Shown here: positions 1 through 64,000 of the stretch, in pieces
How the letters are laid out: every line of letters begins with the position of its first letter
How positions within the stretch are numbered: the stretch's first letter is position 1
Source of the DNA: Balneolaceae bacterium
Lineage (GTDB): Bacteria; Bacteroidota; Rhodothermia; Balneolales; Balneolaceae
NCBI GenBank assembly: GCA_006969905.1
Contig: CP030887.1
Coordinates: 2,840,730-2,904,729, forward strand
Length of the DNA stretch: 64,000 nt
Direction: 5' to 3'
Notes under the pieces: generated by a model
Databases searched by the model: none
Seen by the model: the letters and a program-made list of their open reading frames with translations, nothing else
Told to the model about the DNA's origin: nothing
Program-made: the position numbers and the translations under genes

Positions 1-399
1 TGCCAGGATCAATGAATTTCTATCTGCCAGCGCAGGTAATAAGCTGATATTTGCCTGGAATCCTGAATTAAAAAGCAGAACTGCCTCCACTCCAAAACTA
101 TCAGCGAGTTTTTCTTCCAATTGCTCATGGATGGTGAGTGTACCTGAAACTAGTCGTGAAGCACCTGATCCTGCACCGTATTTTTGAGTATAAGATACAG
201 ACCGTTCTATTACTTCAGGGTGAGTGCTTAACCCCAAATAATCATTAGAACAGAAATTGATCAGCTTCCTGTTATTCAATCTCACAAACGGGGCATTTAA
301 ATCAGCCTCATAAGCCCGCAAGTCTCTTAGCCTGCCTTCTTCTATCCTTTGGTCTAATGCAGCCCTTAGAAAGCGTAATTTGTGTGGTTGATCATTCAA
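1..399 (-). CDS. bioF: 8-amino-7-oxononanoate synthase-like aminotransferase, C-terminal part missing (window edge)
   Basis: The N-terminal 133 codons of a PLP-dependent alpha-oxoamine synthase are present; the rest lies beyond base 1. FCSNDYLGLS is at about residues 49-58 and GAGSGASRLVSG at 75-86, both hallmarks of the BioF/KBL family, which condenses an acyl thioester with an amino acid. BioF (pimeloyl-ACP plus alanine, first ring-forming step of biotin synthesis) fits best, but glycine C-acetyltransferase or a serine palmitoyltransferase-like enzyme cannot be excluded without the C-terminal half. The frame is closed by a TGA just upstream and has no ATG, so a TTG start 11 bases after the preceding lipoprotein gene is inferred. 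It is probably the last visible gene of the trp transcription unit, or is read through from it. Confidence 0.8.
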   Translation of the reverse strand, partial: MNDQPHKLRFLRAALDQRIEEGRLRDLRAYEADLNAPFVRLNNRKLINFCSNDYLGLSTHPEVIERSVSYTQKYGAGSGASRLVSGTLTIHEQLEEKLADSFGVEAVLLFNSGFQANISLLPALADRNSLILA

Positions 400-409
400 A
401 GAAGTTCAA

Positions 410-1483
410 TTAGGAGCCAACCCAGGTTGAGTCACTTTCAAATGTACGTCCCATAGCCCTGAACTGGCGTACAAAACGCAGCTTCTGCCTTACGCTTGGG
501 GCAAACTGTGCATATTCAATCATAAATAATCGCTCGGTTGCGGGATCATAATAAGTGAAGTTCACAAAAGGCCCGCCTCTTGCCCCGTTTATTAATTGCC
601 AGGTGCCTAAAGTCTCATAAGCAATATACCTGCCCTTCTGGAAGGATTCTGTCTCCACAGGTCTGCGGTATTCAGTGGAAACATAGCGATCAGCATTTCC
701 CTTTACATATTGCTCGTTTAATGAATCCCGGGTAGCATTGATCCAATCATCATCCAGGAAATTGATATCCTTAACACCGTCTTTCCACCAAATCCACATC
801 CAGCGATCATTTTGCGGTAAATGCCTGCGGAAGGTCATAAAATCGGTGGTATCCACATTGGGTATATAATCGTGCTGGATCCGCACTTTGAAACCGTGAT
901 TGATCCACATAGAATCTGAAATTTCGGTTTGTTCTTTCTTTTCGTACACATCGTATGTCCAGCGAAGAAGTTCTCTTTCAAGTATGTCGCCTAAAAGGGC
1001 GCGTTCGGAGTTCGTGATCTTTTCCGCCAGCGCAGAATCTGTAGTTGATGTGAGTATAAGCGCATATTGATCCTTATACCATTGGTCTTTAATCGGAAAA
1101 GCAAAACTTTCCCCATTTCTCACTCTTTGTTCTACCCCTTCATCCAGGAAAGCCCTGATCTGTGCAGAAACATTGGATGTATCATCTATTAACCCTACAA
1201 ATATCACATTCTTCATAGACCGAAGCTGATCCAGTTGTGCCCTGGACCGGATATCCCTGAAAGTCAGGTTATAGAATTCCTCAGGATTTGGAAGTGTGAA
1301 AACAAGCTTACCAAAAGTATCTTTGATAGCCTGCCCGGTTTTGCTTTCCCATTGGGTGGAATCCATAACAATGAAAACCTCATTAATAGAGCCTTTTGCA
1401 CGTTCCCTGAAATCACCTTCACAGGCAAAAAAAGTGATTGTTGAAAAAATGACAAATAGTAAAAAAACTTTTCTTATATGCAT
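410..1483 (-). CDS. DUF4837-type lipoprotein
   Basis: A protein of about 357 residues with a lysine/arginine-plus-hydrophobic signal and a lipobox ending in FFAC, so probably lipidated and envelope-anchored. The body (MDSTQWESKTGQAIKDTFGK near the start, NPEEFYNL, RNVIFVG-like strand) matches the DUF4837 family known from Bacteroidota genomes; the function of that family is unknown. I prefer the ATG starting MHIRKVF, which lies 10 bases after the trpA stop; an in-frame ATG seven codons earlier would overlap trpA. It lies at the 3' end of the trp operon, which suggests co-transcription but not a role in tryptophan synthesis. Confidence 0.75.
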   Translation of the reverse strand: MHIRKVFLLFVIFSTITFFACEGDFRERAKGSINEVFIVMDSTQWESKTGQAIKDTFGKLVFTLPNPEEFYNLTFRDIRSRAQLDQLRSMKNVIFVGLIDDTSNVSAQIRAFLDEGVEQRVRNGESFAFPIKDQWYKDQYALILTSTTDSALAEKITNSERALLGDILERELLRWTYDVYEKKEQTEISDSMWINHGFKVRIQHDYIPNVDTTDFMTFRRHLPQNDRWMWIWWKDGVKDINFLDDDWINATRDSLNEQYVKGNADRYVSTEYRRPVETESFQKGRYIAYETLGTWQLINGARGGPFVNFTYYDPATERLFMIEYAQFAPSVRQKLRFVRQFRAMGRTFESDSTWVGS

Positions 1484-1493
1484 TAATACGCTG

Positions 1494-2291
1494 TTAATTT
1501 CCAAATTTTAGTGAATGAACAAATGAAAAGACCTGGTCTTTCCAGTCTTTCTCAGGATATGAATTTCTGATGGAATCAATTAAGGCGCTTCCTACTATAA
1601 AGCCATCGGCATTTGATGCGATACGCTGAGCATCTTCATACGATTTGATACCAAAGCCTACCATTACCGGGTTATTGATCACATTTTGCCGCACCCGGTC
1701 AATAAAACGGGTAACCGAATCTGAAACCTCATCGCCATCTCTTGCGCCGGTAACTCCTGTTACGGATACACAGTAAACAAACCCTTCGGATTTTGAATCC
1801 GCTAACTTCATTCGAACATCGGTTGTATTAGGGGCAACCAGGTAAATAATGGGTAGCGAATTCGCTTCAGCTTCTCGTTCAATAATTCCTCCTTCATCAA
1901 CCGGGATATCCGGTAGTATCAATCCGTCAACACCTGCATTCCTTGCGTTTTTGCAAAACTTTGCAACCCCATAATGCAGAACCGGGTTCATGTAGCCCAT
2001 CAGTATAATGGGTATTTGAGAGGTTTTACGGGTTTCTTTGACGATGTCAAAAATGGTATCAATGTTTATGCCATTCTCTATAGCCACATCGCTTGAGTAT
2101 TGTATAGTAGGGCCATCAGCCAGAGGATCGCTAAAAGGCATGCCCAGTTCTATTATATCTGCTCCATTCTTCTCGAATCCAAGTATCAGTTCAACGCTGG
2201 AATTGATATCGGGATAACCCGCAGTGATAAATAGACTCATTAATTTCTCTTCAGGAGCCTTTTTCTGAAATTTTTCGATGATTCTGTTCAT
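1494..2291 (-). CDS. trpA: Tryptophan synthase alpha subunit
   Basis: Cleaves indole-3-glycerol phosphate to indole and glyceraldehyde 3-phosphate and channels indole to TrpB. The 265-residue length is normal for the family. The catalytic acids are visible: Glu48 in IIELGMPFSDP and Asp59 in PLADGPTIQ. Loop and phosphate-binding motifs (GVTGARDG, VGFGIKS, GFIVGSALI) are in the expected order of a TIM barrel. The start lies 3 bases after the trpB stop, so translation is likely coupled to trpB. It is the last biosynthetic gene of the operon. Confidence 0.97.
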   Translation of the reverse strand: MNRIIEKFQKKAPEEKLMSLFITAGYPDINSSVELILGFEKNGADIIELGMPFSDPLADGPTIQYSSDVAIENGINIDTIFDIVKETRKTSQIPIILMGYMNPVLHYGVAKFCKNARNAGVDGLILPDIPVDEGGIIEREAEANSLPIIYLVAPNTTDVRMKLADSKSEGFVYCVSVTGVTGARDGDEVSDSVTRFIDRVRQNVINNPVMVGFGIKSYEDAQRIASNADGFIVGSALIDSIRNSYPEKDWKDQVFSFVHSLKFGN

Positions 2292-2294
2292 GCC

Positions 2295-3497
2295 TTACAG
2301 GTTCTCCGATATTGTTTTCATATCCTTATCACCACGACCTGAAAGATTGATAATCACAATTTCATCTTCTGTAGTTTCCGGCATCAGCTTTTCCAGCCAG
2401 GCGAAAGCATGGGCTGTTTCTAATGCGGGAATAATCCCCTCTTTCCTGGATAATAATTTAACAGCTTCCATAGCTTCCTGATCCGTTACCGCATTATACT
2501 TTACCCTGCCTGTATCATGTAAATAAGAGTGCTCAGGACCTACTCCCGGATAATCGAGCCCGGCGCTAATTGAATGAGCCAGTTCTATTTGGCCTGTTTC
2601 GCTTTGTAATAAATAGCTCAATGAGCCATGCAAAATCCCGGGTGTTCCTTTTGTTAAAGTAGCAGCCGTTTGGCCAGAGTCTACTCCGTAACCTGCTGCC
2701 TCAATGCCTATTATCTTTATGTTTTCATCTTCCAGGAACGGGTAAAAGAAACCAATGGCATTTGACCCTCCTCCCACACATGCAAGCAGGTAATCCGGCA
2801 TTCTGCCTTCGGCTTCCAGTATTTGTTTTTTAGTCTCTTTACCGATTACCTGGTGAAAATTCCTCACCATCATCGGGTACGGATGAGGGCCAACTACAGA
2901 ACCAATGATATAAAAAGTATCTTCTACATTGGTTACCCAGTCCCTGATAGCCTCATTTGTAGCATCTTTAAGGGTTTTTGATCCACTTTCAACAGACCGG
3001 ACTTCTGCACCCATCAAAGTCATTCGGTCTACGTTGAGTTTTTGACGAACCATATCTTCAGCACCCATGTAAACAACGCATTCCAATCCGAATTTTGCAC
3101 AAGCAGTTGCAGTAGCCACCCCGTGCTGCCCGGCACCGGTTTCCGCGATAATGCGGGTCTTTCCCATTCGCTTTGCAAGTAATATCTGACCTATTGCATT
3201 ATTAATCTTATGGGCGCCTGTGTGGCATAAATCTTCCCGTTTAAGATAAATCTTTGCCTTTCCGTAGTGTTTAGTCAATTTATTAGCGAATGTCAGTTTG
3301 GTGGGCCTTCCTACATATTCATCAAGCAGCTGCTCAAATTGAGCGTTGAATTCAGGATCATCTTTCGCTTTCTCATACTCATCCTCAAGGTCTTTTATAG
3401 CCGGTATCAGAATTTCAGGTACAAACTTACCGCCATAATCACCGAAGTAGCCCCGGGTGTTTGGTTGTTGATATTTCGTTGTTGTTTCGTTCATCAA
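2295..3497 (-). CDS. trpB: Tryptophan synthase beta subunit
   Basis: PLP enzyme that condenses indole with serine to give tryptophan, in a complex with TrpA. The PLP lysine is Lys97 in HTGAHKINN, and the phosphate-binding GGGSNA loop is at about 242-247. Its 400 residues fit the canonical TrpB1 type that works with TrpA. The protein begins with two consecutive ATG codons, and either could serve. It lies 42 bases after trpF, the widest gap inside the trp operon, but no promoter or terminator is obvious there. Confidence 0.97.
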
Positions 3498-3539
3498 TTA
3501 AAAGCTCTTGTTTAGCTTCTTATATCATTATTGTTATTG

Positions 3540-4184
3540 TTATTCCCAAACAGATCTCATTTCATCCATCAGGGCATCAATTTTTTCAAAATCTTTTAAA
3601 CCGGGCTCTTCTTCCACCCCGCTGGATACATCAATAGCAAAAGGATTTATCTTGCTGATAGCTTGCTTTACGTTTCCTGCATTGAGTCCACCTGATAAGA
3701 AAAATGGGATTCCGGAAGAAATATTGTTAAGAATATCCCAGTTAAACGTTTGACCTGTGCCACCCCAGAGTCCGTCTGTTTTAGTATCAAACAGCAGGAA
3801 CTCTGAAACCTCACGATAGCTTTCAACTTGTTCCATAAGCTCAGAAGCTTCTGTATCCGGGGTGATATGAATAGCCTTAATAACCGGCTTGTCAATTAGC
3901 TGGCAGTACTCAATACTTTCATCACCATGAAGCTGAACAAAATCCAGTCCGCTCTGTTTGGCTATTGTATTTACTTCATCAATTGGCTGGTTTACAAAAA
4001 CACCTACCTTCTCAGGACCTTCGATCCAGTTAATAATAGCACCAGCCTCAGCCGGATCGATAAATCGTGGGCTTTTCTCATAAAAAATGAATCCCAGGTA
4101 ATCAACCAAAGCTCCCGAAGCATACCGGGCATCTTCAAGGTTTGTAATGCCACAAATCTTAATTTTAGTTTTCTGATCAGCCAT
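3540..4184 (-). CDS. trpF: Phosphoribosylanthranilate isomerase
   Basis: Isomerises N-(5-phosphoribosyl)anthranilate to the carboxyphenylamino-deoxyribulose phosphate used by TrpC. A TIM barrel of about 214 residues: KICGIT near the N terminus supplies the catalytic Cys, GVFVNQ and VQLHGDES are conserved strands, and LSGGLNAGNV and AIDVSSGVE form the phosphate-binding end with the catalytic Asp. I chose the ATG of MADQKTK, which overlaps the trpC stop by 8 bases. A longer frame with MKGVWR would intrude further into trpC. It is separate from trpC, unlike the fused TrpCF of enterobacteria. Confidence 0.95.
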   Translation of the reverse strand: MADQKTKIKICGITNLEDARYASGALVDYLGFIFYEKSPRFIDPAEAGAIINWIEGPEKVGVFVNQPIDEVNTIAKQSGLDFVQLHGDESIEYCQLIDKPVIKAIHITPDTEASELMEQVESYREVSEFLLFDTKTDGLWGGTGQTFNWDILNNISSGIPFFLSGGLNAGNVKQAISKINPFAIDVSSGVEEEPGLKDFEKIDALMDEMRSVWE

Positions 4185-4998
4185 TCGCCAGACTCCTTTC
4201 AAATTCTTTTTTGGCTTTATTAAGCAATTCTTTTACCGCCTGACCGGGATTCGTTTTCCTCATAAAGTATTCCCCGATTAATGCCGAATGAATGCCTTTT
4301 GATTTTAACAGAGCCAAATCTTTCCCGGTAGATAACCCGCTTTCAGAAACCAGGATAGTACCTTCCGGGGCCTGATTCAAAACAGAGATACCTCTGTGCA
4401 CATCCACTTCAAAGTTTTTGAGGTCCCGGTTATTAACACCCAGGATATCTACCTCACTGAAGTTAATTCGATCAAAATCTGCCTGATCATAACATTCAAC
4501 CAACGCATCCAGTTCAAATTCCTTTGCTGCAGCCAATAACTCGCTCAACTGCTCTCCTTCTGTAATGGCTACGATAATCAGCACTGCATCCGCTCCATAA
4601 GCACGGGCTTCTTTTATTTGGAAGGGATCAACAATGAAATCTTTGCGAAGTAATGGAAGCCCAACCCTTTTTGAAATTGCCTGAAGGTAGTCGAGGCTTC
4701 CCATAAAAAATGGGGAATCTGTAAGCACTGAAATAGCCGAAGCACCCCCATCCTCGTACTGTAAAGCAATATCAACAGGATTGAAGTCTTCACGGATCAC
4801 ACCTTTTGAAGGTGATCCTTTCTTCACCTCTGCAATAATGGATACGGTTTCAGTATTCTTACTCAGACCATCCTTAAAATTAATCCTGGGTTTTTCATAA
4901 CCTTCAAAAGAATGCAGATCGTTAAAAGAAACCTTAGTCTTTCGTTTCCTGAGGTCTTCTTTTGTTTGGGCTACTATGTTATCCAAAATGGTAGGCAT
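4177..4998 (-). CDS. trpC: Indole-3-glycerol phosphate synthase
   Basis: Decarboxylating ring closure that yields indole-3-glycerol phosphate. The 273-residue protein shows the family signature IIAEVKKGSPSKG at about 54-66 with its catalytic Glu and Lys, LLRKDFIVDPFQI, the LVECYD strand, GVNNRDLKNFEVD, and VSESGLSTGKDL near the C terminus. It sits 6 bases after trpD and overlaps trpF by 8 bases, consistent with translational coupling. Confidence 0.96.
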   Translation of the reverse strand: MPTILDNIVAQTKEDLRKRKTKVSFNDLHSFEGYEKPRINFKDGLSKNTETVSIIAEVKKGSPSKGVIREDFNPVDIALQYEDGGASAISVLTDSPFFMGSLDYLQAISKRVGLPLLRKDFIVDPFQIKEARAYGADAVLIIVAITEGEQLSELLAAAKEFELDALVECYDQADFDRINFSEVDILGVNNRDLKNFEVDVHRGISVLNQAPEGTILVSESGLSTGKDLALLKSKGIHSALIGEYFMRKTNPGQAVKELLNKAKKEFERSLANG

Positions 4999-5004
4999 TA
5001 AAGC

Positions 5005-6042
5005 TTATTTACCTCCTTTCACATCATTTGTAGCCTCAACAAATCTGGTAAATACCTTCTTTGCTTTTCCTGACTTCACGCTTTCTATTGCCATTTCTTT
5101 GGCTTCCTTAAGTTCACCCACTTTTCCGGATGCCTGGATAGCAAAACTTGCATTTAACAGCACAATATCCCGTTGTGGATCAGTCGCTTTATCATCGAAA
5201 ACATTCATCAAAATCTGAGCATTTTCAGCAGCATCTCCTCCCATTAATTCTTCCATTCTATAGGTATCAAAACCTAAAAACTTAGGATCGAGTGTAAATG
5301 AGGTAGAAACCATGCTTTCTTTTAGCTCAAAAACTTCACTATACCCGGTAATACTGAGCTCATCCAAGCCATCATGGGCGTTAAAGGTATAGGCAAATTC
5401 AGTATCTAAATTTGCCAATATATGAGCCATTTTCTCAGCTATCTGTTTGCTAAAAGCGCCAATTACATACCTCTTTACCCCGGCAGGGTTTGCCATAGGC
5501 CCCAGGATATTAAAAAAAGTTCTGAACCCGATAGATCTCCGGGCAGGCATTACATATTTCATTGCCGGGTGAAACATAGGGGCAAACATGAAGGCCATTC
5601 CCGCTTCGGTATAAACCTGTTCTACCTCCTTTTTACCAAGTTCTATAGCTGCGCCCAAATGTTCTAAAACATCTGCACTCCCGCATTTACTGGATGCACT
5701 TCGGTTTCCGTGCTTTATAACCGGTATTCCTGCTCCTGCTGTAACAAAGGCAGCAGCAGTAGAAATGTTGAATGTCCCTGACTTATCCCCTCCTGTTCCC
5801 ACCAAATCAACAGCTCCAGAAACATCCGCATCAACTTTGACAGACTTCTCTCTCATTACCCGGACAAAACCTGTTAGTTCATCAATGGTTTCACCTTTAA
5901 TTCTCATCGCTGTGAGGAAAGATGCTATCTGATCAGAATCCGTTTCACCGTTCATGATCATAGTTAAAGCCATTTCTGCCTCCCGCTGATCCAGGTCTTC
6001 TGAAAAAGATAGTTTTTCCAGTATGTCTTTAAACGCACTCAT
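5005..6042 (-). CDS. trpD: Anthranilate phosphoribosyltransferase
   Basis: Transfers phosphoribose from PRPP to anthranilate. The 345-residue sequence has the glycine-rich PRPP-binding loop VGTGGDKSGTFNIST (from residue 81), KHGNRSASSKCGSADVLE (110-127) for anthranilate and PRPP binding, and RRSIGFRTFFNILGP. Its start overlaps the trpG stop by 4 bases. TrpG and TrpD are separate polypeptides here. Confidence 0.96.
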   Translation of the reverse strand: MSAFKDILEKLSFSEDLDQREAEMALTMIMNGETDSDQIASFLTAMRIKGETIDELTGFVRVMREKSVKVDADVSGAVDLVGTGGDKSGTFNISTAAAFVTAGAGIPVIKHGNRSASSKCGSADVLEHLGAAIELGKKEVEQVYTEAGMAFMFAPMFHPAMKYVMPARRSIGFRTFFNILGPMANPAGVKRYVIGAFSKQIAEKMAHILANLDTEFAYTFNAHDGLDELSITGYSEVFELKESMVSTSFTLDPKFLGFDTYRMEELMGGDAAENAQILMNVFDDKATDPQRDIVLLNASFAIQASGKVGELKEAKEMAIESVKSGKAKKVFTRFVEATNDVKGGK

Positions 6043-6599
6043 TGGGCCAACCAGTTATTAATCATTTTTGGGCCCTCAACAGTCAGGATACTCTCAGGGT
6101 GAAATTGAATCCCCTCTATCGGGTATTCTTTATGGCGGACTCCCATAACCACATTTCCGGTACGGGCGGTAACCTCAAGTTCGCCGGGAATTGTTCCCGG
6201 GTCCAAAACCAATGAATGATATCTCGTAGCTGTAAAGTTTTCTTCCACATCTTTGAAGATTGAACGCCCGTCATGTTCTACCTTAGATACCTTTCCATGC
6301 ATTAATGTATCGGCATAAACTACTTGTGCACCAAAAACTTCTCCGATTGCCTGATGTCCCAGGCAAACTCCCAGAACGGGTATTTTTTTTCCAAGCCGGT
6401 TAATCACTTCTTCAGTTACCCCTGCTTCAGAAGGCCTTCCCGGACCCGGTGATATCAGTATCTTTTCAGGGTTCAACTTTTCTATTTCATCCACACTTAG
6501 TGCATCATTTCTTATCACTTTGTAGTCTTCAGTATTAACTGCTATCAAGTGAACGAGGTTGTAAGTAAAAGAATCGTAGTTGTCTATAATCAATATCAT
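6039..6599 (-). CDS. trpG: Anthranilate synthase glutaminase subunit (also possible PabA role)
   Basis: Class I glutamine amidotransferase that supplies ammonia to TrpE. The catalytic triad is visible: Cys79 in GVCLGHQAIG, and His167 and Glu169 in FHPESI. PGPGRPSEAG gives the oxyanion region. The 186-residue length is usual. Such subunits are often shared with aminodeoxychorismate synthase (PabA), so dual use with folate synthesis is possible; the operon position makes TrpG the primary call. It follows trpS by 1 base and overlaps trpD by 4. Confidence 0.95.
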   Translation of the reverse strand: MILIIDNYDSFTYNLVHLIAVNTEDYKVIRNDALSVDEIEKLNPEKILISPGPGRPSEAGVTEEVINRLGKKIPVLGVCLGHQAIGEVFGAQVVYADTLMHGKVSKVEHDGRSIFKDVEENFTATRYHSLVLDPGTIPGELEVTARTGNVVMGVRHKEYPIEGIQFHPESILTVEGPKMINNWLAQ

Positions 6600-6600
6600 G

Positions 6601-7590
6601 CTAGAAATTCCTTACAATTCCTGTTACTTCCCGAATGGGTTCCATTACCTGTTCAGCTCTCGCCCTAGCTTTTTTGCCCCCCTCCTTTAAAACATCCAAT
6701 ACATAACCGGGCCGTTTTTCTAATTCCTTTCTTCGATCACGGGCTTCTGCAAAATAGTCATTCATCAACTCTAAAAGTTCTTTTTTAGCATGTCCGTATC
6801 CATATCCACCGGCTTTATACTTTTCGGCTATTTCATTTTGCTTTTCTGATGAAGCAAAAAGTTTGATCAGGGCAAACACATTGTCTGAGTCAGGATCTTT
6901 GGGTTCTTCAAGCGGGGTCGAATCCGTTTGAATAGACATTATCGTTTTCTTTAAAGATTTCCCTTCTTCAAAAATGTCAATCGCATTGTTATAGCTTTTA
7001 CTCATCTTTCTGCCATCAATACCGGGCACTACAGCTACCGATTTAACAATATGCTCTTCAGGAATAACGAGAAACTCTCCGCCATAAGCCCTGTTAAATT
7101 TACCGGCCAAATCACGCGTTATCTCGATATTCTGCTTTTGGTCTTCCCCAACGGGTACTATATCAGAATGATAGATTAAAATATCAGCTGCCTGCAATAT
7201 CGGATAGGTAAACAAACCAATATTCGGGCTAAGGCCTGCAGCTATTTTATCTTTATAGGAAACCCCTTTCTCCATCAAACTAACCGGGGTAAGCGTACCC
7301 AATATCCAGGCCAGTTCAGTAACCTGTGGCACATCCGACTGGGCAAAAAAGGTAGATTTATCCGGATCAAGGCCCAAAGCGAGGTAATCGAGGGTTACAT
7401 CAATCGTATTTTGGTAAAGCTCTTTTCCATCATTAAGGGATGTAAGGGAATGATAATTAGCTATAAAATAAAAAGAGTCAGCAGCAGCATCCTGCATTGC
7501 TATATGCTGCCTTATTGCCCCAAAATAATTCCCTATATGGAGCTTACCGGATGGTTGTATACCCGATAATATGGTTTTTCTTTTACTCAT
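6601..7590 (-). CDS. trpS: Tryptophanyl-tRNA synthetase
   Basis: Class I aminoacyl-tRNA synthetase that charges tRNA-Trp. The HIGN signature is at 18-21 (PSGKLHIGNYFG) and KMSKS at 195-199 (IDGRKMSKSYNN). The 329-residue length matches the bacterial enzyme. It overlaps the trpE stop by 4 bases (ATGA) and precedes trpG by 1 base, so it is an integral part of the trp operon rather than a neighbour. It would therefore be under the same Trp-codon attenuator as the biosynthetic genes, which would link charging capacity to the charging state of tRNA-Trp. Confidence 0.97.
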   Translation of the reverse strand: MSKRKTILSGIQPSGKLHIGNYFGAIRQHIAMQDAAADSFYFIANYHSLTSLNDGKELYQNTIDVTLDYLALGLDPDKSTFFAQSDVPQVTELAWILGTLTPVSLMEKGVSYKDKIAAGLSPNIGLFTYPILQAADILIYHSDIVPVGEDQKQNIEITRDLAGKFNRAYGGEFLVIPEEHIVKSVAVVPGIDGRKMSKSYNNAIDIFEEGKSLKKTIMSIQTDSTPLEEPKDPDSDNVFALIKLFASSEKQNEIAEKYKAGGYGYGHAKKELLELMNDYFAEARDRRKELEKRPGYVLDVLKEGGKKARARAEQVMEPIREVTGIVRNF

Positions 7591-9047
7591 TGAATGTCTA
7601 ATGCTACACTAAGTGCCTGAACTAAGGCACCGGCTTTGTTCTGTGTTTCTATAAACTCTTTGTGTGGGTCACTGTCCGCTACAATCCCAGCTCCGGCCTG
7701 AATATAAACTTTGTTACCGGTAACAACCATTGTTCTGATTGCAATACATGTATCCATATTCCCTGAAAAGTCAAAATAACCTACAGCACCGGCATAAATA
7801 CCTCTTTTTGTTGGCTCCAGTTCGTCTATGATTTCCATAGCACGAATTTTTGGAGCACCACTAACTGTTCCCGCAGGAAAACACTGCATGAGTGCATCAA
7901 CTGAAGTTTGATCTTCCCTGAGTTCACCTACTACATCACTTACAATATGCATTACATGAGAATAGCGCTCTATCACCTGGTTACGTTGCATTTTTACAGT
8001 TCCTGCTTCACAAACTCTGGAGAGGTCATTCCGGCCTAAATCGACTAACATAATATGCTCTGCAACTTCTTTAGGATCGTTCTTTAAATCGATTTCAAGC
8101 TCAAGGTCTTCCTCGTGCGTTTCTCCCCTGGGGCGGGTTCCGGCAATGGGTAATACCCGTACCTGTTTATCCTGAACCCGTACAAGCACTTCGGGTGATG
8201 AGCCAACTATGCTGAACTCATCAAAATCGAGGTAAAAAAGATAAGGCGAAGGATTCACCATTCTAAGGGCACGATACAACATAAACGGGTCACCGCTCAT
8301 ATCAGCCTGAAAACGCTGAGATAAGACTACCTGAAAAATATCACCTTCAAAAATATAATCTTTGCCTTTATTGACCATTTCACTGAATCGTTCTTCCTTG
8401 AGATTACTTTCCAGGGAATCCGGATTTATAGAAAAAGGACGGGCATCGTAATTGGAGCTCATTGCAGTTTCTTCCATTCGAACCAAAGCCGCATTTGCTT
8501 CTTCATAAGTTGCTTCAATGTCATCAACCTCAGAAACGAACACAGTTTTAATCAGTACCACCTGGTGTTTTACATGATCAAAGGCATAGATCTCATCATA
8601 AAAACCCCATACTGCTTCAGGGAGCTTTAAATCATCCGGTGGTACATTGGGCAGGCGCTCTACCAAACGGAAAGTATCATAAGAAGAAAACCCTACGGCA
8701 CCACCTGTTAATCGTGGAAGATCCGGGATAAAAGGCTCCCTGTAGGCAGTGGTTAATTCTCTAAGTTTTTCAAAATAGCCTGAGTTAACAAGTTTCTTTG
8801 TACCTTTGGTCTCCAAAAATGTTTGCTCACCATCAAATATAAGTTTCTGATACGGGTTTGAACCTATAAATGAATACCTGGCCAATTGCTCTCCACCCTC
8901 AACCGACTCTAACAAAAACGGATTTTCGACCCCTTCCCTTATATTCATGAATAAAGAAACAGGAGTAAGTACATCGGCCAGTAATCGCTTATATATCGGG
9001 ATTGCTGAATACGTTTTAGAAAGTTTTAAAAATTCTTCTTTTTTCAT
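7587..9047 (-). CDS. trpE: Anthranilate synthase component I
   Basis: Converts chorismate and ammonia to anthranilate with TrpG. The 486-residue protein has the N-terminal regulatory domain and a C-terminal chorismate-binding domain (PIAGTRPRGETHEED, HIMLVDLGRNDLSRV, GTVSGAPKIRAMEIIDELE, YAGAVGYF). The allosteric tryptophan motif LLES-N10-S is intact: LLES at 45-48 and Ser59. End-product inhibition is therefore expected in addition to the transcriptional attenuation upstream. It is the first structural gene, starting 53 bases after the U-run of the leader terminator. Confidence 0.97.
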   Translation of the reverse strand: MKKEEFLKLSKTYSAIPIYKRLLADVLTPVSLFMNIREGVENPFLLESVEGGEQLARYSFIGSNPYQKLIFDGEQTFLETKGTKKLVNSGYFEKLRELTTAYREPFIPDLPRLTGGAVGFSSYDTFRLVERLPNVPPDDLKLPEAVWGFYDEIYAFDHVKHQVVLIKTVFVSEVDDIEATYEEANAALVRMEETAMSSNYDARPFSINPDSLESNLKEERFSEMVNKGKDYIFEGDIFQVVLSQRFQADMSGDPFMLYRALRMVNPSPYLFYLDFDEFSIVGSSPEVLVRVQDKQVRVLPIAGTRPRGETHEEDLELEIDLKNDPKEVAEHIMLVDLGRNDLSRVCEAGTVKMQRNQVIERYSHVMHIVSDVVGELREDQTSVDALMQCFPAGTVSGAPKIRAMEIIDELEPTKRGIYAGAVGYFDFSGNMDTCIAIRTMVVTGNKVYIQAGAGIVADSDPHKEFIETQNKAGALVQALSVALDIQ

Positions 9048-9100
9048 TTTTTTTAATCACTAAACCAATGTTTTAAAGGAATAGTGAGGAATTATCTTCA

Positions 9101-9133
9101 AAAAAAAACCCACTCTTCCAAAGGAACAGTGGG
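9101..9133 (-). terminator. trp leader intrinsic terminator (attenuator)
   Basis: Read on the minus strand, CCCACU-G-UUCC-UUU-GGAA-G-AGUGGG forms a ten-pair stem with one G-G mismatch, followed directly by eight U residues. This is a textbook rho-independent terminator, and it lies between the leader peptide and trpE. The left arm (9133-9127) is also the right arm of the upstream antiterminator, so the two hairpins are mutually exclusive. Confidence 0.9.
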
Positions 9134-9180
9134 TATGTCAAAGTAAAATTATGTCATTCAGTTACGCAAAATACCCACTG
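9127..9180 (-). promoter_or_regulatory. trp antiterminator hairpin
   Basis: A perfect 10-base inverted repeat, CAGUGGGUAU (9180-9171) and AUACCCACUG (9136-9127), flanks a 34-base loop. Its 5' arm lies inside the last codons of the leader peptide gene and its 3' arm is the 5' arm of the terminator. A ribosome stalled at the Trp codons (9206-9198) leaves this hairpin free to form and blocks the terminator. A ribosome that reaches the stop codon at 9162 covers the 5' arm and lets the terminator fold. Confidence 0.85.
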
Positions 9181-9236
9181 CTATTTATTAGCGAAGGCCA
9201 CCACCAAATATTAGATTGGATATCTGCGTTTTTCAT
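9162..9236 (-). CDS. trpL: trp operon leader peptide with Trp-Trp-Trp
   Basis: A 24-codon frame with an ATG start and TAA stop, too short for usual gene finding. It begins MKNADIQSNI, continues with three consecutive UGG codons (residues 11-13, bases 9206-9198) and then PSLIN, and ends SSGYFA. Three Trp codons in a row in a short frame directly before a terminator/antiterminator pair and trpE is the signature of ribosome-mediated attenuation. The peptide is presumed to have no function other than sensing charged tRNA-Trp. No clear Shine-Dalgarno sequence precedes it, as is common in Bacteroidota. Confidence 0.9.
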   Translation of the reverse strand: MKNADIQSNIWWWPSLINSSGYFA

Positions 9237-9243
9237 GACGGAA

Positions 9244-9274
9244 TGAATATAGCGGGCACTATTTTTAATAGCAA
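9244..9274 (-). promoter_or_regulatory. Possible trp operon promoter
   Basis: On the minus strand, TTG (9274-9272) and TATATTCA (9251-9244) are separated by 20 bases and resemble the Bacteroidota -33 TTTG and -7 TAnnTTTG elements (six of eight matches at -7). The start site would fall only a few bases before the leader ATG, giving a very short 5' end. This is pattern matching only. Confidence 0.35.
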
Positions 9275-9306
9275 CGCAATGGTTAAAATAAACCGTGTTT
9301 TTTCGC

Positions 9307-9337
9307 TTGAAATACAATTAAGGTTTAGCTAGTTTTC
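9307..9337 (+). promoter_or_regulatory. Possible promoter of the propeller/PorV/glycan unit
   Basis: TTG (9307-9309) and TAGTTTTC (9330-9337) with a 20-base spacer match the Bacteroidota promoter pattern at seven of eight -7 positions. It faces away from the trp leader and would give a 5' untranslated region of about 60 bases before 9404. The rest of the 9237-9403 intergenic stretch shows nothing else I can identify. Confidence 0.4.
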
Positions 9338-9403
9338 ATTTCATTAAAAACAACGCCTATTCTGCATCGTTACCATTTCCCGAATCTAAAGATCATCTAA
9401 GCG

Positions 9404-10222
9404 GTGCATTGTTTGTTGAATACTTTTTTTAAACCTCTCTTATTTATTACAGGCGTTTTGGCAATAGTTACAGGTTGCGATTCCACAATTAGTCCAAAAG
9501 ACTATAACGATATCTCTCCTTTTGTATCGAATCTTCAAATCAGTCCGGATTCGCTCCTTTTCTCTGCCTCAGATGGCCAAAAAGATACCACAGTAACTTT
9601 TGCATTGATGGTGGACGGGTTTGAGTTTGAGCCTGATTCAGCGCCTTATTATTACTTGTTTAAAGATGGTGCATTTAGTGCATTTCAAGAAGGAAAACTC
9701 AATCTATCTTCCAATAACGCTAATCTTTATGAAGCTGGTTTCAGCATAGAAACCCAAACTTTTGATTTTGAGGAATACTCAGTTCTTGTTACACCTGGGC
9801 AATCAACAGGCAGTAATTATGTACAAGCCAAAATTGTACAGCTCGGAGTTGCAGTTAATGCACCGGAGATTCTGGAAGTAAATAATCCTGAATCTGTAGT
9901 AATCCCTTCATCCGGTAACAGTACCACTGTGCGATTTACGGCAAAAGTAACCGATATTGATGGGCAAGATAATATTGAAAGTGTGTTCCTCAATTTCAGG
10001 AATCCTGATGGTTCACTTCTTAGTGCCAATCCGTTTGTAATGCTGGATGATGGAGGAGCAGAAAGTGGGGATTTAAGTCCTGCTGATTCAATTTTTACAG
10101 ATACCTTTATTATTGATTCATCCAATACTCCCAATAACCGGACAGCAATTTATTGGGCAATAGACAAAGCAGGCCTTAGCAGCGATACTTTGGAAACCCC
10201 ATTTAATATTGTGGAGAATTGA
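9404..10222 (+). CDS. Lipoprotein with Ig-like/beta-sandwich C-terminal domain
   Basis: A 272-residue protein with a hydrophobic N terminus and lipobox VTGC (Cys25), so predicted to be lipid-anchored at the cell envelope. The middle is a beta-rich region. The C-terminal half (from about residue 150) has an acidic loop DDGGAESGDLSPADSIFTDTF, of the kind seen in extracellular Ig-like or cadherin-like modules, where such loops often bind Ca2+. I do not recognise a specific family. The start used is GTG; TTG codons shortly after are alternatives. It is the first gene of a run of nine closely spaced genes, ending one base before the next start. Confidence 0.7.
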   Translation: MHCLLNTFFKPLLFITGVLAIVTGCDSTISPKDYNDISPFVSNLQISPDSLLFSASDGQKDTTVTFALMVDGFEFEPDSAPYYYLFKDGAFSAFQEGKLNLSSNNANLYEAGFSIETQTFDFEEYSVLVTPGQSTGSNYVQAKIVQLGVAVNAPEILEVNNPESVVIPSSGNSTTVRFTAKVTDIDGQDNIESVFLNFRNPDGSLLSANPFVMLDDGGAESGDLSPADSIFTDTFIIDSSNTPNNRTAIYWAIDKAGLSSDTLETPFNIVEN

Positions 10223-10223
10223 T

Positions 10224-11818
10224 ATGAGAAACATGCTTCTTCTACTTTCAATTCTCGTTTTTGTAATGGACTTATCCCATGCTCAAAGTGTCTATTCAGT
10301 CAATTCAGCGTTCAACAGCATTCGTCAAAATGGAGTTTCTTCCATCGAAGCAGGTGGTGATACTGTCTGGATAAGCCCTTCTCTAAACTTTAATGTAGCC
10401 AACAGTGCAGATTGGTTACTCCCAACAGGGATAGACAGCATTTTGAGTTCGGATGGCCGGGTATTTTCTTTATCCATTGATGGCCCCAGAATTGGCGTAG
10501 GCCTTGGCTACTCTCCTGTTGTAAATGATGAGTCTGTACCCTCAGCATTCGGATATTACTTTTCTGAAGATCATGGAATAACCTGGGCATTCTCTGATTT
10601 TCCCCTTGATGCCCCCCCCCGGACAATTGTAATGATGATTTGCCCTATGATGGTTCGTGTGATATTGCATTTACTTATGGAGACAGCACTTATTTCCGGA
10701 CCAGGATAACCGTACCCCAGCAATCCCCCCCTTACTCAATTGCTGTTAAAAACAATGCCGTTTTTTCAGCTAACTGGGCTTCAGGATTGTTACGAAGTAT
10801 GGATTTAGGACAAACATGGGAAAGAATCATCTTACCTCCTGCTACAGCTCAATCTATGACACCGGATAATAGCTACAGCTGGTCATCCAGTTTCCAGGGT
10901 ACCACGGTTGCCCGTTATGACCCAAGAAGTGACTTAAACTTACTGGGATTCGCCACTTATATAGACACAAATAATCAGGTTTGGTATGGCAGTGCAAGCG
11001 GGATAAACATTTCTACTGATGCTATGAAGACTTCAACCGATAGCATAAGTTGGAGGCATATTACCTTCAATGGCCAAGCTAATGGACTATCAGGGAACTG
11101 GGTGATTGATATTAACCAGGAGCCAGTTACCGGCAAAATCTGGATGACGAATTGGGTGATAGATTCCCAGGATGGCGAGCAATTCGGAATTGTATCAACC
11201 GAAGACGATGGACAGACTTTTGAGCAACATCTTATAGGTGAAAAAATAAATGATATTGGTTTTAAAGATGGTACAATTTTCGCAGCAGGAGAAAACGGGC
11301 TTTTTATTTCCAGGGATAATGGCAAGACCTGGACAAAGTCCCCGACTATAAGAAGCGCGAATACCTTTATAAAAGAATCAGCTGAGTTTTTTGCTGTTGC
11401 ATCCACCTCTGACAGAGTTTGGATTGGCACATCAGACGGTATTGCTTCATCAGATGATTTGGGAAGAACCTGGGAAATTACCAGGGTAAACTTTCCTTTA
11501 TCGGGAGGTAATGTATTTGATCCCGAAGCACGATCAGCAGAAACCTTCGCGTATCCAAATCCATTCTCCCCTTCACTACACGAACTGATTCGCATTAAAT
11601 TCGAAGTAAAACAAGAAGGTTCAGTCAGTATCAGGATTTTTGATTTTGGAATGAATCTGGTAAGAGAAATTGTGAATGATTCTTTCACTATAGGAGAATA
11701 TGAAGCTGTGTGGGATGGCATTGATGCCAAAGGCCGGCAGGTAGCTAACGCCCCATATATTTACATTGTTGAAATGGCTGATGAAACTGTAAATGGTAAA
11801 ATTCTGGTGGTTGAATAA
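10224..11818 (+). pseudogene. Secreted Asp-box beta-propeller with FlgD-like C-terminal domain, frameshifted at a C9 tract
   Basis: Two overlapping frames encode one protein. The first (10224-10709) has a signal peptide (MRNMLLLLSI to SHAQS) and the first Asp-box, SEDHGITWAF. After GAT GCC CCC CCC the reading must move back one base to reach PDNCNDDLPYDGSC and the second frame (to 11818). That frame holds SMDLGQTW, STEDDGQTF, SRDNGKTW and SDDLGRTW, which are sialidase/sortilin-type propeller blades. The C terminus has YPNPFSP followed by a FlgD-Ig-like sandwich (EYEAVWDGIDAKGRQV), as found on type IX secretion cargo. With ten instead of nine C residues (10612-10620) the gene would read through as about 531 residues. 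This may be slippage, phase variation, true inactivation or a sequencing error. Confidence 0.8.
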
Positions 11819-12852
11819 TGAATACCCGGTTACTGTTTATCATTACTACAATGCTTTTTATAAGTACTACAGGTATTAACGCCCAGAACGGGGGGTTTGC
11901 AGGTGCTTCTACCCGGTTGGGTTTAAACCCAAAAACAATGGCTATGAGCAATGCCATGACTGCTACTACCTCTCAGGGTGTATATGGTTATTACAATCCG
12001 GCTTTAGCAGCTCTTTATTCTGATAATTCCCAACTTGATATCAGTATAGCTTCCCTGAAATACGACCGGGTCTACCAAACGTTGGGAGGATCATTCAGAA
12101 TACCTCCTAATGCAGGGCTAAGTGTGAGTTTAATACGAACCGGTGTAAATGATATTGATGGACGCAGCTTAAGCGGTTACCCAACTGAGCAATTCAATAC
12201 GGCAGAGTACCAATTGTTAGCAGCTTTTGGCATTAAACTATCTGAAAAGTTTAATGCCGGCCTTGGTTTTAAAGTAAACTATGCTGATCTAAATGATGAT
12301 CTGCCCACTTCATTAAGTGTCGGGATAGACATTGGTTTTCTTTATAAAATCACCCCCAACCTGAATGCAGGATTTGCTGTACAGGATATTTTCTCTGAAT
12401 ACAGCTGGGAATCTTCAGAATTGTATGGAACTGATCAGGCACGCAGGGTTATTAATAAATTCCCAACCCGTATAAAATGGGGGCTTTCCTATCATAACCC
12501 AACATTTACCACTTCCATTGATTATGAAATACAAGCTTATACCTCCGATATCAGAGAAACAGAAAGCTTTGTTGAAAGTGGTAAGGTTACAATTATTGAG
12601 TCTATATCCACCCTTAATACAAGTTCGCAACAAATAAGGCTGGGCGGAGCATGGAATGCACACGAACGATTTACTTTACGGGCAGGGTATCAAATACCCG
12701 ATTTTTCTGATTCAAAAAGTTGGGGAGCAAGCACCGGATTTTCTGTTTACCTTCCGTTCGATAAATATTCGCCTTCGATTGATTATGCTTTTGTAATAGA
12801 ACCTAATCAAATATCAAATATGCACGTTTTTTCACTTAGCTTGAAACTATGA
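11818..12852 (+). CDS. PorV/PorQ-family outer-membrane beta-barrel protein 1
   Basis: A 344-residue protein with signal peptide (ending near INAQ). The N-terminal motif GGFAGASTRLGLNPKTMAMSNA, followed by YGYYNPALAAL, is typical of PorV/PorQ-type barrels. Alternating hydrophobic strands and a terminal aromatic/hydrophobic strand (HVFSLSLKL) support an outer-membrane barrel. In type IX systems PorV shuttles cargo from the translocon to the attachment complex; whether this paralogue does so is inferred from its position directly after the propeller gene. Its ATG overlaps the preceding TAA by one base. Confidence 0.75.
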   Translation: MNTRLLFIITTMLFISTTGINAQNGGFAGASTRLGLNPKTMAMSNAMTATTSQGVYGYYNPALAALYSDNSQLDISIASLKYDRVYQTLGGSFRIPPNAGLSVSLIRTGVNDIDGRSLSGYPTEQFNTAEYQLLAAFGIKLSEKFNAGLGFKVNYADLNDDLPTSLSVGIDIGFLYKITPNLNAGFAVQDIFSEYSWESSELYGTDQARRVINKFPTRIKWGLSYHNPTFTTSIDYEIQAYTSDIRETESFVESGKVTIIESISTLNTSSQQIRLGGAWNAHERFTLRAGYQIPDFSDSKSWGASTGFSVYLPFDKYSPSIDYAFVIEPNQISNMHVFSLSLKL

Positions 12853-13787
12853 GAGGCTTATTATTCATACTCTTTTTTATTCCCGGTTCTGCTTTAATAA
12901 ATGCACAGTCACCCGGCTTTGCAATCCTCAACACCGAACCCGCTCCTACCAACCTTTCACAGGGAGGTACATCTACAGCCATGCCAGTGGGTTCGCCCAA
13001 TATTTATACAAATCCTGCATTGTTAAGCCTTGCTGGCTCCAGCACTATAGATATTTCTTATGCAGATTGGGCATTTGATGCAAACTATTTATTTGGTGGA
13101 ATCAATTTTATTAAGGGAAAGCGGGCAGCAGCCTTTGGGGTTTATAGTTCGGTAGAGAATGGTTTTCCCCAAAGAGATGGCCCCGGAGATCCTAATGGAA
13201 CATTTTCAGTTACCCATTTATCAGTTAGTGCTGCTCTTGCTTATAACCTTGGTTTTGTTTCTGCAGGTATTTCAGGACAATATTTATATCAAGAAATTTT
13301 TACCAACAGGGCAAATGGTTATGCCTTTAACTTTGGATTTTCAAGGGATTTCTTCGATGGACGTATTAAAACCGGAGCTTCCTTATTGAATATCGGTGAT
13401 ATGAATGAACTGGAATTAGAACCTACTCAACTGCCGGAAACTTTTAGAGCAGGGCTTAGTTTGGATGTTATAGAATTTGTGCACTCTAAGGCAAAAAAAT
13501 TACCCATACTTGTTACTCTTAGTGGGGATTTTGTAATGCCATTACAATCAGAGTCCGAACTGGAAGAGTTTTTTTACGAAGATGAAAACTTCGTAGCCAC
13601 AGGATTAATGCTAACCGTAGCTGATGTTATCGAATTAAACGGAGGTTTTAGAACCGGAGATACCGAGCGCCCTCTTTCTTTCGGAATTGGAATAATTACA
13701 GATTACTTAAAATTTAATTATGCCCTTATTCCTTTTAATACAGGTTTCGGTACTGCACATTCCATAGGGATACAATACAAATTCTAG
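12849..13787 (+). CDS. PorV/PorQ-family outer-membrane beta-barrel protein 2
   Basis: A 312-residue relative of the preceding gene: signal peptide ending INAQ, then an 'S-Q-G-G-T-S-T-A' segment and NIYTNPALLSL, the same N-terminal FadL-like barrel motif. It ends in GIQYKF, with a C-terminal phenylalanine typical of outer-membrane barrels. It overlaps the previous gene by 4 bases (ATGA). Two consecutive PorV/PorQ-like genes next to a secreted propeller suggest a dedicated export or anchoring pair, but no biochemical role is shown by the sequence. Confidence 0.7.
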   Translation: MRGLLFILFFIPGSALINAQSPGFAILNTEPAPTNLSQGGTSTAMPVGSPNIYTNPALLSLAGSSTIDISYADWAFDANYLFGGINFIKGKRAAAFGVYSSVENGFPQRDGPGDPNGTFSVTHLSVSAALAYNLGFVSAGISGQYLYQEIFTNRANGYAFNFGFSRDFFDGRIKTGASLLNIGDMNELELEPTQLPETFRAGLSLDVIEFVHSKAKKLPILVTLSGDFVMPLQSESELEEFFYEDENFVATGLMLTVADVIELNGGFRTGDTERPLSFGIGIITDYLKFNYALIPFNTGFGTAHSIGIQYKF

Positions 13788-13797
13788 GATAAACGGT

Positions 13798-14820
13798 ATG
13801 GAGATAAAATCGCCTGGCGATTTATATAAAGCTATCGGCTTTACTAAAGCTGCTGTATATGTAGCACCTCTAATACCTTCCCAACATACCAATACCAGCT
13901 ATCTCTACAATTTATATAAGCCTTTGTATGGTGATGTCCATTTTAGAATAAAATCCGTTTCTGTTTTTAGTCACTTTAAGCCGGTTTTCCATACGCTGTT
14001 CAATAAAAAAGTACTTTTTCATTATCACTGGTTAGAATTCCAGGATGTAAAAGCATTAGCAGGAATGCCGTACAAACTGCTGTGTATTTATCTTTTTACT
14101 TTGTTTGGAGGAACATTAATCTGGACAGTACATAATGAACGACCCCATGACCGAAAACTACTGGCACTTCATCTCAGGCTTCATAAGTGGATGGTAAAAA
14201 AAGCTACCGCTGTTCACGTGCATTGCAAAACAGCAAAAACTTTTGCCGAACAAAAATTAGAAGTGCCGGGAAAAAAGATTTTCATCCTTAATCACCCATC
14301 CTTCTCAGTTAATCATATCTCTAAAAATGAGGCTCTGCATGGATTACAAAATGAATACAGCATTACGCCCACTGCCGATAAGCCAATATGGCTTATATTT
14401 GGCCAGATAAGCCCCTATAAAGAAATCGAAGAATTAATTATCTCCACACAAAAACTTGGTATAGAACCTCAGCTTATTATCGCTGGGCCTGTAAAAAAAG
14501 GAAACTCAGAATTAGGTGAGCGCCTAAAGAAACTGGCAGAGTTTAACTCGTCAACCTATCTGGCTGATACTTTTATCCCCGATGAGCATGTGCCTTACTT
14601 TTTTTGCTGTGCAGATTTATGCCTTTTCAACTATCGTGAAATACTTAGTTCAGGGGTAGTTCAATTGGCTCTCGATTATAAAACACCAATCTTAGCTCCT
14701 AAAAAAGGATGTATTTCAGAGCTTGATGGTTACAAAAATGTCTTTCTTTTTGAAAATGATTCCCAACGAGATGACTGGATGATCTCCAAATACAAGGAGG
14801 TTGTAAATGGGAAGGTTTAA
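13798..14820 (+). CDS. Glycosyltransferase (GT-B fold, family 4-like)
   Basis: A 340-residue cytosolic enzyme without signal peptide. The N-terminal half has VLFHYHWLEF and TLIWTVHNERPHDR, typical of the acceptor-side domain of some GT4-like enzymes. The C-terminal half has the donor domain: WLIFGQISPYKEIEELI, PQLIIAGPVKKG, and SSGVVQLALDYKTPILAP, which corresponds to the nucleotide-sugar-binding E-x7-E region but is less canonical. The sugar and acceptor cannot be read from the sequence. It begins 10 bases after the second barrel gene and overlaps the flippase gene by 14 bases. Confidence 0.75.
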   Translation: MEIKSPGDLYKAIGFTKAAVYVAPLIPSQHTNTSYLYNLYKPLYGDVHFRIKSVSVFSHFKPVFHTLFNKKVLFHYHWLEFQDVKALAGMPYKLLCIYLFTLFGGTLIWTVHNERPHDRKLLALHLRLHKWMVKKATAVHVHCKTAKTFAEQKLEVPGKKIFILNHPSFSVNHISKNEALHGLQNEYSITPTADKPIWLIFGQISPYKEIEELIISTQKLGIEPQLIIAGPVKKGNSELGERLKKLAEFNSSTYLADTFIPDEHVPYFFCCADLCLFNYREILSSGVVQLALDYKTPILAPKKGCISELDGYKNVFLFENDSQRDDWMISKYKEVVNGKV

Positions 14821-16210
14821 AGAAAAAGCATTTTGGATCGCCTTTGGTGATTTTGTAGGGCGGGGAATTGGTTTCTTCACTTCTATTTATCTAGCCAGGA
14901 TCCTGGGTGTAGAATTTTTTGGGCTTATTACATTAGCTTTGTCAATATTAGGTTATGCTACTTGGATTTCAGACCTTGGGCTAATCAATATCGGGGTAAG
15001 GGAAATAGCTAAAGATCCTGAAAAGAGGCTTTTTCGGGCAAAGGAAATCTTTAACCTCAAAGTTGTTCTGGCTGCAATAGTACTTTTATCCGGTACTATT
15101 CTTGTAACTCAAATACCTATGGGGCCAACCCAGAAACAGGTAATTCTTGGCTTTCTATACTCCCTGGTTCCCTACTCAATCCTCATTGATTGGTATTACA
15201 ATGGAAGACAGCGCTTTGGAAGTGTAGCAGCATCAAAAATTCTCAGTGCTTTCACTTACTTTATATTGGTATTCTTTTTGGTTAAAAGTCAAAATGATAT
15301 AACGGTTGTTCCCATATTTTATACTATTGGTATAACTGTTTCTGTCGTTTTCCTTGCAACTATTTCGATTTTTGAAAAACCTTTTCCCCTGCCTTCCCGT
15401 GGTTTGCAAATCTACTCTGAGCTACTCAAATCAAGTTCTATTTTAGGGATTGGGTGGTTTTTTACCCAGGTTGTTTCATTACTTCCTGCCATACTCATCG
15501 CAGGGTTAATTGGCTTAAATGAAGCCGGTATATTTGGGGCTGCTTTCAGAATTATCATCATAGCCATGATGCTGGATCGGATTTTTGTAAACCTGCTTCT
15601 TCCGAACCTGGCTTCCCTCTGGATATCTAACCGAGAACTAGCCAAAAAAAGGATTCAAATCGTAATAAAAATCATCATAATTGGAGGCGGTCTGCTATCT
15701 CTTCTAATTTCCATTAATTCTGAAGGAATTGTTCACCTGCTCTATGGGAATGAGTTTTCTGAAAGCGCCGCAATACTTTCAATTCTTTCCATTTTCGTTT
15801 TCCTGACATTCCTGAACAGCCTGTTTTCGTTTGGGCTCATTGCCATTGATAAAGACCGGGAATACCTGTTAGCCACCTGTTTTGGAGGAACATTGGCAGC
15901 TATATTTGTTTTCATTTTTGCCGCCTTTGGAACACTTAAAGGAGTAACTACAGCCATTATAATCGGCGAACTGATTCTCACCTCTTTTTCTTATTTCTGG
16001 TTTAACAAATCTGTTCCCCTGTCATTCTTCAAAACCGCTTTTATAGTTTCTTTATCTGCTTTTTCAATCTGGATGATCGTGTACTTCTTCAATCTACCTG
16101 CTATTTGGTCGAGCTTAATAGCTGTTCTTGTAGTTTTTGGGGTTTCCCGCGCAACAAAATTATTAACGGTGGAAGAAATTGCGTGGTTAAAGGAGAAGAT
16201 CATTAAATGA
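14807..16210 (+). CDS. Wzx-type oligosaccharide flippase
   Basis: A 467-residue membrane protein with about 12-14 hydrophobic segments. The N-terminal pattern FKEKAFWIAFGDFVGRGIGFFTSIYLARILGVEFFG is characteristic of the polysaccharide biosynthesis (MATE/MOP superfamily) exporters that flip undecaprenyl-linked glycans across the inner membrane. It implies that the adjoining glycosyltransferases build a lipid-linked oligosaccharide. It overlaps genes on both sides (14 and 4 bases). Confidence 0.85.
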   Translation: MGRFKEKAFWIAFGDFVGRGIGFFTSIYLARILGVEFFGLITLALSILGYATWISDLGLINIGVREIAKDPEKRLFRAKEIFNLKVVLAAIVLLSGTILVTQIPMGPTQKQVILGFLYSLVPYSILIDWYYNGRQRFGSVAASKILSAFTYFILVFFLVKSQNDITVVPIFYTIGITVSVVFLATISIFEKPFPLPSRGLQIYSELLKSSSILGIGWFFTQVVSLLPAILIAGLIGLNEAGIFGAAFRIIIIAMMLDRIFVNLLLPNLASLWISNRELAKKRIQIVIKIIIIGGGLLSLLISINSEGIVHLLYGNEFSESAAILSILSIFVFLTFLNSLFSFGLIAIDKDREYLLATCFGGTLAAIFVFIFAAFGTLKGVTTAIIIGELILTSFSYFWFNKSVPLSFFKTAFIVSLSAFSIWMIVYFFNLPAIWSSLIAVLVVFGVSRATKLLTVEEIAWLKEKIIK

Positions 16211-17739
16211 AAAAGAGGCTTTGCATAGGAACTGTAAATGAAAGTCCGGCTCTTATTTCAATACTGGAATGTATTGGCATTGAGTTTGAAAAAGCAGACT
16301 TCACTCAAGATCTTATCACCTCGTATTCTGCTATCATTTTGGAAGATGGGATTCGGGCTGCTGCTGAATCAAAAAAAATGATCCATCAATATCTTATTGA
16401 TGGTGGTGCGGTTCTTGAGTTTGGCCTTCAGCCAGTATTTTCAAATACACAAAAACGAAACCGAAAATTTAAAAGGAGCCTTATAAACTCTTCTGGCGAT
16501 AGTATTTTTGAGAATATCCCCAGTCTTGATGTCTATTCTTTATGCTCTTTATCAGGTAAAGACTCCGGATTTTTTGAAGGCCTTATAACTTTTGAAAAAA
16601 AATCAGCTGGGTTCTTAGCATCAATCGGTATGTACCTTGATGCAACATGGAATAATGATCAGTTTACCAGAAAACGTTTTTTTGGTTTTGGCAAACCTCC
16701 TTTAGATGAAATAGTCTCTCAACCTGACAGGCATAGCCTGGTGGAAATAATCAAAAAATCTTTGAAGCATTTACATTATGAGCAAAACCTTCCTTTTGTT
16801 CGCAAGTGGACTTCTCCTTCTAAAAAACCCGTTTTTTGTTTCCGGATTGACTCTGACTATGGCACTAAAGAAAGCCTGGATGAAATACATGACATAGCAA
16901 CTGATTATGATCTTGCTTTAACCTGGTTTTTGCACGTTCAGGCACATGAAAACTGGCTGGATCACTTTGAAGAATATCAAAACCAGGAAATTGCCCTACA
17001 TGGATACGCACACAAACCATATAGAAAAGAATCTGAAATTATAGCAGATATCTCCAAAGGCAATCAACTATTAAGTAATGCCGGTTTTGAAGCGAAAGGT
17101 TTTTGTGCACCTTATGGCATATGGAATGTTTCTCTTGGAAAAGCCCTTCAATCTTTCTCCTTTAATTACACCTCAGAGTTCACCCTGGCTTACGAAGGTT
17201 GCCCGGTTTCAATTGGAGCTAACCCTATCCAGGTTCCGGTTCATCCCGTCTGTACCGGCAGTATGAGCCGTAAAGGCTATTCCACAAAAGATATGTCCAG
17301 CTATTTTGAGGCGGTGATAACAAATAAACTCTCTTTATTTGAACCTGTTTTGTTATATCACCACCCCCTGCAACCGGGATTGAAAGCAATTGAATACATC
17401 TTTAAAAGAGCAGTAGATGAGAAGTTTGAAAACTTAACATTCAATCAATTCGCCAATTTTTGGAGTAAGCGCAAGAACATAGCTTTTCAAGCAACTTTTA
17501 AGGAAGATATACTTGAGATAGAAAGCTCTGCTGATCACAACCAATTATTTGAAGTCAGTAATTCATTTGAAGGTTTTGATCTCATTGAAGCATCAGTTTT
17601 TAAAACCGGGAAGAATCATACTTTCAAATACCAAAAGCCTTCTCTACCTTCATTCGATGAAATAAAAGCATTAAAAAAGCGCTCTTTTCAACTTCTTAAA
17701 ACATCCATGCTAGACTGGTTAAACAGGAACAGATTGTGA
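16207..17739 (+). CDS. Polysaccharide-deacetylase-like protein with N-terminal extension
   Basis: A 510-residue protein. The core (about 215-400) has a NodB-like metal site: RIDSDYG carries the Asp-x-Asp pair and HGYAHK the H-x3-H pair; APYGIW and VPVHPVC are later conserved segments. This suggests metal-dependent de-N- or de-O-acetylation of a glycan. About 200 residues precede it and about 100 follow it; these are unfamiliar. The N-terminal segment looks like a GATase1-like or ThuA-like Rossmann piece, but this is weak. There is no signal peptide, so it may act on the lipid-linked precursor inside the cell. It overlaps both neighbours by 4 bases. Confidence 0.7.
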   Translation: MKKRLCIGTVNESPALISILECIGIEFEKADFTQDLITSYSAIILEDGIRAAAESKKMIHQYLIDGGAVLEFGLQPVFSNTQKRNRKFKRSLINSSGDSIFENIPSLDVYSLCSLSGKDSGFFEGLITFEKKSAGFLASIGMYLDATWNNDQFTRKRFFGFGKPPLDEIVSQPDRHSLVEIIKKSLKHLHYEQNLPFVRKWTSPSKKPVFCFRIDSDYGTKESLDEIHDIATDYDLALTWFLHVQAHENWLDHFEEYQNQEIALHGYAHKPYRKESEIIADISKGNQLLSNAGFEAKGFCAPYGIWNVSLGKALQSFSFNYTSEFTLAYEGCPVSIGANPIQVPVHPVCTGSMSRKGYSTKDMSSYFEAVITNKLSLFEPVLLYHHPLQPGLKAIEYIFKRAVDEKFENLTFNQFANFWSKRKNIAFQATFKEDILEIESSADHNQLFEVSNSFEGFDLIEASVFKTGKNHTFKYQKPSLPSFDEIKALKKRSFQLLKTSMLDWLNRNRL

Positions 17740-18764
17740 AAGTAGGAATAGTTGCTCCTTTAAGTATTGCCGTTGTAAACGGGGGTATCAGAACCCAGGC
17801 ATCTAAAACAGCTGAATATTTAGCAAAAGCCGGGGTGGATTGTACACTGCTCTCTCCATGGACATCTGTAGAAAAAGCAGACCTTGATGTAGTTCACGTA
17901 TTTTCCAGCGGAACTGAAACTCATGAGTTCATTCTCCTGGCCAAAAAAAAAGGAATTAAAGTAGTTCTATCCCCGGTGTTCTTTTCTACGCGATCTTCTT
18001 TTGCAATTAAATCAGCAATACGTTTTGAATCTCTGCTTAAGCGAATAAGCCCAGGGCTTAGGCTGGATTTTGGGATTAAGAAAAGATCGTGTGAATTGGC
18101 TGACCTCGTGCTTCCAAATACATCGGAAGAGCTGGAACTCATTCGTGATGGATTACAAATCCGTGAAGAAATATTAAGTGTAATTCCCAATGGGGTTGAG
18201 TCCCGGTTTGCTAATGCCTCCCCGGATTTATTCGTCAAAAAATATGGGCTGAAGGATTTTGTTCTTTTTACAGGACAGACAGATGCCCCCAGAAAAAATG
18301 TACTTAGATTAATAAATGCTGCAAAAGATATTGATACAAATATTGTAATTATTGGCAGTTTATCGGATAGCGGATATTGTAATAAAATAAGAGCAATTTC
18401 AGAAGCTAGTCCTAATATCTATTTAATAGAAACTTTAGAGCATGATTCTGAGCTACTGGCTTCCGCTTATGCAGCAGCACATACATTTGTTCTTCCCTCT
18501 TTTTATGAAACACCCGGAATTGCTGCGCTTGAAGCCGCTTTAGCCGGGGCAAATATCGTAATTACCAAACATGGCGGTACTAAAGACTATTTTGGAAATG
18601 ATGGAATCTATATTGATCCTTATTCTTCAAAATCAATCAGGGAAGGAATATTGAAGTCTTTAGAAAGAAAACCTGATGATGCATTAAAGAACAGTATCAT
18701 CTCCGGTTTTACTTGGGAGCAGGTCGCAGCAAAAACATTAGAACAGTACAAACGGGCACTATGA
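17736..18764 (+). CDS. Glycosyltransferase family 4
   Basis: A 342-residue GT-B enzyme. The N terminus KVGIVAPLSIAVVNGGIRTQASKTAEYLAKAG gives the acceptor-domain glycine loop. The donor domain shows LFTGQTDAPRKNVLRLINA and PSFYETPGIAALEAALAGA, the GT4 E-x7-E motif (Glu in YETPG and Glu in ALEAA). The substrate is unknown. GTG start, overlapping the preceding stop by 4 bases. Confidence 0.85.
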   Translation: MKVGIVAPLSIAVVNGGIRTQASKTAEYLAKAGVDCTLLSPWTSVEKADLDVVHVFSSGTETHEFILLAKKKGIKVVLSPVFFSTRSSFAIKSAIRFESLLKRISPGLRLDFGIKKRSCELADLVLPNTSEELELIRDGLQIREEILSVIPNGVESRFANASPDLFVKKYGLKDFVLFTGQTDAPRKNVLRLINAAKDIDTNIVIIGSLSDSGYCNKIRAISEASPNIYLIETLEHDSELLASAYAAAHTFVLPSFYETPGIAALEAALAGANIVITKHGGTKDYFGNDGIYIDPYSSKSIREGILKSLERKPDDALKNSIISGFTWEQVAAKTLEQYKRAL

Positions 18765-19858
18765 TGAAAAAAATACTTGTTGCCTTTGGTACCCGCCCGG
18801 AAGTAATTAAGCTTGCCCCTGTTATTGAGCAGCTTTCTGAGGAAAATGTAGAATTAAGAGTATTGCATACCGGCCAACATGATGAGTTGGCTGACGAAAT
18901 GCTCAGTTTTTTTAATATAAAACCAGACTATGACCTGAAAATAATGAAGAAGGATCAGGATTTATTTTCATTAACTTCCTCCCTCCTAGAAAGCGTCAAA
19001 AAAGTCTTTATCCATGAGCAGCCTGATGCGGTTATAGTGCAGGGCGATACTGCCTCTGCTTATGTTTGTGCTCTGGCTGCTTTCTATCTTACAATACCCG
19101 TGTACCATGTTGAGGCCGGATTGCGGTCACACGATTTAAAAAATCCTTTCCCTGAGGAGATGTTCCGGAGGCAAATTAGTGTGATGGCATCAACCCACTT
19201 TGCGCCAACTGAATTGGCAAAGAATCACTTACTATCAGAAGGCTATGACCCCGGAAACATATTCCTGACAGGAAACACTATAATTGATGCACTTTATGCA
19301 ATCATTAATTCCGGGAACTATAAAAAGAACAAACAGCTGGTTCCAGAAAAGAATGAGAGGTTTGTTTTAGTAACAGCCCATCGCCGGGAAAATCATGGGG
19401 AACCACTCGAACAAATAATGGAGGCCTTGTTGTTGCTTCTCAATGATTTCGAGGGTTTTTCTGTCATATTTCCTGCACATCCCAGCCCGGCAGTTCAGTC
19501 AGTAGTTAAAGACCCAAAATTTTTCCATGAACGGTTAAAAATTTTACCATCCCTGCCCTATTTTGATTTTTTATACCTTTTAGAAGATGCCGATTTAGTT
19601 CTCACCGATTCAGGAGGAATCCAGGAAGAAGCAGCGGCATTAGGTAAAAACCTGGTTGTCCTCAGATCAAGTACTGAACGGCAGGAACTTGTAGATACTG
19701 GGTTTACCAAACTGGTTGGTACCAATACAAACTCCATTGTTGAAGAATCTAAGCGATTGCTCAAACAGGATAAAAACAAGGATACTGTAGCTGTATATGG
19801 AGATGGAACAGCTGCCCAAAAGATTGTGGGTATTCTTAAAAATCAGCTGAAGTTCTGA
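18761..19858 (+). CDS. wecB: UDP-N-acetylglucosamine 2-epimerase (non-hydrolysing)
   Basis: Interconverts UDP-GlcNAc and UDP-ManNAc, supplying ManNAc-type sugars to surface glycans. About 365 residues with GTRPEVIKLAPVI at the start, HTGQHDELADEM, VQGDTASA, HVEAGLRSHD, VTAHRRENHG and DSGGIQEEA, all canonical for this family. The start chosen is the ATG that overlaps the previous TGA; a longer frame begins earlier inside the upstream gene but adds unrelated residues. It closes the nine-gene unit and overlaps the convergent pssA end by 16 bases. Confidence 0.92.
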   Translation: MMKKILVAFGTRPEVIKLAPVIEQLSEENVELRVLHTGQHDELADEMLSFFNIKPDYDLKIMKKDQDLFSLTSSLLESVKKVFIHEQPDAVIVQGDTASAYVCALAAFYLTIPVYHVEAGLRSHDLKNPFPEEMFRRQISVMASTHFAPTELAKNHLLSEGYDPGNIFLTGNTIIDALYAIINSGNYKKNKQLVPEKNERFVLVTAHRRENHGEPLEQIMEALLLLLNDFEGFSVIFPAHPSPAVQSVVKDPKFFHERLKILPSLPYFDFLYLLEDADLVLTDSGGIQEEAAALGKNLVVLRSSTERQELVDTGFTKLVGTNTNSIVEESKRLLKQDKNKDTVAVYGDGTAAQKIVGILKNQLKF

Positions 19859-20673
19859 AAACTATCACTTGAGTCAGGCCCATAATCATCACGGAAAAAC
19901 TGTATAGCGCCACTAATCAGGGCTTTTAGTATGAAAATGGAGAAAACAGCCATCAGGCCATACTCTTTAAAGACTACAATTATCAACAGGTAAGAAAGAA
20001 AAAGAATAAACCTGCCTTTTTTATTCCTTAAGGATTCCCTGTCAAACCTGGGGATTTTATCGAAAGGGATAGTACTCACCATCAAAAAAGAAATGATTAC
20101 AACTACAGGAATAATGATTGCATTGATTCCCTGCTCAAAGCCTTCAAATAGATCCGGGTTATCCCTGAAAGTCAAAAAGAACGATCCCAAAATGATTGCC
20201 TGTGCAGGAATTGGCAAGCCAATAAAATGATCGCTTTTGGGTTCCAACCTGGCATTTACATTGAACCGGGCTAAACGAACTGCTCCGCATAAAGGGGGAA
20301 TAGCACTGATAAGAATCCCAAAATTTCCCAGTTCGTACAGGCTGAATTGGTAAATAAGAAAACCGGGGGCAACTCCGAAAGAAACCATATCACTTAACGA
20401 ATCAAGTTCGATACCAAAATCACTTGAAGCATCAGCTAAGCGTGCCATTAACCCATCAAAAACATCGAATAATCCTGCTATGGCAATTAGCCAGGCTCCC
20501 AGTACTAAATCCCCTTTTGCCACTGATATAATGGATAAGAAACCACTAAAAAGGTTCATTAAAGTGAAAAAACTGGGAACGGCAATCCGTGGATTTCTGG
20601 GAGGGCTTATCCTGCGCCTTCTTTGTCGCCGTTCTTTTAGCGATCCGTATTTTCGTTGAATCGGGTATTTCAC
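19843..20673 (-). CDS. pssA: CDP-diacylglycerol-serine O-phosphatidyltransferase
   Basis: Makes phosphatidylserine from CDP-diacylglycerol and serine at the inner membrane. The CDP-alcohol phosphotransferase motif D-x2-D-G-x2-A-R-x8-G-x3-D-x3-D is complete, with Asp70, Asp73, Asp91 and Asp95. Several hydrophobic helices follow. An arginine-rich N terminus (RRQRRRRISPPR) precedes the first helix. Its start overlaps the psd stop by 4 bases, so the two phospholipid genes are coupled. Confidence 0.93.
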   Translation of the reverse strand: MKYPIQRKYGSLKERRQRRRRISPPRNPRIAVPSFFTLMNLFSGFLSIISVAKGDLVLGAWLIAIAGLFDVFDGLMARLADASSDFGIELDSLSDMVSFGVAPGFLIYQFSLYELGNFGILISAIPPLCGAVRLARFNVNARLEPKSDHFIGLPIPAQAIILGSFFLTFRDNPDLFEGFEQGINAIIIPVVVIISFLMVSTIPFDKIPRFDRESLRNKKGRFILFLSYLLIIVVFKEYGLMAVFSIFILKALISGAIQFFRDDYGPDSSDSFQNFS

Positions 20674-21323
20674 GATACTATTTCCCCAATTATAGATTCC
20701 CCAGCAACTGTACGGTCACCCTCTTTCACATTTATCTTAACATTTCCGGGTACTATTACATCCATACGCGAACCAAATTTCATAATCCCAAACCGTTCAC
20801 CTGCTGTTAATTCATCCCCTTCTGCAATGTGGTAAACGATTCGCCTTGCGAGAAACCCCGTAATCTGCTTGAAAAAAAATTTTGTCCCTGTTGAATGGAG
20901 TACTCCAAAATCTGCCCGTTCATTTAATTCGGACGAGTGCTCATTCCATGCCATTAAGTACTTACCTGGATGATATTTCAAATATTCCAATTTCCCGGAT
21001 ATTGGATTCCTGTTCACATGCACATCCAGTGGTGATAAAAAGATACTGATCTGGGTGGCTTTATCTTTTAAATAAACCTGCTCATCTATTTCTTTAATCA
21101 GAACCACTTTACCATCTGCCGGTGATATAACTAAATGCTCCCCTTCCGGTGTTTTTCGTTCAGGGTCACGAAAAAAATAGATTACTATACCACAGCACAC
21201 TCCCACAATCACATAAATTAAATAAGCCAGCCAATGATCTAAATAGAAATGTGCAAGTAAGAAAACACCCACGGTAACTAGTGCCGCAAGGATCATGGTT
21301 GAATAACCGTCACGAGCAAACAT
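20670..21323 (-). CDS. psd: Phosphatidylserine decarboxylase proenzyme (small type)
   Basis: Decarboxylates phosphatidylserine to phosphatidylethanolamine. 217 residues with N-terminal hydrophobic helices, SPADGKVV, LSPLDVHVNR and the self-cleavage site GS in MKFGSRMD (Gly184-Ser185), where Ser becomes the pyruvoyl cofactor. The short length and site match the Psd-related (archaetidylserine decarboxylase-like) subgroup common in Bacteroidota. It lies 3 bases after rseP and overlaps pssA. Confidence 0.93.
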   Translation of the reverse strand: MFARDGYSTMILAALVTVGVFLLAHFYLDHWLAYLIYVIVGVCCGIVIYFFRDPERKTPEGEHLVISPADGKVVLIKEIDEQVYLKDKATQISIFLSPLDVHVNRNPISGKLEYLKYHPGKYLMAWNEHSSELNERADFGVLHSTGTKFFFKQITGFLARRIVYHIAEGDELTAGERFGIMKFGSRMDVIVPGNVKINVKEGDRTVAGESIIGEIVS

Positions 21324-21326
21324 GCA

Positions 21327-22658
21327 CTAGAAAATTTTAAGAAGATCGTTAAATACAACAAAGATCATAAGAGTTACCAGCACCAGGAAACCTATATTTT
21401 GTGCTACAATCCTTACTTTTTCGGTAGGTTCTTTTCTTGTAATTCCTTCATAAATCAGGAATACTAAGTGCCCGCCATCAAGAGCAGGAATAGGCAGAAT
21501 ATTCATAATCGCCAGGGTAATACTCAATAACGCAGTAATCGTCCAGAAGCCTATCCATCCGGAACTATCAGTTGCCTGTTTGGTCATTCTTGCTATCTCA
21601 ATAGGACCTCCAAGATTTTGCCGGACAGAAATATCTCCGGATATGAGCCTGGAAAAGCCCTGAACAATACCAACAGTTTGATCAACCGTTTCTGACCATC
21701 CTGCTCCTATGGAAGCAAAAAAACCATATTTAATGCGTTCAGTACCCAAAAAGTCTGATGTTGGGATTCCTATTCCGATCGTATTATTTTCATCAGGGGT
21801 TACAGAAACATCAAATGTCGAATTATCACGTTCTATTACAAACTCAAGAGCTCCTTCAGCAGACTGGATTTCAGCAACCAGTTCCTGCCAGAAATTGACT
21901 TCTCTTCCATTAACTGACTTAACAACGTCTCCGGGTTCTAAGCCTGCTTTATTTGCCGGCGACCCGGTTGAAACAGACGAGAAAGAGCTTGGAAGAATAA
22001 TACTTACATCAATAAAACTTCTGGTTTGAAGACTATCCAGGTAGTTTGAAGGCATCGGGATTGTAATCTCTTGTCCATCCCTTATAACAAGGTAGCTAAG
22101 GTTTTCTGATGTTAAAGCAGATGCCGTTACCAGATCATTAAAATATTCAACCCTCTCTCCGTTTACTCCAATAATCCGGTCATTTGTCTGAAATCCAAGG
22201 TCATTAAGGATAGATTCTTCGGCTACGTAGATCCCGGAAATACTGTCAATCGGGATCACTGTTTTGCCATTGGTCATTATCATCCCGGTAAAAATCAAAA
22301 ATGCCAGGATCATATTAAAAATCACTCCGGCAGTAATAACGATCATGCGCTGCCAAACAGGCTTGCTTCTATACTCCCATGGCTGCGGCTCGTTATTCAA
22401 AAATTCATTGTCCATGCTCTCATCAACCATTCCGGATATTTTTACATACCCTCCTAATGGAGTGGCTCCGATACAGTAATCTGTGTCCCCCTTCTGGAAG
22501 CCCCATATTCTTGGAGGAAAACCCACTGAGAAACGCTCTACACGCATCCCGAATAATTTAGCGGCTAAAAAATGACCCAACTCATGTATAAATACGAGAA
22601 TCATTATTGCACCAATAAAGATGCCAATAGTACTTAGTATATCTAAAAAACCTTCCAT
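21327..22658 (-). CDS. rseP: RIP metalloprotease RseP (site-2 protease)
   Basis: Intramembrane zinc protease that cleaves membrane-bound anti-sigma factors and signal peptide remnants. The zinc motif HELGH is at 25-29 in the first membrane helix; the second ligand motif is NILPIPALDGGH near residue 390. Two periplasmic PDZ regions lie between them (SPANKAGLEPGDVVKSVNG is clear). 443 residues, normal length. It follows dxr by 6 bases, an arrangement also common in other bacteria. Confidence 0.95.
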   Translation of the reverse strand: MEGFLDILSTIGIFIGAIMILVFIHELGHFLAAKLFGMRVERFSVGFPPRIWGFQKGDTDYCIGATPLGGYVKISGMVDESMDNEFLNNEPQPWEYRSKPVWQRMIVITAGVIFNMILAFLIFTGMIMTNGKTVIPIDSISGIYVAEESILNDLGFQTNDRIIGVNGERVEYFNDLVTASALTSENLSYLVIRDGQEITIPMPSNYLDSLQTRSFIDVSIILPSSFSSVSTGSPANKAGLEPGDVVKSVNGREVNFWQELVAEIQSAEGALEFVIERDNSTFDVSVTPDENNTIGIGIPTSDFLGTERIKYGFFASIGAGWSETVDQTVGIVQGFSRLISGDISVRQNLGGPIEIARMTKQATDSSGWIGFWTITALLSITLAIMNILPIPALDGGHLVFLIYEGITRKEPTEKVRIVAQNIGFLVLVTLMIFVVFNDLLKIF

Positions 22659-22664
22659 GAAAAA

Positions 22665-23810
22665 TTATATCCTGGTTGCGTAATTACGTGTCTCTTTATC
22701 TATCTCTAACAGTGTTTCAATTTTAGGATCAATTCCCGTGCCAAACTTGTCAAGGCATTTCTCCACTAATTTTGGGATGCCAATATAACTAATTTCTTTC
22801 TTCAAAAAGCGCTCAACTGCAATCTCATTTGCTGCGTTTAACACTGCCGGAGCTGTACCTCCTTCATCAATAACATCCATTGCAAGTTTAACGCAGGGAA
22901 ACCGCTCATAATCAACGGGAATAAAGGTAAGTTCTTGTGCCGTAGACCAATCCATTCTTGGTGTCTCTAACGGTAATCTCTCGGGATATGTTAACGCATA
23001 AATGATAGGTACTTTCATATCCGGCGGGCCTAGCTGCGCTTTACTGGAACCGTCAATAAAGGTTACGATAGAGTGTATAATACTTTGCGGATGAATGACC
23101 GGTTCAATCTTTTCTACAGGCAAATCGAATAACCACCGGGCTTCTATTATTTCCAAGCCCTTATTCATCATGGTAGCAGAATCAATGGTAATCTTTGCTC
23201 CCATATCCCAGTTTGGGTGCTTAAGAGCCTGCTCTACGGTTACCTCTTTCATTTGCTCCAGGGAATATTCACGGAAAGGCCCCCCGCTTGCAGTAATGAT
23301 GATCTTCTCAATGAAAGAAGCTTTTTCCCCCACTAATGACTGCAACATGGCGCTGTGTTCAGAGTCAATTGGTATTAGAGAAGATCCCGATGTTTTTAAT
23401 TCTTTCAGAATTAACTCGCCACCCACCACCAGTGATTCCTTATTTGCCAGAGCCACTTTTTTCCCGTTTTTTACTGCTTCAAGGGTAGGGATAAAACCTG
23501 AAAAACCTACCAGGCTATTCACTACGGTATCAACTTCATTGATGCTTACAAGACTTGGCAAATGTTCGTTGCCAACTAACAGTTCAGTAGTTCTTGTAAC
23601 CGCACCTTTCAAATCTTCAAAACAGTTCTCTTCACAAATTAATGCAACCGTTGGAGTGAATTCATTTACCTGTTTTGCCAATAATTCCCAGTTACCGTTC
23701 GCCGATAGAGCAATAACCTCAAACTTATCAGGATGTTGACGTACTACTTCGAGTACCTGGGTTCCAATGGAGCCTGTAGATCCGAGAATAGCCAATTTTT
23801 GTTTGTTCAC
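22665..23810 (-). CDS. dxr: 1-deoxy-D-xylulose 5-phosphate reductoisomerase
   Basis: Second step of the MEP isoprenoid pathway, NADPH-dependent. 381 residues with the NADPH loop GSTGSIGTQ (10-18), the metal/substrate segments ASGGPF and HPNWDMGAKITIDSATMMN, and the family-typical C-terminal domain. It appears to be the first gene of the dxr-rseP-psd-pssA group; 52 bases separate it from the upstream HDAC-family gene, with no evident terminator. Confidence 0.96.
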   Translation of the reverse strand: MNKQKLAILGSTGSIGTQVLEVVRQHPDKFEVIALSANGNWELLAKQVNEFTPTVALICEENCFEDLKGAVTRTTELLVGNEHLPSLVSINEVDTVVNSLVGFSGFIPTLEAVKNGKKVALANKESLVVGGELILKELKTSGSSLIPIDSEHSAMLQSLVGEKASFIEKIIITASGGPFREYSLEQMKEVTVEQALKHPNWDMGAKITIDSATMMNKGLEIIEARWLFDLPVEKIEPVIHPQSIIHSIVTFIDGSSKAQLGPPDMKVPIIYALTYPERLPLETPRMDWSTAQELTFIPVDYERFPCVKLAMDVIDEGGTAPAVLNAANEIAVERFLKKEISYIGIPKLVEKCLDKFGTGIDPKIETLLEIDKETRNYATRI

Positions 23811-23862
23811 TATGATTTAGCTCTTTGTGATGAACATTGAATATAGAACACCAACCATTTAT

Positions 23863-24762
23863 TTAGAAACCTAATTCATTTGCAACTTCAAACATTTGAG
23901 CATGAGCAGTCACCGTTTCCATTAAGTTAGGAACATATCCGCCTGAGAGAAGCAAAACCAAAGGAATATCCCTTTGGGTGACAGTTTCAATTACAATTCT
24001 GTCGCGTTCTCTTAACCCGTTTACTGTTAATGATAATCTACCGAAATGATCGGTTTCTAAAGGATCAATCCCTCCCAGGTAAAAAACAAGGTCTGGTTCA
24101 AAGCCGAAAAAAATTCTATCAAGAGAATCAGTGAGTGTTTTTAAATATTCTTTATCCCCGGTTTTATCGGGTAGTCCAATGTCCAAGTCAGACTGAGGTT
24201 TAAAAAAGGGATAGTTTTTTTCGCCGTGAATAGAAAATGTATATACATCCGGGTCATTCCCAAACACTTCAGCATTACCATTTCCCTGGTGAACATCACA
24301 ATCAATGATTAATGCCTTGCCAATCCATTTAGATTGCTGAAGCACTTTAATTGCTACCCCAACATCGTTATAAACACAAAAGCCTTCTCCCCAGTCAGGC
24401 ATTGCATGGTGGGTTCCCCCGGCAAGATTGGCTGCTATTCCATCTTGAAGAGCCATTAAACCTGCATTTATAGTACCCTGTACTGCTAGCCTTGAGCGCA
24501 CAGCCAAACTCTTTGACCAGGGCAGCCCCATCTTTCTTATTTCTTTTTTATCCAGATTGCCTGACCATACAGCATGTGCATACCGGTGTGTATGCAACGC
24601 CAAAAGATTTGACATATCAACCATTGAAGGCTCAATTACTTCCTTCTCGCTGATAATGGTATTGTTCAGCAAGTATTGATGGAGGCCCTGAAACTTCTTC
24701 ATGGGGAAAATATGCTCATCGGGTATTTGGGCATAATAACCCGTGCTGTAACTTACTCTCAC
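23863..24762 (-). CDS. Histone deacetylase/acetoin-utilisation family hydrolase
   Basis: A 299-residue arginase-fold zinc hydrolase. GGTHHAMPDWGEGFCVYND has the paired histidines (118-119), IIDCDVHQGNGNAEVF supplies metal-binding Asp and His (154-158), and YLGGIDPLETDHFGRL gives the later Asp. Bacterial members deacetylate small molecules such as acetylpolyamines or act on unknown substrates. The window also holds polyamine genes about 33 kb away, but no link is shown. It follows pgeF by 1 base. Confidence 0.88.
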   Translation of the reverse strand: MRVSYSTGYYAQIPDEHIFPMKKFQGLHQYLLNNTIISEKEVIEPSMVDMSNLLALHTHRYAHAVWSGNLDKKEIRKMGLPWSKSLAVRSRLAVQGTINAGLMALQDGIAANLAGGTHHAMPDWGEGFCVYNDVGVAIKVLQQSKWIGKALIIDCDVHQGNGNAEVFGNDPDVYTFSIHGEKNYPFFKPQSDLDIGLPDKTGDKEYLKTLTDSLDRIFFGFEPDLVFYLGGIDPLETDHFGRLSLTVNGLRERDRIVIETVTQRDIPLVLLLSGGYVPNLMETVTAHAQMFEVANELGF

Positions 24763-24763
24763 T

Positions 24764-25513
24764 TCAGATTGTTAATTTGATGATTCCAACCATCCTGCCA
24801 CTCTGCCTTCCATTTCTTCTGTATGAATACAGGTTCTCTTGATCGAATGTACAATGGGTATCTGCTTCAATATTCTTCTCTCTGACTCCTGAACTCACCA
24901 ATTGGTCAGTTATAAAACCTTTTAAATCCACATGTGGTTTTGTAAAAGATTCCCTGTCAACAAATTGAGGAGGAAACTGTTTAGCCACTTCCATTCCCAC
25001 CTCAAAATTCTCAAGAGAAATGCACGGGCTTATAAAAACCCTGATGTCTTCAGGTTCACTTCCTTTAGCCATCATCTTTTCTATTGCCTTAGGTACAATA
25101 CCAGCAACCGCACCTCTCCAACCGGCATGTACTGCTGCTATAACCTTTGCAATCGGATCACCAAGCAGGACGGCTGCACAATCTGCAACCTGAATAGCCA
25201 GGGCAATCCCTTTTTGGGAGGTAATAAAACCATCAACTTTATCATAGATTCCCCCTTCGTTCACTTCAGCTATATCACTCCCATGTACTTGATTTGCAAA
25301 AGCGATATCGGCCAGCTCTGTGTCTAAAGCTTTTGCAAGAACCTCCCGGTTATTTTGTATTACTTCGGAGGTTTCATCGGTATTAAAGCCAAGGTTAAAT
25401 CCTTCAATTTTGGCAGTTTCACGCAGCGCTTTTCCCTTCAGGCTAAACCAGCCGGTAAGTGCTTCATGATTAAAAACCTCAGGTATAAGTAGCTCAGGCT
25501 GGTAATACTTCAT
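24764..25513 (-). CDS. pgeF: PgeF/YfiH (DUF152) family protein
   Basis: A 249-residue member of the multicopper-like YfiH fold. The metal-site residues are in ANQVHGSDIAEV, VADCAAVLLGD and HAGWRGAVAGIV, with HCTFDQENLYSYRRNG near the C terminus. Members have been described as purine nucleoside phosphorylase/adenosine deaminase-like enzymes and as peptidoglycan editing factor; which applies here is not visible. Its start overlaps the end of aroE by 20 bases. Confidence 0.9.
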   Translation of the reverse strand: MKYYQPELLIPEVFNHEALTGWFSLKGKALRETAKIEGFNLGFNTDETSEVIQNNREVLAKALDTELADIAFANQVHGSDIAEVNEGGIYDKVDGFITSQKGIALAIQVADCAAVLLGDPIAKVIAAVHAGWRGAVAGIVPKAIEKMMAKGSEPEDIRVFISPCISLENFEVGMEVAKQFPPQFVDRESFTKPHVDLKGFITDQLVSSGVREKNIEADTHCTFDQENLYSYRRNGRQSGRMVGIIKLTI

Positions 25514-26351
25514 ATAAAGCTGCTTTTATGTCATCTATCGGGAAATGTAATCCTGTCCACAGGTTGAAGGATTTTGCTCCCTGGTAAATCAACATATCCA
25601 ATCCACCAATAGTTACAGCCCCTGTGGAAGAAGCCTGCGTAAGGAATTTTGTTTGGCGGGGATTATAAACGACATCATAGCAAATCTTACCTACCAGTAT
25701 TTCCACCTCCTGATCGGCTACCGGAGAGCTGTCTGTATTTGGAGTCATACCCAATGGAGTTGCATTTACAATCAAGGCAGCTTCTTCTGCATAGGCGGGC
25801 CAGTTTTCGTAATTGCATCTCGTTATTCCCTGCTCTGGAGAACCCTGGTGCATTTCCGGCCTGCGAGATACAAGAACAAGCTCTTCCACACCGGCGTGTT
25901 TTAGCGCAAAAATTATAGCCTGTGTTGCACCTCCTGCTCCAAAAATTATTGCCCGTTCTCCAATTAACTCATCCTCATAGTCACGCAAAGGCTGTATAAA
26001 TCCATAAGCATCGGTGTTATCCCCTATCAACTTATTACCCTTCTTAATGATGGTATTTATAACCCCGATTTCTTTTGCCGTTTCTGAAAGTTCATCAACA
26101 ACATCTACAAAAAGTTCTTTATGTGGAATGGTTATGTTTGCACCTAAAAATGATTCGTTGGTAAAATGAGCTATTGCGGTATTTACTTCGGAATGTGATA
26201 AAGAAACAGCAAGATATTCGCCTCCAAGCTTATTGTGCTTTAAAGCGATATTGTGCATGAGTGGGGAAAGGCTTTGAACTACAGGATTACCAATTACCAG
26301 GTAATGTGAAAGTTGGCTTTTCTCAGAGTCTATAAATTCAGTGAACTTCAA
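25494..26351 (-). CDS. aroE: Shikimate dehydrogenase
   Basis: Reduces 3-dehydroshikimate to shikimate with NADPH, upstream of chorismate and hence of the trp operon. Motifs: NPVVQSLSPLMHN (substrate), NITIPHKE with the catalytic Lys, GAGGATQA (NADPH), NATPLGM and GGLDMLIYQGA. The frame extends to an ATG at 26405, but that ATG lies inside a perfect palindrome with the U-run of an intrinsic terminator. I therefore place the start at the in-frame TTG (MKFTEFIDSEK). Homologues begin close to the IGNPV strand, which agrees. Confidence 0.9.
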   Translation of the reverse strand: MKFTEFIDSEKSQLSHYLVIGNPVVQSLSPLMHNIALKHNKLGGEYLAVSLSHSEVNTAIAHFTNESFLGANITIPHKELFVDVVDELSETAKEIGVINTIIKKGNKLIGDNTDAYGFIQPLRDYEDELIGERAIIFGAGGATQAIIFALKHAGVEELVLVSRRPEMHQGSPEQGITRCNYENWPAYAEEAALIVNATPLGMTPNTDSSPVADQEVEILVGKICYDVVYNPRQTKFLTQASSTGAVTIGGLDMLIYQGAKSFNLWTGLHFPIDDIKAALYEVLPA

Positions 26352-26374
26352 GTTAAACGAGTTAAATCTTTGGC

Positions 26375-26407
26375 AAAAAAAATGCACATCTGTACAGATG
26401 TGCATTT
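26375..26407 (-). terminator. Intrinsic terminator with 28-bp perfect palindrome
   Basis: Bases 26380-26407 are a perfect palindrome built around TGTACA, with half-site AAATGCACATCTGT. On the minus strand it is followed by a run of eight U residues (26382-26375). It lies 25 bases after the stop of the SRPBCC gene and 24 bases before the chosen aroE start, so it separates these units. On the plus strand only three T residues follow, so it acts mainly in the minus direction. Confidence 0.85.
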
Positions 26408-26432
26408 AAAATAGTAAATATTTGAAGAGCTG

Positions 26433-26909
26433 TTAAGCAGTTACTTCTTCGCCTTCTTCAGACGTTGGCTCAAGCTGAGCTTCTTTAAAAGTACCTGATT
26501 CTGCAAGCTCTTTGAACTTTTCAAGATCCTTAACAAGCTGTGCAGGAGACTCTTCGATAAATTTTGCGACATCTTCAGTAGGCTCCCCGAAGAAAGTTCG
26601 GTAGTCTAATGAAAACTCAACGCGGGTACGCTCGCCGTTGTCAAGTGGTGTGAAACGGATAGTACCGGTTTGATTTAGGTTGCCATTGATAGTAATCCAT
26701 GCAAAACGGGTGTTGCGAAGATTATCAATTAAATTAGTAGTCCAACGAAACTCCTCGCTTCCGATTTTGGTTTGGTATTCGAATGTCTGAGAATTAATTC
26801 TATTCACAGTATCAATACGCTCAAGGAACTTAGGAAATTCAACAGGATTACTTAATAACTCATACACTTTGGCAAGAGGTAAATCAATTTCGATTCTTTC
26901 GTGCGCCAT
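26433..26909 (-). CDS. SRPBCC/START-like domain protein
   Basis: A single-domain protein of 158 residues. ERIEIDLPLAKVYELLSNPVEFPKFL is the typical opening of the polyketide cyclase/SRPBCC superfamily, followed by strands EFRWTTNLID, RFAWITING and TRVEFSLDYR and a long C-terminal helix. Such proteins bind hydrophobic ligands in a helix-grip cavity; the ligand is unknown. The last 15 residues are very acidic. It is a single-gene unit with its own terminator. Confidence 0.8.
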   Translation of the reverse strand: MAHERIEIDLPLAKVYELLSNPVEFPKFLERIDTVNRINSQTFEYQTKIGSEEFRWTTNLIDNLRNTRFAWITINGNLNQTGTIRFTPLDNGERTRVEFSLDYRTFFGEPTEDVAKFIEESPAQLVKDLEKFKELAESGTFKEAQLEPTSEEGEEVTA

Positions 26910-27073
26910 AATAGATAACTTGGTAGTTGTGTTCTTTTTGGGATTTAAATCTTTTTTGATGAACCGGATTTCACGGACACAGGTAGGATTTCACCATTAT
27001 GCTCCAAAAATACGGATAAATTGAATAAGCCTCAATCACAATGGGAGATAAAAACCTAGAATAAAAAAATTTT

Positions 27074-28438
27074 ATGCCGATATACCAACTTTTATCCTTT
27101 AAAAAACTTCTCTTTTCTATTGCATTCCTATTTTTATTTAGTTCTTTCTCCTTCTCTCAATTCAGTACAAACGGCTTTTTAAGAAACTACAATGCGGTTT
27201 TAACTACTAATGATAACGAATACCTGGTGGGAAGAAACCGATTCTTACTTAATGTGGAGCACCCTATAAGCATAGGTAGAATTTTTATCTCCAATGAAAT
27301 CCTTAATACTTATACTACTTCATCAAATAATTATGTATACGATTTTGCTGAAGGATATGTAGATCTCTATTTCAAAAATTTTGACCTGAGGATCGGAAAG
27401 CAAATAGTTTCACAGGGTAAAACGGACGGCGCTTTCATCAGTGATATTATCTCTCCTGTAGATTTGAGTGAGTTCCTCACAATTGAGTTAGAAGATATCA
27501 GAATTGGAATTCCTGCTGCAAAATACACCCAGTATTTTAGAGCCAATTATCTCGAAATACTGGCTACGCCCATTTTTCAATCAAATACGTTTGCATTACC
27601 CGGTACCAGATGGTTTCCATTTTCTCAATTCGAACAAAATGGAAACGTTACTTATGCTGATTCAACTTCTGAAACTACCAAACCGTTATTCCAGGGTTTA
27701 ATCAAATATTCATTCAGGGAAAAAATTAGTTGGGATTTAGATGTTTTTGCCATGTATTGGACTGAGGGCTCCCCTTCTTTTCGCAAAGACTTGGTCTTTA
27801 CGGGCTCTCCTTCTACTCAACAGCCCTCCCTGTTACTTACAAGAAAATTCCAAAGCTCTCCGATTGTTGGTTATTACGGAGATTATATTGTTAATGATTA
27901 CTTGTTAATTAAATCAGAATCAGCTTTCCATTTCAGGAAGCAATTTGATTACCTCCCCCCATCCATACGTCAAACAGACTTGAACAACCTGTCTCCCCAA
28001 CAACAGGTATTGGTTGGGCAGGCTTTTGCCAATAATGATGATGGCTTTCTTACCAACAAACCCTGGCTTGCCAGTATGATTGGAATTCAATCTGAATTAG
28101 ATGACTGGACAATAACTACCCAGTTCATCAATGAATACATCTTTAATTACCAAACAGACATACTGCAGGAACAAAACTTTTATTACAGCACTCTGATGTT
28201 ACAAAGAAGCCTGTTGCGTGAAAAAATGACACTTTATGCATTCGGTCGATACAACTATGTAGGAAAGGATTTCTGGGTTCATCCACGTGCTACTTATGAA
28301 GTTGCTGAAGCTGTAGAAACCACCCTGGGCTTTCACCTTTTTTATGGCGAAGATCAGGAACGTTATTATGGCCACTTTAGCTTTCAGGACTACCAATCGA
28401 ATAGCTTTATATATTTGAAACTTGCTGCTTATTTCTAA
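27074..28438 (+). CDS. Outer-membrane beta-barrel protein (porin-like)
   Basis: 454 residues with a signal peptide (ending SFSQF) and a long series of amphipathic strands, aromatic-rich turns and a C-terminal strand ending in phenylalanine (FIYLKLAAYF). NFDLRIGKQIVSQGKTDGAFISDIISPVD is reminiscent of barrel families encoded next to MMPL-type transporters, such as DUF1302. No firm family can be assigned. The next gene, an MMPL/RND protein, starts 6 bases later, so the pair probably forms an export route across both membranes. Confidence 0.7.
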   Translation: MPIYQLLSFKKLLFSIAFLFLFSSFSFSQFSTNGFLRNYNAVLTTNDNEYLVGRNRFLLNVEHPISIGRIFISNEILNTYTTSSNNYVYDFAEGYVDLYFKNFDLRIGKQIVSQGKTDGAFISDIISPVDLSEFLTIELEDIRIGIPAAKYTQYFRANYLEILATPIFQSNTFALPGTRWFPFSQFEQNGNVTYADSTSETTKPLFQGLIKYSFREKISWDLDVFAMYWTEGSPSFRKDLVFTGSPSTQQPSLLLTRKFQSSPIVGYYGDYIVNDYLLIKSESAFHFRKQFDYLPPSIRQTDLNNLSPQQQVLVGQAFANNDDGFLTNKPWLASMIGIQSELDDWTITTQFINEYIFNYQTDILQEQNFYYSTLMLQRSLLREKMTLYAFGRYNYVGKDFWVHPRATYEVAEAVETTLGFHLFYGEDQERYYGHFSFQDYQSNSFIYLKLAAYF

Positions 28439-28444
28439 CTGTTG

Positions 28445-30787
28445 ATGAGAAAATTTTCCAATTTTGTACTTAAACATCCCAGGCTAATTACCCTTGGGAT
28501 TGTTATAGTTACCATTCTGTCCATCTATCCTGCCTCCGGGATAAAAACAGATTTTGACTTGGAGAATTTCTATCCAAAAAAAGACCCTACGGTACAATTT
28601 TACCAGGCAATGGAAGATGAGTTTGGCCGTGATGACAACATCATCATGCTTGGCTATCAAAGCGAAACTCTATTTACTGAAGAGGGGCTTATCAGGCTTA
28701 AGAAAATATCTGAATTGTTAGAGGGAATTGAAAATGTATCGGAGGTGCGCAGCCTTTGGACAGCTGAGGAAATGATTAACAGGAATGGCACCCTCATCTT
28801 CCAACCTCTTTTGCACCAAGATTCCCTTGCAAACAATATTTCTGAATTAAAGAAGAAGGTTACAGGCGATCCCTTCTCAAAAGGTTTTTTCATCAGCGAA
28901 GATGCTACAACTACTGCCTTCTATCTGGAAATTGATGAAGAAGTAAATTCATACGAAACCAGGAATCAAATCATTGATGAACTCGAAAGCATTACCGCAG
29001 CCTATCCTGAAATCGATTTTAAAACCACGGGCATCCCTTATTTTAGAAACCAGTACGTGAATATGTTGAATGGAGAAGTACTGTTTTACATCTCCTTCTC
29101 TTCAGTGCTGATTATCATTTTACTTTGGTATTTGTATCGCAGCTTCACAGGTATTTTTATACCCATGCTCATTGTTTGGCTTACCGTTCTTTTTACAGTA
29201 GCTACCGTCACTTTAACCGGGGGATATCTTGAAATAATGAGCAGTACTATTGCTCCAATCCTGTTATGCGTGGGAGTGGCCGATTCCATCCACATGATCT
29301 CAAAATTTGATGATGCCGTTCAGCATGGATTTAAAAAACAGAAAGCAATTATGGAGATGCTCCTGACATTGGGCAGTGCCACACTTTTGACCAGTGTTAC
29401 AACCGCAATCGGGTTCGGGACTTTGCTTACCAGCAATGTTGTACCCATGAAACGATTTGGTATTTATACAGCGGTTGGAGTTTTAATAGCCTATACGATC
29501 ACCATATTTCTGCTTCCGTCGATACTTAAATTGATTAAAACAAAAAGGGTTTTTAAGAAGAACGGAGGAAGATTATATCCGTTATTGGCTGACTGGCTTT
29601 TGAAGCTCTCTTTCTTCACTAAGAAACATAACAGGACTATATCAATTGGATCGTTAGTCACATGTGGTTTAATCGGACTGGGAATCTTTCAGCTAAATGT
29701 TAATGGAAGGGTTTTTGATGACGTGAGCCAAAGTTCAGTGCTGATCCAAGACAGTAACTTTTTTTCTGAAAACCTCGCTCCTGCTTTCCCACTGGAACTG
29801 GTAATAGATACCAAGCAAGAGTATGGGATTGAAAATCCTGAGTTTTTGCAACGGGTAGAAAACCTTCAGCAGCACCTGCTGGGTTATCCTGAAATAAAGA
29901 GGGCCACTTCGTTTACTACCCTGCTTAAAGAGTTACATCAAACTATGGCGCCCGAGCAAGCAGCCGTGGATTCCCTGCCAGATAGTGAACAATTGATTTC
30001 TCAATACCTGTTGCTTCTAGAAATAAATGATAATGATATATTAAGCAGGGTCACTGATTTCGACTATCAAAAAATTCGCTTGTCTTCTCAAACCCTGGAT
30101 GCGGGCTCTATGAGGATCAACCAGATCAGAGACTCATTGGATATATATTTATCAGCTAATTTCCCCAATGAAGAAGTAATTGTTACAGGCTCTACGGTTT
30201 TAAGTGCTGATTTAGTTGGCAAAATGGTTTATTCCCTGGCTTCCAGTATCGGGCTGGCTTTTATTTGCATCTCCATACTTATGGCATTCTTGTTCAGGGA
30301 TTTAAAAATGGTAATAATATCACTTATACCCAACATTATACCCTTAATTCTTATTGCCGGTTTAATGGGTTTGATCGGTATCGACATAAAACCTTCAACC
30401 GCTGTAATCTTTACCATCGCTTTTGGAATAGCTGTAGATGATACTATTCATTACCTGGCGCGATTCAGGATTGAACTTAAAAGAGGCTTAGATGTTGAAG
30501 AAGCATTACAGGTTACCACTCAAAAAACAGGCCGGGCTATAATAATTACAAGTATCATTTTGCTGGCAGGATTTGGCACACTTATTACCAGTGCATTTAC
30601 ATCAACTATGCTGATGGGTATTTTGGTTTCATCAACTATTTTCTTTGCTGTAACAGCAGACTTGTTTGTACTTCCAGCGCTTTTCCATTGGATAAAACCG
30701 AATCTTAAAGTGGAAGAAATGCCTTCAATTCTTGCAGAATCTTCCTATGGATCTCGATGGGTGAAAAGCGAGAATCAATCGTCTTAA
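28445..30787 (+). CDS. MMPL/RND-family transporter
   Basis: About 780 residues with the two-fold RND layout. One membrane helix comes first (PRLITLGIVIVTILSIYPASG), then a large periplasmic loop, a five-to-six-helix bundle (about 210-365), a second periplasmic loop and a second bundle (about 590-745). Conserved bundle residues include GVADSIHMISKFDDA and GIAVDDTIHYLARF, proton-relay-like segments of the hopanoid/lipid (HpnN, MmpL) subgroup. The substrate is probably lipid-like or hydrophobic. I prefer the second start (ATG after TTG). Its 3' end overlaps the convergent tmk gene by 83 bases. Confidence 0.85.
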   Translation: MRKFSNFVLKHPRLITLGIVIVTILSIYPASGIKTDFDLENFYPKKDPTVQFYQAMEDEFGRDDNIIMLGYQSETLFTEEGLIRLKKISELLEGIENVSEVRSLWTAEEMINRNGTLIFQPLLHQDSLANNISELKKKVTGDPFSKGFFISEDATTTAFYLEIDEEVNSYETRNQIIDELESITAAYPEIDFKTTGIPYFRNQYVNMLNGEVLFYISFSSVLIIILLWYLYRSFTGIFIPMLIVWLTVLFTVATVTLTGGYLEIMSSTIAPILLCVGVADSIHMISKFDDAVQHGFKKQKAIMEMLLTLGSATLLTSVTTAIGFGTLLTSNVVPMKRFGIYTAVGVLIAYTITIFLLPSILKLIKTKRVFKKNGGRLYPLLADWLLKLSFFTKKHNRTISIGSLVTCGLIGLGIFQLNVNGRVFDDVSQSSVLIQDSNFFSENLAPAFPLELVIDTKQEYGIENPEFLQRVENLQQHLLGYPEIKRATSFTTLLKELHQTMAPEQAAVDSLPDSEQLISQYLLLLEINDNDILSRVTDFDYQKIRLSSQTLDAGSMRINQIRDSLDIYLSANFPNEEVIVTGSTVLSADLVGKMVYSLASSIGLAFICISILMAFLFRDLKMVIISLIPNIIPLILIAGLMGLIGIDIKPSTAVIFTIAFGIAVDDTIHYLARFRIELKRGLDVEEALQVTTQKTGRAIIITSIILLAGFGTLITSAFTSTMLMGILVSSTIFFAVTADLFVLPALFHWIKPNLKVEEMPSILAESSYGSRWVKSENQSS

Positions 30788-31313
30788 TCCGTTTTTCTGT
30801 TTTTGCCATCTCCTCAAATCCCAACACTACCCTTTCATAAAAAGAGTTACTCGATTTTTCCATGCGATCCTTTTCCATATGGGATGTTCGTTTTGCGGAT
30901 TCCTCTAAACTTATCTTAAGATAAAAGGTGATATCGGGGGTAATGCTGTGCGAAGCAATCTCATTTATTTGTTGGATCTGCACTAATGGTAAACTTTCTC
31001 TTCCGTATCCCTGGTAAGCGGTGGTTGAATCATAAAACCGATCCAGTATAACTATCGCATCTTCATTTAAAAGCGGGGTCACTTTTTCAGCAATTAACTG
31101 GGAGCGTGCTGCAGAAAACAACAACAACTCCGTAACCGGGTTAATCTCCAATTCCGGGTTCAATAACATACCCCGGATTAGTTCTGATATATCCGTTCCA
31201 CCGGGTTCGCGAAATACTTCAACCCTGTAACCTCGCTTACTCAGTTTATCCCGGAGCAAATCAATTTGAGTAGATTTGCCACTCCCGTCTATTCCTTCAA
31301 ATGTAATTAGCAT
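30705..31313 (-). CDS. tmk: Thymidylate kinase
   Basis: Phosphorylates dTMP to dTDP. 202 residues with the P-loop GIDGSGKST (7-15), REPGGT, the DR-x-x-DST signature (DRFYDSTTAYQGYGR) and a lid region. The C-terminal 27 codons lie on the strand opposite the MMPL gene end, an unusually long tail-to-tail overlap. The frame and length are normal, so both genes look intact. Confidence 0.94.
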   Translation of the reverse strand: MLITFEGIDGSGKSTQIDLLRDKLSKRGYRVEVFREPGGTDISELIRGMLLNPELEINPVTELLLFSAARSQLIAEKVTPLLNEDAIVILDRFYDSTTAYQGYGRESLPLVQIQQINEIASHSITPDITFYLKISLEESAKRTSHMEKDRMEKSSNSFYERVVLGFEEMAKTEKRIKTIDSRFSPIEIHRKILQELKAFLPL

Positions 31314-31392
31314 AAATTGAATCTACTAAGAAATGCGGAAGTTTACGCCTGTAAATTTTAGAAAGTCCGGCGTCTTAAAAAGCCTTACTACA

Positions 31393-31479
31393 GTCATCCC
31401 TGCGAAGGCAGAGGTTTGGAGCTGAATAGGAGCACCGGGCATTGATCTGGCTCTGGATTCCCACCTTCGTGGGAATGAC
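31393..31479. repeat. Imperfect inverted repeat, intergenic palindromic element
   Basis: GTCATCCCTGCGAAGGCAGA at the left and the partly complementary CTGGATTCCCACCTTCGTGGG with AATGAC at the right form a large imperfect hairpin between tmk and the PspC gene. The right arm is itself a small palindrome (CCCACcttcGTGGG). This resembles REP/MITE-like intergenic elements that occur in many copies in bacterial genomes; copy number cannot be judged from one window. Confidence 0.65.
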
Positions 31480-31495
31480 TTTGAGGTGTGCTCTG

Positions 31496-31557
31496 GTCAT
31501 TGCGAGATTTATATAATTACTTTAGGGTTGTGGGCATCCCAGGGAAGCAATCCCACA
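31496..31557. repeat. Second intergenic repeat-like element
   Basis: Opens with GTCATTGCGAGA and closes with GGGAAGCAATCCCACA; TGTGGG (31529-31534) and CCCACA (31552-31557) form a stem. The GTCATTGCGAG and GAAGCAATC arms are a pattern often seen in repeated intergenic palindromes. It directly follows the first element, so this 279-base gap is mostly repeat sequence. Confidence 0.5.
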
Positions 31558-31592
31558 TTTGACTATCACGTACTTCTTTGGCTTATATAATC

Positions 31593-32309
31593 CTAAAAAC
31601 TGAAGTCGTCCATCATTTCTATGGGCTCTTTAGGCATAGCAATTGACAAACCCAAGTAAATCAAAGAAGTGGTTCCCCATGACATGAAGAAGGTAGCCAC
31701 AAAAATTAACCGCACTACTGTAGCACTTATTCCAAAATACTTTGCCAAACCACTACAGACACCTGCAATCTTTTTATTGGTTCTGGATTTCATTAAACGC
31801 CTGGCATGTCTGTATCCGAACTGATCAAAACTATAATTTGAACTCGACCGACTGGAGGAGAAACTTTCTGAGTCTAAATCATTATTTAAACGACTTGTGG
31901 TTTCCCCGCCGGGTATGTCATCTGAAAAGCTGTCAAACTTTCGGCTTTTGTTTCGCTTTCTATTTTTTCTCTTTTCTTTCCTCTCTCTTTTGCGATCACC
32001 AACTAAAAACCCGAAACCAATAAGAGTAACCAGTATACCTCCTATAATCGGCAAGGCAGAAATAGCATCCTGGGAAAAATTGGCCAGGCCTTGTCCAATA
32101 GGTAAACCAATAGCCTGGAGCAAGAACGTAAGTGCTATGAACAGCATACCCAATCCAGCAATGGTGGAAATGTTCCAGATGCCCTTCCCGTCTTCTTTGG
32201 GTTCTTCTTTAAGAAACTCCTGCATCGTGGATTGAAGTTCAAATTCATCAAACTCCAATGTTGCTGATCCTGTTTTAGAAGTTCTTTTTTGTCTTATTTG
32301 GTCTGCCAT
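31593..32309 (-). CDS. PspC-domain membrane protein
   Basis: 238 residues. Two hydrophobic helices (about 45-65 and 85-105) are followed by a very basic stretch (RKRERKEKRKNRKRNK) and a serine-rich linker. A C-terminal PspC domain follows (RLMKSRTNKKIAGVCSGLAKYFGISATVVRLIF) with another helix pair. PspC domains occur in envelope-stress proteins related to the phage-shock response. The order, with the PspC domain last rather than first, is less usual. It sits in the tmk-to-bshC minus-strand group. Confidence 0.85.
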   Translation of the reverse strand: MADQIRQKRTSKTGSATLEFDEFELQSTMQEFLKEEPKEDGKGIWNISTIAGLGMLFIALTFLLQAIGLPIGQGLANFSQDAISALPIIGGILVTLIGFGFLVGDRKRERKEKRKNRKRNKSRKFDSFSDDIPGGETTSRLNNDLDSESFSSSRSSSNYSFDQFGYRHARRLMKSRTNKKIAGVCSGLAKYFGISATVVRLIFVATFFMSWGTTSLIYLGLSIAMPKEPIEMMDDFSF

Positions 32310-32329
32310 TTTATTTCCTCCGCAAGCTG

Positions 32330-32926
32330 CTACGAAGGCTGATTTTGATTGTTACGGTTATACACTGATTTTTCAGTTATAAGAATATCCAATTTCTCAT
32401 CAAAGGCTTCAACTGGAATTTCGGGTAATAAAAAGTCCTCAAACAGTAACCCCGCTTTTGTACTCTTTTCGCTTTTTAGAAAACGATCATAGAACCCTTT
32501 GCCATACCCAAGGCGATTAAACTTTAAATCTGCAGCTAACAAAGGAACTATCACCAAATCGGCTTTTAATGCAGTTTGTACCAGGCTTTTTGGTTCCAAT
32601 ACCCCCCATTTATTAGTGCTAAGGTCATCAAATGAATTTATCTCAACCGTATTCAATTGCATTTTTTCGAAGTCTGTAACAGGAACCAGCACTTTCTTTT
32701 TTTGGGATAACATTTCCTGAATCAAAAGTTGAGTATCAACTTCTTTACGCTGATTCATAGAGATATAGCAATGGATAATCTCCGCTTCCTCAAACTGCTT
32801 TATAGATTTTAGCTGAGTTATTATCTGAGCGGATTTCTTTGACCAATCTGATTCACTTAAAGAATTACGAGTTTTCAGCAATTCTTTTCTTAGCTGTGAC
32901 TTTCTTTCAGAAACAGAATTCATCAA
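32330..32926 (-). CDS. 5-formyltetrahydrofolate cyclo-ligase
   Basis: Converts 5-formyl-THF to 5,10-methenyl-THF using ATP, recycling stored folate. 198 residues. The N-terminal RKSQLRKELLKTRNSLS helix, VIVPLLAADLKFNRLGYGKGFYDRFL (the family nucleotide-binding signature) and the closing strand LDILITEKSVYN are all present. It starts one base after the bshC stop region begins, so it is likely co-transcribed with bshC. Confidence 0.9.
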   Translation of the reverse strand: MMNSVSERKSQLRKELLKTRNSLSESDWSKKSAQIITQLKSIKQFEEAEIIHCYISMNQRKEVDTQLLIQEMLSQKKKVLVPVTDFEKMQLNTVEINSFDDLSTNKWGVLEPKSLVQTALKADLVIVPLLAADLKFNRLGYGKGFYDRFLKSEKSTKAGLLFEDFLLPEIPVEAFDEKLDILITEKSVYNRNNQNQPS

Positions 32927-34534
32927 TTAAAGGCTAATGATATGATGTTCGGCAAGATTAAGTTCTTCGCCCTCAAAAAGCTCAAGTAACTGATCCCAGA
33001 GATCAACCCCATATTTATTCATGAAGTACATAAAAGATACCTGCCTTTCCTGTAGGCCGCTATCAGGATAAAGCTGGGCTTTTGCCCTTCGGATTCGCTG
33101 AAGCTGTGTCTGCTCCTGTTGCTTAACAGACCGGTACACCCTCCCTTTTAACTTATCCAGTTCATTTTCAAAACCTGATAAAGTTTTGCCGGCCATTCCC
33201 TCTAAAGAACCATCGATCTCAGTAACAATTTTTACAGGATCTTTTGAAATGGTATTAAGCTTTTCTTTCCAGTCGTTAAAAACTGATTCAATATCTCTTG
33301 TTTCGGTCAACTCTACATACTCGGTTTCCAGGTCTTCAATTCTATAACCAAATTGATATAGCTCAAAAGGTAATTTTTCCAGTATCCGACCAATAGAAGA
33401 TTCCAGTAAAGTAACGCTCAGGCGTGGGAATATGACAGGCATTTCTAGATCAAAGACAGGATAGAAATCTTTCATTTGCGCGTAATAAGCCACTTCTCCC
33501 GGGCCAGCAACATATCCTAAAGTAGGTAGTAATTTATCCTGTACTACAGGGCGTAAGAAAACATTAGGAGAAAACCTTTCGGGGTTTGATTCAATAATGG
33601 CTATCAGTTCATCTTCCCCCCAGGAATAATCTCCTGCCTTCCACTCTTTTTCCCCTCGTTCAATTTTTACCCTTCCCTGCTCACCACACATATAAAAGAG
33701 GTTTGAATCTCCTAAAGTTACCTGGGAATGAAAGTTTTTGTCAATTTGAGCGGTCTTTTCGGCTAAAGCTTCATCAGCTATTGAGGATTTTAGTATAGAT
33801 GTCTTAAAGGTTTCTGTCACCAATGCCTTAACAGGCTTAAAATTACTGCCGGCAACCAAAAGCCCGTATTTCCCAAATAAAGAATCGATCATTTGTGCAA
33901 AAGCAGCGGCGAAGGTTTTCCCTTTGGTAAAGCTTGAATTAAAAATCGTCCACAGCTCATCAGAGAAGTCTGTTTCGTATATTCTTTCAGCTAAATCTTT
34001 TTTAAAGCTTTCCAATGAGCCATCCAATGTATATTCGGATACAGGAAATTTAGTGAGCTCGCTTTCATATTTGATTTTTTCCAAATCCTCATTTCCGGGA
34101 ATACCAAACCAGGCAACCTCATCAAAGTCGTGGTCTTCATCTGCAAGCCAAAAAACCGGCACTACCGGGCGATTCAACTTTGCTTCCCACTGTTTAGCGA
34201 GCAAAATAGTTGTGAGCGTTTTATAAACGGTATAAAGCGGACCGCCATATATGCCAAGCTGTTGCCCGGTAACTATTGCTAAAGCATTTGGAGAATCCAG
34301 TTTTTTAAGTTGCCCGCCCTGGCTAATTCCCAAATCTTTATGATATAATGAAAGAGCCTCTACATATTTTTTATGTAAAGGCTCTCCTTGTATAGAATCT
34401 GCTTTTTGTTGAACATCACGTTCATTAAACGGATCACAACAATAAAAATCCCCGAGTTTGGAAAAATCGGAAACGTAGGTTTTGAATAGTTTTGAAAACT
34501 GTAGCTTTTCGAACGAATAAATTTCTTTTTTCAC
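32927..34534 (-). CDS. bshC: Bacillithiol biosynthesis protein BshC (putative cysteine-adding enzyme)
   Basis: 535 residues, normal for BshC. Recognisable segments are AIVTGQQLGIYGGPLYTVYKTLTTI near residue 95, PVVPVFWLADEDHDFDEVAW, the NVFLRPVVQDKLLPTLGYVAGPGEVAYYAQ block, and a long C-terminal coiled coil before the end. BshC adds cysteine to GlcN-malate in the last step of bacillithiol synthesis. bshA and bshB are not in this window. The presence of bshC suggests a bacillithiol-using organism, as found in Firmicutes, Bacteroidota and relatives. Confidence 0.93.
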   Translation of the reverse strand: MKKEIYSFEKLQFSKLFKTYVSDFSKLGDFYCCDPFNERDVQQKADSIQGEPLHKKYVEALSLYHKDLGISQGGQLKKLDSPNALAIVTGQQLGIYGGPLYTVYKTLTTILLAKQWEAKLNRPVVPVFWLADEDHDFDEVAWFGIPGNEDLEKIKYESELTKFPVSEYTLDGSLESFKKDLAERIYETDFSDELWTIFNSSFTKGKTFAAAFAQMIDSLFGKYGLLVAGSNFKPVKALVTETFKTSILKSSIADEALAEKTAQIDKNFHSQVTLGDSNLFYMCGEQGRVKIERGEKEWKAGDYSWGEDELIAIIESNPERFSPNVFLRPVVQDKLLPTLGYVAGPGEVAYYAQMKDFYPVFDLEMPVIFPRLSVTLLESSIGRILEKLPFELYQFGYRIEDLETEYVELTETRDIESVFNDWKEKLNTISKDPVKIVTEIDGSLEGMAGKTLSGFENELDKLKGRVYRSVKQQEQTQLQRIRRAKAQLYPDSGLQERQVSFMYFMNKYGVDLWDQLLELFEGEELNLAEHHIISL

Positions 34535-34536
34535 AC

Positions 34537-35115
34537 TTACCCCTTAAGCTTTTGGATACTGTCCCGGATCTTTGCCGCTTTTTCGTAATTCTCCGTTTCT
34601 ATCGCAGTTTTAAGATCCAGCTCAAGTTGCTCAAGCTTAGATAATTCTTTTTTACCCACCTCTTCATTAACAACCCCGAGAGCTTCTTCCAGCGTATCAG
34701 GTTCCGGATCAGCACTAATGCCCGCTTCTCTTAATACTGATCCTTCCACAAATATAGAAGCCCCAAACCTTACTGCAAGGGCAATGGCATCACTAGGCCG
34801 CGCATCTAACTCGATCAGATTTCCATCCTTTTCATATATGATCTGAGCATAGAAAGTGCCCTCACTCAGTTCATTTACAATTACTTGTTTTACCTGCGTA
34901 TCAAAGCTTAGTAGCATATTTTTGAGAAGATCATGCGTCATCGGGCGGGGAGGTTTGATATTTTCAAGCTCAAGCGCAATAGCCTGAGCTTCGTAAGACC
35001 CAATTATTATCGGAAGCCTTCTACTCCCTTCTACCTCTGAAAGTATCAGGGCATAAGCTCCACCGCTGCTTGGGCTTGTGGAGAGGCCGAGTATTTCCAT
35101 TAATACTTTACTCAA
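34537..35115 (-). CDS. Bifunctional nuclease (BFN/DUF151) family protein with UVR motif
   Basis: 192 residues. The N-terminal BFN domain (LEVEGSRRLPIIIGSYEAQAIALELE-like segment, LDARPSDAIALAVRFGASIFVE) is followed by a C-terminal UvrB/UvrC-type helical hairpin (LSKLEQLELDLKTAIETENYEKAAKIRDSI). The BFN domain is related to plant proteins with reported nuclease activity; the bacterial role is not settled. The start used is TTG (MSKVLMEILGL); an ATG five codons in is the alternative. It is the first gene of the minus-strand group that runs to tmk, with 2 bases to bshC. Confidence 0.88.
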   Translation of the reverse strand: MSKVLMEILGLSTSPSSGGAYALILSEVEGSRRLPIIIGSYEAQAIALELENIKPPRPMTHDLLKNMLLSFDTQVKQVIVNELSEGTFYAQIIYEKDGNLIELDARPSDAIALAVRFGASIFVEGSVLREAGISADPEPDTLEEALGVVNEEVGKKELSKLEQLELDLKTAIETENYEKAAKIRDSIQKLKG

Positions 35116-35280
35116 TGTAGTCCTGTTGTCGTCTTTAATGATGAATTATGAATGTAACGATTTTTATGAAAGCGATAAACCAAGTCAAAATATACAATCT
35201 TAGTGAAACACTAACTTTACTTCCAAAAAAACAGAAATAAAACCTATATTCTCCCGCAAATTCGTTGACATTACCAATCA

Positions 35281-35310
35281 TTGAACCTAACTTTTTGGTT
35301 CTAAAATTTG
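35281..35310 (+). promoter_or_regulatory. Possible nuo operon promoter
   Basis: TTG (35281-35283) and AAAATTTG (35303-35310) lie 19 bases apart, the spacing and seven-of-eight -7 match of the Bacteroidota consensus. GAACC and GGTTC in the spacer form a short inverted repeat that could also be an operator. The nuoA ATG follows 13 bases after the -7 element. The remaining 165 bases back to the BFN gene show nothing further. Confidence 0.45.
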
Positions 35311-35323
35311 ATTCAAAAAACGT

Positions 35324-35698
35324 ATGCTCGATAGTTACTTCCCGATTATTATTCTACTAGGCATTGCCATATTCCTTGCCATACTTTTAATGACACTTTC
35401 GAGAGTTTTAGGGCCTTATCGACCTAACAAGAATAAGCTAAATCCCTACGAAAGTGGTATGGATCCGGTAGGTGAAGCACGTGAAAGATATTCTATTTCT
35501 TTTTACCTCGTGGCAATGGAGTTCATTGTATTCGACCTCGAAGTAGTATTTATCTATCCCTGGGCGGTACGCTTTATGGAGCTTGGACTTGGAACGTTCA
35601 TTGCTATGATGATATTTATTATTGTACTGTTCGTCGGGCTATTATATACGCTCAAAAAAGGAACACTGGACTGGGATCTCAAAACAAATAAAATTTAA
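35324..35698 (+). CDS. nuoA: NADH-quinone oxidoreductase subunit A
   Basis: A small three-helix membrane subunit of complex I, 124 residues. [37 protein letters not shown] is the family signature, with acidic residues in the second helix that line the quinone/proton region. It is the first gene of the nuo cluster, with its own promoter-like site. Confidence 0.95.
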
Positions 35699-35708
35699 GT
35701 ATATATAC

Positions 35709-36191
35709 ATGGGTATTGAATCGGCATTAGGAGAAGGTTATCTAACTACCCGCCTTGATAAATTAATAAACTGGGGACGCGCAAACGCAGCCTGGCCAAT
35801 GCCTATGGGGTTAGCCTGCTGCGCTATTGAGATGATGGCATTTGCTGGCCCGAAATATGATGTTTCCAGATTTGGCTCTGAGGTTTTTCGTTTCTCTCCG
35901 CGCCAAAGTGATGTAATGATTGTGGCCGGGTGGACTACGTATAAAATGTCTCACGCCATTCGAAGGATATGGGATCAAATGCCTGATCCAAAATGGTGTA
36001 TTGCTATGGGCGCATGTGCATCAACCGGAGGAATGCACCGTTGCTATGGTGTTGTGCAAGGTGTAGACAATTTTATACCGGTGGACGCTTATATATCCGG
36101 GTGCCCTCCCCGACCCGATGCTGTTATCCACGCTTTGTTGAAAATACAGGACAAAATTAAAACAGAACATTCCGTTCTTCTGGATACCTAG
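35709..36191 (+). CDS. nuoB: NADH-quinone oxidoreductase subunit B
   Basis: Carries iron-sulfur cluster N2, the last electron relay before quinone. 160 residues; ligand cysteines are in [10 protein letters not shown] (two adjacent Cys), MGACASTGG and SGCPPRPDA. The frame is open further upstream into nuoA, but the ATG of [10 protein letters not shown], 10 bases after the nuoA stop, gives the usual length. Confidence 0.96.
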
Positions 36192-36193
36192 TC

Positions 36194-36706
36194 ATGAGCT
36201 TAGAATTAAACGAAACCTTACAAAGCGTAGTAGATGGACTTTCCGATAAGTTTTCTGATAAGCTTATTGAGGTATATCAAACCAGCGGTGATACTTTTAT
36301 CCGGATTGAAGCTGATGCCGTAGTTGACATTTGTTTGTATTTAAAATCGGAACATCACTTCATTTATTTAAGTGACATTATTGGTACCGACCGGTTTACT
36401 TCTGATGAACGATTCGAGGTTATTTATAATCTTATGAATCTCCGTACCCAAACCCGGTTATTTGTTAAAATCAGGGTTCCTGAAGAAGAGCCTGTAGTGA
36501 ATTCAGTAACCAGCGTATGGCTCTCTGCCGGATGGAATGAACGTGAAGTCTTTGATATGTTCGGTATCCGGTTTGAAGGCCACCCTGACCACAGAAGAGT
36601 TTTTATGCCTGAAGATTTTGACTACTTCCCTATGCGGAAGGAATTTCCTTTACTCGGTATTCCCGGCTCACTGGAACTGCCTAACACTACACCTGATTCG
36701 GAGTAA
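36194..36706 (+). CDS. nuoC: NADH-quinone oxidoreductase subunit C
   Basis: Peripheral-arm 30-kDa-type subunit, 170 residues. The C-terminal signature WNEREVFDMFGIRFEGHPDHRRVFMPEDF and the PMRKEFPL tail are canonical. It is separate from NuoD, unlike the fused NuoCD of enterobacteria. It lies 2 bases after nuoB. Confidence 0.95.
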   Translation: MSLELNETLQSVVDGLSDKFSDKLIEVYQTSGDTFIRIEADAVVDICLYLKSEHHFIYLSDIIGTDRFTSDERFEVIYNLMNLRTQTRLFVKIRVPEEEPVVNSVTSVWLSAGWNEREVFDMFGIRFEGHPDHRRVFMPEDFDYFPMRKEFPLLGIPGSLELPNTTPDSE

Positions 36707-36709
36707 TAT

Positions 36710-38002
36710 ATGGACTTAAAAGGTATTAACAGTAAGGTAGAGCCCCAATTCCAGGAACTTCATCAACGAAGTTTATACCAAAGCCTGGAAGACAAACATA
36801 CCACTATTGAAGAAATTGATTCAGAAGATCCTTTGAATGCAAAGATGATCCTGAATATGGGGCCTCAGCACCCTGCCACACACGGTGTACTTCGCCTGGT
36901 ACTCCAGTTGAAGGGTGAAACTATTGAGAAGACCAAGTTGGATATTGGCTACCTGCATAGAGGTGTAGAGAAAATTGCGGAAAACAAAACGTACCAGGAG
37001 TTCATGCCATACACCGATCGTATGGACTACCTCTCTCCCTACAGTAACAATGTGGCACTTTGCACAGCAGTAGAAAAAATTGCGCAGGTGGAGGTTCCGG
37101 AAAGAGCCCATTACATACGAATGATTGGATGTGAACTGGCAAGGATCTCTTCTCATCTTCTCTGGTTAGGAACCATGGTTATGGATGCCGGAGCCATCTC
37201 TTTCTTTATATGGACATTCAGGGAGCGTGAGAAGATTTATGATATAATGGATCAAATTGCCGGCCATCGTTTTACTGTTTCCCATTCCCGTATCGGTGGT
37301 GTGGCAAACGACCTTACTGAAGATGCCACTGCACTCATCAAAGAATTCGTGGACACTTTCCCAAATGAGTTATCTGACTGGCATAAACTATTAGATCGCA
37401 ACCGAATATTTATTGACCGAAATGAAAATGCGGGTGTACTGCCAACCGAAAAAGCACTTGAATGGGGAGCTACAGGCCCTGTATTAAGGGCATCAGGTTA
37501 CGCAGTTGATCAACGGATTATAAGTCCCTATCTAAGGTACGATCAGGTTGACTTTGAAGTCCCAACCCGGATGGAAGGAGACAATCTGGCGAGGTACTTT
37601 GTACGAATGGAAGAATTGGGTGAGAGCATTAAAATTATTCGCCAGTGTTTAGACAAAATCCCTAAAGGACCGATTCGTTCGAACAACGCCAAGCATACCT
37701 ATCCCTCAAAAGACGAAGTTTATTATTCAATGGAAGGTATGATACACGACTTTATGATGACGGATACCGGAATATGCCCCCCTGCAGGTACTGAATGTTA
37801 TCATGCAGTGGAATCTCCGAAAGGAGAATTGGGATATTTCATACAAAGTGATGGAACAGGGCATCCCTGGCGATTAAAAATTAATGCGCCATCATTTAAA
37901 AATCTCCAGGTACTGGAAAACATACTCGATGGTGAAATGGTAGCTGATACTGTAGTAATAATAGGTGGAATGGACCCTGTAATGGGAGAAGCAGATAAAT
38001 AA
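36710..38002 (+). CDS. nuoD: NADH-quinone oxidoreductase subunit D
   Basis: 49-kDa-type subunit, 430 residues, forming the quinone pocket with NuoB. MGPQHPATHGVLRLVLQL (quinone-site His), DIGYLHRGVEK, RIGGVANDL and the C-terminal DPVMGEADK ending typical of hydrogenase-derived large subunits are all visible. The stop overlaps the nuoE start by one base. Confidence 0.96.
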   Translation: MDLKGINSKVEPQFQELHQRSLYQSLEDKHTTIEEIDSEDPLNAKMILNMGPQHPATHGVLRLVLQLKGETIEKTKLDIGYLHRGVEKIAENKTYQEFMPYTDRMDYLSPYSNNVALCTAVEKIAQVEVPERAHYIRMIGCELARISSHLLWLGTMVMDAGAISFFIWTFREREKIYDIMDQIAGHRFTVSHSRIGGVANDLTEDATALIKEFVDTFPNELSDWHKLLDRNRIFIDRNENAGVLPTEKALEWGATGPVLRASGYAVDQRIISPYLRYDQVDFEVPTRMEGDNLARYFVRMEELGESIKIIRQCLDKIPKGPIRSNNAKHTYPSKDEVYYSMEGMIHDFMMTDTGICPPAGTECYHAVESPKGELGYFIQSDGTGHPWRLKINAPSFKNLQVLENILDGEMVADTVVIIGGMDPVMGEADK

Positions 38003-38541
38003 TGGCAAATCAATACGAATTTACTCCGGAAGATTTACAAGAAATTGAGGACATCAAATCTAAATTTCCTGAAGTGATGCCGGCAACACTCCCTACCCTT
38101 TGGGTAGCACAGCGCCGTTTCGGGCATGTTGAACCTGATGTTCAGGAATTAGTAGCCAATACTTTAGGACTACCCTTTTCTCATGTACATGGTGTAGCTA
38201 CTTTTTATACCCAGTATTACAAAGAGAAAAAAGGTAAGTATGTACTGGATGTATGCACCACTACCAGTTGCCAGCTTTGTGGTGGTTATGATATGCTCCA
38301 TTATTTAGAGAAAAAACTCGGCATTAAAAAAGGGGAAACAACCGATGATGGCTTATTCAGCATTCAATCTGTTGAATGCCTGGGTGCCTGCGGATATGCT
38401 CCCATGATGCAAATCACTAATGATATTTACGTAAATAACCTTACGGAAGAAAAACTGGATGAGGTTATTAAATCTTTAAAAGCAGGCAAAATGCCCGAAT
38501 TTGAATCAGTTGGAATGCCACAACATACTGAAAGGAGTTAA
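38002..38541 (+). CDS. nuoE: NADH-quinone oxidoreductase subunit E
   Basis: 24-kDa-type thioredoxin-fold subunit, 179 residues, holding a [2Fe-2S] cluster. Four ligand cysteines are in VCTTTSCQLCGG and VECLGACGYAP (first Cys and Cys six residues later in the first segment; two in the second). It is followed 2 bases later by nuoF. Confidence 0.95.
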   Translation: MANQYEFTPEDLQEIEDIKSKFPEVMPATLPTLWVAQRRFGHVEPDVQELVANTLGLPFSHVHGVATFYTQYYKEKKGKYVLDVCTTTSCQLCGGYDMLHYLEKKLGIKKGETTDDGLFSIQSVECLGACGYAPMMQITNDIYVNNLTEEKLDEVIKSLKAGKMPEFESVGMPQHTERS

Positions 38542-38543
38542 GC

Positions 38544-39824
38544 ATGTCTGATTGGAAATCATATACTCCTGTTCTTATCCCGGATATCCCAAATCTCCAT
38601 GAGATTAATGTGTATGTAAAGAATGGCGGTTACGAATCCCTAAAGAAAGTTCTTTCAAAAGATTGGACTCCCGAATCTGTAGTCAATGAGGTAAAAGCAG
38701 CAAATATTCGTGGACGAGGCGGTGCTGGATTTAACGCAGGTTTAAAATGGTCATTTATGCCAAAGCCTGATGGCGGCCCCCGTTACCTGGCTTGTAATGG
38801 TGATGAATCTGAGCCCGGGACATTTAAAGACCGTAAGATTTTCGAATACAATCCACACTTGTTTATCGAAGGGGCTCTTATTGCAGCCTATGCCATGCAG
38901 GTAACTACCATTTATGTATACATACGTGGTGAATATCGTTCATGGATCCTGATGATGGAAAAAGCATTAAAAGATGCTTACGAAAAAGGTTTTATTGGTA
39001 AGAATATTCTCGGTTCTGACTTCAGCGTAGAATTTCATGTTACCGGAGGTGCCGGGGCTTATATCTGCGGTGAAGAAACATCCATGCTTGAGTCTTTAGA
39101 GGGCAAACGTGGCTACCCGAGAGTTAAACCACCTTTCCCAGCCCAAAAAGGTTTGTGGGGACGCCCCACAACTATCAATAATATTGAAACATTGGCGTGT
39201 GTGCCTTTGGTAATTGAACGAGGAGCTGATTGGTTTTCAGGTGTAGGCGCACCGACTCATCCCGGGCCAGTGCTTTATGGAATTTCAGGCCATGTGAACC
39301 GGCCGGGTGTTTATGAATTACCAACCGGAATGCCTGTTCTTCAACTCATTGATGAAGTTGCCGGCGGAATGAGAAACGGAAAGAAACTGAAAGGTCTTAT
39401 TCCCGGTGGCTCTTCTACTCCTATCCTTCGGGGAGACTCTTTGGAAGGTGTAAATATGGATGCTGATTCCTTACGGGAAGCTGGTTCCATGATGGGAACT
39501 GCCGGAATGATTGTTATGGACGAAGACACGGATATGGTAGAAATGTTATGGAGAATTGCTTACTTCTACCATCATGAGTCTTGTGGACAATGTACCCCCT
39601 GCCGGGAAGGTACCGGTTGGTTAGAGAAAATACTTTTGAAGATCAAAAACGGTGAAGGTGAAATCAGAGACCTTGACTTGTTGCTTGATTTAACTACCCA
39701 AATGGAAGGACGAACAATCTGTGCACTGGCTGATGCAGCAGCGTGGCCAGTTCGCCATACAATTAACCGATTTAGAGATGAATTTGAAGCAAGATGCAAA
39801 CAAAGCACCTTTGCTCTAGCTTAA
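38544..39824 (+). CDS. nuoF: NADH-quinone oxidoreductase subunit F
   Basis: NADH- and FMN-binding 51-kDa-type subunit, 426 residues. NIRGRGGAGFNAGLKWSF binds NADH, ACNGDESEPGTFKDR and GAGAYICGEETSMLESLEG bind FMN, and ESCGQCTPCREG with a downstream Cys in RTICALADA binds the [4Fe-4S] cluster N3. Length and motifs are normal. Confidence 0.96.
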   Translation: MSDWKSYTPVLIPDIPNLHEINVYVKNGGYESLKKVLSKDWTPESVVNEVKAANIRGRGGAGFNAGLKWSFMPKPDGGPRYLACNGDESEPGTFKDRKIFEYNPHLFIEGALIAAYAMQVTTIYVYIRGEYRSWILMMEKALKDAYEKGFIGKNILGSDFSVEFHVTGGAGAYICGEETSMLESLEGKRGYPRVKPPFPAQKGLWGRPTTINNIETLACVPLVIERGADWFSGVGAPTHPGPVLYGISGHVNRPGVYELPTGMPVLQLIDEVAGGMRNGKKLKGLIPGGSSTPILRGDSLEGVNMDADSLREAGSMMGTAGMIVMDEDTDMVEMLWRIAYFYHHESCGQCTPCREGTGWLEKILLKIKNGEGEIRDLDLLLDLTTQMEGRTICALADAAAWPVRHTINRFRDEFEARCKQSTFALA

Positions 39825-39837
39825 AACATATAATTTC

Positions 39838-41568
39838 ATGCCAGAATTATTTATAGACGGGATACGATACGAATATGAAGGTAGTCCAAAGCTACTTCAG
39901 TTCATCCTTGACAACGGCAAGGAAGTCCCCTTCTTTTGCTATCACCCTTCAATGAGTGCACCGGCTAACTGCCGACAGTGTTATGTTAAGGTGGGTATGC
40001 CGGTTAAAGACCGTGAAACAGGTGAGTATGAGTTGGATGAAAACGGTGAACGTGTTATTCGCTGGTTCCCAAAAATGCAAACTTCTTGCAGTTTGGATAT
40101 TACCGATGGCATGGTGGTACATACCCAGGAAACCAGTGAAGAAGTAGCCAGGGCTCAAAAAGACACCATGGAGCTCATTCTTATTAATCATCCTCTCGAC
40201 TGCCCGATTTGTGACCAGGCAGGTGAATGTCCCCTTCAAATCCAGACGTATAAATACGGGCCTGAAGGAAGTCGTTTTGAAGTTAAAAAAGTACACAAGC
40301 CAAAACGTGTTGAGCTTGGACCACGTGTCACTCTGGATGCAGAACGTTGCATCAACTGTACCCGGTGTGTACGTTTTACAGAAGAAATCAGCGAAACCTT
40401 CCAGCTTACCATTGCTTCCCGTGGAGATAAAAACTACCCGATTACAGCTCCCGGCAAACCCTTTGACGATCCTTATTCAGTAAATACGGTAGATATTTGC
40501 CCGGTTGGGGCTTTAACTTCTACCGATTTCAGATTTAAAGCCCGGGTTTGGGAAATGAATCAAACTCCGAGCATTGACATAACTGGAGGCAAAGGTACAA
40601 ATGTAGATCTTTGGACCCGGGATAATCTCGTACTTCGAATCACCCCTAGATATAATGCTGAAGTTAACGATCACTGGATGCCGGATGCAGGACGTGAGGC
40701 CTACCAAAGATTTAACGAAAAAAGAATTTCCAGGCCATCCATCAAAATAGATGGTGATAACCAGGTAAAAACTTCCTGGAATAATGCTATCGAAACTTTT
40801 GCTGAAACTTTAGAGGGTAACAAGCCTTCTGATGTTGTAGTGATTGGAAGCCCCCATGCTTCTGTCGAGGAAAACTACTCGGTTATGAAGTTCTTCAGCA
40901 CATGGGGTGTTAACAATTTCCATTTTGCACCACATATTGAAAAAGGATTTGGGGACGACTTTCTGCTTACTGACGACCAGGCTCCAAATACAAATGGGGT
41001 TAAAGCATTGGGTATAGATGAATCATCAGACCTTAATGCTGCCATAAAATCAGCGAAAGTTGTGGTAATACTTTCTGATGAGTTAATTGATCGTGGTGCT
41101 ATTGACGCTTCTTCCCTGAAAGGTAAGTACACTGTTCTTTTAGCTACTAATGAGTCTCAAACAAGTGCTGCGGCAGACCTCGTAATTCCAGTAACCTGTA
41201 TTGCTGAACATGCTGCCAGCTACGTAAATGTTGATGGAAGAGTTCAGAGATCGTTTCCTGCCAAAGAAACCAAATACTCTAATCGAAAGCTCAACCTGGA
41301 AATGTCAGAAGGCCGCTTAGATCGCCACGGAACCTATTTTGATAACTGGGTTACTGAAGAAAACAAAATAGACTGTATTCCTGCATGGGAAGTGGTAAGT
41401 AAACTGGCTTCTCGTATGGGATTGGATATTGCGTTTGATAACTCAAGGGAAATTTTTGAAGAGGTTTCTTCTTCTGTTCCATTATTCAAGGGAATAAACT
41501 ACGAACGTATGGATGAAGAAAACGGAGTACAATTAACCGGAAACTCTAAAGAAGAGGTAACCGCCTGA
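39838..41568 (+). CDS. nuoG: NADH-quinone oxidoreductase subunit G (short form)
   Basis: Iron-sulfur relay subunit. [2Fe-2S] ligands lie in FFCYHPS and ANCRQCYV (Cys34, 45, 48) with Cys84 in QTSCSLD. NHPLDCPICDQAGECPLQ supplies the His/Cys cluster, and CINCTRCVRF with DICPVGAL supplies the ferredoxin-like clusters. A partial molybdopterin-oxidoreductase-like region follows. At 576 residues it is shorter than the roughly 900 of E. coli NuoG, so the C-terminal domain is reduced. A one-base overlap joins it to nuoH. Confidence 0.93.
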   Translation: MPELFIDGIRYEYEGSPKLLQFILDNGKEVPFFCYHPSMSAPANCRQCYVKVGMPVKDRETGEYELDENGERVIRWFPKMQTSCSLDITDGMVVHTQETSEEVARAQKDTMELILINHPLDCPICDQAGECPLQIQTYKYGPEGSRFEVKKVHKPKRVELGPRVTLDAERCINCTRCVRFTEEISETFQLTIASRGDKNYPITAPGKPFDDPYSVNTVDICPVGALTSTDFRFKARVWEMNQTPSIDITGGKGTNVDLWTRDNLVLRITPRYNAEVNDHWMPDAGREAYQRFNEKRISRPSIKIDGDNQVKTSWNNAIETFAETLEGNKPSDVVVIGSPHASVEENYSVMKFFSTWGVNNFHFAPHIEKGFGDDFLLTDDQAPNTNGVKALGIDESSDLNAAIKSAKVVVILSDELIDRGAIDASSLKGKYTVLLATNESQTSAAADLVIPVTCIAEHAASYVNVDGRVQRSFPAKETKYSNRKLNLEMSEGRLDRHGTYFDNWVTEENKIDCIPAWEVVSKLASRMGLDIAFDNSREIFEEVSSSVPLFKGINYERMDEENGVQLTGNSKEEVTA

Positions 41569-42590
41569 TGAATCCTGCTATACTTGAAATAGGGCCTCTT
41601 GCTATCCCTGTCTGGACTCTTGTGCTTGGGCTTGGAATGTTTGCCTACCTTAACTCTGCAGCTGTATTGGTATATGTAGAGCGTAGAGTTGCTGCTTTTA
41701 TCCAAAACAGGGTCGGACCAAACAGAGTGGGGCCATTTGGTTTGCTACAGCCCATTGCTGACGTATTAAAGCTTCTTCTTAAAGAAGATGTCACACCAAC
41801 TCATGGATACAAAACACTTCATGCAATAGCCCCGATGATACCGGTAGTTACTGCATTATTATCGGTAGCGGTTATTCCATTTGGTGCAGGGTTATATGTA
41901 ACGGATATTAATGCAGGGGTGCTTTATATCCTTGCAGTAGCTTCACTGGGTGTGTATGGCGTAACCCTTGCAGGATGGGCTTCTAACAGTAAATACTCAC
42001 TCCTTGGGGGATTACGAGCTGCAGCTCAGATGATCAGTTATGAACTTCCTATGGGTATGGCTGTGGCTTCTGTTGTACTTATGGCCGGTTCTTTAAGCCT
42101 TGTTGACATTGCTGAATCGCAATCTATGTGGTGGAATGCATTCCTCAACCCACTTGGTGCTATCATATTCATCATTTGTGCCTTTGCTGAATCGAACCGA
42201 ACACCTTTTGACCTTGTAGAAGCAGAGCAGGAATTGGTGGGTGGTTTCCATACGGAATACAGTTCTATGAAATTCGGAATGTTCTTCCTTGCAGAATATA
42301 TGCACGTATTCATCGGTAGTATTCTGATAACTACGTTCTTTTTTGGCAGCTACCATCTTCCTTTTGCTGATTTGTGGTTACCCGAGATGAATTCTGTGCT
42401 TAAAGGATTCCTGGATGTTGGGGTATTCTCTGCAAAAGTATCTTTCTTCTGTTTCTTGTTCATCTGGGTTCGTTGGACCATCCCTCGTTTTAAATACACC
42501 CAGGTGATGAAACTCGGTTGGGCCCGGTTACTCCCGCTCAGTATCCTGAATTTCATGGTAATCGCAGCTATTATGTTTTTCTTTAGCTGA
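41568..42590 (+). CDS. nuoH: NADH-quinone oxidoreductase subunit H
   Basis: Membrane subunit (ND1 type) of 340 residues that connects the quinone site to the membrane arm. Motifs are YVERRVAAFIQNRVGPNRVGPFGLLQPIADVLKLL, MISYELPMGMA and AESNRTPFDLVEAEQELVGGFHTEYSSMKF. About eight to nine helices. The cluster ends here: a strong terminator follows within 25 bases, and no nuoI-N is in the window. Confidence 0.96.
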   Translation: MNPAILEIGPLAIPVWTLVLGLGMFAYLNSAAVLVYVERRVAAFIQNRVGPNRVGPFGLLQPIADVLKLLLKEDVTPTHGYKTLHAIAPMIPVVTALLSVAVIPFGAGLYVTDINAGVLYILAVASLGVYGVTLAGWASNSKYSLLGGLRAAAQMISYELPMGMAVASVVLMAGSLSLVDIAESQSMWWNAFLNPLGAIIFIICAFAESNRTPFDLVEAEQELVGGFHTEYSSMKFGMFFLAEYMHVFIGSILITTFFFGSYHLPFADLWLPEMNSVLKGFLDVGVFSAKVSFFCFLFIWVRWTIPRFKYTQVMKLGWARLLPLSILNFMVIAAIMFFFS

Positions 42591-42612
42591 TTGCCATAGC
42601 AAAAAAGAAACT

Positions 42613-42643
42613 AAAGCCTTTCGATTTTGAAAGGCTTTTTTTG
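42613..42643 (+). terminator. Intrinsic terminator after nuoH
   Basis: AAAGCCTTTC and GAAAGGCTTT form a ten-pair perfect stem with a six-base loop, followed by a run of T residues. It ends the nuoA-H transcript. The 190-base gap to the next gene otherwise holds only a short palindrome, ATGTGATTACACAT (42699-42712), of unclear meaning. Confidence 0.92.
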
Positions 42644-42780
42644 TTTGTATAAGCTTTATCCATTTAGAATAAGCATCGCATCAATTGCCTAACCCAAACA
42701 TGTGATTACACATCGCATCCAGGAATTCTACTTTAGTCCCAGGTTCTTAACAAAAGAATTAACACTTAACGGAGACTATC

Positions 42781-43296
42781 ATGAAATCCCTGCAATCATT
42801 ATTCATCATCGCATTATCAATAAGTTTAACCGGATGTATAAACTCAGTGGGTCCGCAAGGCCCTGAAGGCCCTCCCGGAGCCGATGGTGTTCAAATCTAT
42901 ACAAGTACCATTACCATATTTGCAGATGATTTTGTTGTACTGGATGAATTCAGCTCTGTAAATGAATTCAACTGGAATATACTGGATGAGGAAACCGTAG
43001 ACTATGGTTTGGTGATGGGGTATTTAAGATTCGATGGAGAAACCGCTTGGCATGCCCTTCCCTTCTCAGTTCCATTCGAAAATGACCTTGTTAATCTTCG
43101 CTATGTATTTGACATTGACAGTTTTGACTTGGTAGTGGAAGGCGAAGTAGCTAATAATAATGATGCCAATGAAGCCATATTTGATGGTGATGATTTACGT
43201 GTAGTAGCAATACCTCCTAACCTGATTTTAAAAGGTAAAGGAATTGATTACAGAAATTATGAAGCTGTAGCAGAACTGTATGGTTTGGAGGATTAG
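42781..43296 (+). CDS. Lipoprotein with short collagen-like segment
   Basis: 171 residues. Signal with lipobox LTGC (Cys19), then directly GPQGPEGPPGADG, four to five collagen-type Gly-x-y triplets. The remaining 140 residues are an acidic beta-rich domain of unknown family (VMGYLRFDGETAWHALPF is distinctive). Similar lipobox-plus-GPxG proteins occur in Bacteroidota as small surface lipoproteins. A GGAG ribosome-binding site lies just before the ATG, unusually clear for this window. It is a single-gene unit between two terminators. Confidence 0.8.
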   Translation: MKSLQSLFIIALSISLTGCINSVGPQGPEGPPGADGVQIYTSTITIFADDFVVLDEFSSVNEFNWNILDEETVDYGLVMGYLRFDGETAWHALPFSVPFENDLVNLRYVFDIDSFDLVVEGEVANNNDANEAIFDGDDLRVVAIPPNLILKGKGIDYRNYEAVAELYGLED

Positions 43297-43332
43297 CCAT
43301 TCAAAGTCTTTCTTTACTTCATCATAAGTATT

Positions 43333-43363
43333 AAAAGGTTATGCATTGCATAGCCTTTTTTTG
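43333..43363 (+). terminator. Intrinsic terminator after collagen-like lipoprotein
   Basis: AAGGTTATGC and GCATAGCCTT pair over ten positions (one G-U) around a three-base loop, followed by a T-run. It lies 36 bases after the stop codon and ends before the next ATG. Confidence 0.9.
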
Positions 43364-43375
43364 TTATACTCATAA

Positions 43376-44578
43376 ATGCTTAACGGCTCATCTTACAGAG
43401 ATAAATTACCGGGTACTTCACTGCACTCAAAAAGCGAAATGGCTTTACAAATCATAATCTATAGTATGATTACCTGTATGGCTGTCTCTTCTGCTTTATG
43501 GTTTCCGTTATACCGAAGCTTTCCTGTTATCCCCTTTTTTGAAAGCCTTGATTTACTTCCTTTCTGGATTCATTATTTATTTACAGTAACAGCAGTACTG
43601 GCTTTGCTTCTTTGTTCATTTCAGAAAACAAATCGAAAGGCAGCCCTGCGTATCTTTTTAGTTGCTATTGCATTCTCAATGTTGATGGATCAATTACGCT
43701 GGCAACCCTGGGTTTATCACCTCACATGGATGCTTTTTGCCTTTATTATCTATCCACCCAATGAGGAGAAGAAAGTACTTAACTGGATCCGATGGATACT
43801 GGCTTTAATCTACATCTGGAGTGGACTTCAAAAACTGAATATCTCTTTTATACAGATCAATTTCCCATGGATGCTAGAACCATTTTTTGTACCTGAAACT
43901 GATAGCGGACTACGGATTTTATATATCCTGGGAGCTGGTGCTACTTTACTTGAACTGGGGCTTGGAGTAGGTTTACTGATCCAAAAGACACAAAGGATAT
44001 CTGCATATCTGCTGATTGTTATGCATTTGTTGATCATCGTGGTTGTGAGTCCGCTTGGGCATTCCACTAATTATGCGATTATCCCCTGGAATATCTGTTT
44101 CTCTGTTTTGCTTTGGCTTTTGTTCGTCAAATCAAGAAGTAAACCATTCGAACCGCTTAGATCTCTAAAGTCATCTCATTCTGTAAAGCTGGTAGTTTTA
44201 TTCTTTGGGTTGTTTCCTGTTTTAAGTATTTGGGGATATTGGCCAAAGTTTTTTTCGGCTGCACTGTATTCAGGAAATACAATTTCCGGAGAACTGTACC
44301 TTTCGGATCAATTCCTTTCCACACTACCTGAGGATGTCCGGGAAAAAGCAAATCCGGACAATAACGGGCTTACTCTAAATCAATGGACAACAAAAGAGAT
44401 TACAACTGCTATATACCCCAACAAAGATTATATGATCAGGGTATTCAAAAAGCTTTGTGAGCAAGCAGAAAATGAATTTGATGTGATACTAACCATTCAT
44501 GAGGTACCGGGAAATTTCTCGATAGATAAAGACAGGTCAGACTATTTTTGTAGTGATTTTGAATCCGGTAATAATTGA
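43376..44578 (+). CDS. Polytopic membrane protein of unknown function (HTTM-like at best)
   Basis: 400 residues with about eight hydrophobic helices in the first 285 (for example IIIYSMITCMAVSSALWF, YLFTVTAVLALLLC, YLLIVMHLLIIVVVSPLGH) and an approximately 110-residue soluble C-terminal tail. The YIWSGLQKLN and VMHLLII...SPLGH segments recall HTTM/vitamin-K-dependent-carboxylase-like or DoxX-type membrane proteins, but I cannot confirm a family. It starts only 13 bases after the preceding terminator, so its promoter must lie in or before that hairpin. It is followed 42 bases later by the RDD gene. Confidence 0.6.
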   Translation: MLNGSSYRDKLPGTSLHSKSEMALQIIIYSMITCMAVSSALWFPLYRSFPVIPFFESLDLLPFWIHYLFTVTAVLALLLCSFQKTNRKAALRIFLVAIAFSMLMDQLRWQPWVYHLTWMLFAFIIYPPNEEKKVLNWIRWILALIYIWSGLQKLNISFIQINFPWMLEPFFVPETDSGLRILYILGAGATLLELGLGVGLLIQKTQRISAYLLIVMHLLIIVVVSPLGHSTNYAIIPWNICFSVLLWLLFVKSRSKPFEPLRSLKSSHSVKLVVLFFGLFPVLSIWGYWPKFFSAALYSGNTISGELYLSDQFLSTLPEDVREKANPDNNGLTLNQWTTKEITTAIYPNKDYMIRVFKKLCEQAENEFDVILTIHEVPGNFSIDKDRSDYFCSDFESGNN

Positions 44579-44620
44579 GCTTTCATTTTTTGTATACTTG
44601 CGTGATCTTATTAACCCAGT

Positions 44621-45712
44621 ATGATTCAGGATCCTAAACAAATTGTTACCCCTCATGCCTTTGAGGTTAGCCCCGACCTTCTTGGACTTCCCCTTGCTAC
44701 CCCAAAACGGAGATTGTTTGCCCTGCTTTTAGATTTGTTAATCGCATCAATTCTTACCCTGTTGGGCGCCTTTGTTCTTGCTTTTGCAGTAGCGGGCATA
44801 TTCTTTTGGCTGGCTATTAAATCCAGGGGCTCAGTATGGTGGAGAAACCTGATACGCTATTCTGTAGCCGGGTTCGCTAGTTTTATCATTTTCGGTATTA
44901 CCTACTATTTTGCAGATAGCGATGCCCCTTCTGAAAAAACAGTTAACGTAAATAACCAACCGGTGGCGGCCAGTGACAGTATTGACTGGGCAGAATTTAC
45001 TAAAGCTATGTTGTCAACCGATTTTACCAATGAAGAAAGCATCGACAGCCTGGAAAACAGGATAGAGCAAATTGCAGGAGTTGTTGATAATGAAGATTCT
45101 TCCTATTTCAATCCCGGCCTGTTTGAAAAAGATTTCATTTTACAGTTATCGCTTTTTAGTACTGCACTTCAAACTAACGATTCGCTGGTTATTGATTCTC
45201 TAAGAGCTTCCATTGCCCCTGTTATTGCCTCTGCTGAATTAAACAAAGAAAAAGCAGAAGTACGCAAGTACAGAAACAGGGCAGATAGATTAAGCGATAA
45301 AAACGATGAATTGGAAGAAGAGGTAGATAACCCTTCTCTTACCAGGATGATAACTGCCACTGCTGAAGATTTCGGATTACGTTTTGGCTGGGTTGGGATT
45401 TATTTCATTATATGTTTACCTCTTTTTTCAGGTCAAACACTGGGTAAAAGGCTTCTAAGCCTGAGGGTTGTCAGGCTCAATAATAAACCTATCGGGATCT
45501 GGTACTCGTTCGAACGTTTTGGTGGATATGCAGCAGGTATAGCAACCGGCTTGCTTGGGTTCATTCAGGTATTCTGGGATCCTAACCGACAAGCTATTCA
45601 TGATAAAATTGCTGGAACTGTAGTTATAGACCAAAGAGAAAAACGAAAACAAAAATATGCTGCGTTGCGTGATGAAATAATTCGTGGCGAAAACTTATTG
45701 GATCAGTTTTGA
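44621..45712 (+). CDS. RDD-family membrane protein with charged insertion
   Basis: 363 residues. RDD family features are PKRRLFALLLDLLIASIL at the N terminus and GQTLGKRLLSLRVVRLNNKPI with NRQAIHDKIAGTVVID at the C terminus, plus membrane helices near 35-60, 75-95 and 255-275. An approximately 150-residue soluble, acidic, coiled-coil-forming insertion (ending LSDKNDELEEEVDN) sits between the two halves, which is larger than usual. RDD proteins are membrane proteins with roles suggested in ion or proton exchange; function here is unknown. Its stop overlaps the cupin start by 4 bases. Confidence 0.8.
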   Translation: MIQDPKQIVTPHAFEVSPDLLGLPLATPKRRLFALLLDLLIASILTLLGAFVLAFAVAGIFFWLAIKSRGSVWWRNLIRYSVAGFASFIIFGITYYFADSDAPSEKTVNVNNQPVAASDSIDWAEFTKAMLSTDFTNEESIDSLENRIEQIAGVVDNEDSSYFNPGLFEKDFILQLSLFSTALQTNDSLVIDSLRASIAPVIASAELNKEKAEVRKYRNRADRLSDKNDELEEEVDNPSLTRMITATAEDFGLRFGWVGIYFIICLPLFSGQTLGKRLLSLRVVRLNNKPIGIWYSFERFGGYAAGIATGLLGFIQVFWDPNRQAIHDKIAGTVVIDQREKRKQKYAALRDEIIRGENLLDQF

Positions 45713-46074
45713 GTGCTGTAAATCTTCTCGACAAATTTTCGAAATTCAATGACCAGTGGTCTCCTAAAGTTATTGCTGAATCAAATGGGCAGTTAATTAA
45801 GCTGGCTAAGGTTCAGGGAGAGTTTGTTTGGCACAATCATGCTGATGAAGACGAGGTTTTCTTTATTGTTAAAGGTGAACTCTTATTGAAGTTCAGGGAT
45901 AAAGAAGTTCTTTTGAAAGAAGGAGAGCTCTACGTAGTTCCGAAAGGAGTCGAGCATTTTCCTGTCGCAAAAGAAGAATGCTGGCTTATGTTGATAGAAC
46001 CCAAAGGAACCAAACATACCGGTGAAACGGATTTTGAGCGATCTGTAGAAGAAGAAAACCAGGAGTGGATTTAA
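45709..46074 (+). CDS. Cupin-domain protein
   Basis: A single-domain protein of 121 residues. FVWHNHADEDEVFFIVKGEL gives the two histidines and glutamate of cupin motif 1, and YVVPKGVEHFPVA gives the motif 2 histidine, so a metal site is intact. Small cupins of this type are often sugar-binding, dioxygenase or regulatory proteins; nothing specific can be said. The start is TTG overlapping the RDD stop (TTGA), and no other start is in frame. Its end overlaps convergent metF by 4 bases. Confidence 0.82.
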   Translation: MSAVNLLDKFSKFNDQWSPKVIAESNGQLIKLAKVQGEFVWHNHADEDEVFFIVKGELLLKFRDKEVLLKEGELYVVPKGVEHFPVAKEECWLMLIEPKGTKHTGETDFERSVEEENQEWI

Positions 46075-47027
46075 AAAACCTCTTTCGCTACCTCATATAC
46101 TGAAGTTGACTTCCCCATCGAATAATAATGCAGGCTGGGTACACCAAATTCAATTAACTCTTTGGATTGTTGAATTGCCCATTCAGTTCCTACTTCCCTG
46201 GCAGAACCGTTGTCTTTACATTTCTCCAGCTCTTTAGTTAGGGCTTCAGGTAAATCAATATGAAACATTTGGGGAAGCAAGGTTATTTGTTTTAAGGTGG
46301 TAACCGGTTTAATGCCCGGAATGATTGGAACATCGATTCCTAAGTCTCTGCAAGCCTTCACAAAATCAAAGTATTTTTGATTATCAAAAAACATCTGGGT
46401 AACAATGTAATCGGCCCCCTTATCTACTTTCTGCTTCAAATAACGGAGATCGCTTTCCATATTAGGTGCTGTTTCGTGTTTTTCAGGATATCCCGCAACA
46501 GCAATGCAAAAATCAGAAGGCATTGCATTTTCTATCTCATCATCCAGATAAATACCCTTATTCAAATTAACCACCTGCTCTAAAAGCTCAGAAGCATATC
46601 TGTGCCCACCGGGTTCGGGCTCAAACTGACGATCAGGTTTTCGCACATCGCCCTGCAAAACCAACACATTATCAATGCCCAAGAAGTTAAGATCTATAAG
46701 TGCGTTTTCGGTTTCTTCCTTGGTAAATCCACCGCAAATAATATGGGGTACTGCATCCACCTGGTAATGATTCTGAATGGCTGCACACATACCCACTGTA
46801 CCGGGTCGTTTACGTACCGTTTTTCGTTCCAGAAGCCCGTTCTCCCTCTTCTTATAGATATATTCTTCTCTATGGTAAGTAACGTCTATAAAAGGAGGTT
46901 TAAATTCCATAAGAGGATCGATATGATCGAACAGGGTTTTAATATTTTGCCCTTTTAGAGGCGGCAATACCTCAAAACTGAATAGGGTTTTGCCCTTAGC
47001 CTGTTTAATGTATTCTGTTACTTTCAT
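46071..47027 (-). CDS. metF: 5,10-methylenetetrahydrofolate reductase
   Basis: Reduces methylene-THF to methyl-THF, the methyl donor for MetH. 318 residues. FSFEVLPPLKG near the N terminus has the catalytic Glu; IDVTYHREE, ICGGFTKEE, NVLVLQGDVRKP (FAD), and ADYIVTQMFFDNQKYFDFV are conserved TIM-barrel elements. It lies downstream of the two metH genes, separated by 360 bases that hold a repeat rather than a gene. It supplies the substrate of the adjacent methionine synthase. Confidence 0.95.
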   Translation of the reverse strand: MKVTEYIKQAKGKTLFSFEVLPPLKGQNIKTLFDHIDPLMEFKPPFIDVTYHREEYIYKKRENGLLERKTVRKRPGTVGMCAAIQNHYQVDAVPHIICGGFTKEETENALIDLNFLGIDNVLVLQGDVRKPDRQFEPEPGGHRYASELLEQVVNLNKGIYLDDEIENAMPSDFCIAVAGYPEKHETAPNMESDLRYLKQKVDKGADYIVTQMFFDNQKYFDFVKACRDLGIDVPIIPGIKPVTTLKQITLLPQMFHIDLPEALTKELEKCKDNGSAREVGTEWAIQQSKELIEFGVPSLHYYSMGKSTSVYEVAKEVF

Positions 47028-47119
47028 TCTATGATTACAGGTTTAACTGGTTTTTCTTCTATTGTTAATAGACTTGGCTGGTTTCTTTTCAGTGACGATC
47101 TAATTGGCAACAGGTTTTT

Positions 47120-47319
47120 GTCATCCTGAACTTGTTTCAGGATCTGTGAAGCAAAAAATGCTGATATAATTAGAAATCTTTTCGAAGGATCAATCTTTAC
47201 ATATCTCTCAGCAAAGACTTGGATTTCCTTAAAAGAGTTGGAGTAAGTACACTTTGATGAGAAAACAGCTTCATCAAAAAAACAACTCCCTACAGATTCT
47301 GAAACAAGTTCAGAATGAC
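47120..47319. repeat. Intergenic inverted-repeat element with 27-base arms
   Basis: The left arm (47120-47146) and the reverse complement of the right arm (47293-47319) match at 25 of 27 positions; both carry GAACTTGTTTCAG. Each arm is also a small palindrome. The arms flank about 146 bases of non-coding sequence. Translated, such arms give the spurious words SELVSES and ILKQVQDD that are frequently seen as false proteins. It occupies most of the 360-base gap between metF and metH and is probably a multicopy REP/MITE-like element. Confidence 0.75.
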
Positions 47320-47387
47320 AATTAAAAGATATTTTAAGACGATTGGAGTTCACTATTCAGGTCGTTATAATTATTAATCAAATCTTT

Positions 47388-50072
47388 CTAATCATTAGCA
47401 TTGTAAGCCAGGTTTGGTGCCAACCACTTTTCCGTTTCTTCAACACTTTGTCCTTTTCTTCTGGCATAATCTTTAACCTGGTCTTTCTGAATTTTCCCTA
47501 CCCCGAAATACCTTGATTGGGGATGTGAGAAATAAAACCCACTTACTGACGAAGCCGGGTACATCGCATACGATTCTGTCAACGAGATCCCAACATTTTT
47601 CTCGACTTCAAGAAGGTTAAACAGAGTTCTTTTCTCAGTATGATCGGGACATGCGGGGTAACCCGGGGCAGGACGAATACCTGTATACTCTTCAGCTATC
47701 AGCGCTTCATTATCCAGGTTTTCATCTCTTGCATAACCCCAATAATCGGTGCGTACTTTAAAATGCATATACTCTGCAAAAGCTTCAGCCAAACGATCGG
47801 CAAGCGCCTTAATCATAATGGATTTATAGTCGTCCGTTGAGTGTATTTTTAGCAAATCTTCGATTCCTAGTCCCGCTGTAACTGCAAAGAAACCGATGTA
47901 GTCTTTAACTCCTGTTTCTTTTGGTGCTATATAGTCGGCAAGACTTGAGTTGGGTTGATCAGAACGCTTTTCGGTTTGTTGCCGGATAAAATGAAATCTC
48001 GTTTTTTCTTTTTCTCTTGATTCATCCTCATAAACAACTACATCCTCTCTAGCTCGAGCCGCAGGGAAAAGGCCTATTACTCCTTTGGCTTTCAAAGAAT
48101 TATTTTCAATTATTTCATCCAGGAGTATATTTGCATCATCAAATAGCTCTGTGGCATGTTCGCCAACCACTTCATCTTTTAAAATTGCCGGGTATTTTCC
48201 TGCTAACATCCAGGTTTTGAAAAAGGGAGACCAATCAATGAAATCCCGAAGTGTTATAAGGCTTACCTCCTCAAAAACCTGAACCCCTAATTTCCTGGGT
48301 TTTGTAATGGTAGTGGTTTTCCAGTTTATGTGAGTATGGTTCTCTTTTGCTTCCTCAAAACTCAAAAAAGTCTTCTTTTGATGACGCCGGGCGTGGTCAT
48401 CTCTCAGGTCAGTGTATTCATCCTTGATACCTTTCGCAAACTCAGCTCCCGAATCTTTCAATAAATCAGTGCATACCGTAACTGCACGAGATGCATCAAG
48501 GATATGGACAACCGGGGAATCATAATTGGGATCGATCTTAACTGCCGTATGTATTCTTGATGTGGTTGCTCCGCCAATAATCAAAGGAAGTTTCATACCC
48601 CTTTTCTTCATTTCTTTGGCAACTCCAACCATTTCATCTAAAGAGGGAGTAATTAGCCCGCTCAGGCCTATAACATCCACATCATACTTTTCCGCTTCAT
48701 CCAAGATTTTTTCAGTGGGTACCATAACCCCAAGATCTATTACATCAAAGTTATTGCAAGCGAGCACAACTCCAACAATATTCTTTCCTATATCATGTAC
48801 ATCTCCTTTCACTGTGGCCAGCAATATTTTATGCCTTTCTGAGGTATCTTTGTTTTTCTTTTTTTCTTCCTCAAGAAAAGGAGTTAAATAGGCCACGGCC
48901 TGTTTCATTACACGGGCACTTTTTACTACCTGCGGAAGAAACATCTTGCCAGACCCAAATAAATCTCCAACCACATTCATACCATCCATCAAGGGCCCTT
49001 CAATTACGGTCAGCGGACTTTGATATTTCAGCCTGGCTTCTTCCGTGTCAGTTTCTATAAACTCTGTAATTCCCTTTATAAGTGAATGAGAGAGGCGTTC
49101 TTCTACTGTTCCTGATCTCCACTCTTCAACTTCTTTTTCTTTGGATGTGCCGGCTTCTTTGTAACTCTCCGCAATATCAAGTAATCGCTCAGTAGCATCA
49201 TCCCTTCTGTCCAGAAGTACATCTTCAACAGCTTCTAGTAGTTTTTCTGGGATATCAGAATAAACCTCCAGTTGAGAGGGGTTTACAATCCCCATGTCCA
49301 TACCATGCTGAATTGCATGATATAAAAAAGCGCTGTGCATAGCTTCACGTACTTTATTATTCCCCCTGAATGAAAACGAAACATTGCTAACGCCGCCTAT
49401 AACGTGTGCTCCCAGCAGGTTTTCCCGTATCCATTTTGCAGCTAAAAAGAAATCCAGCGCATTCTTCCTGTGTTCTTCCATGCCTGTTGCCACGGGGAAA
49501 ATATTAGGATCAAGGATTATATCTGAAGGATCGAAGCCTACTTTATTCACCAATAATTCATAAGAGCGTTTACAAATCTCAATTCTGCGTTCAAGATTAT
49601 CAGCTTGTCCCTTCTCGTCAAAAGCCATAGCAATAACAGCTGCACCAAAACGGCGAACGGTTTTTGCCCGGTTCAAAAACTCTTCTTCCCCGTCTTTCAG
49701 GCTTATGGAATTTACTACACCCTTGCCCTGTAGTGTTTTTAACCCGGCCATGATTACAGACCATTTGGATGAATCAACCATAATCGGAATACGGGCAATC
49801 TCCGGCTCAGAGGCAATCAGGTTCAGGAAGGTTGTCATTTCTTCCTCGCTATCCAGCATCCCTTCATCCATATTTACATCAAGGATCTGGGCACCTCCCT
49901 TTACCTGTTCCAGGGCTATTTCAAGTGCAGTTTCATAGTCTTTGGATTTAATAAGATTCAGAAACCGCTTTGAACCGGTTACATTTGTCCGTTCTCCTAC
50001 ATTTACAAAGTTTGAATCGGGAGTGATAATCAAAGGTTCAAGGCCGCTAAGCCTTATTGGATTAGGTTTCAT
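47388..50072 (-). CDS. metH: Methionine synthase, folate-, cobalamin- and SAM-binding part
   Basis: Second half of B12-dependent methionine synthase as a separate 894-residue chain. Domains in order: pterin-binding TIM barrel ([13 protein letters not shown] from residue 25, SLKDGEEEF), helical cap (about 330-400), cobalamin domain with [10 protein letters not shown] and cobalt-ligand His426, [12 protein letters not shown] and [14 protein letters not shown], and the reactivation domain ([25 protein letters not shown]) to the end. The homocysteine-binding domain is on the neighbouring gene, whose stop overlaps this start by one base (TGATG), so equal synthesis by coupling is likely. Confidence 0.94.
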
Positions 50073-51076
50073 CAGGCAGCAAACTCCTTTTCAACTTTGC
50101 GTGGCGTATAATTCTTTACTGCCTCAGCCATCGCTTTAATATGCTCAGGGGTAGTACCACAGCAACCTCCCAGAATATTCACAATGCCTTCTTCGAGGTA
50201 AGCTTCTACCTGTTTTACCATTTCACGGGGACCCTGATCATATTCCCCGAACTCGTTTGGCAAACCCGCATTGGGATACGCACTTACATAATAGGGCGCA
50301 TATTTTGCCAAGGTTTTTAAATATGGTTGTAACTGGCTTGCTCCCAGTGCACAATTCAAGCCTATGCTCAACAAATCAACATGGGAAAGTGAAATCAGAA
50401 AGGCTTCTGCGGTTTGGCCGGAAAGCGTTCTTCCACTGGCATCGGTAATAGTTCCTGAAATCATTATTGGGACTCTTTTGCCTCTTTCATCAAACAATTC
50501 TTCCACCGCAAAAAGTGCTGCTTTGGCATTGAGTGTATCGAAAATGGTTTCGATTAGAAGCACATCTGAACCTCCATCCAGCAAACCTCTTGCCTGCTCT
50601 TTATAGGCTGTTGCCAGCTGATCAAAAGTAATGGCCCTGTATCCCGGGTTAGAAACATCAGGAGATAAAGAGGCTGTTTTGTTTGTAGGCCCCATGGCAC
50701 CTGCAACAAACCTTGGTTGTTTAGGATCGAGCTTTGTGTATTTAACTGCTGCTTCTTTGGCTATTTCAGCAGAAGCCTTATTAAGGTCATAAACAACATC
50801 TTCAAGTCCGTAATCTTCCTGGGCAATGGATGTGCCGCTGAAGGTATTAGTTTCTATAATGTCTGCACCTGCCTCAAGATAGGCTTCGTGGATTTCATGG
50901 ATTACATCAGGCCGGGTCAGAGAAAGTAAATCGTTGTTTCCCTTTAAGTCTTTTTGTGTTTGCCTGAACCTGTCACCACGAAAATCTTCCTCTGTGAGGT
51001 TATACCTTTGGATCATGGTCCCCATTGCCCCATCCAGGATAAGAATTCGCTCTTTAAGTTGTTTTTCTATATTCAC
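50072..51076 (-). CDS. metH: Methionine synthase, homocysteine-binding part
   Basis: About 334 residues equal to the N-terminal homocysteine S-methyltransferase domain of Met[47 protein letters not shown] with the first zinc Cys, and [13 protein letters not shown] with the Cys pair. The frame is open to a GTG at 51121, but that codon is part of the riboswitch P1 stem. I place the start at the GTG giving [12 protein letters not shown], which matches the usual MetH N terminus. It lies directly under the SAM-I riboswitch. Confidence 0.93.
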
Positions 51077-51097
51077 TCTGTTGTTGATTGGCTGGTT

Positions 51098-51132
51098 AAG
51101 AAAGAGTGAAAAAAGGCTCACTTATTTTTCTT
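51098..51132 (-). promoter_or_regulatory. Possible anti-P1 hairpin (riboswitch expression platform)
   Basis: On the minus strand AAGAAA (51132-51127) and AGUGA (51122-51118) pair with UCACU (51109-51105) and UUUCUU (51103-51098). This imperfect hairpin uses the same bases as the 3' strand of riboswitch helix P1, so the two folds exclude each other. No U-run follows, so control at translation or by a downstream element is more likely than intrinsic termination. This is my own reading and not a known motif. Confidence 0.4.
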
Positions 51133-51236
51133 GATATAAATTATACCAAGTGGGATTTGGCACCTTTTTCCAATAGTATCGAAACGGTTGCCAAGACTTC
51201 AACGGGCCCATTCCCTCAGTCTTTCTTAATAAGCAT
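51121..51236 (-). ncRNA. SAM-I (S-box) riboswitch
   Basis: Read on the minus strand the leader contains CUUAUUAAGA, GACUGAGGGA, GGGCCCGUUGAAGUC, UUGGCAACC, AAGGUGCCAAAUCC and a closing AAUAAG, in the order and spacing of the SAM-I aptamer. P1 pairs CUUAUU with AAUAAG, P2 pairs AGAC with GUCU around the kink-turn, and P3 pairs GGCAACC with GGUGCC. P4 is short. It should bind S-adenosylmethionine and repress the methionine synthase genes that start 45 bases downstream. Confidence 0.92.
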
Positions 51237-51248
51237 TAAAATGTGAGT

Positions 51249-51279
51249 CAAATATATGATTTTAGGTACAAACTAAAAA
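51249..51279 (-). promoter_or_regulatory. Promoter of the riboswitch-metH transcript
   Basis: On the minus strand TTTT (51279-51276) and TATATTTG (51256-51249) are exactly 19 bases apart; the -7 element matches the Bacteroidota TAnnTTTG consensus perfectly. The start site would be about 7 bases downstream, just before the riboswitch P1 strand. It overlaps the end of the histidine-kinase stop region by none and begins 2 bases before it. Confidence 0.6.
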
Positions 51280-51280
51280 C

Positions 51281-53674
51281 TCACCTTCCAACTTCATCAT
51301 TGCGAATTAAGCCAAAAACCCTGTTGTACAAATCAATCGGATCAAACGGTTTTGGAATAATATCATTTACTCCTGCTTCATAAGCTAAGCGGTGTTCTTC
51401 GAAAACATTAGATGCCGTAATAGCAAGTATGGGGATTTTGCTAAATCCATTCTTACCTGATGATCGAATTTTTCTGGAAGCCTCATATCCATCCATAACC
51501 GGCATATTTAAATCCATAAGTACAATATCAAATTTCTTATTTCTTAACTCCTGCAGAGCTTGTTCTCCATTACCACATATATTTACTTCAGCCAACCACC
51601 GGGATAAAAACTTCTTAGCTACCAACACATTTACCGGATCATCCTCGACTAAAAGTATACGTACCCCTTTTAAACCCTGCTGGCTATAAATCTCTTCAGT
51701 ATCTGTTTCTTTGATGTTTAAGGAATCACTTACAGGAAAAGAAAGTGAAAATGAAAAAGTAGTGCCCTTACCTACTGAGCTTACTACATTAATACTGCCG
51801 CCCCATAGTTCGATCAGCTTCTTAGCAATAGCTAAACCTAAACCAGAACCCCCAAAGCGGCGATGGATATCAGTTCCTGCCTGTACAAAACTCTCGAAAA
51901 TATTCGAGAGCTTATCTTCAGGAATTCCAATTCCTGTATCCGATACTTTAAAATCAATCAATGCTTCATTGTCAATAACTCCTGCCAGCGAGGTATAAAC
52001 CGTAACTGACCCTTTTTCGGTAAATTTTATGGCATTGGAAATCAGGTTGTTTAAGATTTGAGTTAATCTCGTGGTATCCCCTTTCAATACTTCCGGTATT
52101 TTGGTGTCACTGTCAATTTTCAATTCTATGCCTTTCATATTGGCTTCATCAACAAAGGACTTATAAATATGAGAGAGAAGAAACGTCAAATTGAAGTCAA
52201 TGTACTCAAGTTCAATCTTGCCGGACTCTGCCTTATTATAATCAAGCACATCATTTACAACTGAGAGCAAGTTGCCAGTTGCAAAGTTAAGTGTATCCAA
52301 ATACTCTTTTTGATCTTCCCGGGGATTGTCAGAAAGAAGTAAATTGGCCATACCGACCACAGCATTCATGGGTGTTCGTATTTCATGACTCAAAACTGAA
52401 AGAAATTGCAGTTTAAGCTGAGCGGCTTCCTCTATTTTTCGATTTGCCTCTTCCAGTTCAGCTTTTTGTTGTGTAAGAATGCGATTCACTTTCTGCTTTG
52501 ACCTATTCACAAAATACAGGATCACTGCAATTACCATCAAAAGAATGGATATAACCAACAACATATTGCGATTACTCCTTTGCTGAGTAATTTCTTTGTC
52601 CTGCAGGATCGCTTTTTCATTCAAAAAAGCGATCTCCTGTTCCTGCTTTTCTGATTCATAGCGTGTTTGCAGCTCTGCGATATACCGGTTTGTTTCTATA
52701 TTGCTAACGGAATCTTTTATGGCTGAGTGAAGCTGAAAGTACTTAAAAGCCTCTGAAAAATTTTCTTCATCAGCATAGGTAATAGCTAAATCATTATATG
52801 TATTTTTTAATCCCAATAAGTCATTGATCTGCTGGAAGTAATCAATGGCCAATAAATAATTTTCAATAGCATATTCCCGCTGCTCTATTTGCAGGAACAA
52901 GGAAGCAATATTTAAATAGCTCAAGCCCACCCCTTGTAAATTTCCTAGTTCCTTCTCTAACTGAAGGGAGCGAGAATGAAAATCAATCGCCTTTTGGGTT
53001 TCACCTTCCAACTTGTAAACTTCACCGAGGTTATTGTACAGGGCAGCAAGACCAGGTTTAAAATCAAGTTCTGACATTAGCACAAGTGACTCCTCAAAGT
53101 ACTGCCTTGAAAGTACTGTATTACCTTGTTGCTGGTAAATCTCTCCAATATTATTAAGGCTCCGTGCTATACCAAGGGAGTCATCCACAGCTTGTTTATT
53201 TTCCAACGAGAGCGAATGAAACTGGAGTGAACGTTCATAATCGCCCAGGTTTTTATAAAGTATGCCCAGGTTGTTTTGTATACGTGCCAGACCGGCAATA
53301 TCACCTAACTCTTCACGCAAACGTAACACCTCCAGAAAGTACTCCAGTGCTTTGGGCGAATCGCCTTGCACACTTGCAATAATCCCCAATTGGTTTACAA
53401 CTTCTACTTCTCTTGATTTAAGTTTAAGGTTCCTGAAAATAGTTAAAGCCGAATCTGCATAAATTTTAGCTTTCTCAGGTTCTGAAAAACGTAATGCTTT
53501 TACGTTTTCGATGAATTTCTCGGCTCTTAATGAATCTTCTAACTCTGGCTTATAAGCTTGAAAAGAAACTTCATTAAAAGCATTTTTAGCATTAAGCTCC
53601 TGTGAACAATAAGTAGAAATAACGCCGAGAAAAAAGAAAAAGAAAATTCTTTTCACGTCTATTTTGTAAGCCAA
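51281..53674 (-). CDS. TPR hybrid histidine kinase with receiver domain
   Basis: 797 residues. A hydrophobic N terminus with Cys23 (possible lipobox or cleaved signal) is followed by about six to seven tetratricopeptide repeats in the periplasm (about 60-340) and a coiled coil. One membrane helix (about 370-390) leads to a HisKA domain with SHEIRTPMNA (phosphorylated His430), a HATPase domain (DTGIGIPEDKL, GSGLGLAIAKKL) and a C-terminal receiver with Asp721 in VLMDLNMPVMDG. No separate regulator gene is adjacent, so output probably passes through phosphotransfer elsewhere. TPR-type sensor kinases are common in Bacteroidota. Confidence 0.9.
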   Translation of the reverse strand: MAYKIDVKRIFFFFFLGVISTYCSQELNAKNAFNEVSFQAYKPELEDSLRAEKFIENVKALRFSEPEKAKIYADSALTIFRNLKLKSREVEVVNQLGIIASVQGDSPKALEYFLEVLRLREELGDIAGLARIQNNLGILYKNLGDYERSLQFHSLSLENKQAVDDSLGIARSLNNIGEIYQQQGNTVLSRQYFEESLVLMSELDFKPGLAALYNNLGEVYKLEGETQKAIDFHSRSLQLEKELGNLQGVGLSYLNIASLFLQIEQREYAIENYLLAIDYFQQINDLLGLKNTYNDLAITYADEENFSEAFKYFQLHSAIKDSVSNIETNRYIAELQTRYESEKQEQEIAFLNEKAILQDKEITQQRSNRNMLLVISILLMVIAVILYFVNRSKQKVNRILTQQKAELEEANRKIEEAAQLKLQFLSVLSHEIRTPMNAVVGMANLLLSDNPREDQKEYLDTLNFATGNLLSVVNDVLDYNKAESGKIELEYIDFNLTFLLSHIYKSFVDEANMKGIELKIDSDTKIPEVLKGDTTRLTQILNNLISNAIKFTEKGSVTVYTSLAGVIDNEALIDFKVSDTGIGIPEDKLSNIFESFVQAGTDIHRRFGGSGLGLAIAKKLIELWGGSINVVSSVGKGTTFSFSLSFPVSDSLNIKETDTEEIYSQQGLKGVRILLVEDDPVNVLVAKKFLSRWLAEVNICGNGEQALQELRNKKFDIVLMDLNMPVMDGYEASRKIRSSGKNGFSKIPILAITASNVFEEHRLAYEAGVNDIIPKPFDPIDLYNRVFGLIRNDEVGR

Positions 53675-53764
53675 CTATACGTATATAAAAGATTAGAGAA
53701 TTTTAATATTTTAAGATTTTAATGTTACACTTTTTTATTGTGGATTCAAATGGCTTCGCAGTAA

Positions 53765-53845
53765 TTATAATCTTGTGATAAGTCCAAAGTGCACTTTCCC
53801 ATTTGCCAGTTCTTCAGCCGGGGAAAGTGCATAGGTAAAGCTAAG
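53765..53845 (-). pseudogene. Remnant of the 3' end of a POTRA/BamA-like barrel gene
   Basis: In the correct minus-strand frame this stretch reads LSFTYALSPAEELANG followed by KVHFGLITRL and a TAA stop. The intact gene 1.7 kb away ends LTFTYALSPAEELANG then KVHFGIVTSL. The two DNA copies are identical over 35 bases (53784-53818 and 55515-55549). Homology stops abruptly upstream of the leucine, and the rest of the gene is absent. It looks like the surviving tail of a second paralogue removed or overwritten by rearrangement. The 289-base gap around it holds nothing else I recognise. Confidence 0.8.
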
Positions 53846-53963
53846 GCAGGCAAAACCTCAATAAATACATTCCCTAAGGCCTTCTTAATAAGTAATTCAT
53901 AATTAATAAATACATTAGTTCTAATACTCAAAAAAAATGAGCGAACAATTGTCGGTAAATCCT

Positions 53964-55499
53964 ATGAAATTGAAATACTGCCTTACTGTTTTAGTACTAT
54001 CATTTATTTCCCTTCCCGATTTAAGAGCCCAATCTTCAGACAAGATTGATATGATTGTTAATATTCTTTGCGATTGCATGAATGAGGATACTATAGAAAA
54101 AGATTATGATTCAGAAATTCTTGAAGCATGCATTTTGGAATCTTCAGGAAAAAGTATGGAAGAAATGCAGGAGTTGTTTACAGATTCTACACTTACAGAA
54201 AATCAAAATGATACAGTTTTTGAAACAGAGATACTTCCTGTAATGATGCAAAAAGTATTTACTCAATGTCCAAATATAATCACCTTCTTTATGGAACAAG
54301 CTCAAAAAGAGGCCAAAACAAATGAGGAAACATTTCAAAGTGCTTTAGAGCTTGGCATCAGCTATAAAAAAAGTGAACAATATGATTCTGCAATAAAAGA
54401 ATTCGATAAAGCCCTTGCTATAAAAAGTGATAAACATGCCTACAATCAAAGAGGCTTATCCAAAGCAGGAGCAGGTGATTACTATTCAGCAATTTATGAT
54501 TTCAATCAAGCCTTAGAAATTGATTCATTATTTAGTGAAGCATTACTGAATATCGGCTATTCGAAACTAATGATTGGTGATTTTGATAAAGCAATAGAAG
54601 ATTTGAACAAAGGACTGGAAATGGATTCGCTTAGTGCAACAGGCTATAATAACCTTGGTTTAGCATATCTGCAAAAGGAAGAATATGACAATGCCCACAA
54701 CTACCTAATTAAAGCTACGGAACTTGATTCTACTTTATTTAATGCGTGGAACAATATTGGTTATCACTATGTGAAACAAGGTTATTATGAGGAATCAATT
54801 ATTTATTTCAACTATGTTTTAGAAAGAGATTCAACTCATTTTCTTTCACTATCTAATCTTGCCTACACATATTTAGCCTTAGAGATTTATGAAAAGTCAA
54901 TTGAATACTTTAAGAAAGCAGTATTAGTAGATTCTACCAGAGCGAATACTATTAACTACCTAGGGTTAGCGCAACTACGAAACGAAGACTATGATGATGC
55001 AATAAAATCCTTTGAAAAAGCCTTTTCCATGAATCCCAATGAGATGACTTTTTTAACTAACCAAGCTTATGCCAATCATTCAAAAGGTGATTATCATAAT
55101 GCAATAAAACTATATTCAGAGGCTATTGTAAAAAATCCTAATGATTTAAACTCTTATTATCAAAGGGGAATTAGTGAATTTGAATTAGGCAATTATAAAA
55201 ATGCACTTACTGATTTAAGTGAAGTATTAAACAATGATAAAACAAATGCTGAAGTTTTTGATTTAAGAGCCAGAACTAAATTTAGATTAGGAAATTACGA
55301 AGGTGCCATCGAAGATTTTAGCTCTTCTCTTCTTTTATACCCAAGTGATCCAGTTATTTTTAAGGAAAGGGCTGATACCTACTTGAAGCTGAAGAATCTT
55401 GAGAACGCTTGCTTAGACTATAAAATGGCGAAGGATCTGAATTTTGAGAACCAAGAAGAAATAAATAAACTTATTTCAAAAAATTGTACTGAAAACTAA
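53964..55499 (+). CDS. Secreted tetratricopeptide-repeat protein
   Basis: About 511 residues. Signal peptide MKLKYCLTVLVL to LRAQS, then a 100-residue cysteine-containing helical domain (NILCDCMNEDT, LEACILESSGKS), then about 11 consecutive TPR units (AYNQRGLSKAGAGDYYSAIYDF, GYNNLGLAYLQKEEYDNA and so on) to the C terminus. TPR arrays mediate protein-protein binding; partner unknown. An ATG nine codons earlier is possible, but the signal peptide fits the second. The gene is visibly more AT-rich than its neighbours and is bracketed by the duplicated barrel-gene end, so acquisition by rearrangement is likely. Confidence 0.85.
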   Translation: MKLKYCLTVLVLSFISLPDLRAQSSDKIDMIVNILCDCMNEDTIEKDYDSEILEACILESSGKSMEEMQELFTDSTLTENQNDTVFETEILPVMMQKVFTQCPNIITFFMEQAQKEAKTNEETFQSALELGISYKKSEQYDSAIKEFDKALAIKSDKHAYNQRGLSKAGAGDYYSAIYDFNQALEIDSLFSEALLNIGYSKLMIGDFDKAIEDLNKGLEMDSLSATGYNNLGLAYLQKEEYDNAHNYLIKATELDSTLFNAWNNIGYHYVKQGYYEESIIYFNYVLERDSTHFLSLSNLAYTYLALEIYEKSIEYFKKAVLVDSTRANTINYLGLAQLRNEDYDDAIKSFEKAFSMNPNEMTFLTNQAYANHSKGDYHNAIKLYSEAIVKNPNDLNSYYQRGISEFELGNYKNALTDLSEVLNNDKTNAEVFDLRARTKFRLGNYEGAIEDFSSSLLLYPSDPVIFKERADTYLKLKNLENACLDYKMAKDLNFENQEEINKLISKNCTEN

Positions 55500-57121
55500 A
55501 GCGAAGTAACTATCCCAAAGTGCACTTTCCCATTTGCCAGTTCTTCAGCTGGAGATAATGCATAGGTAAAAGTAAGCTGTCCGATCCTGGTTTTATAGCT
55601 TATTCCGAACCCTGTTGAATACAGCATATCCTCTTGTCGAAAAATATTAGTTTGTTCATTTACTAACTGTGGGCGATGATATCCTCCTACTGCTCCAAAG
55701 CCAAACAGGTAAGAACCTGGATTAACCAGGTAGCGGTATTCCACATTTCCCCAAAGAAGCTGTGATGCAAAAAACTGCTCTTCCGCATATCCTCTAAAGG
55801 AATTGGCCCCTCCAAATCGTATTAAATCACTTTCAGTGTAGCGATCCCCGATCACAAAAAAGCCTTCTATAGAAGTAGCCAAAACCCCTCTCCTGCTTAT
55901 AGAGAAGTATTTTTCCATTTTACCTTCTATTTGCTGCTGGCTAAAAGCCAGTGCGCTATCTGTTTCAATATCTTTATTAGCGAACCCTAAATCTACCATC
56001 AACCGAAAACCTGAAGTAGGAAAATCAAAATGATCAACATTTGAATAGCTAAAACCCAGGTTTACGGTTTGCTTCTTCCCATCCGGTTCCACTTCTATGC
56101 CCGAATCAAAGCTGGAAGACGAAACCAGGGAACTAATACCTCCCGTAACTCTAAAACCTGTAGACAACCAGTAAAAAGCAGTAAGGCCTATATTTCGTGT
56201 TTGATAGGTCGTGTCATTTTGGAAAATCCCGAAATCCATTCCAACACCTAATGGTACACTACCAATCCAGTTTTGTGATGCTTCTAGTTGCAACCGGCTG
56301 ATTTCTGGCCTTAACCGCTCGTATCGTACACCAAAGGCATTGCCTTCCGTAATCACATTCCATAAGGAAACTTCTACATCACCTACTATTTGGCCTTCTC
56401 CACTTGCATCGGGGGCATAACCTACTATTCCATCAAACCGATTGAGCGAGCGTTCCTCAACAGCAAAAACGATGACATAAGAACTGTCTTCTGCAAAAAC
56501 CTCCCCTTCACTTACCTGGTTAAATAATTCCGAGCCAAGTAACTCAGCCTGCATCCGTTTCATATTTATTTCTGAGATAATCAATGAATCCTGGTACTGA
56601 GATATCCTTGCCAAATATCTTTGTGAGTTGCTTTTAGCCCCGGAAAAGAAAACTCCTGAAGAATAGATTAGCTCTCCTCTTTCTATGCCAATTAGAGCCG
56701 TAACATTACACGCTTCCGGATTAACACTCATATCTTTTATTTCTGCTTTTGCATACAGATAGCCCTCTGACTTGAATCCGGAAAGTAAGCGTTCTATTTC
56801 AGCTTCCAGGTTACCCGATGTATATGCTCCTGAAAAAACACTTTGGTATACAGAATGATCCCAATCGAGAGGCTTGATACTTATGCTTTGAACTGAATAG
56901 GAACAGCCCCGGGAAACCTGATACATACCAGAGCTGCCCTTTTCAACTTGAGCAGACAAAAATCCTTTTGAAGCATAGTATTTTAAAATCTGCTCTTCTG
57001 AGTTTTCTACGCTGTCCGGCAGTTGAACTTGTTTACCATCTTCCAAAACAGCAACCTGAGCGGTTGCAACTTTGGCACAAAGAATAACGGCTATAGTAAA
57101 ACAAAGCAGGTTTCGGGTCAT
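55496..57121 (-). CDS. POTRA/BamA-TamA-like outer-membrane protein
   Basis: 541 residues: signal peptide (ending VATAQ), two or so POTRA-like units (ILKYYASKGFLSAQVEKG, LLSGFKSEGYLYAKAEI) and a C-terminal 16-strand-type barrel. The Omp85 motif appears as FRGYAEEQFFASQLLWGNVEYRYL, with ERSLNRFDGIVGYAP at the barrel start. Omp85 proteins insert or secrete outer-membrane proteins, or export lipid or protein cargo. At this size it is a minor TamA/ShlB-like member rather than the essential BamA. It follows speE by 18 bases. Its end overlaps the convergent TPR gene by 4 bases. Confidence 0.82.
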   Translation of the reverse strand: MTRNLLCFTIAVILCAKVATAQVAVLEDGKQVQLPDSVENSEEQILKYYASKGFLSAQVEKGSSGMYQVSRGCSYSVQSISIKPLDWDHSVYQSVFSGAYTSGNLEAEIERLLSGFKSEGYLYAKAEIKDMSVNPEACNVTALIGIERGELIYSSGVFFSGAKSNSQRYLARISQYQDSLIISEINMKRMQAELLGSELFNQVSEGEVFAEDSSYVIVFAVEERSLNRFDGIVGYAPDASGEGQIVGDVEVSLWNVITEGNAFGVRYERLRPEISRLQLEASQNWIGSVPLGVGMDFGIFQNDTTYQTRNIGLTAFYWLSTGFRVTGGISSLVSSSSFDSGIEVEPDGKKQTVNLGFSYSNVDHFDFPTSGFRLMVDLGFANKDIETDSALAFSQQQIEGKMEKYFSISRRGVLATSIEGFFVIGDRYTESDLIRFGGANSFRGYAEEQFFASQLLWGNVEYRYLVNPGSYLFGFGAVGGYHRPQLVNEQTNIFRQEDMLYSTGFGISYKTRIGQLTFTYALSPAEELANGKVHFGIVTSL

Positions 57122-57139
57122 ATTCGCTAAACGGGGTAT

Positions 57140-58021
57140 CTAGCGGATAATTTCGGCTACAAAGTTGGGCAATGCAAATGCAGCCGAATGAATATTCTTA
57201 TTGTAATACTTAAGACTGTCACCAAATACTTTTAAGCCTTGTTCTATGCGTTGTTCTACTCTGTCATCAATTGCTTTTAACCCTTTTGAAGCAAAAGCAA
57301 AACTCCACATCCCAGCCGGGTATAATGGTATGAATCCCAAATACATAGCAGATTCAGAAAAAATCTCTTCTAATGTATGAAATACTTTTCTTATGCTGGA
57401 ATGATATCCGGAAACCCAGGGCGATTCTGTCTGCCCGGTCAGCACACCATTATCTTTAAGTGCGGAAAAACAGAAAGTAAAAAAATCCTTTTCAAACAAA
57501 CCTTCTGCAGGCCCAACCGGATCTGACCCATCAACAATAATCACATCATATTCTGATTTAGCCTTGCCAACAAAAGCTATACCATCTTCAAATAAAACAT
57601 TTAATCTGGGATCATCCCATGCCCCAACAGTGGGTAAAAACTGTTTCGAAGCCCGAACTACTGCTTCATCAATTTCTACCATATCCACTTGTTTAACTGA
57701 TGAGTGTCGCAGTACTTCACGTGCAGTTCCTCCGTCTCCTCCCCCTATAATTAGTACTCTTTCAGGGTTAGGATGGGCAAACATTCCTACATGGGCCAGC
57801 ATCTCATGGTACACAAACTCGTCTTTCTCTGACAGCATTACCATGCCGTCAATAGTCATCAGGTTGCCCCAGGTATCCGTTTCCAAAACCTCAATTTTCT
57901 GATAAGGACTTTGTTCAGAAAAAAGAATCTTATTTATCCCTACGGTAAGGCCGGTTTTTTTGTGATAAAGTTCTTTGTAAGTAAAACTATCAGACATATA
58001 TACCCTAAATTTATGAATCAA
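57140..58021 (-). CDS. speE: Spermidine synthase-type aminopropyltransferase
   Basis: Transfers an aminopropyl group from decarboxylated SAM to a diamine (putrescine or agmatine). 293 residues, or 285 if the ATG at MSDSFTYKE is used. VLIIGGGDGGTAREVLRH binds dcSAM, VEIDEAVV follows, and VDGSDPVGPAEGLF carries the catalytic Asp. With SpeD (61421) supplying dcSAM and PdaD supplying agmatine, the N1-aminopropylagmatine route is possible. No agmatinase is in the window. Confidence 0.92.
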   Translation of the reverse strand: MIHKFRVYMSDSFTYKELYHKKTGLTVGINKILFSEQSPYQKIEVLETDTWGNLMTIDGMVMLSEKDEFVYHEMLAHVGMFAHPNPERVLIIGGGDGGTAREVLRHSSVKQVDMVEIDEAVVRASKQFLPTVGAWDDPRLNVLFEDGIAFVGKAKSEYDVIIVDGSDPVGPAEGLFEKDFFTFCFSALKDNGVLTGQTESPWVSGYHSSIRKVFHTLEEIFSESAMYLGFIPLYPAGMWSFAFASKGLKAIDDRVEQRIEQGLKVFGDSLKYYNKNIHSAAFALPNFVAEIIR

Positions 58022-58062
58022 TTTTTGTGTTAAAAGCGAAAATAATCATCAATCGAAAGATA

Positions 58063-58872
58063 TTAATCCTTCATGAACATCAGGTCATTTGTAGACAATT
58101 TTAGCTTAGAAAAAAAATCTTTTGGAGAATAACCGGTTATACGTCGGCATTCTTTTATAAAATGAGATTGATCGTAATACCCGTATTCAAGCGCATCAAT
58201 GAAGCTCATGGCTTCGTTTTTCTTAAACTCATGGGTTGTTCTTTCAAATCTTAAAATTCTCAAAAACTCTTTGGGTAACAGCCCGGTATGTTTTTTTGTA
58301 AGCCTTACCAGTGTTTTTGTTGAAATATTAAGCTCCTTAGCGAAGTCTGAGATTTTATAACCCGAGTTTGGATTACCATAAATCAATTCTATAAACTTTA
58401 TGATTCTTTCTTCCACTTCTAAAGATTCAAAGAAACCTTTCATTACCGAATCTATTTTAGAAACATCAAATCCTTTAACTTCATCATAATCGAGCTCTCT
58501 GATTATTTTTAGCTTCTTTTCGCTGAAATAATCACTTAAAGATATTTTTTGCCAGTTCTTAGTAAATCCTTTAAAAAAGGACAAGCCAAGTATCGACGGA
58601 TTCATTTTTATGTTTAAACACTTTACACTTTTCGGAACCCGGTATACTGAAGTACTGGTCCCCATCGGGAAAAAACCTGCTCTCTTCGACTTGATAAACC
58701 TGTTCTCTTCAAAAGAAAATATTTCAAACCCTCCTTCTAAAACAATCCAGCATTCTATCTTGGCATTTGGTACCGTTTTCACATAAATCGGTTTATCAAT
58801 ATCAAAAAACTGATATTTCTCTATGTACCTCCGGAGTAATTTAAGTTGAGGGATATCTTCTATAAGCTTCAA
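58063..58872 (-). CDS. AraC-family transcriptional regulator
   Basis: 269 residues. An N-terminal ligand- or cofactor-binding-like region (about 1-150, beta-rich, unrecognised) precedes a C-terminal double helix-turn-helix: KISDFAKELNISTKTLVRLTKKHTG and FIDALEYGYYDQSHFIKECRRITGYSPKDF, with the family's final motif intact. It is divergent from the S41 protease gene with 53 bases between the starts, so it may control that gene. It is AT-rich and interrupts the polyamine gene row. Confidence 0.88.
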   Translation of the reverse strand: MKLIEDIPQLKLLRRYIEKYQFFDIDKPIYVKTVPNAKIECWIVLEGGFEIFSFEENRFIKSKRAGFFPMGTSTSVYRVPKSVKCLNIKMNPSILGLSFFKGFTKNWQKISLSDYFSEKKLKIIRELDYDEVKGFDVSKIDSVMKGFFESLEVEERIIKFIELIYGNPNSGYKISDFAKELNISTKTLVRLTKKHTGLLPKEFLRILRFERTTHEFKKNEAMSFIDALEYGYYDQSHFIKECRRITGYSPKDFFSKLKLSTNDLMFMKD

Positions 58873-58925
58873 TCTGTCTTTTTTTTACAATTAATCTATA
58901 ATTCGGAAAAATATATTGAAGAAAT

Positions 58926-60383
58926 TTGAACCTATTAAGAAAATTGAAAAGAATCTCTCACCTTTTAGTAGCTATCATTTTTACGAGTTCTTGTTTTAAT
59001 TCCATCAGTAATAGATCTGTTGGAACAACACCATTTGAACAAGAAAAAGAGAGTAACTGCGGGAAAACCTTTACTGAATTGACCTACAAGCTTGAAGCTA
59101 ATTATGTAGGATTGGCCTTACAGGAAAAAGCAGGTTCTGATTCTTTGTATAAAAGCAGAAAGCATAGCTTTAGTATAAGAGCAAAAGAAACGGAACCTAT
59201 AAAATGCACCTCCCTTCTATCAGATTTCCTAAGCTATTTTAATGATGGCCACTTATCGGTATTTGAACGGCCTGTTTATACTGAAAAAGAACTCGATACT
59301 TTCAAACAAAAAAATCTGGAAGGCGGATTATCCATTAGTGAAGTGGACAGTTTAATGATAAATGGTAAACCAAATGAGCTATCCGGAAAGTGGACAGACG
59401 GAGATTCTCAATTTTATATCGTTAATCGGGATAGTATTTCTGAAGCTTATATAATTAAAAGGAGTGGCATTGAGGGCAAAATCGCTGAGAGAAAAGCCTT
59501 TTTTAAAAAAACCAGCGATGGCTATTCTGTTACTTATTATTCAAAGTCACATACGCCCTATTTTATGAAAGGTGGAGTCTACAAAAAAAATACGCTTCTA
59601 TCTTTTGGGCCTTTTTTATGGGCAAAAACGCAGCCTGATTCCAAAATAGATTCTTCGACAATCAATTCTGAAAACCCAAGATCCCCAACCATTTTAAGTC
59701 TGGATTCAGCAACTACTTTAGTTTCTATTCCCTCCTTTTTGAATGATCACAATTCATTCAAGCAGTTTATCACTGAGAATAAAGAACTACTGGAAAACAG
59801 TACTAATTTGATCATTGATATAAGGGGTAACAGAGGTGGAAACGCTATTTATTTTCCCCTTATAGAACTGTTTGCAACACGAGATGCTGTTGCTAATCAT
59901 GGCTGGGTGTTATCCTCAGAAGATAACCTCCAATATTTTAAAACATTAAAAGGTTGGGGCTGGTCAAAAATGTATAGCCCGCTTATAAGAAGAATGAGAT
60001 CAAATAAGGGAGAAATTGTTGATGGGCCAAAATACCAGCCAAGAAGCTATACAATTCCTGGAAATAGCATTGAAAAAGTAGCAATACTCACGGATGAAGG
60101 GGCCATAAGTGCAGGTGAAAGCTTTATTCTTCATTCAAAAGCAGCCAGTGACAAAATAATTACATTTGGATCGCCTACAGGAGGAGTGATTGATTACACC
60201 AGTATAAACTCGATTAAGTTAATTGAGTCTGGAAGACAAAATATCTATTTCAGTTACCCAACAGGAACACTAAATAAATCCATACTCTCAGAAGGATATA
60301 ATACAACCGGTATAATTCCAGATATACCCATTCAGCATAACATTAGCGATCCGGTCGATTATATAATGAATTATCTAAAATAG
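58926..60383 (+). CDS. S41-family peptidase lipoprotein
   Basis: 485 residues. N-terminal signal with TSSC (Cys23), so likely membrane-anchored. The C-terminal half is a tail-specific-protease-like S41 domain: NLIIDIRGNRGGNAIYFPLIELF, ILTDEGAISAGESFIL with the nucleophilic Ser in the SAGES turn, and GSPTGGVIDYT. No clear PDZ domain precedes it, so it belongs with the shorter S41 enzymes. The start is TTG; no ATG is available in the signal region. It ends 5 bases before the convergent pdaD. Confidence 0.8.
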   Translation: MNLLRKLKRISHLLVAIIFTSSCFNSISNRSVGTTPFEQEKESNCGKTFTELTYKLEANYVGLALQEKAGSDSLYKSRKHSFSIRAKETEPIKCTSLLSDFLSYFNDGHLSVFERPVYTEKELDTFKQKNLEGGLSISEVDSLMINGKPNELSGKWTDGDSQFYIVNRDSISEAYIIKRSGIEGKIAERKAFFKKTSDGYSVTYYSKSHTPYFMKGGVYKKNTLLSFGPFLWAKTQPDSKIDSSTINSENPRSPTILSLDSATTLVSIPSFLNDHNSFKQFITENKELLENSTNLIIDIRGNRGGNAIYFPLIELFATRDAVANHGWVLSSEDNLQYFKTLKGWGWSKMYSPLIRRMRSNKGEIVDGPKYQPRSYTIPGNSIEKVAILTDEGAISAGESFILHSKAASDKIITFGSPTGGVIDYTSINSIKLIESGRQNIYFSYPTGTLNKSILSEGYNTTGIIPDIPIQHNISDPVDYIMNYLK

Positions 60384-60388
60384 GACAG

Positions 60389-60901
60389 TTATCTATACCA
60401 AAGAACTGCGGCAGCAAATGCAGCACCACATTTTTCCACCTGGTGCTCGATACCGGTAAATTTTATTTCCTTAAGATCTCGCTTCCGGTACTCGAATGCA
60501 TCAATAACCATTTGCTTCACGATGGTTTCAACGTACTCCAAACGAGTATGGTCTTCAAATTCCATAATGACACCGGGCTCTGTTGGATCTTCCGGAATAC
60601 CCACTGCAACGGCAGAAGCAATCCACATTTGCGGAGTTTGAGAATCTGTGTGTGCATAGGCTAATGGGATCAATCCTCCACCCGGTAAAGTAATTTCATT
60701 TCGCTTTACCTCTTTGGCTCCCGGTGGACAGATACTGCTCATTCTCATCAGGTTGGTATCTCCCACTCCCGCTTCAAGCAAAGCATTATCAAAAGCATTC
60801 AACCGGGTATTTCCTTCAGCAGCCCCAGAAACCAAACAGTAAACATTCGGGGTTTTAACCATTTCCAGGCTCCTAACCTTCATTTCGTCAGATGTATTCA
60901 T
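60389..60901 (-). CDS. pdaD: Pyruvoyl-dependent arginine decarboxylase
   Basis: Decarboxylates arginine to agmatine. 170 residues, the usual size. The self-cleavage site is Ser55-Ser56 in NLMRMSSICPPGA, with Ser56 becoming the pyruvoyl group; LPGGGLIPLAYAHTDS and the C-terminal CGAAFAAAVLWY are conserved. It lies 7 bases after speD, so the two pyruvoyl decarboxylases of polyamine synthesis form a pair. Confidence 0.93.
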   Translation of the reverse strand: MNTSDEMKVRSLEMVKTPNVYCLVSGAAEGNTRLNAFDNALLEAGVGDTNLMRMSSICPPGAKEVKRNEITLPGGGLIPLAYAHTDSQTPQMWIASAVAVGIPEDPTEPGVIMEFEDHTRLEYVETIVKQMVIDAFEYRKRDLKEIKFTGIEHQVEKCGAAFAAAVLWYR

Positions 60902-60908
60902 TTATTTG

Positions 60909-61421
60909 TTAGCTGTTGGTAAGATTCACAGATGGCTTAAAGAGCAGTTTTTGTCCTTTCGGAACTTTGAAAAGGCCTCTTTTCATTTCCATGCTCGAAA
61001 TATTTTCTGAGTTAAAAGCTTCTTTCAAAAACTCCTGGATAATCCACGGGTCAATAGTATCACCACAGGTAAAAATATCTACTGCTGCATAATTGTACTC
61101 AGGCCAGGTATGTATGGTAACATGCGATTCGGCTATTACCACAACGCCACTTACCCCATAGGGACTAAACTTGTGGAAGTTATGCGATACTATTGTTGCC
61201 TGTGCAGCTTTTGTGCCATCGAGCATAGCTTTTTCGATGTATTCAACATCGTTAATCAATGCGCTTTCGCAGTCGTAAAATTCAACTAAAATTTGTCTTC
61301 CTAATGCTTCCAATCCTTTGGATGATAAAAAGTTAAATGTTTGGTTAAGTACGCTTTTGTAATAAAGATCGAAAACGTATACTTGGCTGGTAGGTGAGCC
61401 TCTGTTATTTCTTTCTTTCAA
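60909..61421 (-). CDS. speD: S-adenosylmethionine decarboxylase proenzyme
   Basis: Produces decarboxylated SAM for SpeE. The self-cleavage site is Glu98-Ser99 in VVIAESHVTIHTWPEYNYAAVDIFTCG, with Ser99 becoming the pyruvoyl cofactor. The core begins at about residue 37 (GLEALGRQILVEFYDC). The first 35 residues (MKERNNRGSPTSQVYVF) look unlike the family, so the true start may be an internal TTG near GLEALGRQ. Only 33 bases separate it from the divergent E1 gene, which fits a later start better. Confidence 0.92.
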   Translation of the reverse strand: MKERNNRGSPTSQVYVFDLYYKSVLNQTFNFLSSKGLEALGRQILVEFYDCESALINDVEYIEKAMLDGTKAAQATIVSHNFHKFSPYGVSGVVVIAESHVTIHTWPEYNYAAVDIFTCGDTIDPWIIQEFLKEAFNSENISSMEMKRGLFKVPKGQKLLFKPSVNLTNS

Positions 61422-61454
61422 GCCTATAAATTTACGCTTTTTTCTAAAAATTCA

Positions 61455-63437
61455 ATGATTCAATCCACTAAAAAAATTCCAACTTCCAAATCGCTCGAAA
61501 TTTATCGTGCGCTGCTGCTGCCACGCCGTATCGAAGAACGAATGCTTAAGCTGTTGCGCCAAAATAAAATCAGTAAATGGTTTTCAGGAATTGGGCAGGA
61601 AGCTATTGCAGTTGGAGTTTCGCTTTCAGCTAAAAAGGAAGATTACATCCTGCCTATGCACCGCAATTTGGGAGTTTTTACAACCCGGGAAGTTCCTTTT
61701 TACCCTCTTTTTTGTCAGCTTTTTGGTAAGGCAGACGGCTTTTCTAAAGGCCGGGAACGATCTTTTCATTTTGGAAGCCTTGATCACAATATTGTGGGTA
61801 TGATTTCTCATCTTGGTGCCATGATGCCCGTGGCTGATGGGCTTGCACTTGCTAAAAAGCTTAAAGGCGAAGATGCAGTGGCTTTTTCTTTTTGCGGAGA
61901 TGGGGCTACAAGTGAGGGCGACTTCCATGAAGCGCTAAATCTTGCCGCTGTCTGGAAGCTCCCTGTTATTTTTGTGATCGAAAATAATGGTTATGGATTA
62001 AGCACCCCAACTCGTGAGCAGTATGCCTGCGAAAATCTTGTTGACCGGGCCAAAGGTTATGGTATAAAAGGCATGCATATTGATGGGAATAATGTTCTGG
62101 AAGTAATGGACGCTGTTTCCAAAGCGCGGAAGCTGGCTATTAAAGGCACACCCGTTTTGATTGAAGCTCAAACCTTTCGTATGCGTGGACATGAAGAAGC
62201 TTCAGGCACCGCTTATGTGCCTGATGATATGTTTGAAGATTGGGCTAAAAAAGACCCGATTATGCGCTTTGAGCAGTATATGGAATCTCATCATATGCAT
62301 ACTAAAGAGGATTTTGAAGCCGTGCGTAAAGAAGTAGATGCTTCCTTTAAAAAGGATCTGGAAAAAGCACTGAATGCTCCTGAACCTGTTTTTAACAGGG
62401 AAACCGAACTAAATGCTGTATACAAAGAGCCTCCTTCTTCTCGTCCAGGTACCAGTAATGGCAAAAAAGTAGAACGAAGATTTGTAGATGCAATCCAGGC
62501 CGGACTCAGACAAGCTTTTGAAGAAGATGACACCACAATCATTATGGGGCAGGATATTGCGGAATATGGCGGCGTTTTCAAAATTACAGAAGGATTTCTG
62601 GATCAATTCGGGGCCGGAAGAGTTCGTAATACTCCCATTATCGAATCCGGGGTTTTAGGGGCCGCATTGGGCCTTTCTTATGCAGGAATGAACCCTGTTG
62701 TTGAGATGCAATTTGCAGATTTTATTTCCTGCGGATTTAACCAGATTGTAAATAACATTGCGAAATCACATTACCGGTGGAGTCCGGCGGTAAATATGAC
62801 CATTCGCGCTCCACATGGTGGTGGTGTAGGTGCCGGGCCGTTTCATTCACAATCCCCGGAAGGTTGGTTTATGCAAGTCCCCGGGCTGAAAGTAGTGATT
62901 CCCGCTACTGTGGAAGATGCACAGAACCTTATGTACAGTTCTGTTTTTGATCCCAATCCTGTGCTCTTTTTTGAGCATAAAAAACTGTACCGGAGCATCC
63001 GTGCTGATGTAGCCGAAAAAGCAACTTATGAACCTCTTGGAAAAGCAAAAGTACGCAGAGAAGGAACCGATGCTACTATTATAACTTATGGAATGGGCGT
63101 ATGGTGGGCATTAGAAACAGCCGGAGCTTTAGAAAAAGAAGGCATTTCAATAGAGGTTGTTGATTTAAGAACCCTGCTCCCTCTTGACGTGGATACTGTT
63201 AAAACATCGGTTGCTAAAACCCATAAAGTACTGCTGCTCCAGGAGCCCTCATTAACTATGGGACCAATGGCTGAAATTTCTGCGTTAATCTCCGAGCATT
63301 GTTTCCATGAACTGGACGCTCCGGTTATCAGATGTGGCGCACTTGATATGCCTGTTCCTTTTAACAAAAAGCTTGAAGACGAGTTCTTTAAGAGAAATGT
63401 CTTTGAGGAAAAAATTAAAGAGTTATTGAAATTTTAA
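61455..63437 (+). CDS. 2-oxoacid dehydrogenase E1, alpha and beta subunits fused
   Basis: 660 residues. The first half is an E1 alpha subunit: SFCGDGATSEGDFHEALNLAAVWKLPVIFVIENNGYGLS carries the thiamine-pyrophosphate motif GDG (148-150) to NN (177-178), and FRMRGHEE is the phosphorylation-loop region. The second half from about 340 is a beta subunit (FVDAIQAGLRQAFEED, MGQDIAEYGGVFKITEGF, PHGGGVGAGPFHSQS). The best match is the branched-chain 2-oxoisovalerate type, though pyruvate cannot be excluded. E2 and E3 genes are not in the window. The fused form is frequent in Bacteroidota. Confidence 0.9.
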   Translation: MIQSTKKIPTSKSLEIYRALLLPRRIEERMLKLLRQNKISKWFSGIGQEAIAVGVSLSAKKEDYILPMHRNLGVFTTREVPFYPLFCQLFGKADGFSKGRERSFHFGSLDHNIVGMISHLGAMMPVADGLALAKKLKGEDAVAFSFCGDGATSEGDFHEALNLAAVWKLPVIFVIENNGYGLSTPTREQYACENLVDRAKGYGIKGMHIDGNNVLEVMDAVSKARKLAIKGTPVLIEAQTFRMRGHEEASGTAYVPDDMFEDWAKKDPIMRFEQYMESHHMHTKEDFEAVRKEVDASFKKDLEKALNAPEPVFNRETELNAVYKEPPSSRPGTSNGKKVERRFVDAIQAGLRQAFEEDDTTIIMGQDIAEYGGVFKITEGFLDQFGAGRVRNTPIIESGVLGAALGLSYAGMNPVVEMQFADFISCGFNQIVNNIAKSHYRWSPAVNMTIRAPHGGGVGAGPFHSQSPEGWFMQVPGLKVVIPATVEDAQNLMYSSVFDPNPVLFFEHKKLYRSIRADVAEKATYEPLGKAKVRREGTDATIITYGMGVWWALETAGALEKEGISIEVVDLRTLLPLDVDTVKTSVAKTHKVLLLQEPSLTMGPMAEISALISEHCFHELDAPVIRCGALDMPVPFNKKLEDEFFKRNVFEEKIKELLKF

Positions 63438-63464
63438 TCTATCTAAACACTCTTTTTAACCAAA

Positions 63465-64000
63465 ATGCAAACTGCAAAGGCATTCATATCAAAGCTTGAA
63501 GAGTTTAGGACTGTAGAAGAGTTAAATAAGGTAGCCCGGTTTTTTAAAGGTAATGATGGGCTTACAGAGGCATTGGGAGTTAAGTTTGGTGTGGTTTTCA
63601 AAACAGCGAAAGAATTTACCGAAATGCCGCTAAGTGAGATTAACCTTCTTCTGGACAGCAAATATTATGAAATCAGAATGGGCGCTGTTTCTATTATGGA
63701 TTACCAGGCAAAGAGCAAAAAAGTCTCCGAAGAATACAAGAAGAAGCTTTTCGATCTTTACATTGAGCGCCATGATCGTCTGAACAACTGGGACTTTGTG
63801 GATAGAGGTTCCTACAACATTATTGGTGAGTTCTTATTAGACAAGCCAAGGGATATCCTCTATAAACTGGCAAAATCTCAAAATGTCTGGGAACGCCGCA
63901 CTGCTATAGTGAGCACCTATGCTTTTATCAAGAAAGATCAGCTAGACGATACCTTTAAAATCGCTGAAATCTTACTTAATGATGAACATGAACTCATCAA
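63465..64000 (+). CDS. DNA alkylation repair (AlkD-like) protein, C-terminal part missing (window edge)
   Basis: 178 codons up to the window end. The repetitive helical HEAT-like pattern (LNKVARFFKG, TEALGVKFGVVFKTAKEF, MPLSEINLLLDSKYYEIRMGAVSIMDYQA, DRGSYNIIGEFLLD, WERRTAIVSTYAFIKK) matches the DNA_alkylation family, glycosylases that remove N3/N7-alkylated purines. The tryptophan and aspartate of NNWDFVDR lie in the position of the AlkD catalytic region. It follows the E1 gene by 27 bases; a shared transcript is possible. Confidence 0.85.
   Translation, partial: MQTAKAFISKLEEFRTVEELNKVARFFKGNDGLTEALGVKFGVVFKTAKEFTEMPLSEINLLLDSKYYEIRMGAVSIMDYQAKSKKVSEEYKKKLFDLYIERHDRLNNWDFVDRGSYNIIGEFLLDKPRDILYKLAKSQNVWERRTAIVSTYAFIKKDQLDDTFKIAEILLNDEHELI

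Follow-up and report, generated by a model that had tools for sequence, protein, structure and literature searches.

The locus raises the question of how transcription of a tryptophan operon is controlled in a Balneolaceae bacterium. The window, i.e., the whole stretch of 64,000 nucleotides that was analysed (assembly GCA_006969905.1, contig CP030887.1, positions 2,840,730 to 2,904,729), carries on its minus strand a trp operon in the order trpE-trpS-trpG-trpD-trpC-trpF-trpB-trpA, as assigned with NCBIfam models:

7587 to 9047, minus strand: trpE, anthranilate synthase component I (TIGR00564), with its ATG at 9047
6601 to 7590, minus strand: trpS, tryptophan--tRNA ligase (TIGR00233), the second operon gene, between trpE and trpG
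6039 to 6599, minus strand: trpG, glutamine amidotransferase (TIGR00566)
5005 to 6042, minus strand: trpD (TIGR01245)
4177 to 4998, minus strand: trpC (NF001377)
3540 to 4202, minus strand: trpF (NF002298)
2295 to 3497, minus strand: trpB (TIGR00263)
1494 to 2291, minus strand: trpA (TIGR00262)

The genes overlap or almost touch, with the exception of a 42-nt gap between trpF and trpB. A sequence-only reading of this DNA had placed a ribosome-mediated trp attenuator upstream of trpE, and both the anatomy of the leader and its conservation in relatives support that proposal. It is very probable that a ribosome-mediated transcription attenuator ties the whole operon, from trpE to trpA, to charged tRNA-Trp. 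With trpS under the same switch, the sensor (charged tRNA-Trp) would govern its own charging enzyme.

The leader occupies positions 9100-9274, and its elements are given below in the order of transcription:

9246 to 9274, minus strand: promoter-like pair TTGCTA (9274-9269) and TATATT (9251-9246), spaced by 17 nt and ending 9 nt before the leader ATG
9162 to 9236, minus strand: leader ORF MKNADIQSNIWWWPSLINSSGYFA, 24 sense codons and TAA, with the ATG at 9236 and the TAA at 9164-9162
9217 to 9229, minus strand: 5' strand of the proposed protector (anti-antiterminator) hairpin, segment 1, in codons 3-7, from the fold of the leader ORF
9198 to 9206, minus strand: regulatory codons UGG UGG UGG (TGGTGGTGG), codons 11-13, read directly
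9171 to 9180, minus strand: antiterminator 5' arm, segment 2, DNA CAGTGGGTAT, RNA CAGUGGGUAU, in codons 19-22, read directly
9164 to 9177, minus strand: 3' strand of the proposed protector hairpin, overlapping both segment 2 and the end of the leader ORF
9127 to 9136, minus strand: antiterminator 3' arm, segment 3, DNA ATACCCACTG, RNA AUACCCACUG, common to the terminator 5' strand
9100 to 9134, minus strand: intrinsic terminator, with ACCCACU (9134-9128), apical UUCC/GGAA and AGUGGGU (9114-9108), from folding and covariation

Direct reading of the letters reproduced what had been described before trpE: the 24-codon leader with its three UGG codons, the perfect 10-bp antiterminator, and the U-run terminator that shares a strand with it. 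The antiterminator 5' arm was also found where it had been placed, inside the last leader codons. The locus combines a short ORF, holding consecutive codons for the end-product amino acid, with the cognate biosynthetic operon downstream, and the antiterminator (9180-9171 paired with 9136-9127) and the terminator are mutually exclusive, having one strand in common. The terminator is the minimum-free-energy hairpin of its stretch (-16.7 kcal/mol), and its U-run consists of nine T, reaching 9100. A simple terminator scan did not have the 9134-9100 terminator in its output, which we attribute to the mismatch that interrupts the stem.

We examined whether this arrangement is kept in relatives. A search with TrpE gave matches in 58 of 58 genomes at E 0.001. 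In 55 of these the match is strong enough for TrpE itself; we regard the three weaker ones (about E 1e-58 to 1e-52) as paralogues. The relatives are Balneolaceae, among them Gracilimonas, Balneola, Rhodohalobacter and Fodinibius, in agreement with the Balneolota-type genome that had been guessed from the letters. Removal of 32 exact duplicates from 135 trpE loci left 103 upstream regions. Three were set aside since their contigs begin inside trpE (L097, L127, L128), as were five distant loci, namely four from Ignavibacteria(e) and one titled 'Bacteroidetes bacterium' (L132). The remaining 95 regions were counted as Balneolales by kinship or record title; L077 and L106 were included despite other titles, their TrpE being 68-71% identical to that of the window.

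A Trp leader followed by a terminator-like hairpin was found in 85 of the 95 distinct Balneolales regions. The Trp run is WWW or longer in 75 of these leaders, WW in nine and WRW in one. The Trp leader is absent from 10 of the 95 regions, which are nine similar loci (L021, L025, L070, L076, L077, L078, L085, L091 and L092) and L040. Two of the nine have a genus assignment, and it is the same genus; the two whose regions were read (L021 and L025) retain a T-rich, terminator-like hairpin. trpS follows trpE in 70 of 70 checkable Balneolales loci, with a gap of up to ~0.5 kb (25 loci fetched without downstream sequence are excluded from this count), and the five distant loci have trpG, not trpS, after trpE. 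The LLES-N10-S motif that had been noticed in TrpE, and named as a feedback motif, was confirmed near the N-terminus of the window protein by direct reading, and the exact motif occurs in TrpE of 64 of the 85 leader-bearing loci, the window's included.

A covariance model, R1, was built from 53 leaders. R1 placed the element before trpE in 47 of 48 family genomes (some of which had supplied model sequences) and in seven of nine other genomes of the order, none of them in the model. Under strict filters it placed no element at trpE in 60 other genomes of the class, two of which gave partial matches to the terminator end, away from trpE. The R1 matches indicate that this sequence family spans the order Balneolales. 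Short frames with WW or longer were seen in 27 of 40 sampled class genomes from outside the Balneolales (26 of the 27 with a terminator) and in 26 of 40 sampled genomes from the rest of the phylum (24 with a terminator). The samples were drawn from 59 class genomes and 99 phylum genomes with a match, and were picked to spread over families. Shuffles of these 80 regions gave WW in 15 of 400 cases and WWW in none of 400. Judged by these frames, the Trp-leader kind reaches beyond the order, though the R1 sequence family does not. Short WW or WWW frames also precede trpE in L129, L131, L133 and L135 (Ignavibacteria/Ignavibacteriae), two of them reading WWKENGI or WWKKNGI, which suggests that these groups also have Trp leaders.

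Covariation was assessed in the alignment of 53 leaders. The covariation score of the terminator was higher than in any of the 500 shuffles, and three neighbouring apical pairs change in concert. By simpler counts the terminator does not stand out, as the number of pairs changed on both sides was reached by 220 of 500 shuffles and the number of pair types by 494 of 500. The antiterminator core is almost invariant, with a compensatory change from U-A to C-G in three sequences and GC/GU/AU exchange beside the core. Its covariation score was reached by one of 500 shuffles; the fraction of paired cells (75.3%) was reached by 32 of 500 and the pair types by 471 of 500. The A2 alignment (22 loci) was excluded from the pair counts because its protector columns are misaligned, and A3 and A4 were likewise uncounted. 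In an alignment-free comparison of all 85 leaders, the native pairing of segments 2 and 3 was stronger than in 2000 of 2000 permutations among species. The group of leaders ending in QAV was not separated from permutations (1293 of 2000 as strong). Against shuffles, the antiterminator reached z < -2 in 69 of the 85 leaders; beyond the order, that level was reached by no more than 13 of 26 class loci and four of 24 phylum loci. The comparison with relatives that the sequence-only reading had called for came out in its favour as regards the UGG runs and the exclusive stems, which are kept, but was mixed for the antiterminator pair counts.

The position of the 5' arm relative to the frame is informative. 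The A of its AGYGG core falls at codon position 3 in 35 leaders, position 1 in 19 and position 2 in two; the core overlaps the stop in five, lies after it in 16 and is absent in eight of the 85. Because the core is retained while reading frame and stop position vary, the data point to an arm conserved as RNA, not as peptide. Many loci of other families have a leader that stops three codons past the Trp run (WWWPFC, WWWSIR), and their arm overlaps or comes after the stop. The description of the switch as a more compact form does not hold in general, given the arms at or after the stop in these other families.

We then considered where the leader transcript begins. In 83 of 85 leaders, an in-frame leader start is preceded at a distance of 5-10 nt by the end of a TTG-N-TAnn[TC]T pair, and 4 of 1420 random positions show this pattern, which had been written after an earlier, looser scan had been inspected. 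In that looser scan, which fixed one start codon, the distance was 5-11 nt for 61 of 85 leaders. A promoter scan of the window yields fewer pairs than shuffles, so the TTGCTA/TATATT match by itself is no evidence. With usual promoter spacing, transcription would start 0-5 nt before the leader start codon. Because the promoter-like pair ends 5-10 nt before the start, the trp leader RNA is probably almost leaderless, and ribosome loading could in that case begin once the RNA exits the polymerase. Flavobacteria are without Shine-Dalgarno sequences, and leaderless mRNAs are reported to be rare in those members of the phylum that have been studied: their share is 5.5% in Flavobacterium psychrophilum (PMC9723704), and in Bacteroides thetaiotaomicron 5' UTRs under 10 nt make up about 3.7% (PMC7366714).

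A leaderless Trp attenuator is described for trpL of Sinorhizobium meliloti (rnTrpL/peTrpL), where the RNA starts at the leader ATG and the leaderless trpL has trans roles (PMC7298713). S. meliloti is an Alphaproteobacterium with a reported 5' end, whereas the 5' end here is deduced from promoter spacing. By analogy, the terminated leader RNA or the peptide in Balneolales might have an additional, non-exclusive role in trans, which the probably near-leaderless start would favour; we consider this very unlikely. Since the peptide varies outside the Trp run, and conservation of the arm is at the RNA level, the peptide itself is unlikely to have a conserved function.

The leader ORF folded alone forms a hairpin of 9229-9217 with 9177-9164 (-22.8 kcal/mol), which hides seven of the 10 antiterminator-arm bases in the window RNA. 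The sequence-only reading had held that no separate protector hairpin is needed. This is doubtful for the window in view of the hairpin just described, and the relatives give a mixed picture. When all 85 leaders were taken together, the pre-Trp segment paired with the arm region and beyond more strongly than in any of 2000 permutations. When groups were defined by peptide ending, the permutations as strong as the native pairing numbered none of 2000 for 'other' (40 leaders), five for QAV (11), 17 for SSG (13) and 238 for AV (21). Support from shuffles is weak, with z < -2 in eight of 85 leaders vs. seven of 253 decoy segments. We read the protector as probably present in the window RNA and in several groups, and not as universal.

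The proposed sequence of events is as follows. Transcription would begin at the leader AUG or a few nt before it. With no ribosome on the leader, the hairpin of segments 1 and 2 would mask most of the antiterminator arm, the terminator would form, and transcription would stop at ~9100. When Trp is plentiful, the ribosome would reach the stop codon and its footprint would cover the antiterminator arm, again allowing the terminator to form. When charged tRNA-Trp is scarce, the ribosome would stall at codons 11-13, keeping segment 1 unpaired and leaving codons 19-22 free. The antiterminator of segments 2 and 3 would then form first, and the polymerase would read into trpE.

Folding with ribosome masks is in part consistent with this scheme. 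When the transcript had just reached the 3' arm of the antiterminator, masking the first Trp codon gave the antiterminator. The terminator was obtained with the ribosome at the stop. It also remains the lowest-energy fold of the full transcript when the mask covers the first Trp codon, and a mask at the third Trp codon let the protector re-form around the ribosome. With no ribosome, transcripts of 75-110 nt had the protector as minimum and a 118-nt transcript the antiterminator; from 124 nt the minimum was the protector with the hairpin/terminator. Footprint sizes in the masks were taken from general knowledge. Given these energy minima, the decision would have to be kinetic, as attenuator decisions usually are.

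Leaders of a related type were found before other genes. Seven weaker R1 places were fetched, and four of them are Cys/Met leaders with similar arms (L259, L261, L262, L263), followed by genes that resemble each other. The other three (L257, L258, L260) were rejected as leaders and read as terminators behind genes. In L261, whose proteins were the only ones scanned, the genes downstream encode a rhodanese-domain protein and a nitrite/sulfite reductase-domain protein. The Cys/Met leader at L261:283-399, e.g., MNTQNQIHNFSMIPTTMCVMCMCCCMCMPRGSGTDMSK, has a similar in-frame antiterminator arm and terminator. A search of 58 family genomes with the L261 rhodanese gave 13 loci (L264-L276) in 12 genomes, among which L264 and L271 are the same places as L261 and L259. 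In each of the 12 genomes, one locus (12 of the 13 in all) combines a terminator with a Cys/Met-rich frame and a pairing arm that begins before the stop of that frame; these counts were made with a finder of frames with three or more Cys and carry no shuffle control. Arm pairing in the 12 loci gave z < -2 in nine, and -2.0, -1.7 and -1.6 in the others. The 13th locus, a second copy in one genome, has no Cys/Met-rich frame. The genome of the window has no such rhodanese protein at E 1e-60. The Cys/Met leader is a candidate sulfur-amino-acid attenuator in other Balneolaceae.

From these comparisons we lean slightly toward the view that Balneolales, and probably the whole class, possess a portable attenuator module. 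Its arm would lie in the last leader codons (in any frame) or at the stop, an outer hairpin would favour the 'off' state without a ribosome, and the trp leaders would be almost leaderless. The sensor codons would be swapped, with Trp upstream of trpE-trpS and a combination of Cys and Met where a sulfurtransferase and a nitrite/sulfite reductase-type gene follow, and the terminator/antiterminator core would stay recognisably similar.

The same leaders bear on a reading in which translation is coupled to termination non-specifically, any ribosome entry altering termination and the Trp run not being the sensor. In ribosome-free folds the protector hides most of the antiterminator arm, so that leader translation as such would matter. 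However, 85 of 95 Balneolales loci retain the Trp codons while other parts of the peptide and the stop position vary, and the related modules before sulfur genes have Cys/Met codons in place of Trp. We judge this reading to be very unlikely.

Other regulators of trp genes were searched for in the genome and in the window. No match to the Trp repressor (TrpR) family was found in the genome, and control genomes were matched; TRAP (TrpBP, PF02081) likewise gave no matches in the genome, with Bacillus subtilis positive as control. At Rfam gathering thresholds, neither a T-box nor any other trp element was matched in the window, whose single gathering match is a SAM (S-box) riboswitch at 51119-51235 on the minus strand (84.6 bits). 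It is highly improbable that a TRAP-like Trp-binding protein or an uncharged tRNA (T-box) sets the switch with the short frame being incidental, even though trp terminator/antiterminator switches are reported to be run by TRAP in Bacillus subtilis (PMC4027176). In addition to the missing matches, the conserved feature is the in-frame UGG run, in a frame whose start adjoins the promoter-like pair.

Chance occurrence was estimated on dinucleotide shuffles of 9048-9400 (353 nt upstream of trpE). A short WWW frame appeared in 4 of 20000 shuffles, and 1 of 20000 combined such a frame with a perfect 10-bp inverted repeat within 80 nt. The individual parts are less telling. A perfect 10-bp inverted repeat by itself is not rare (261 of 4000 shuffles), shuffles contain terminator-like hairpins just as often, and the genome has 52 copies of TGGTGGTGG vs. 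51 of the reversed pattern; the triple UGG by itself was dropped as evidence on that count. That a plain terminator lies near trpE and the Trp-rich frame arose by chance, a reading for which these part frequencies would speak, has negligible probability, given the rarity of the joint anatomy in shuffles, its conservation in relatives, and a divergent neighbouring frame that leaves no obvious gene needing a terminator before trpE. Conservation is stronger evidence than the shuffle statistics.

Ribosome-mediated attenuation, then, is the reading to be compared with known systems. The E. coli/proteobacterial trp leader (RF00513) shares with the Balneolales leader the short ORF, tandem UGG codons, mutually exclusive pairings, a U-run terminator and the trp operon. 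In contrast to E. coli, the antiterminator arm here lies in the reading frame, segment 1 lies before (not over) the Trp codons, and the 5' leader ahead of the start codon is probably almost absent. Assignment to RF00513 (Trp_leader) was rejected at 18.8 bits vs. a gathering threshold of 41. Assignment to Bacteroid-trp (RF01692, gathering threshold 49 bits) was rejected as well, the family being absent from the 14 matches up to E 10. RF01692 is, by its Rfam description, a Trp peptide leader RNA of Bacteroidota and in that respect alike, whereas its consensus hairpin and 3' end differ from the arms here. With strict filters it has no match in the genome of the window and matches 14 of 158 phylum genomes, all of one family. 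No gathering matches to it were found in 20 other loci (19 from Balneolales and one from Ignavibacteria).

The sequence-only reading was partly right in calling trp regulation far less documented in this group; Rfam, however, already holds RF01692, which was described in Bacteroidetes (Weinberg et al., 2010; PMC2864571). Trp peptide leaders of Bacteroidota were thus already known, and comparison of the elements gives good support for the Balneolales layout being different and new. A 2010 study states that, ermC aside, no leader-peptide systems were known outside Proteobacteria and Actinobacteria before its own (PMC2965389), and a study of Flavobacterium reports strong indications that amino-acid operons are preceded by leader-peptide attenuators (PMC9723704). 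Corynebacterium and Streptomyces trp and trpS attenuators are reported to have leaders with double or triple UGG, and trpS of some Streptomyces to have its own attenuator (PMC1262725), whereas trpS here is the second gene under the same switch. The ilvBNC leader of Corynebacterium glutamicum is described by a three-hairpin model in which antiantiterminator, antiterminator and terminator share strands, as here (PMC11857589). That leader serves a branched-chain operon in Actinobacteria and is backed by mutational evidence, whereas the present one is predicted from sequence. Among the matches listed, the open-licence literature gave no report of a trp attenuator for Balneolales or Rhodothermia. 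A 2010 study by Lopatovskaya et al., cited in PMC4833913, could list attenuators in relatives of this clade. As a case of translation-coupled transcription control in Bacteroidota, the Trp switch would be both testable and order-wide.

Other amino-acid genes of the same genome were inspected. No leader was seen upstream of pheA, and the region upstream of leuA has only two 11-codon frames, apparently parts of the preceding gene. hisG (L254) is preceded by a 26-codon leader, VIIKNLHSSHIHHGVHHLHSGHHHVH, with eleven His codons and a TATATT box 7 nt before its GTG; by eye, the hisG upstream region has no convincing intrinsic terminator. Upstream of the trp leader, the longest frame of the neighbouring DNA is the divergent one at 9404-10222 on the plus strand, inside which lies a 105-aa minus-strand frame. 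Farther on, frames at 10209-10709 and 10640-11818 (plus strand) were seen by eye to overlap in different phases, and may represent one secreted protein split by a frameshift.
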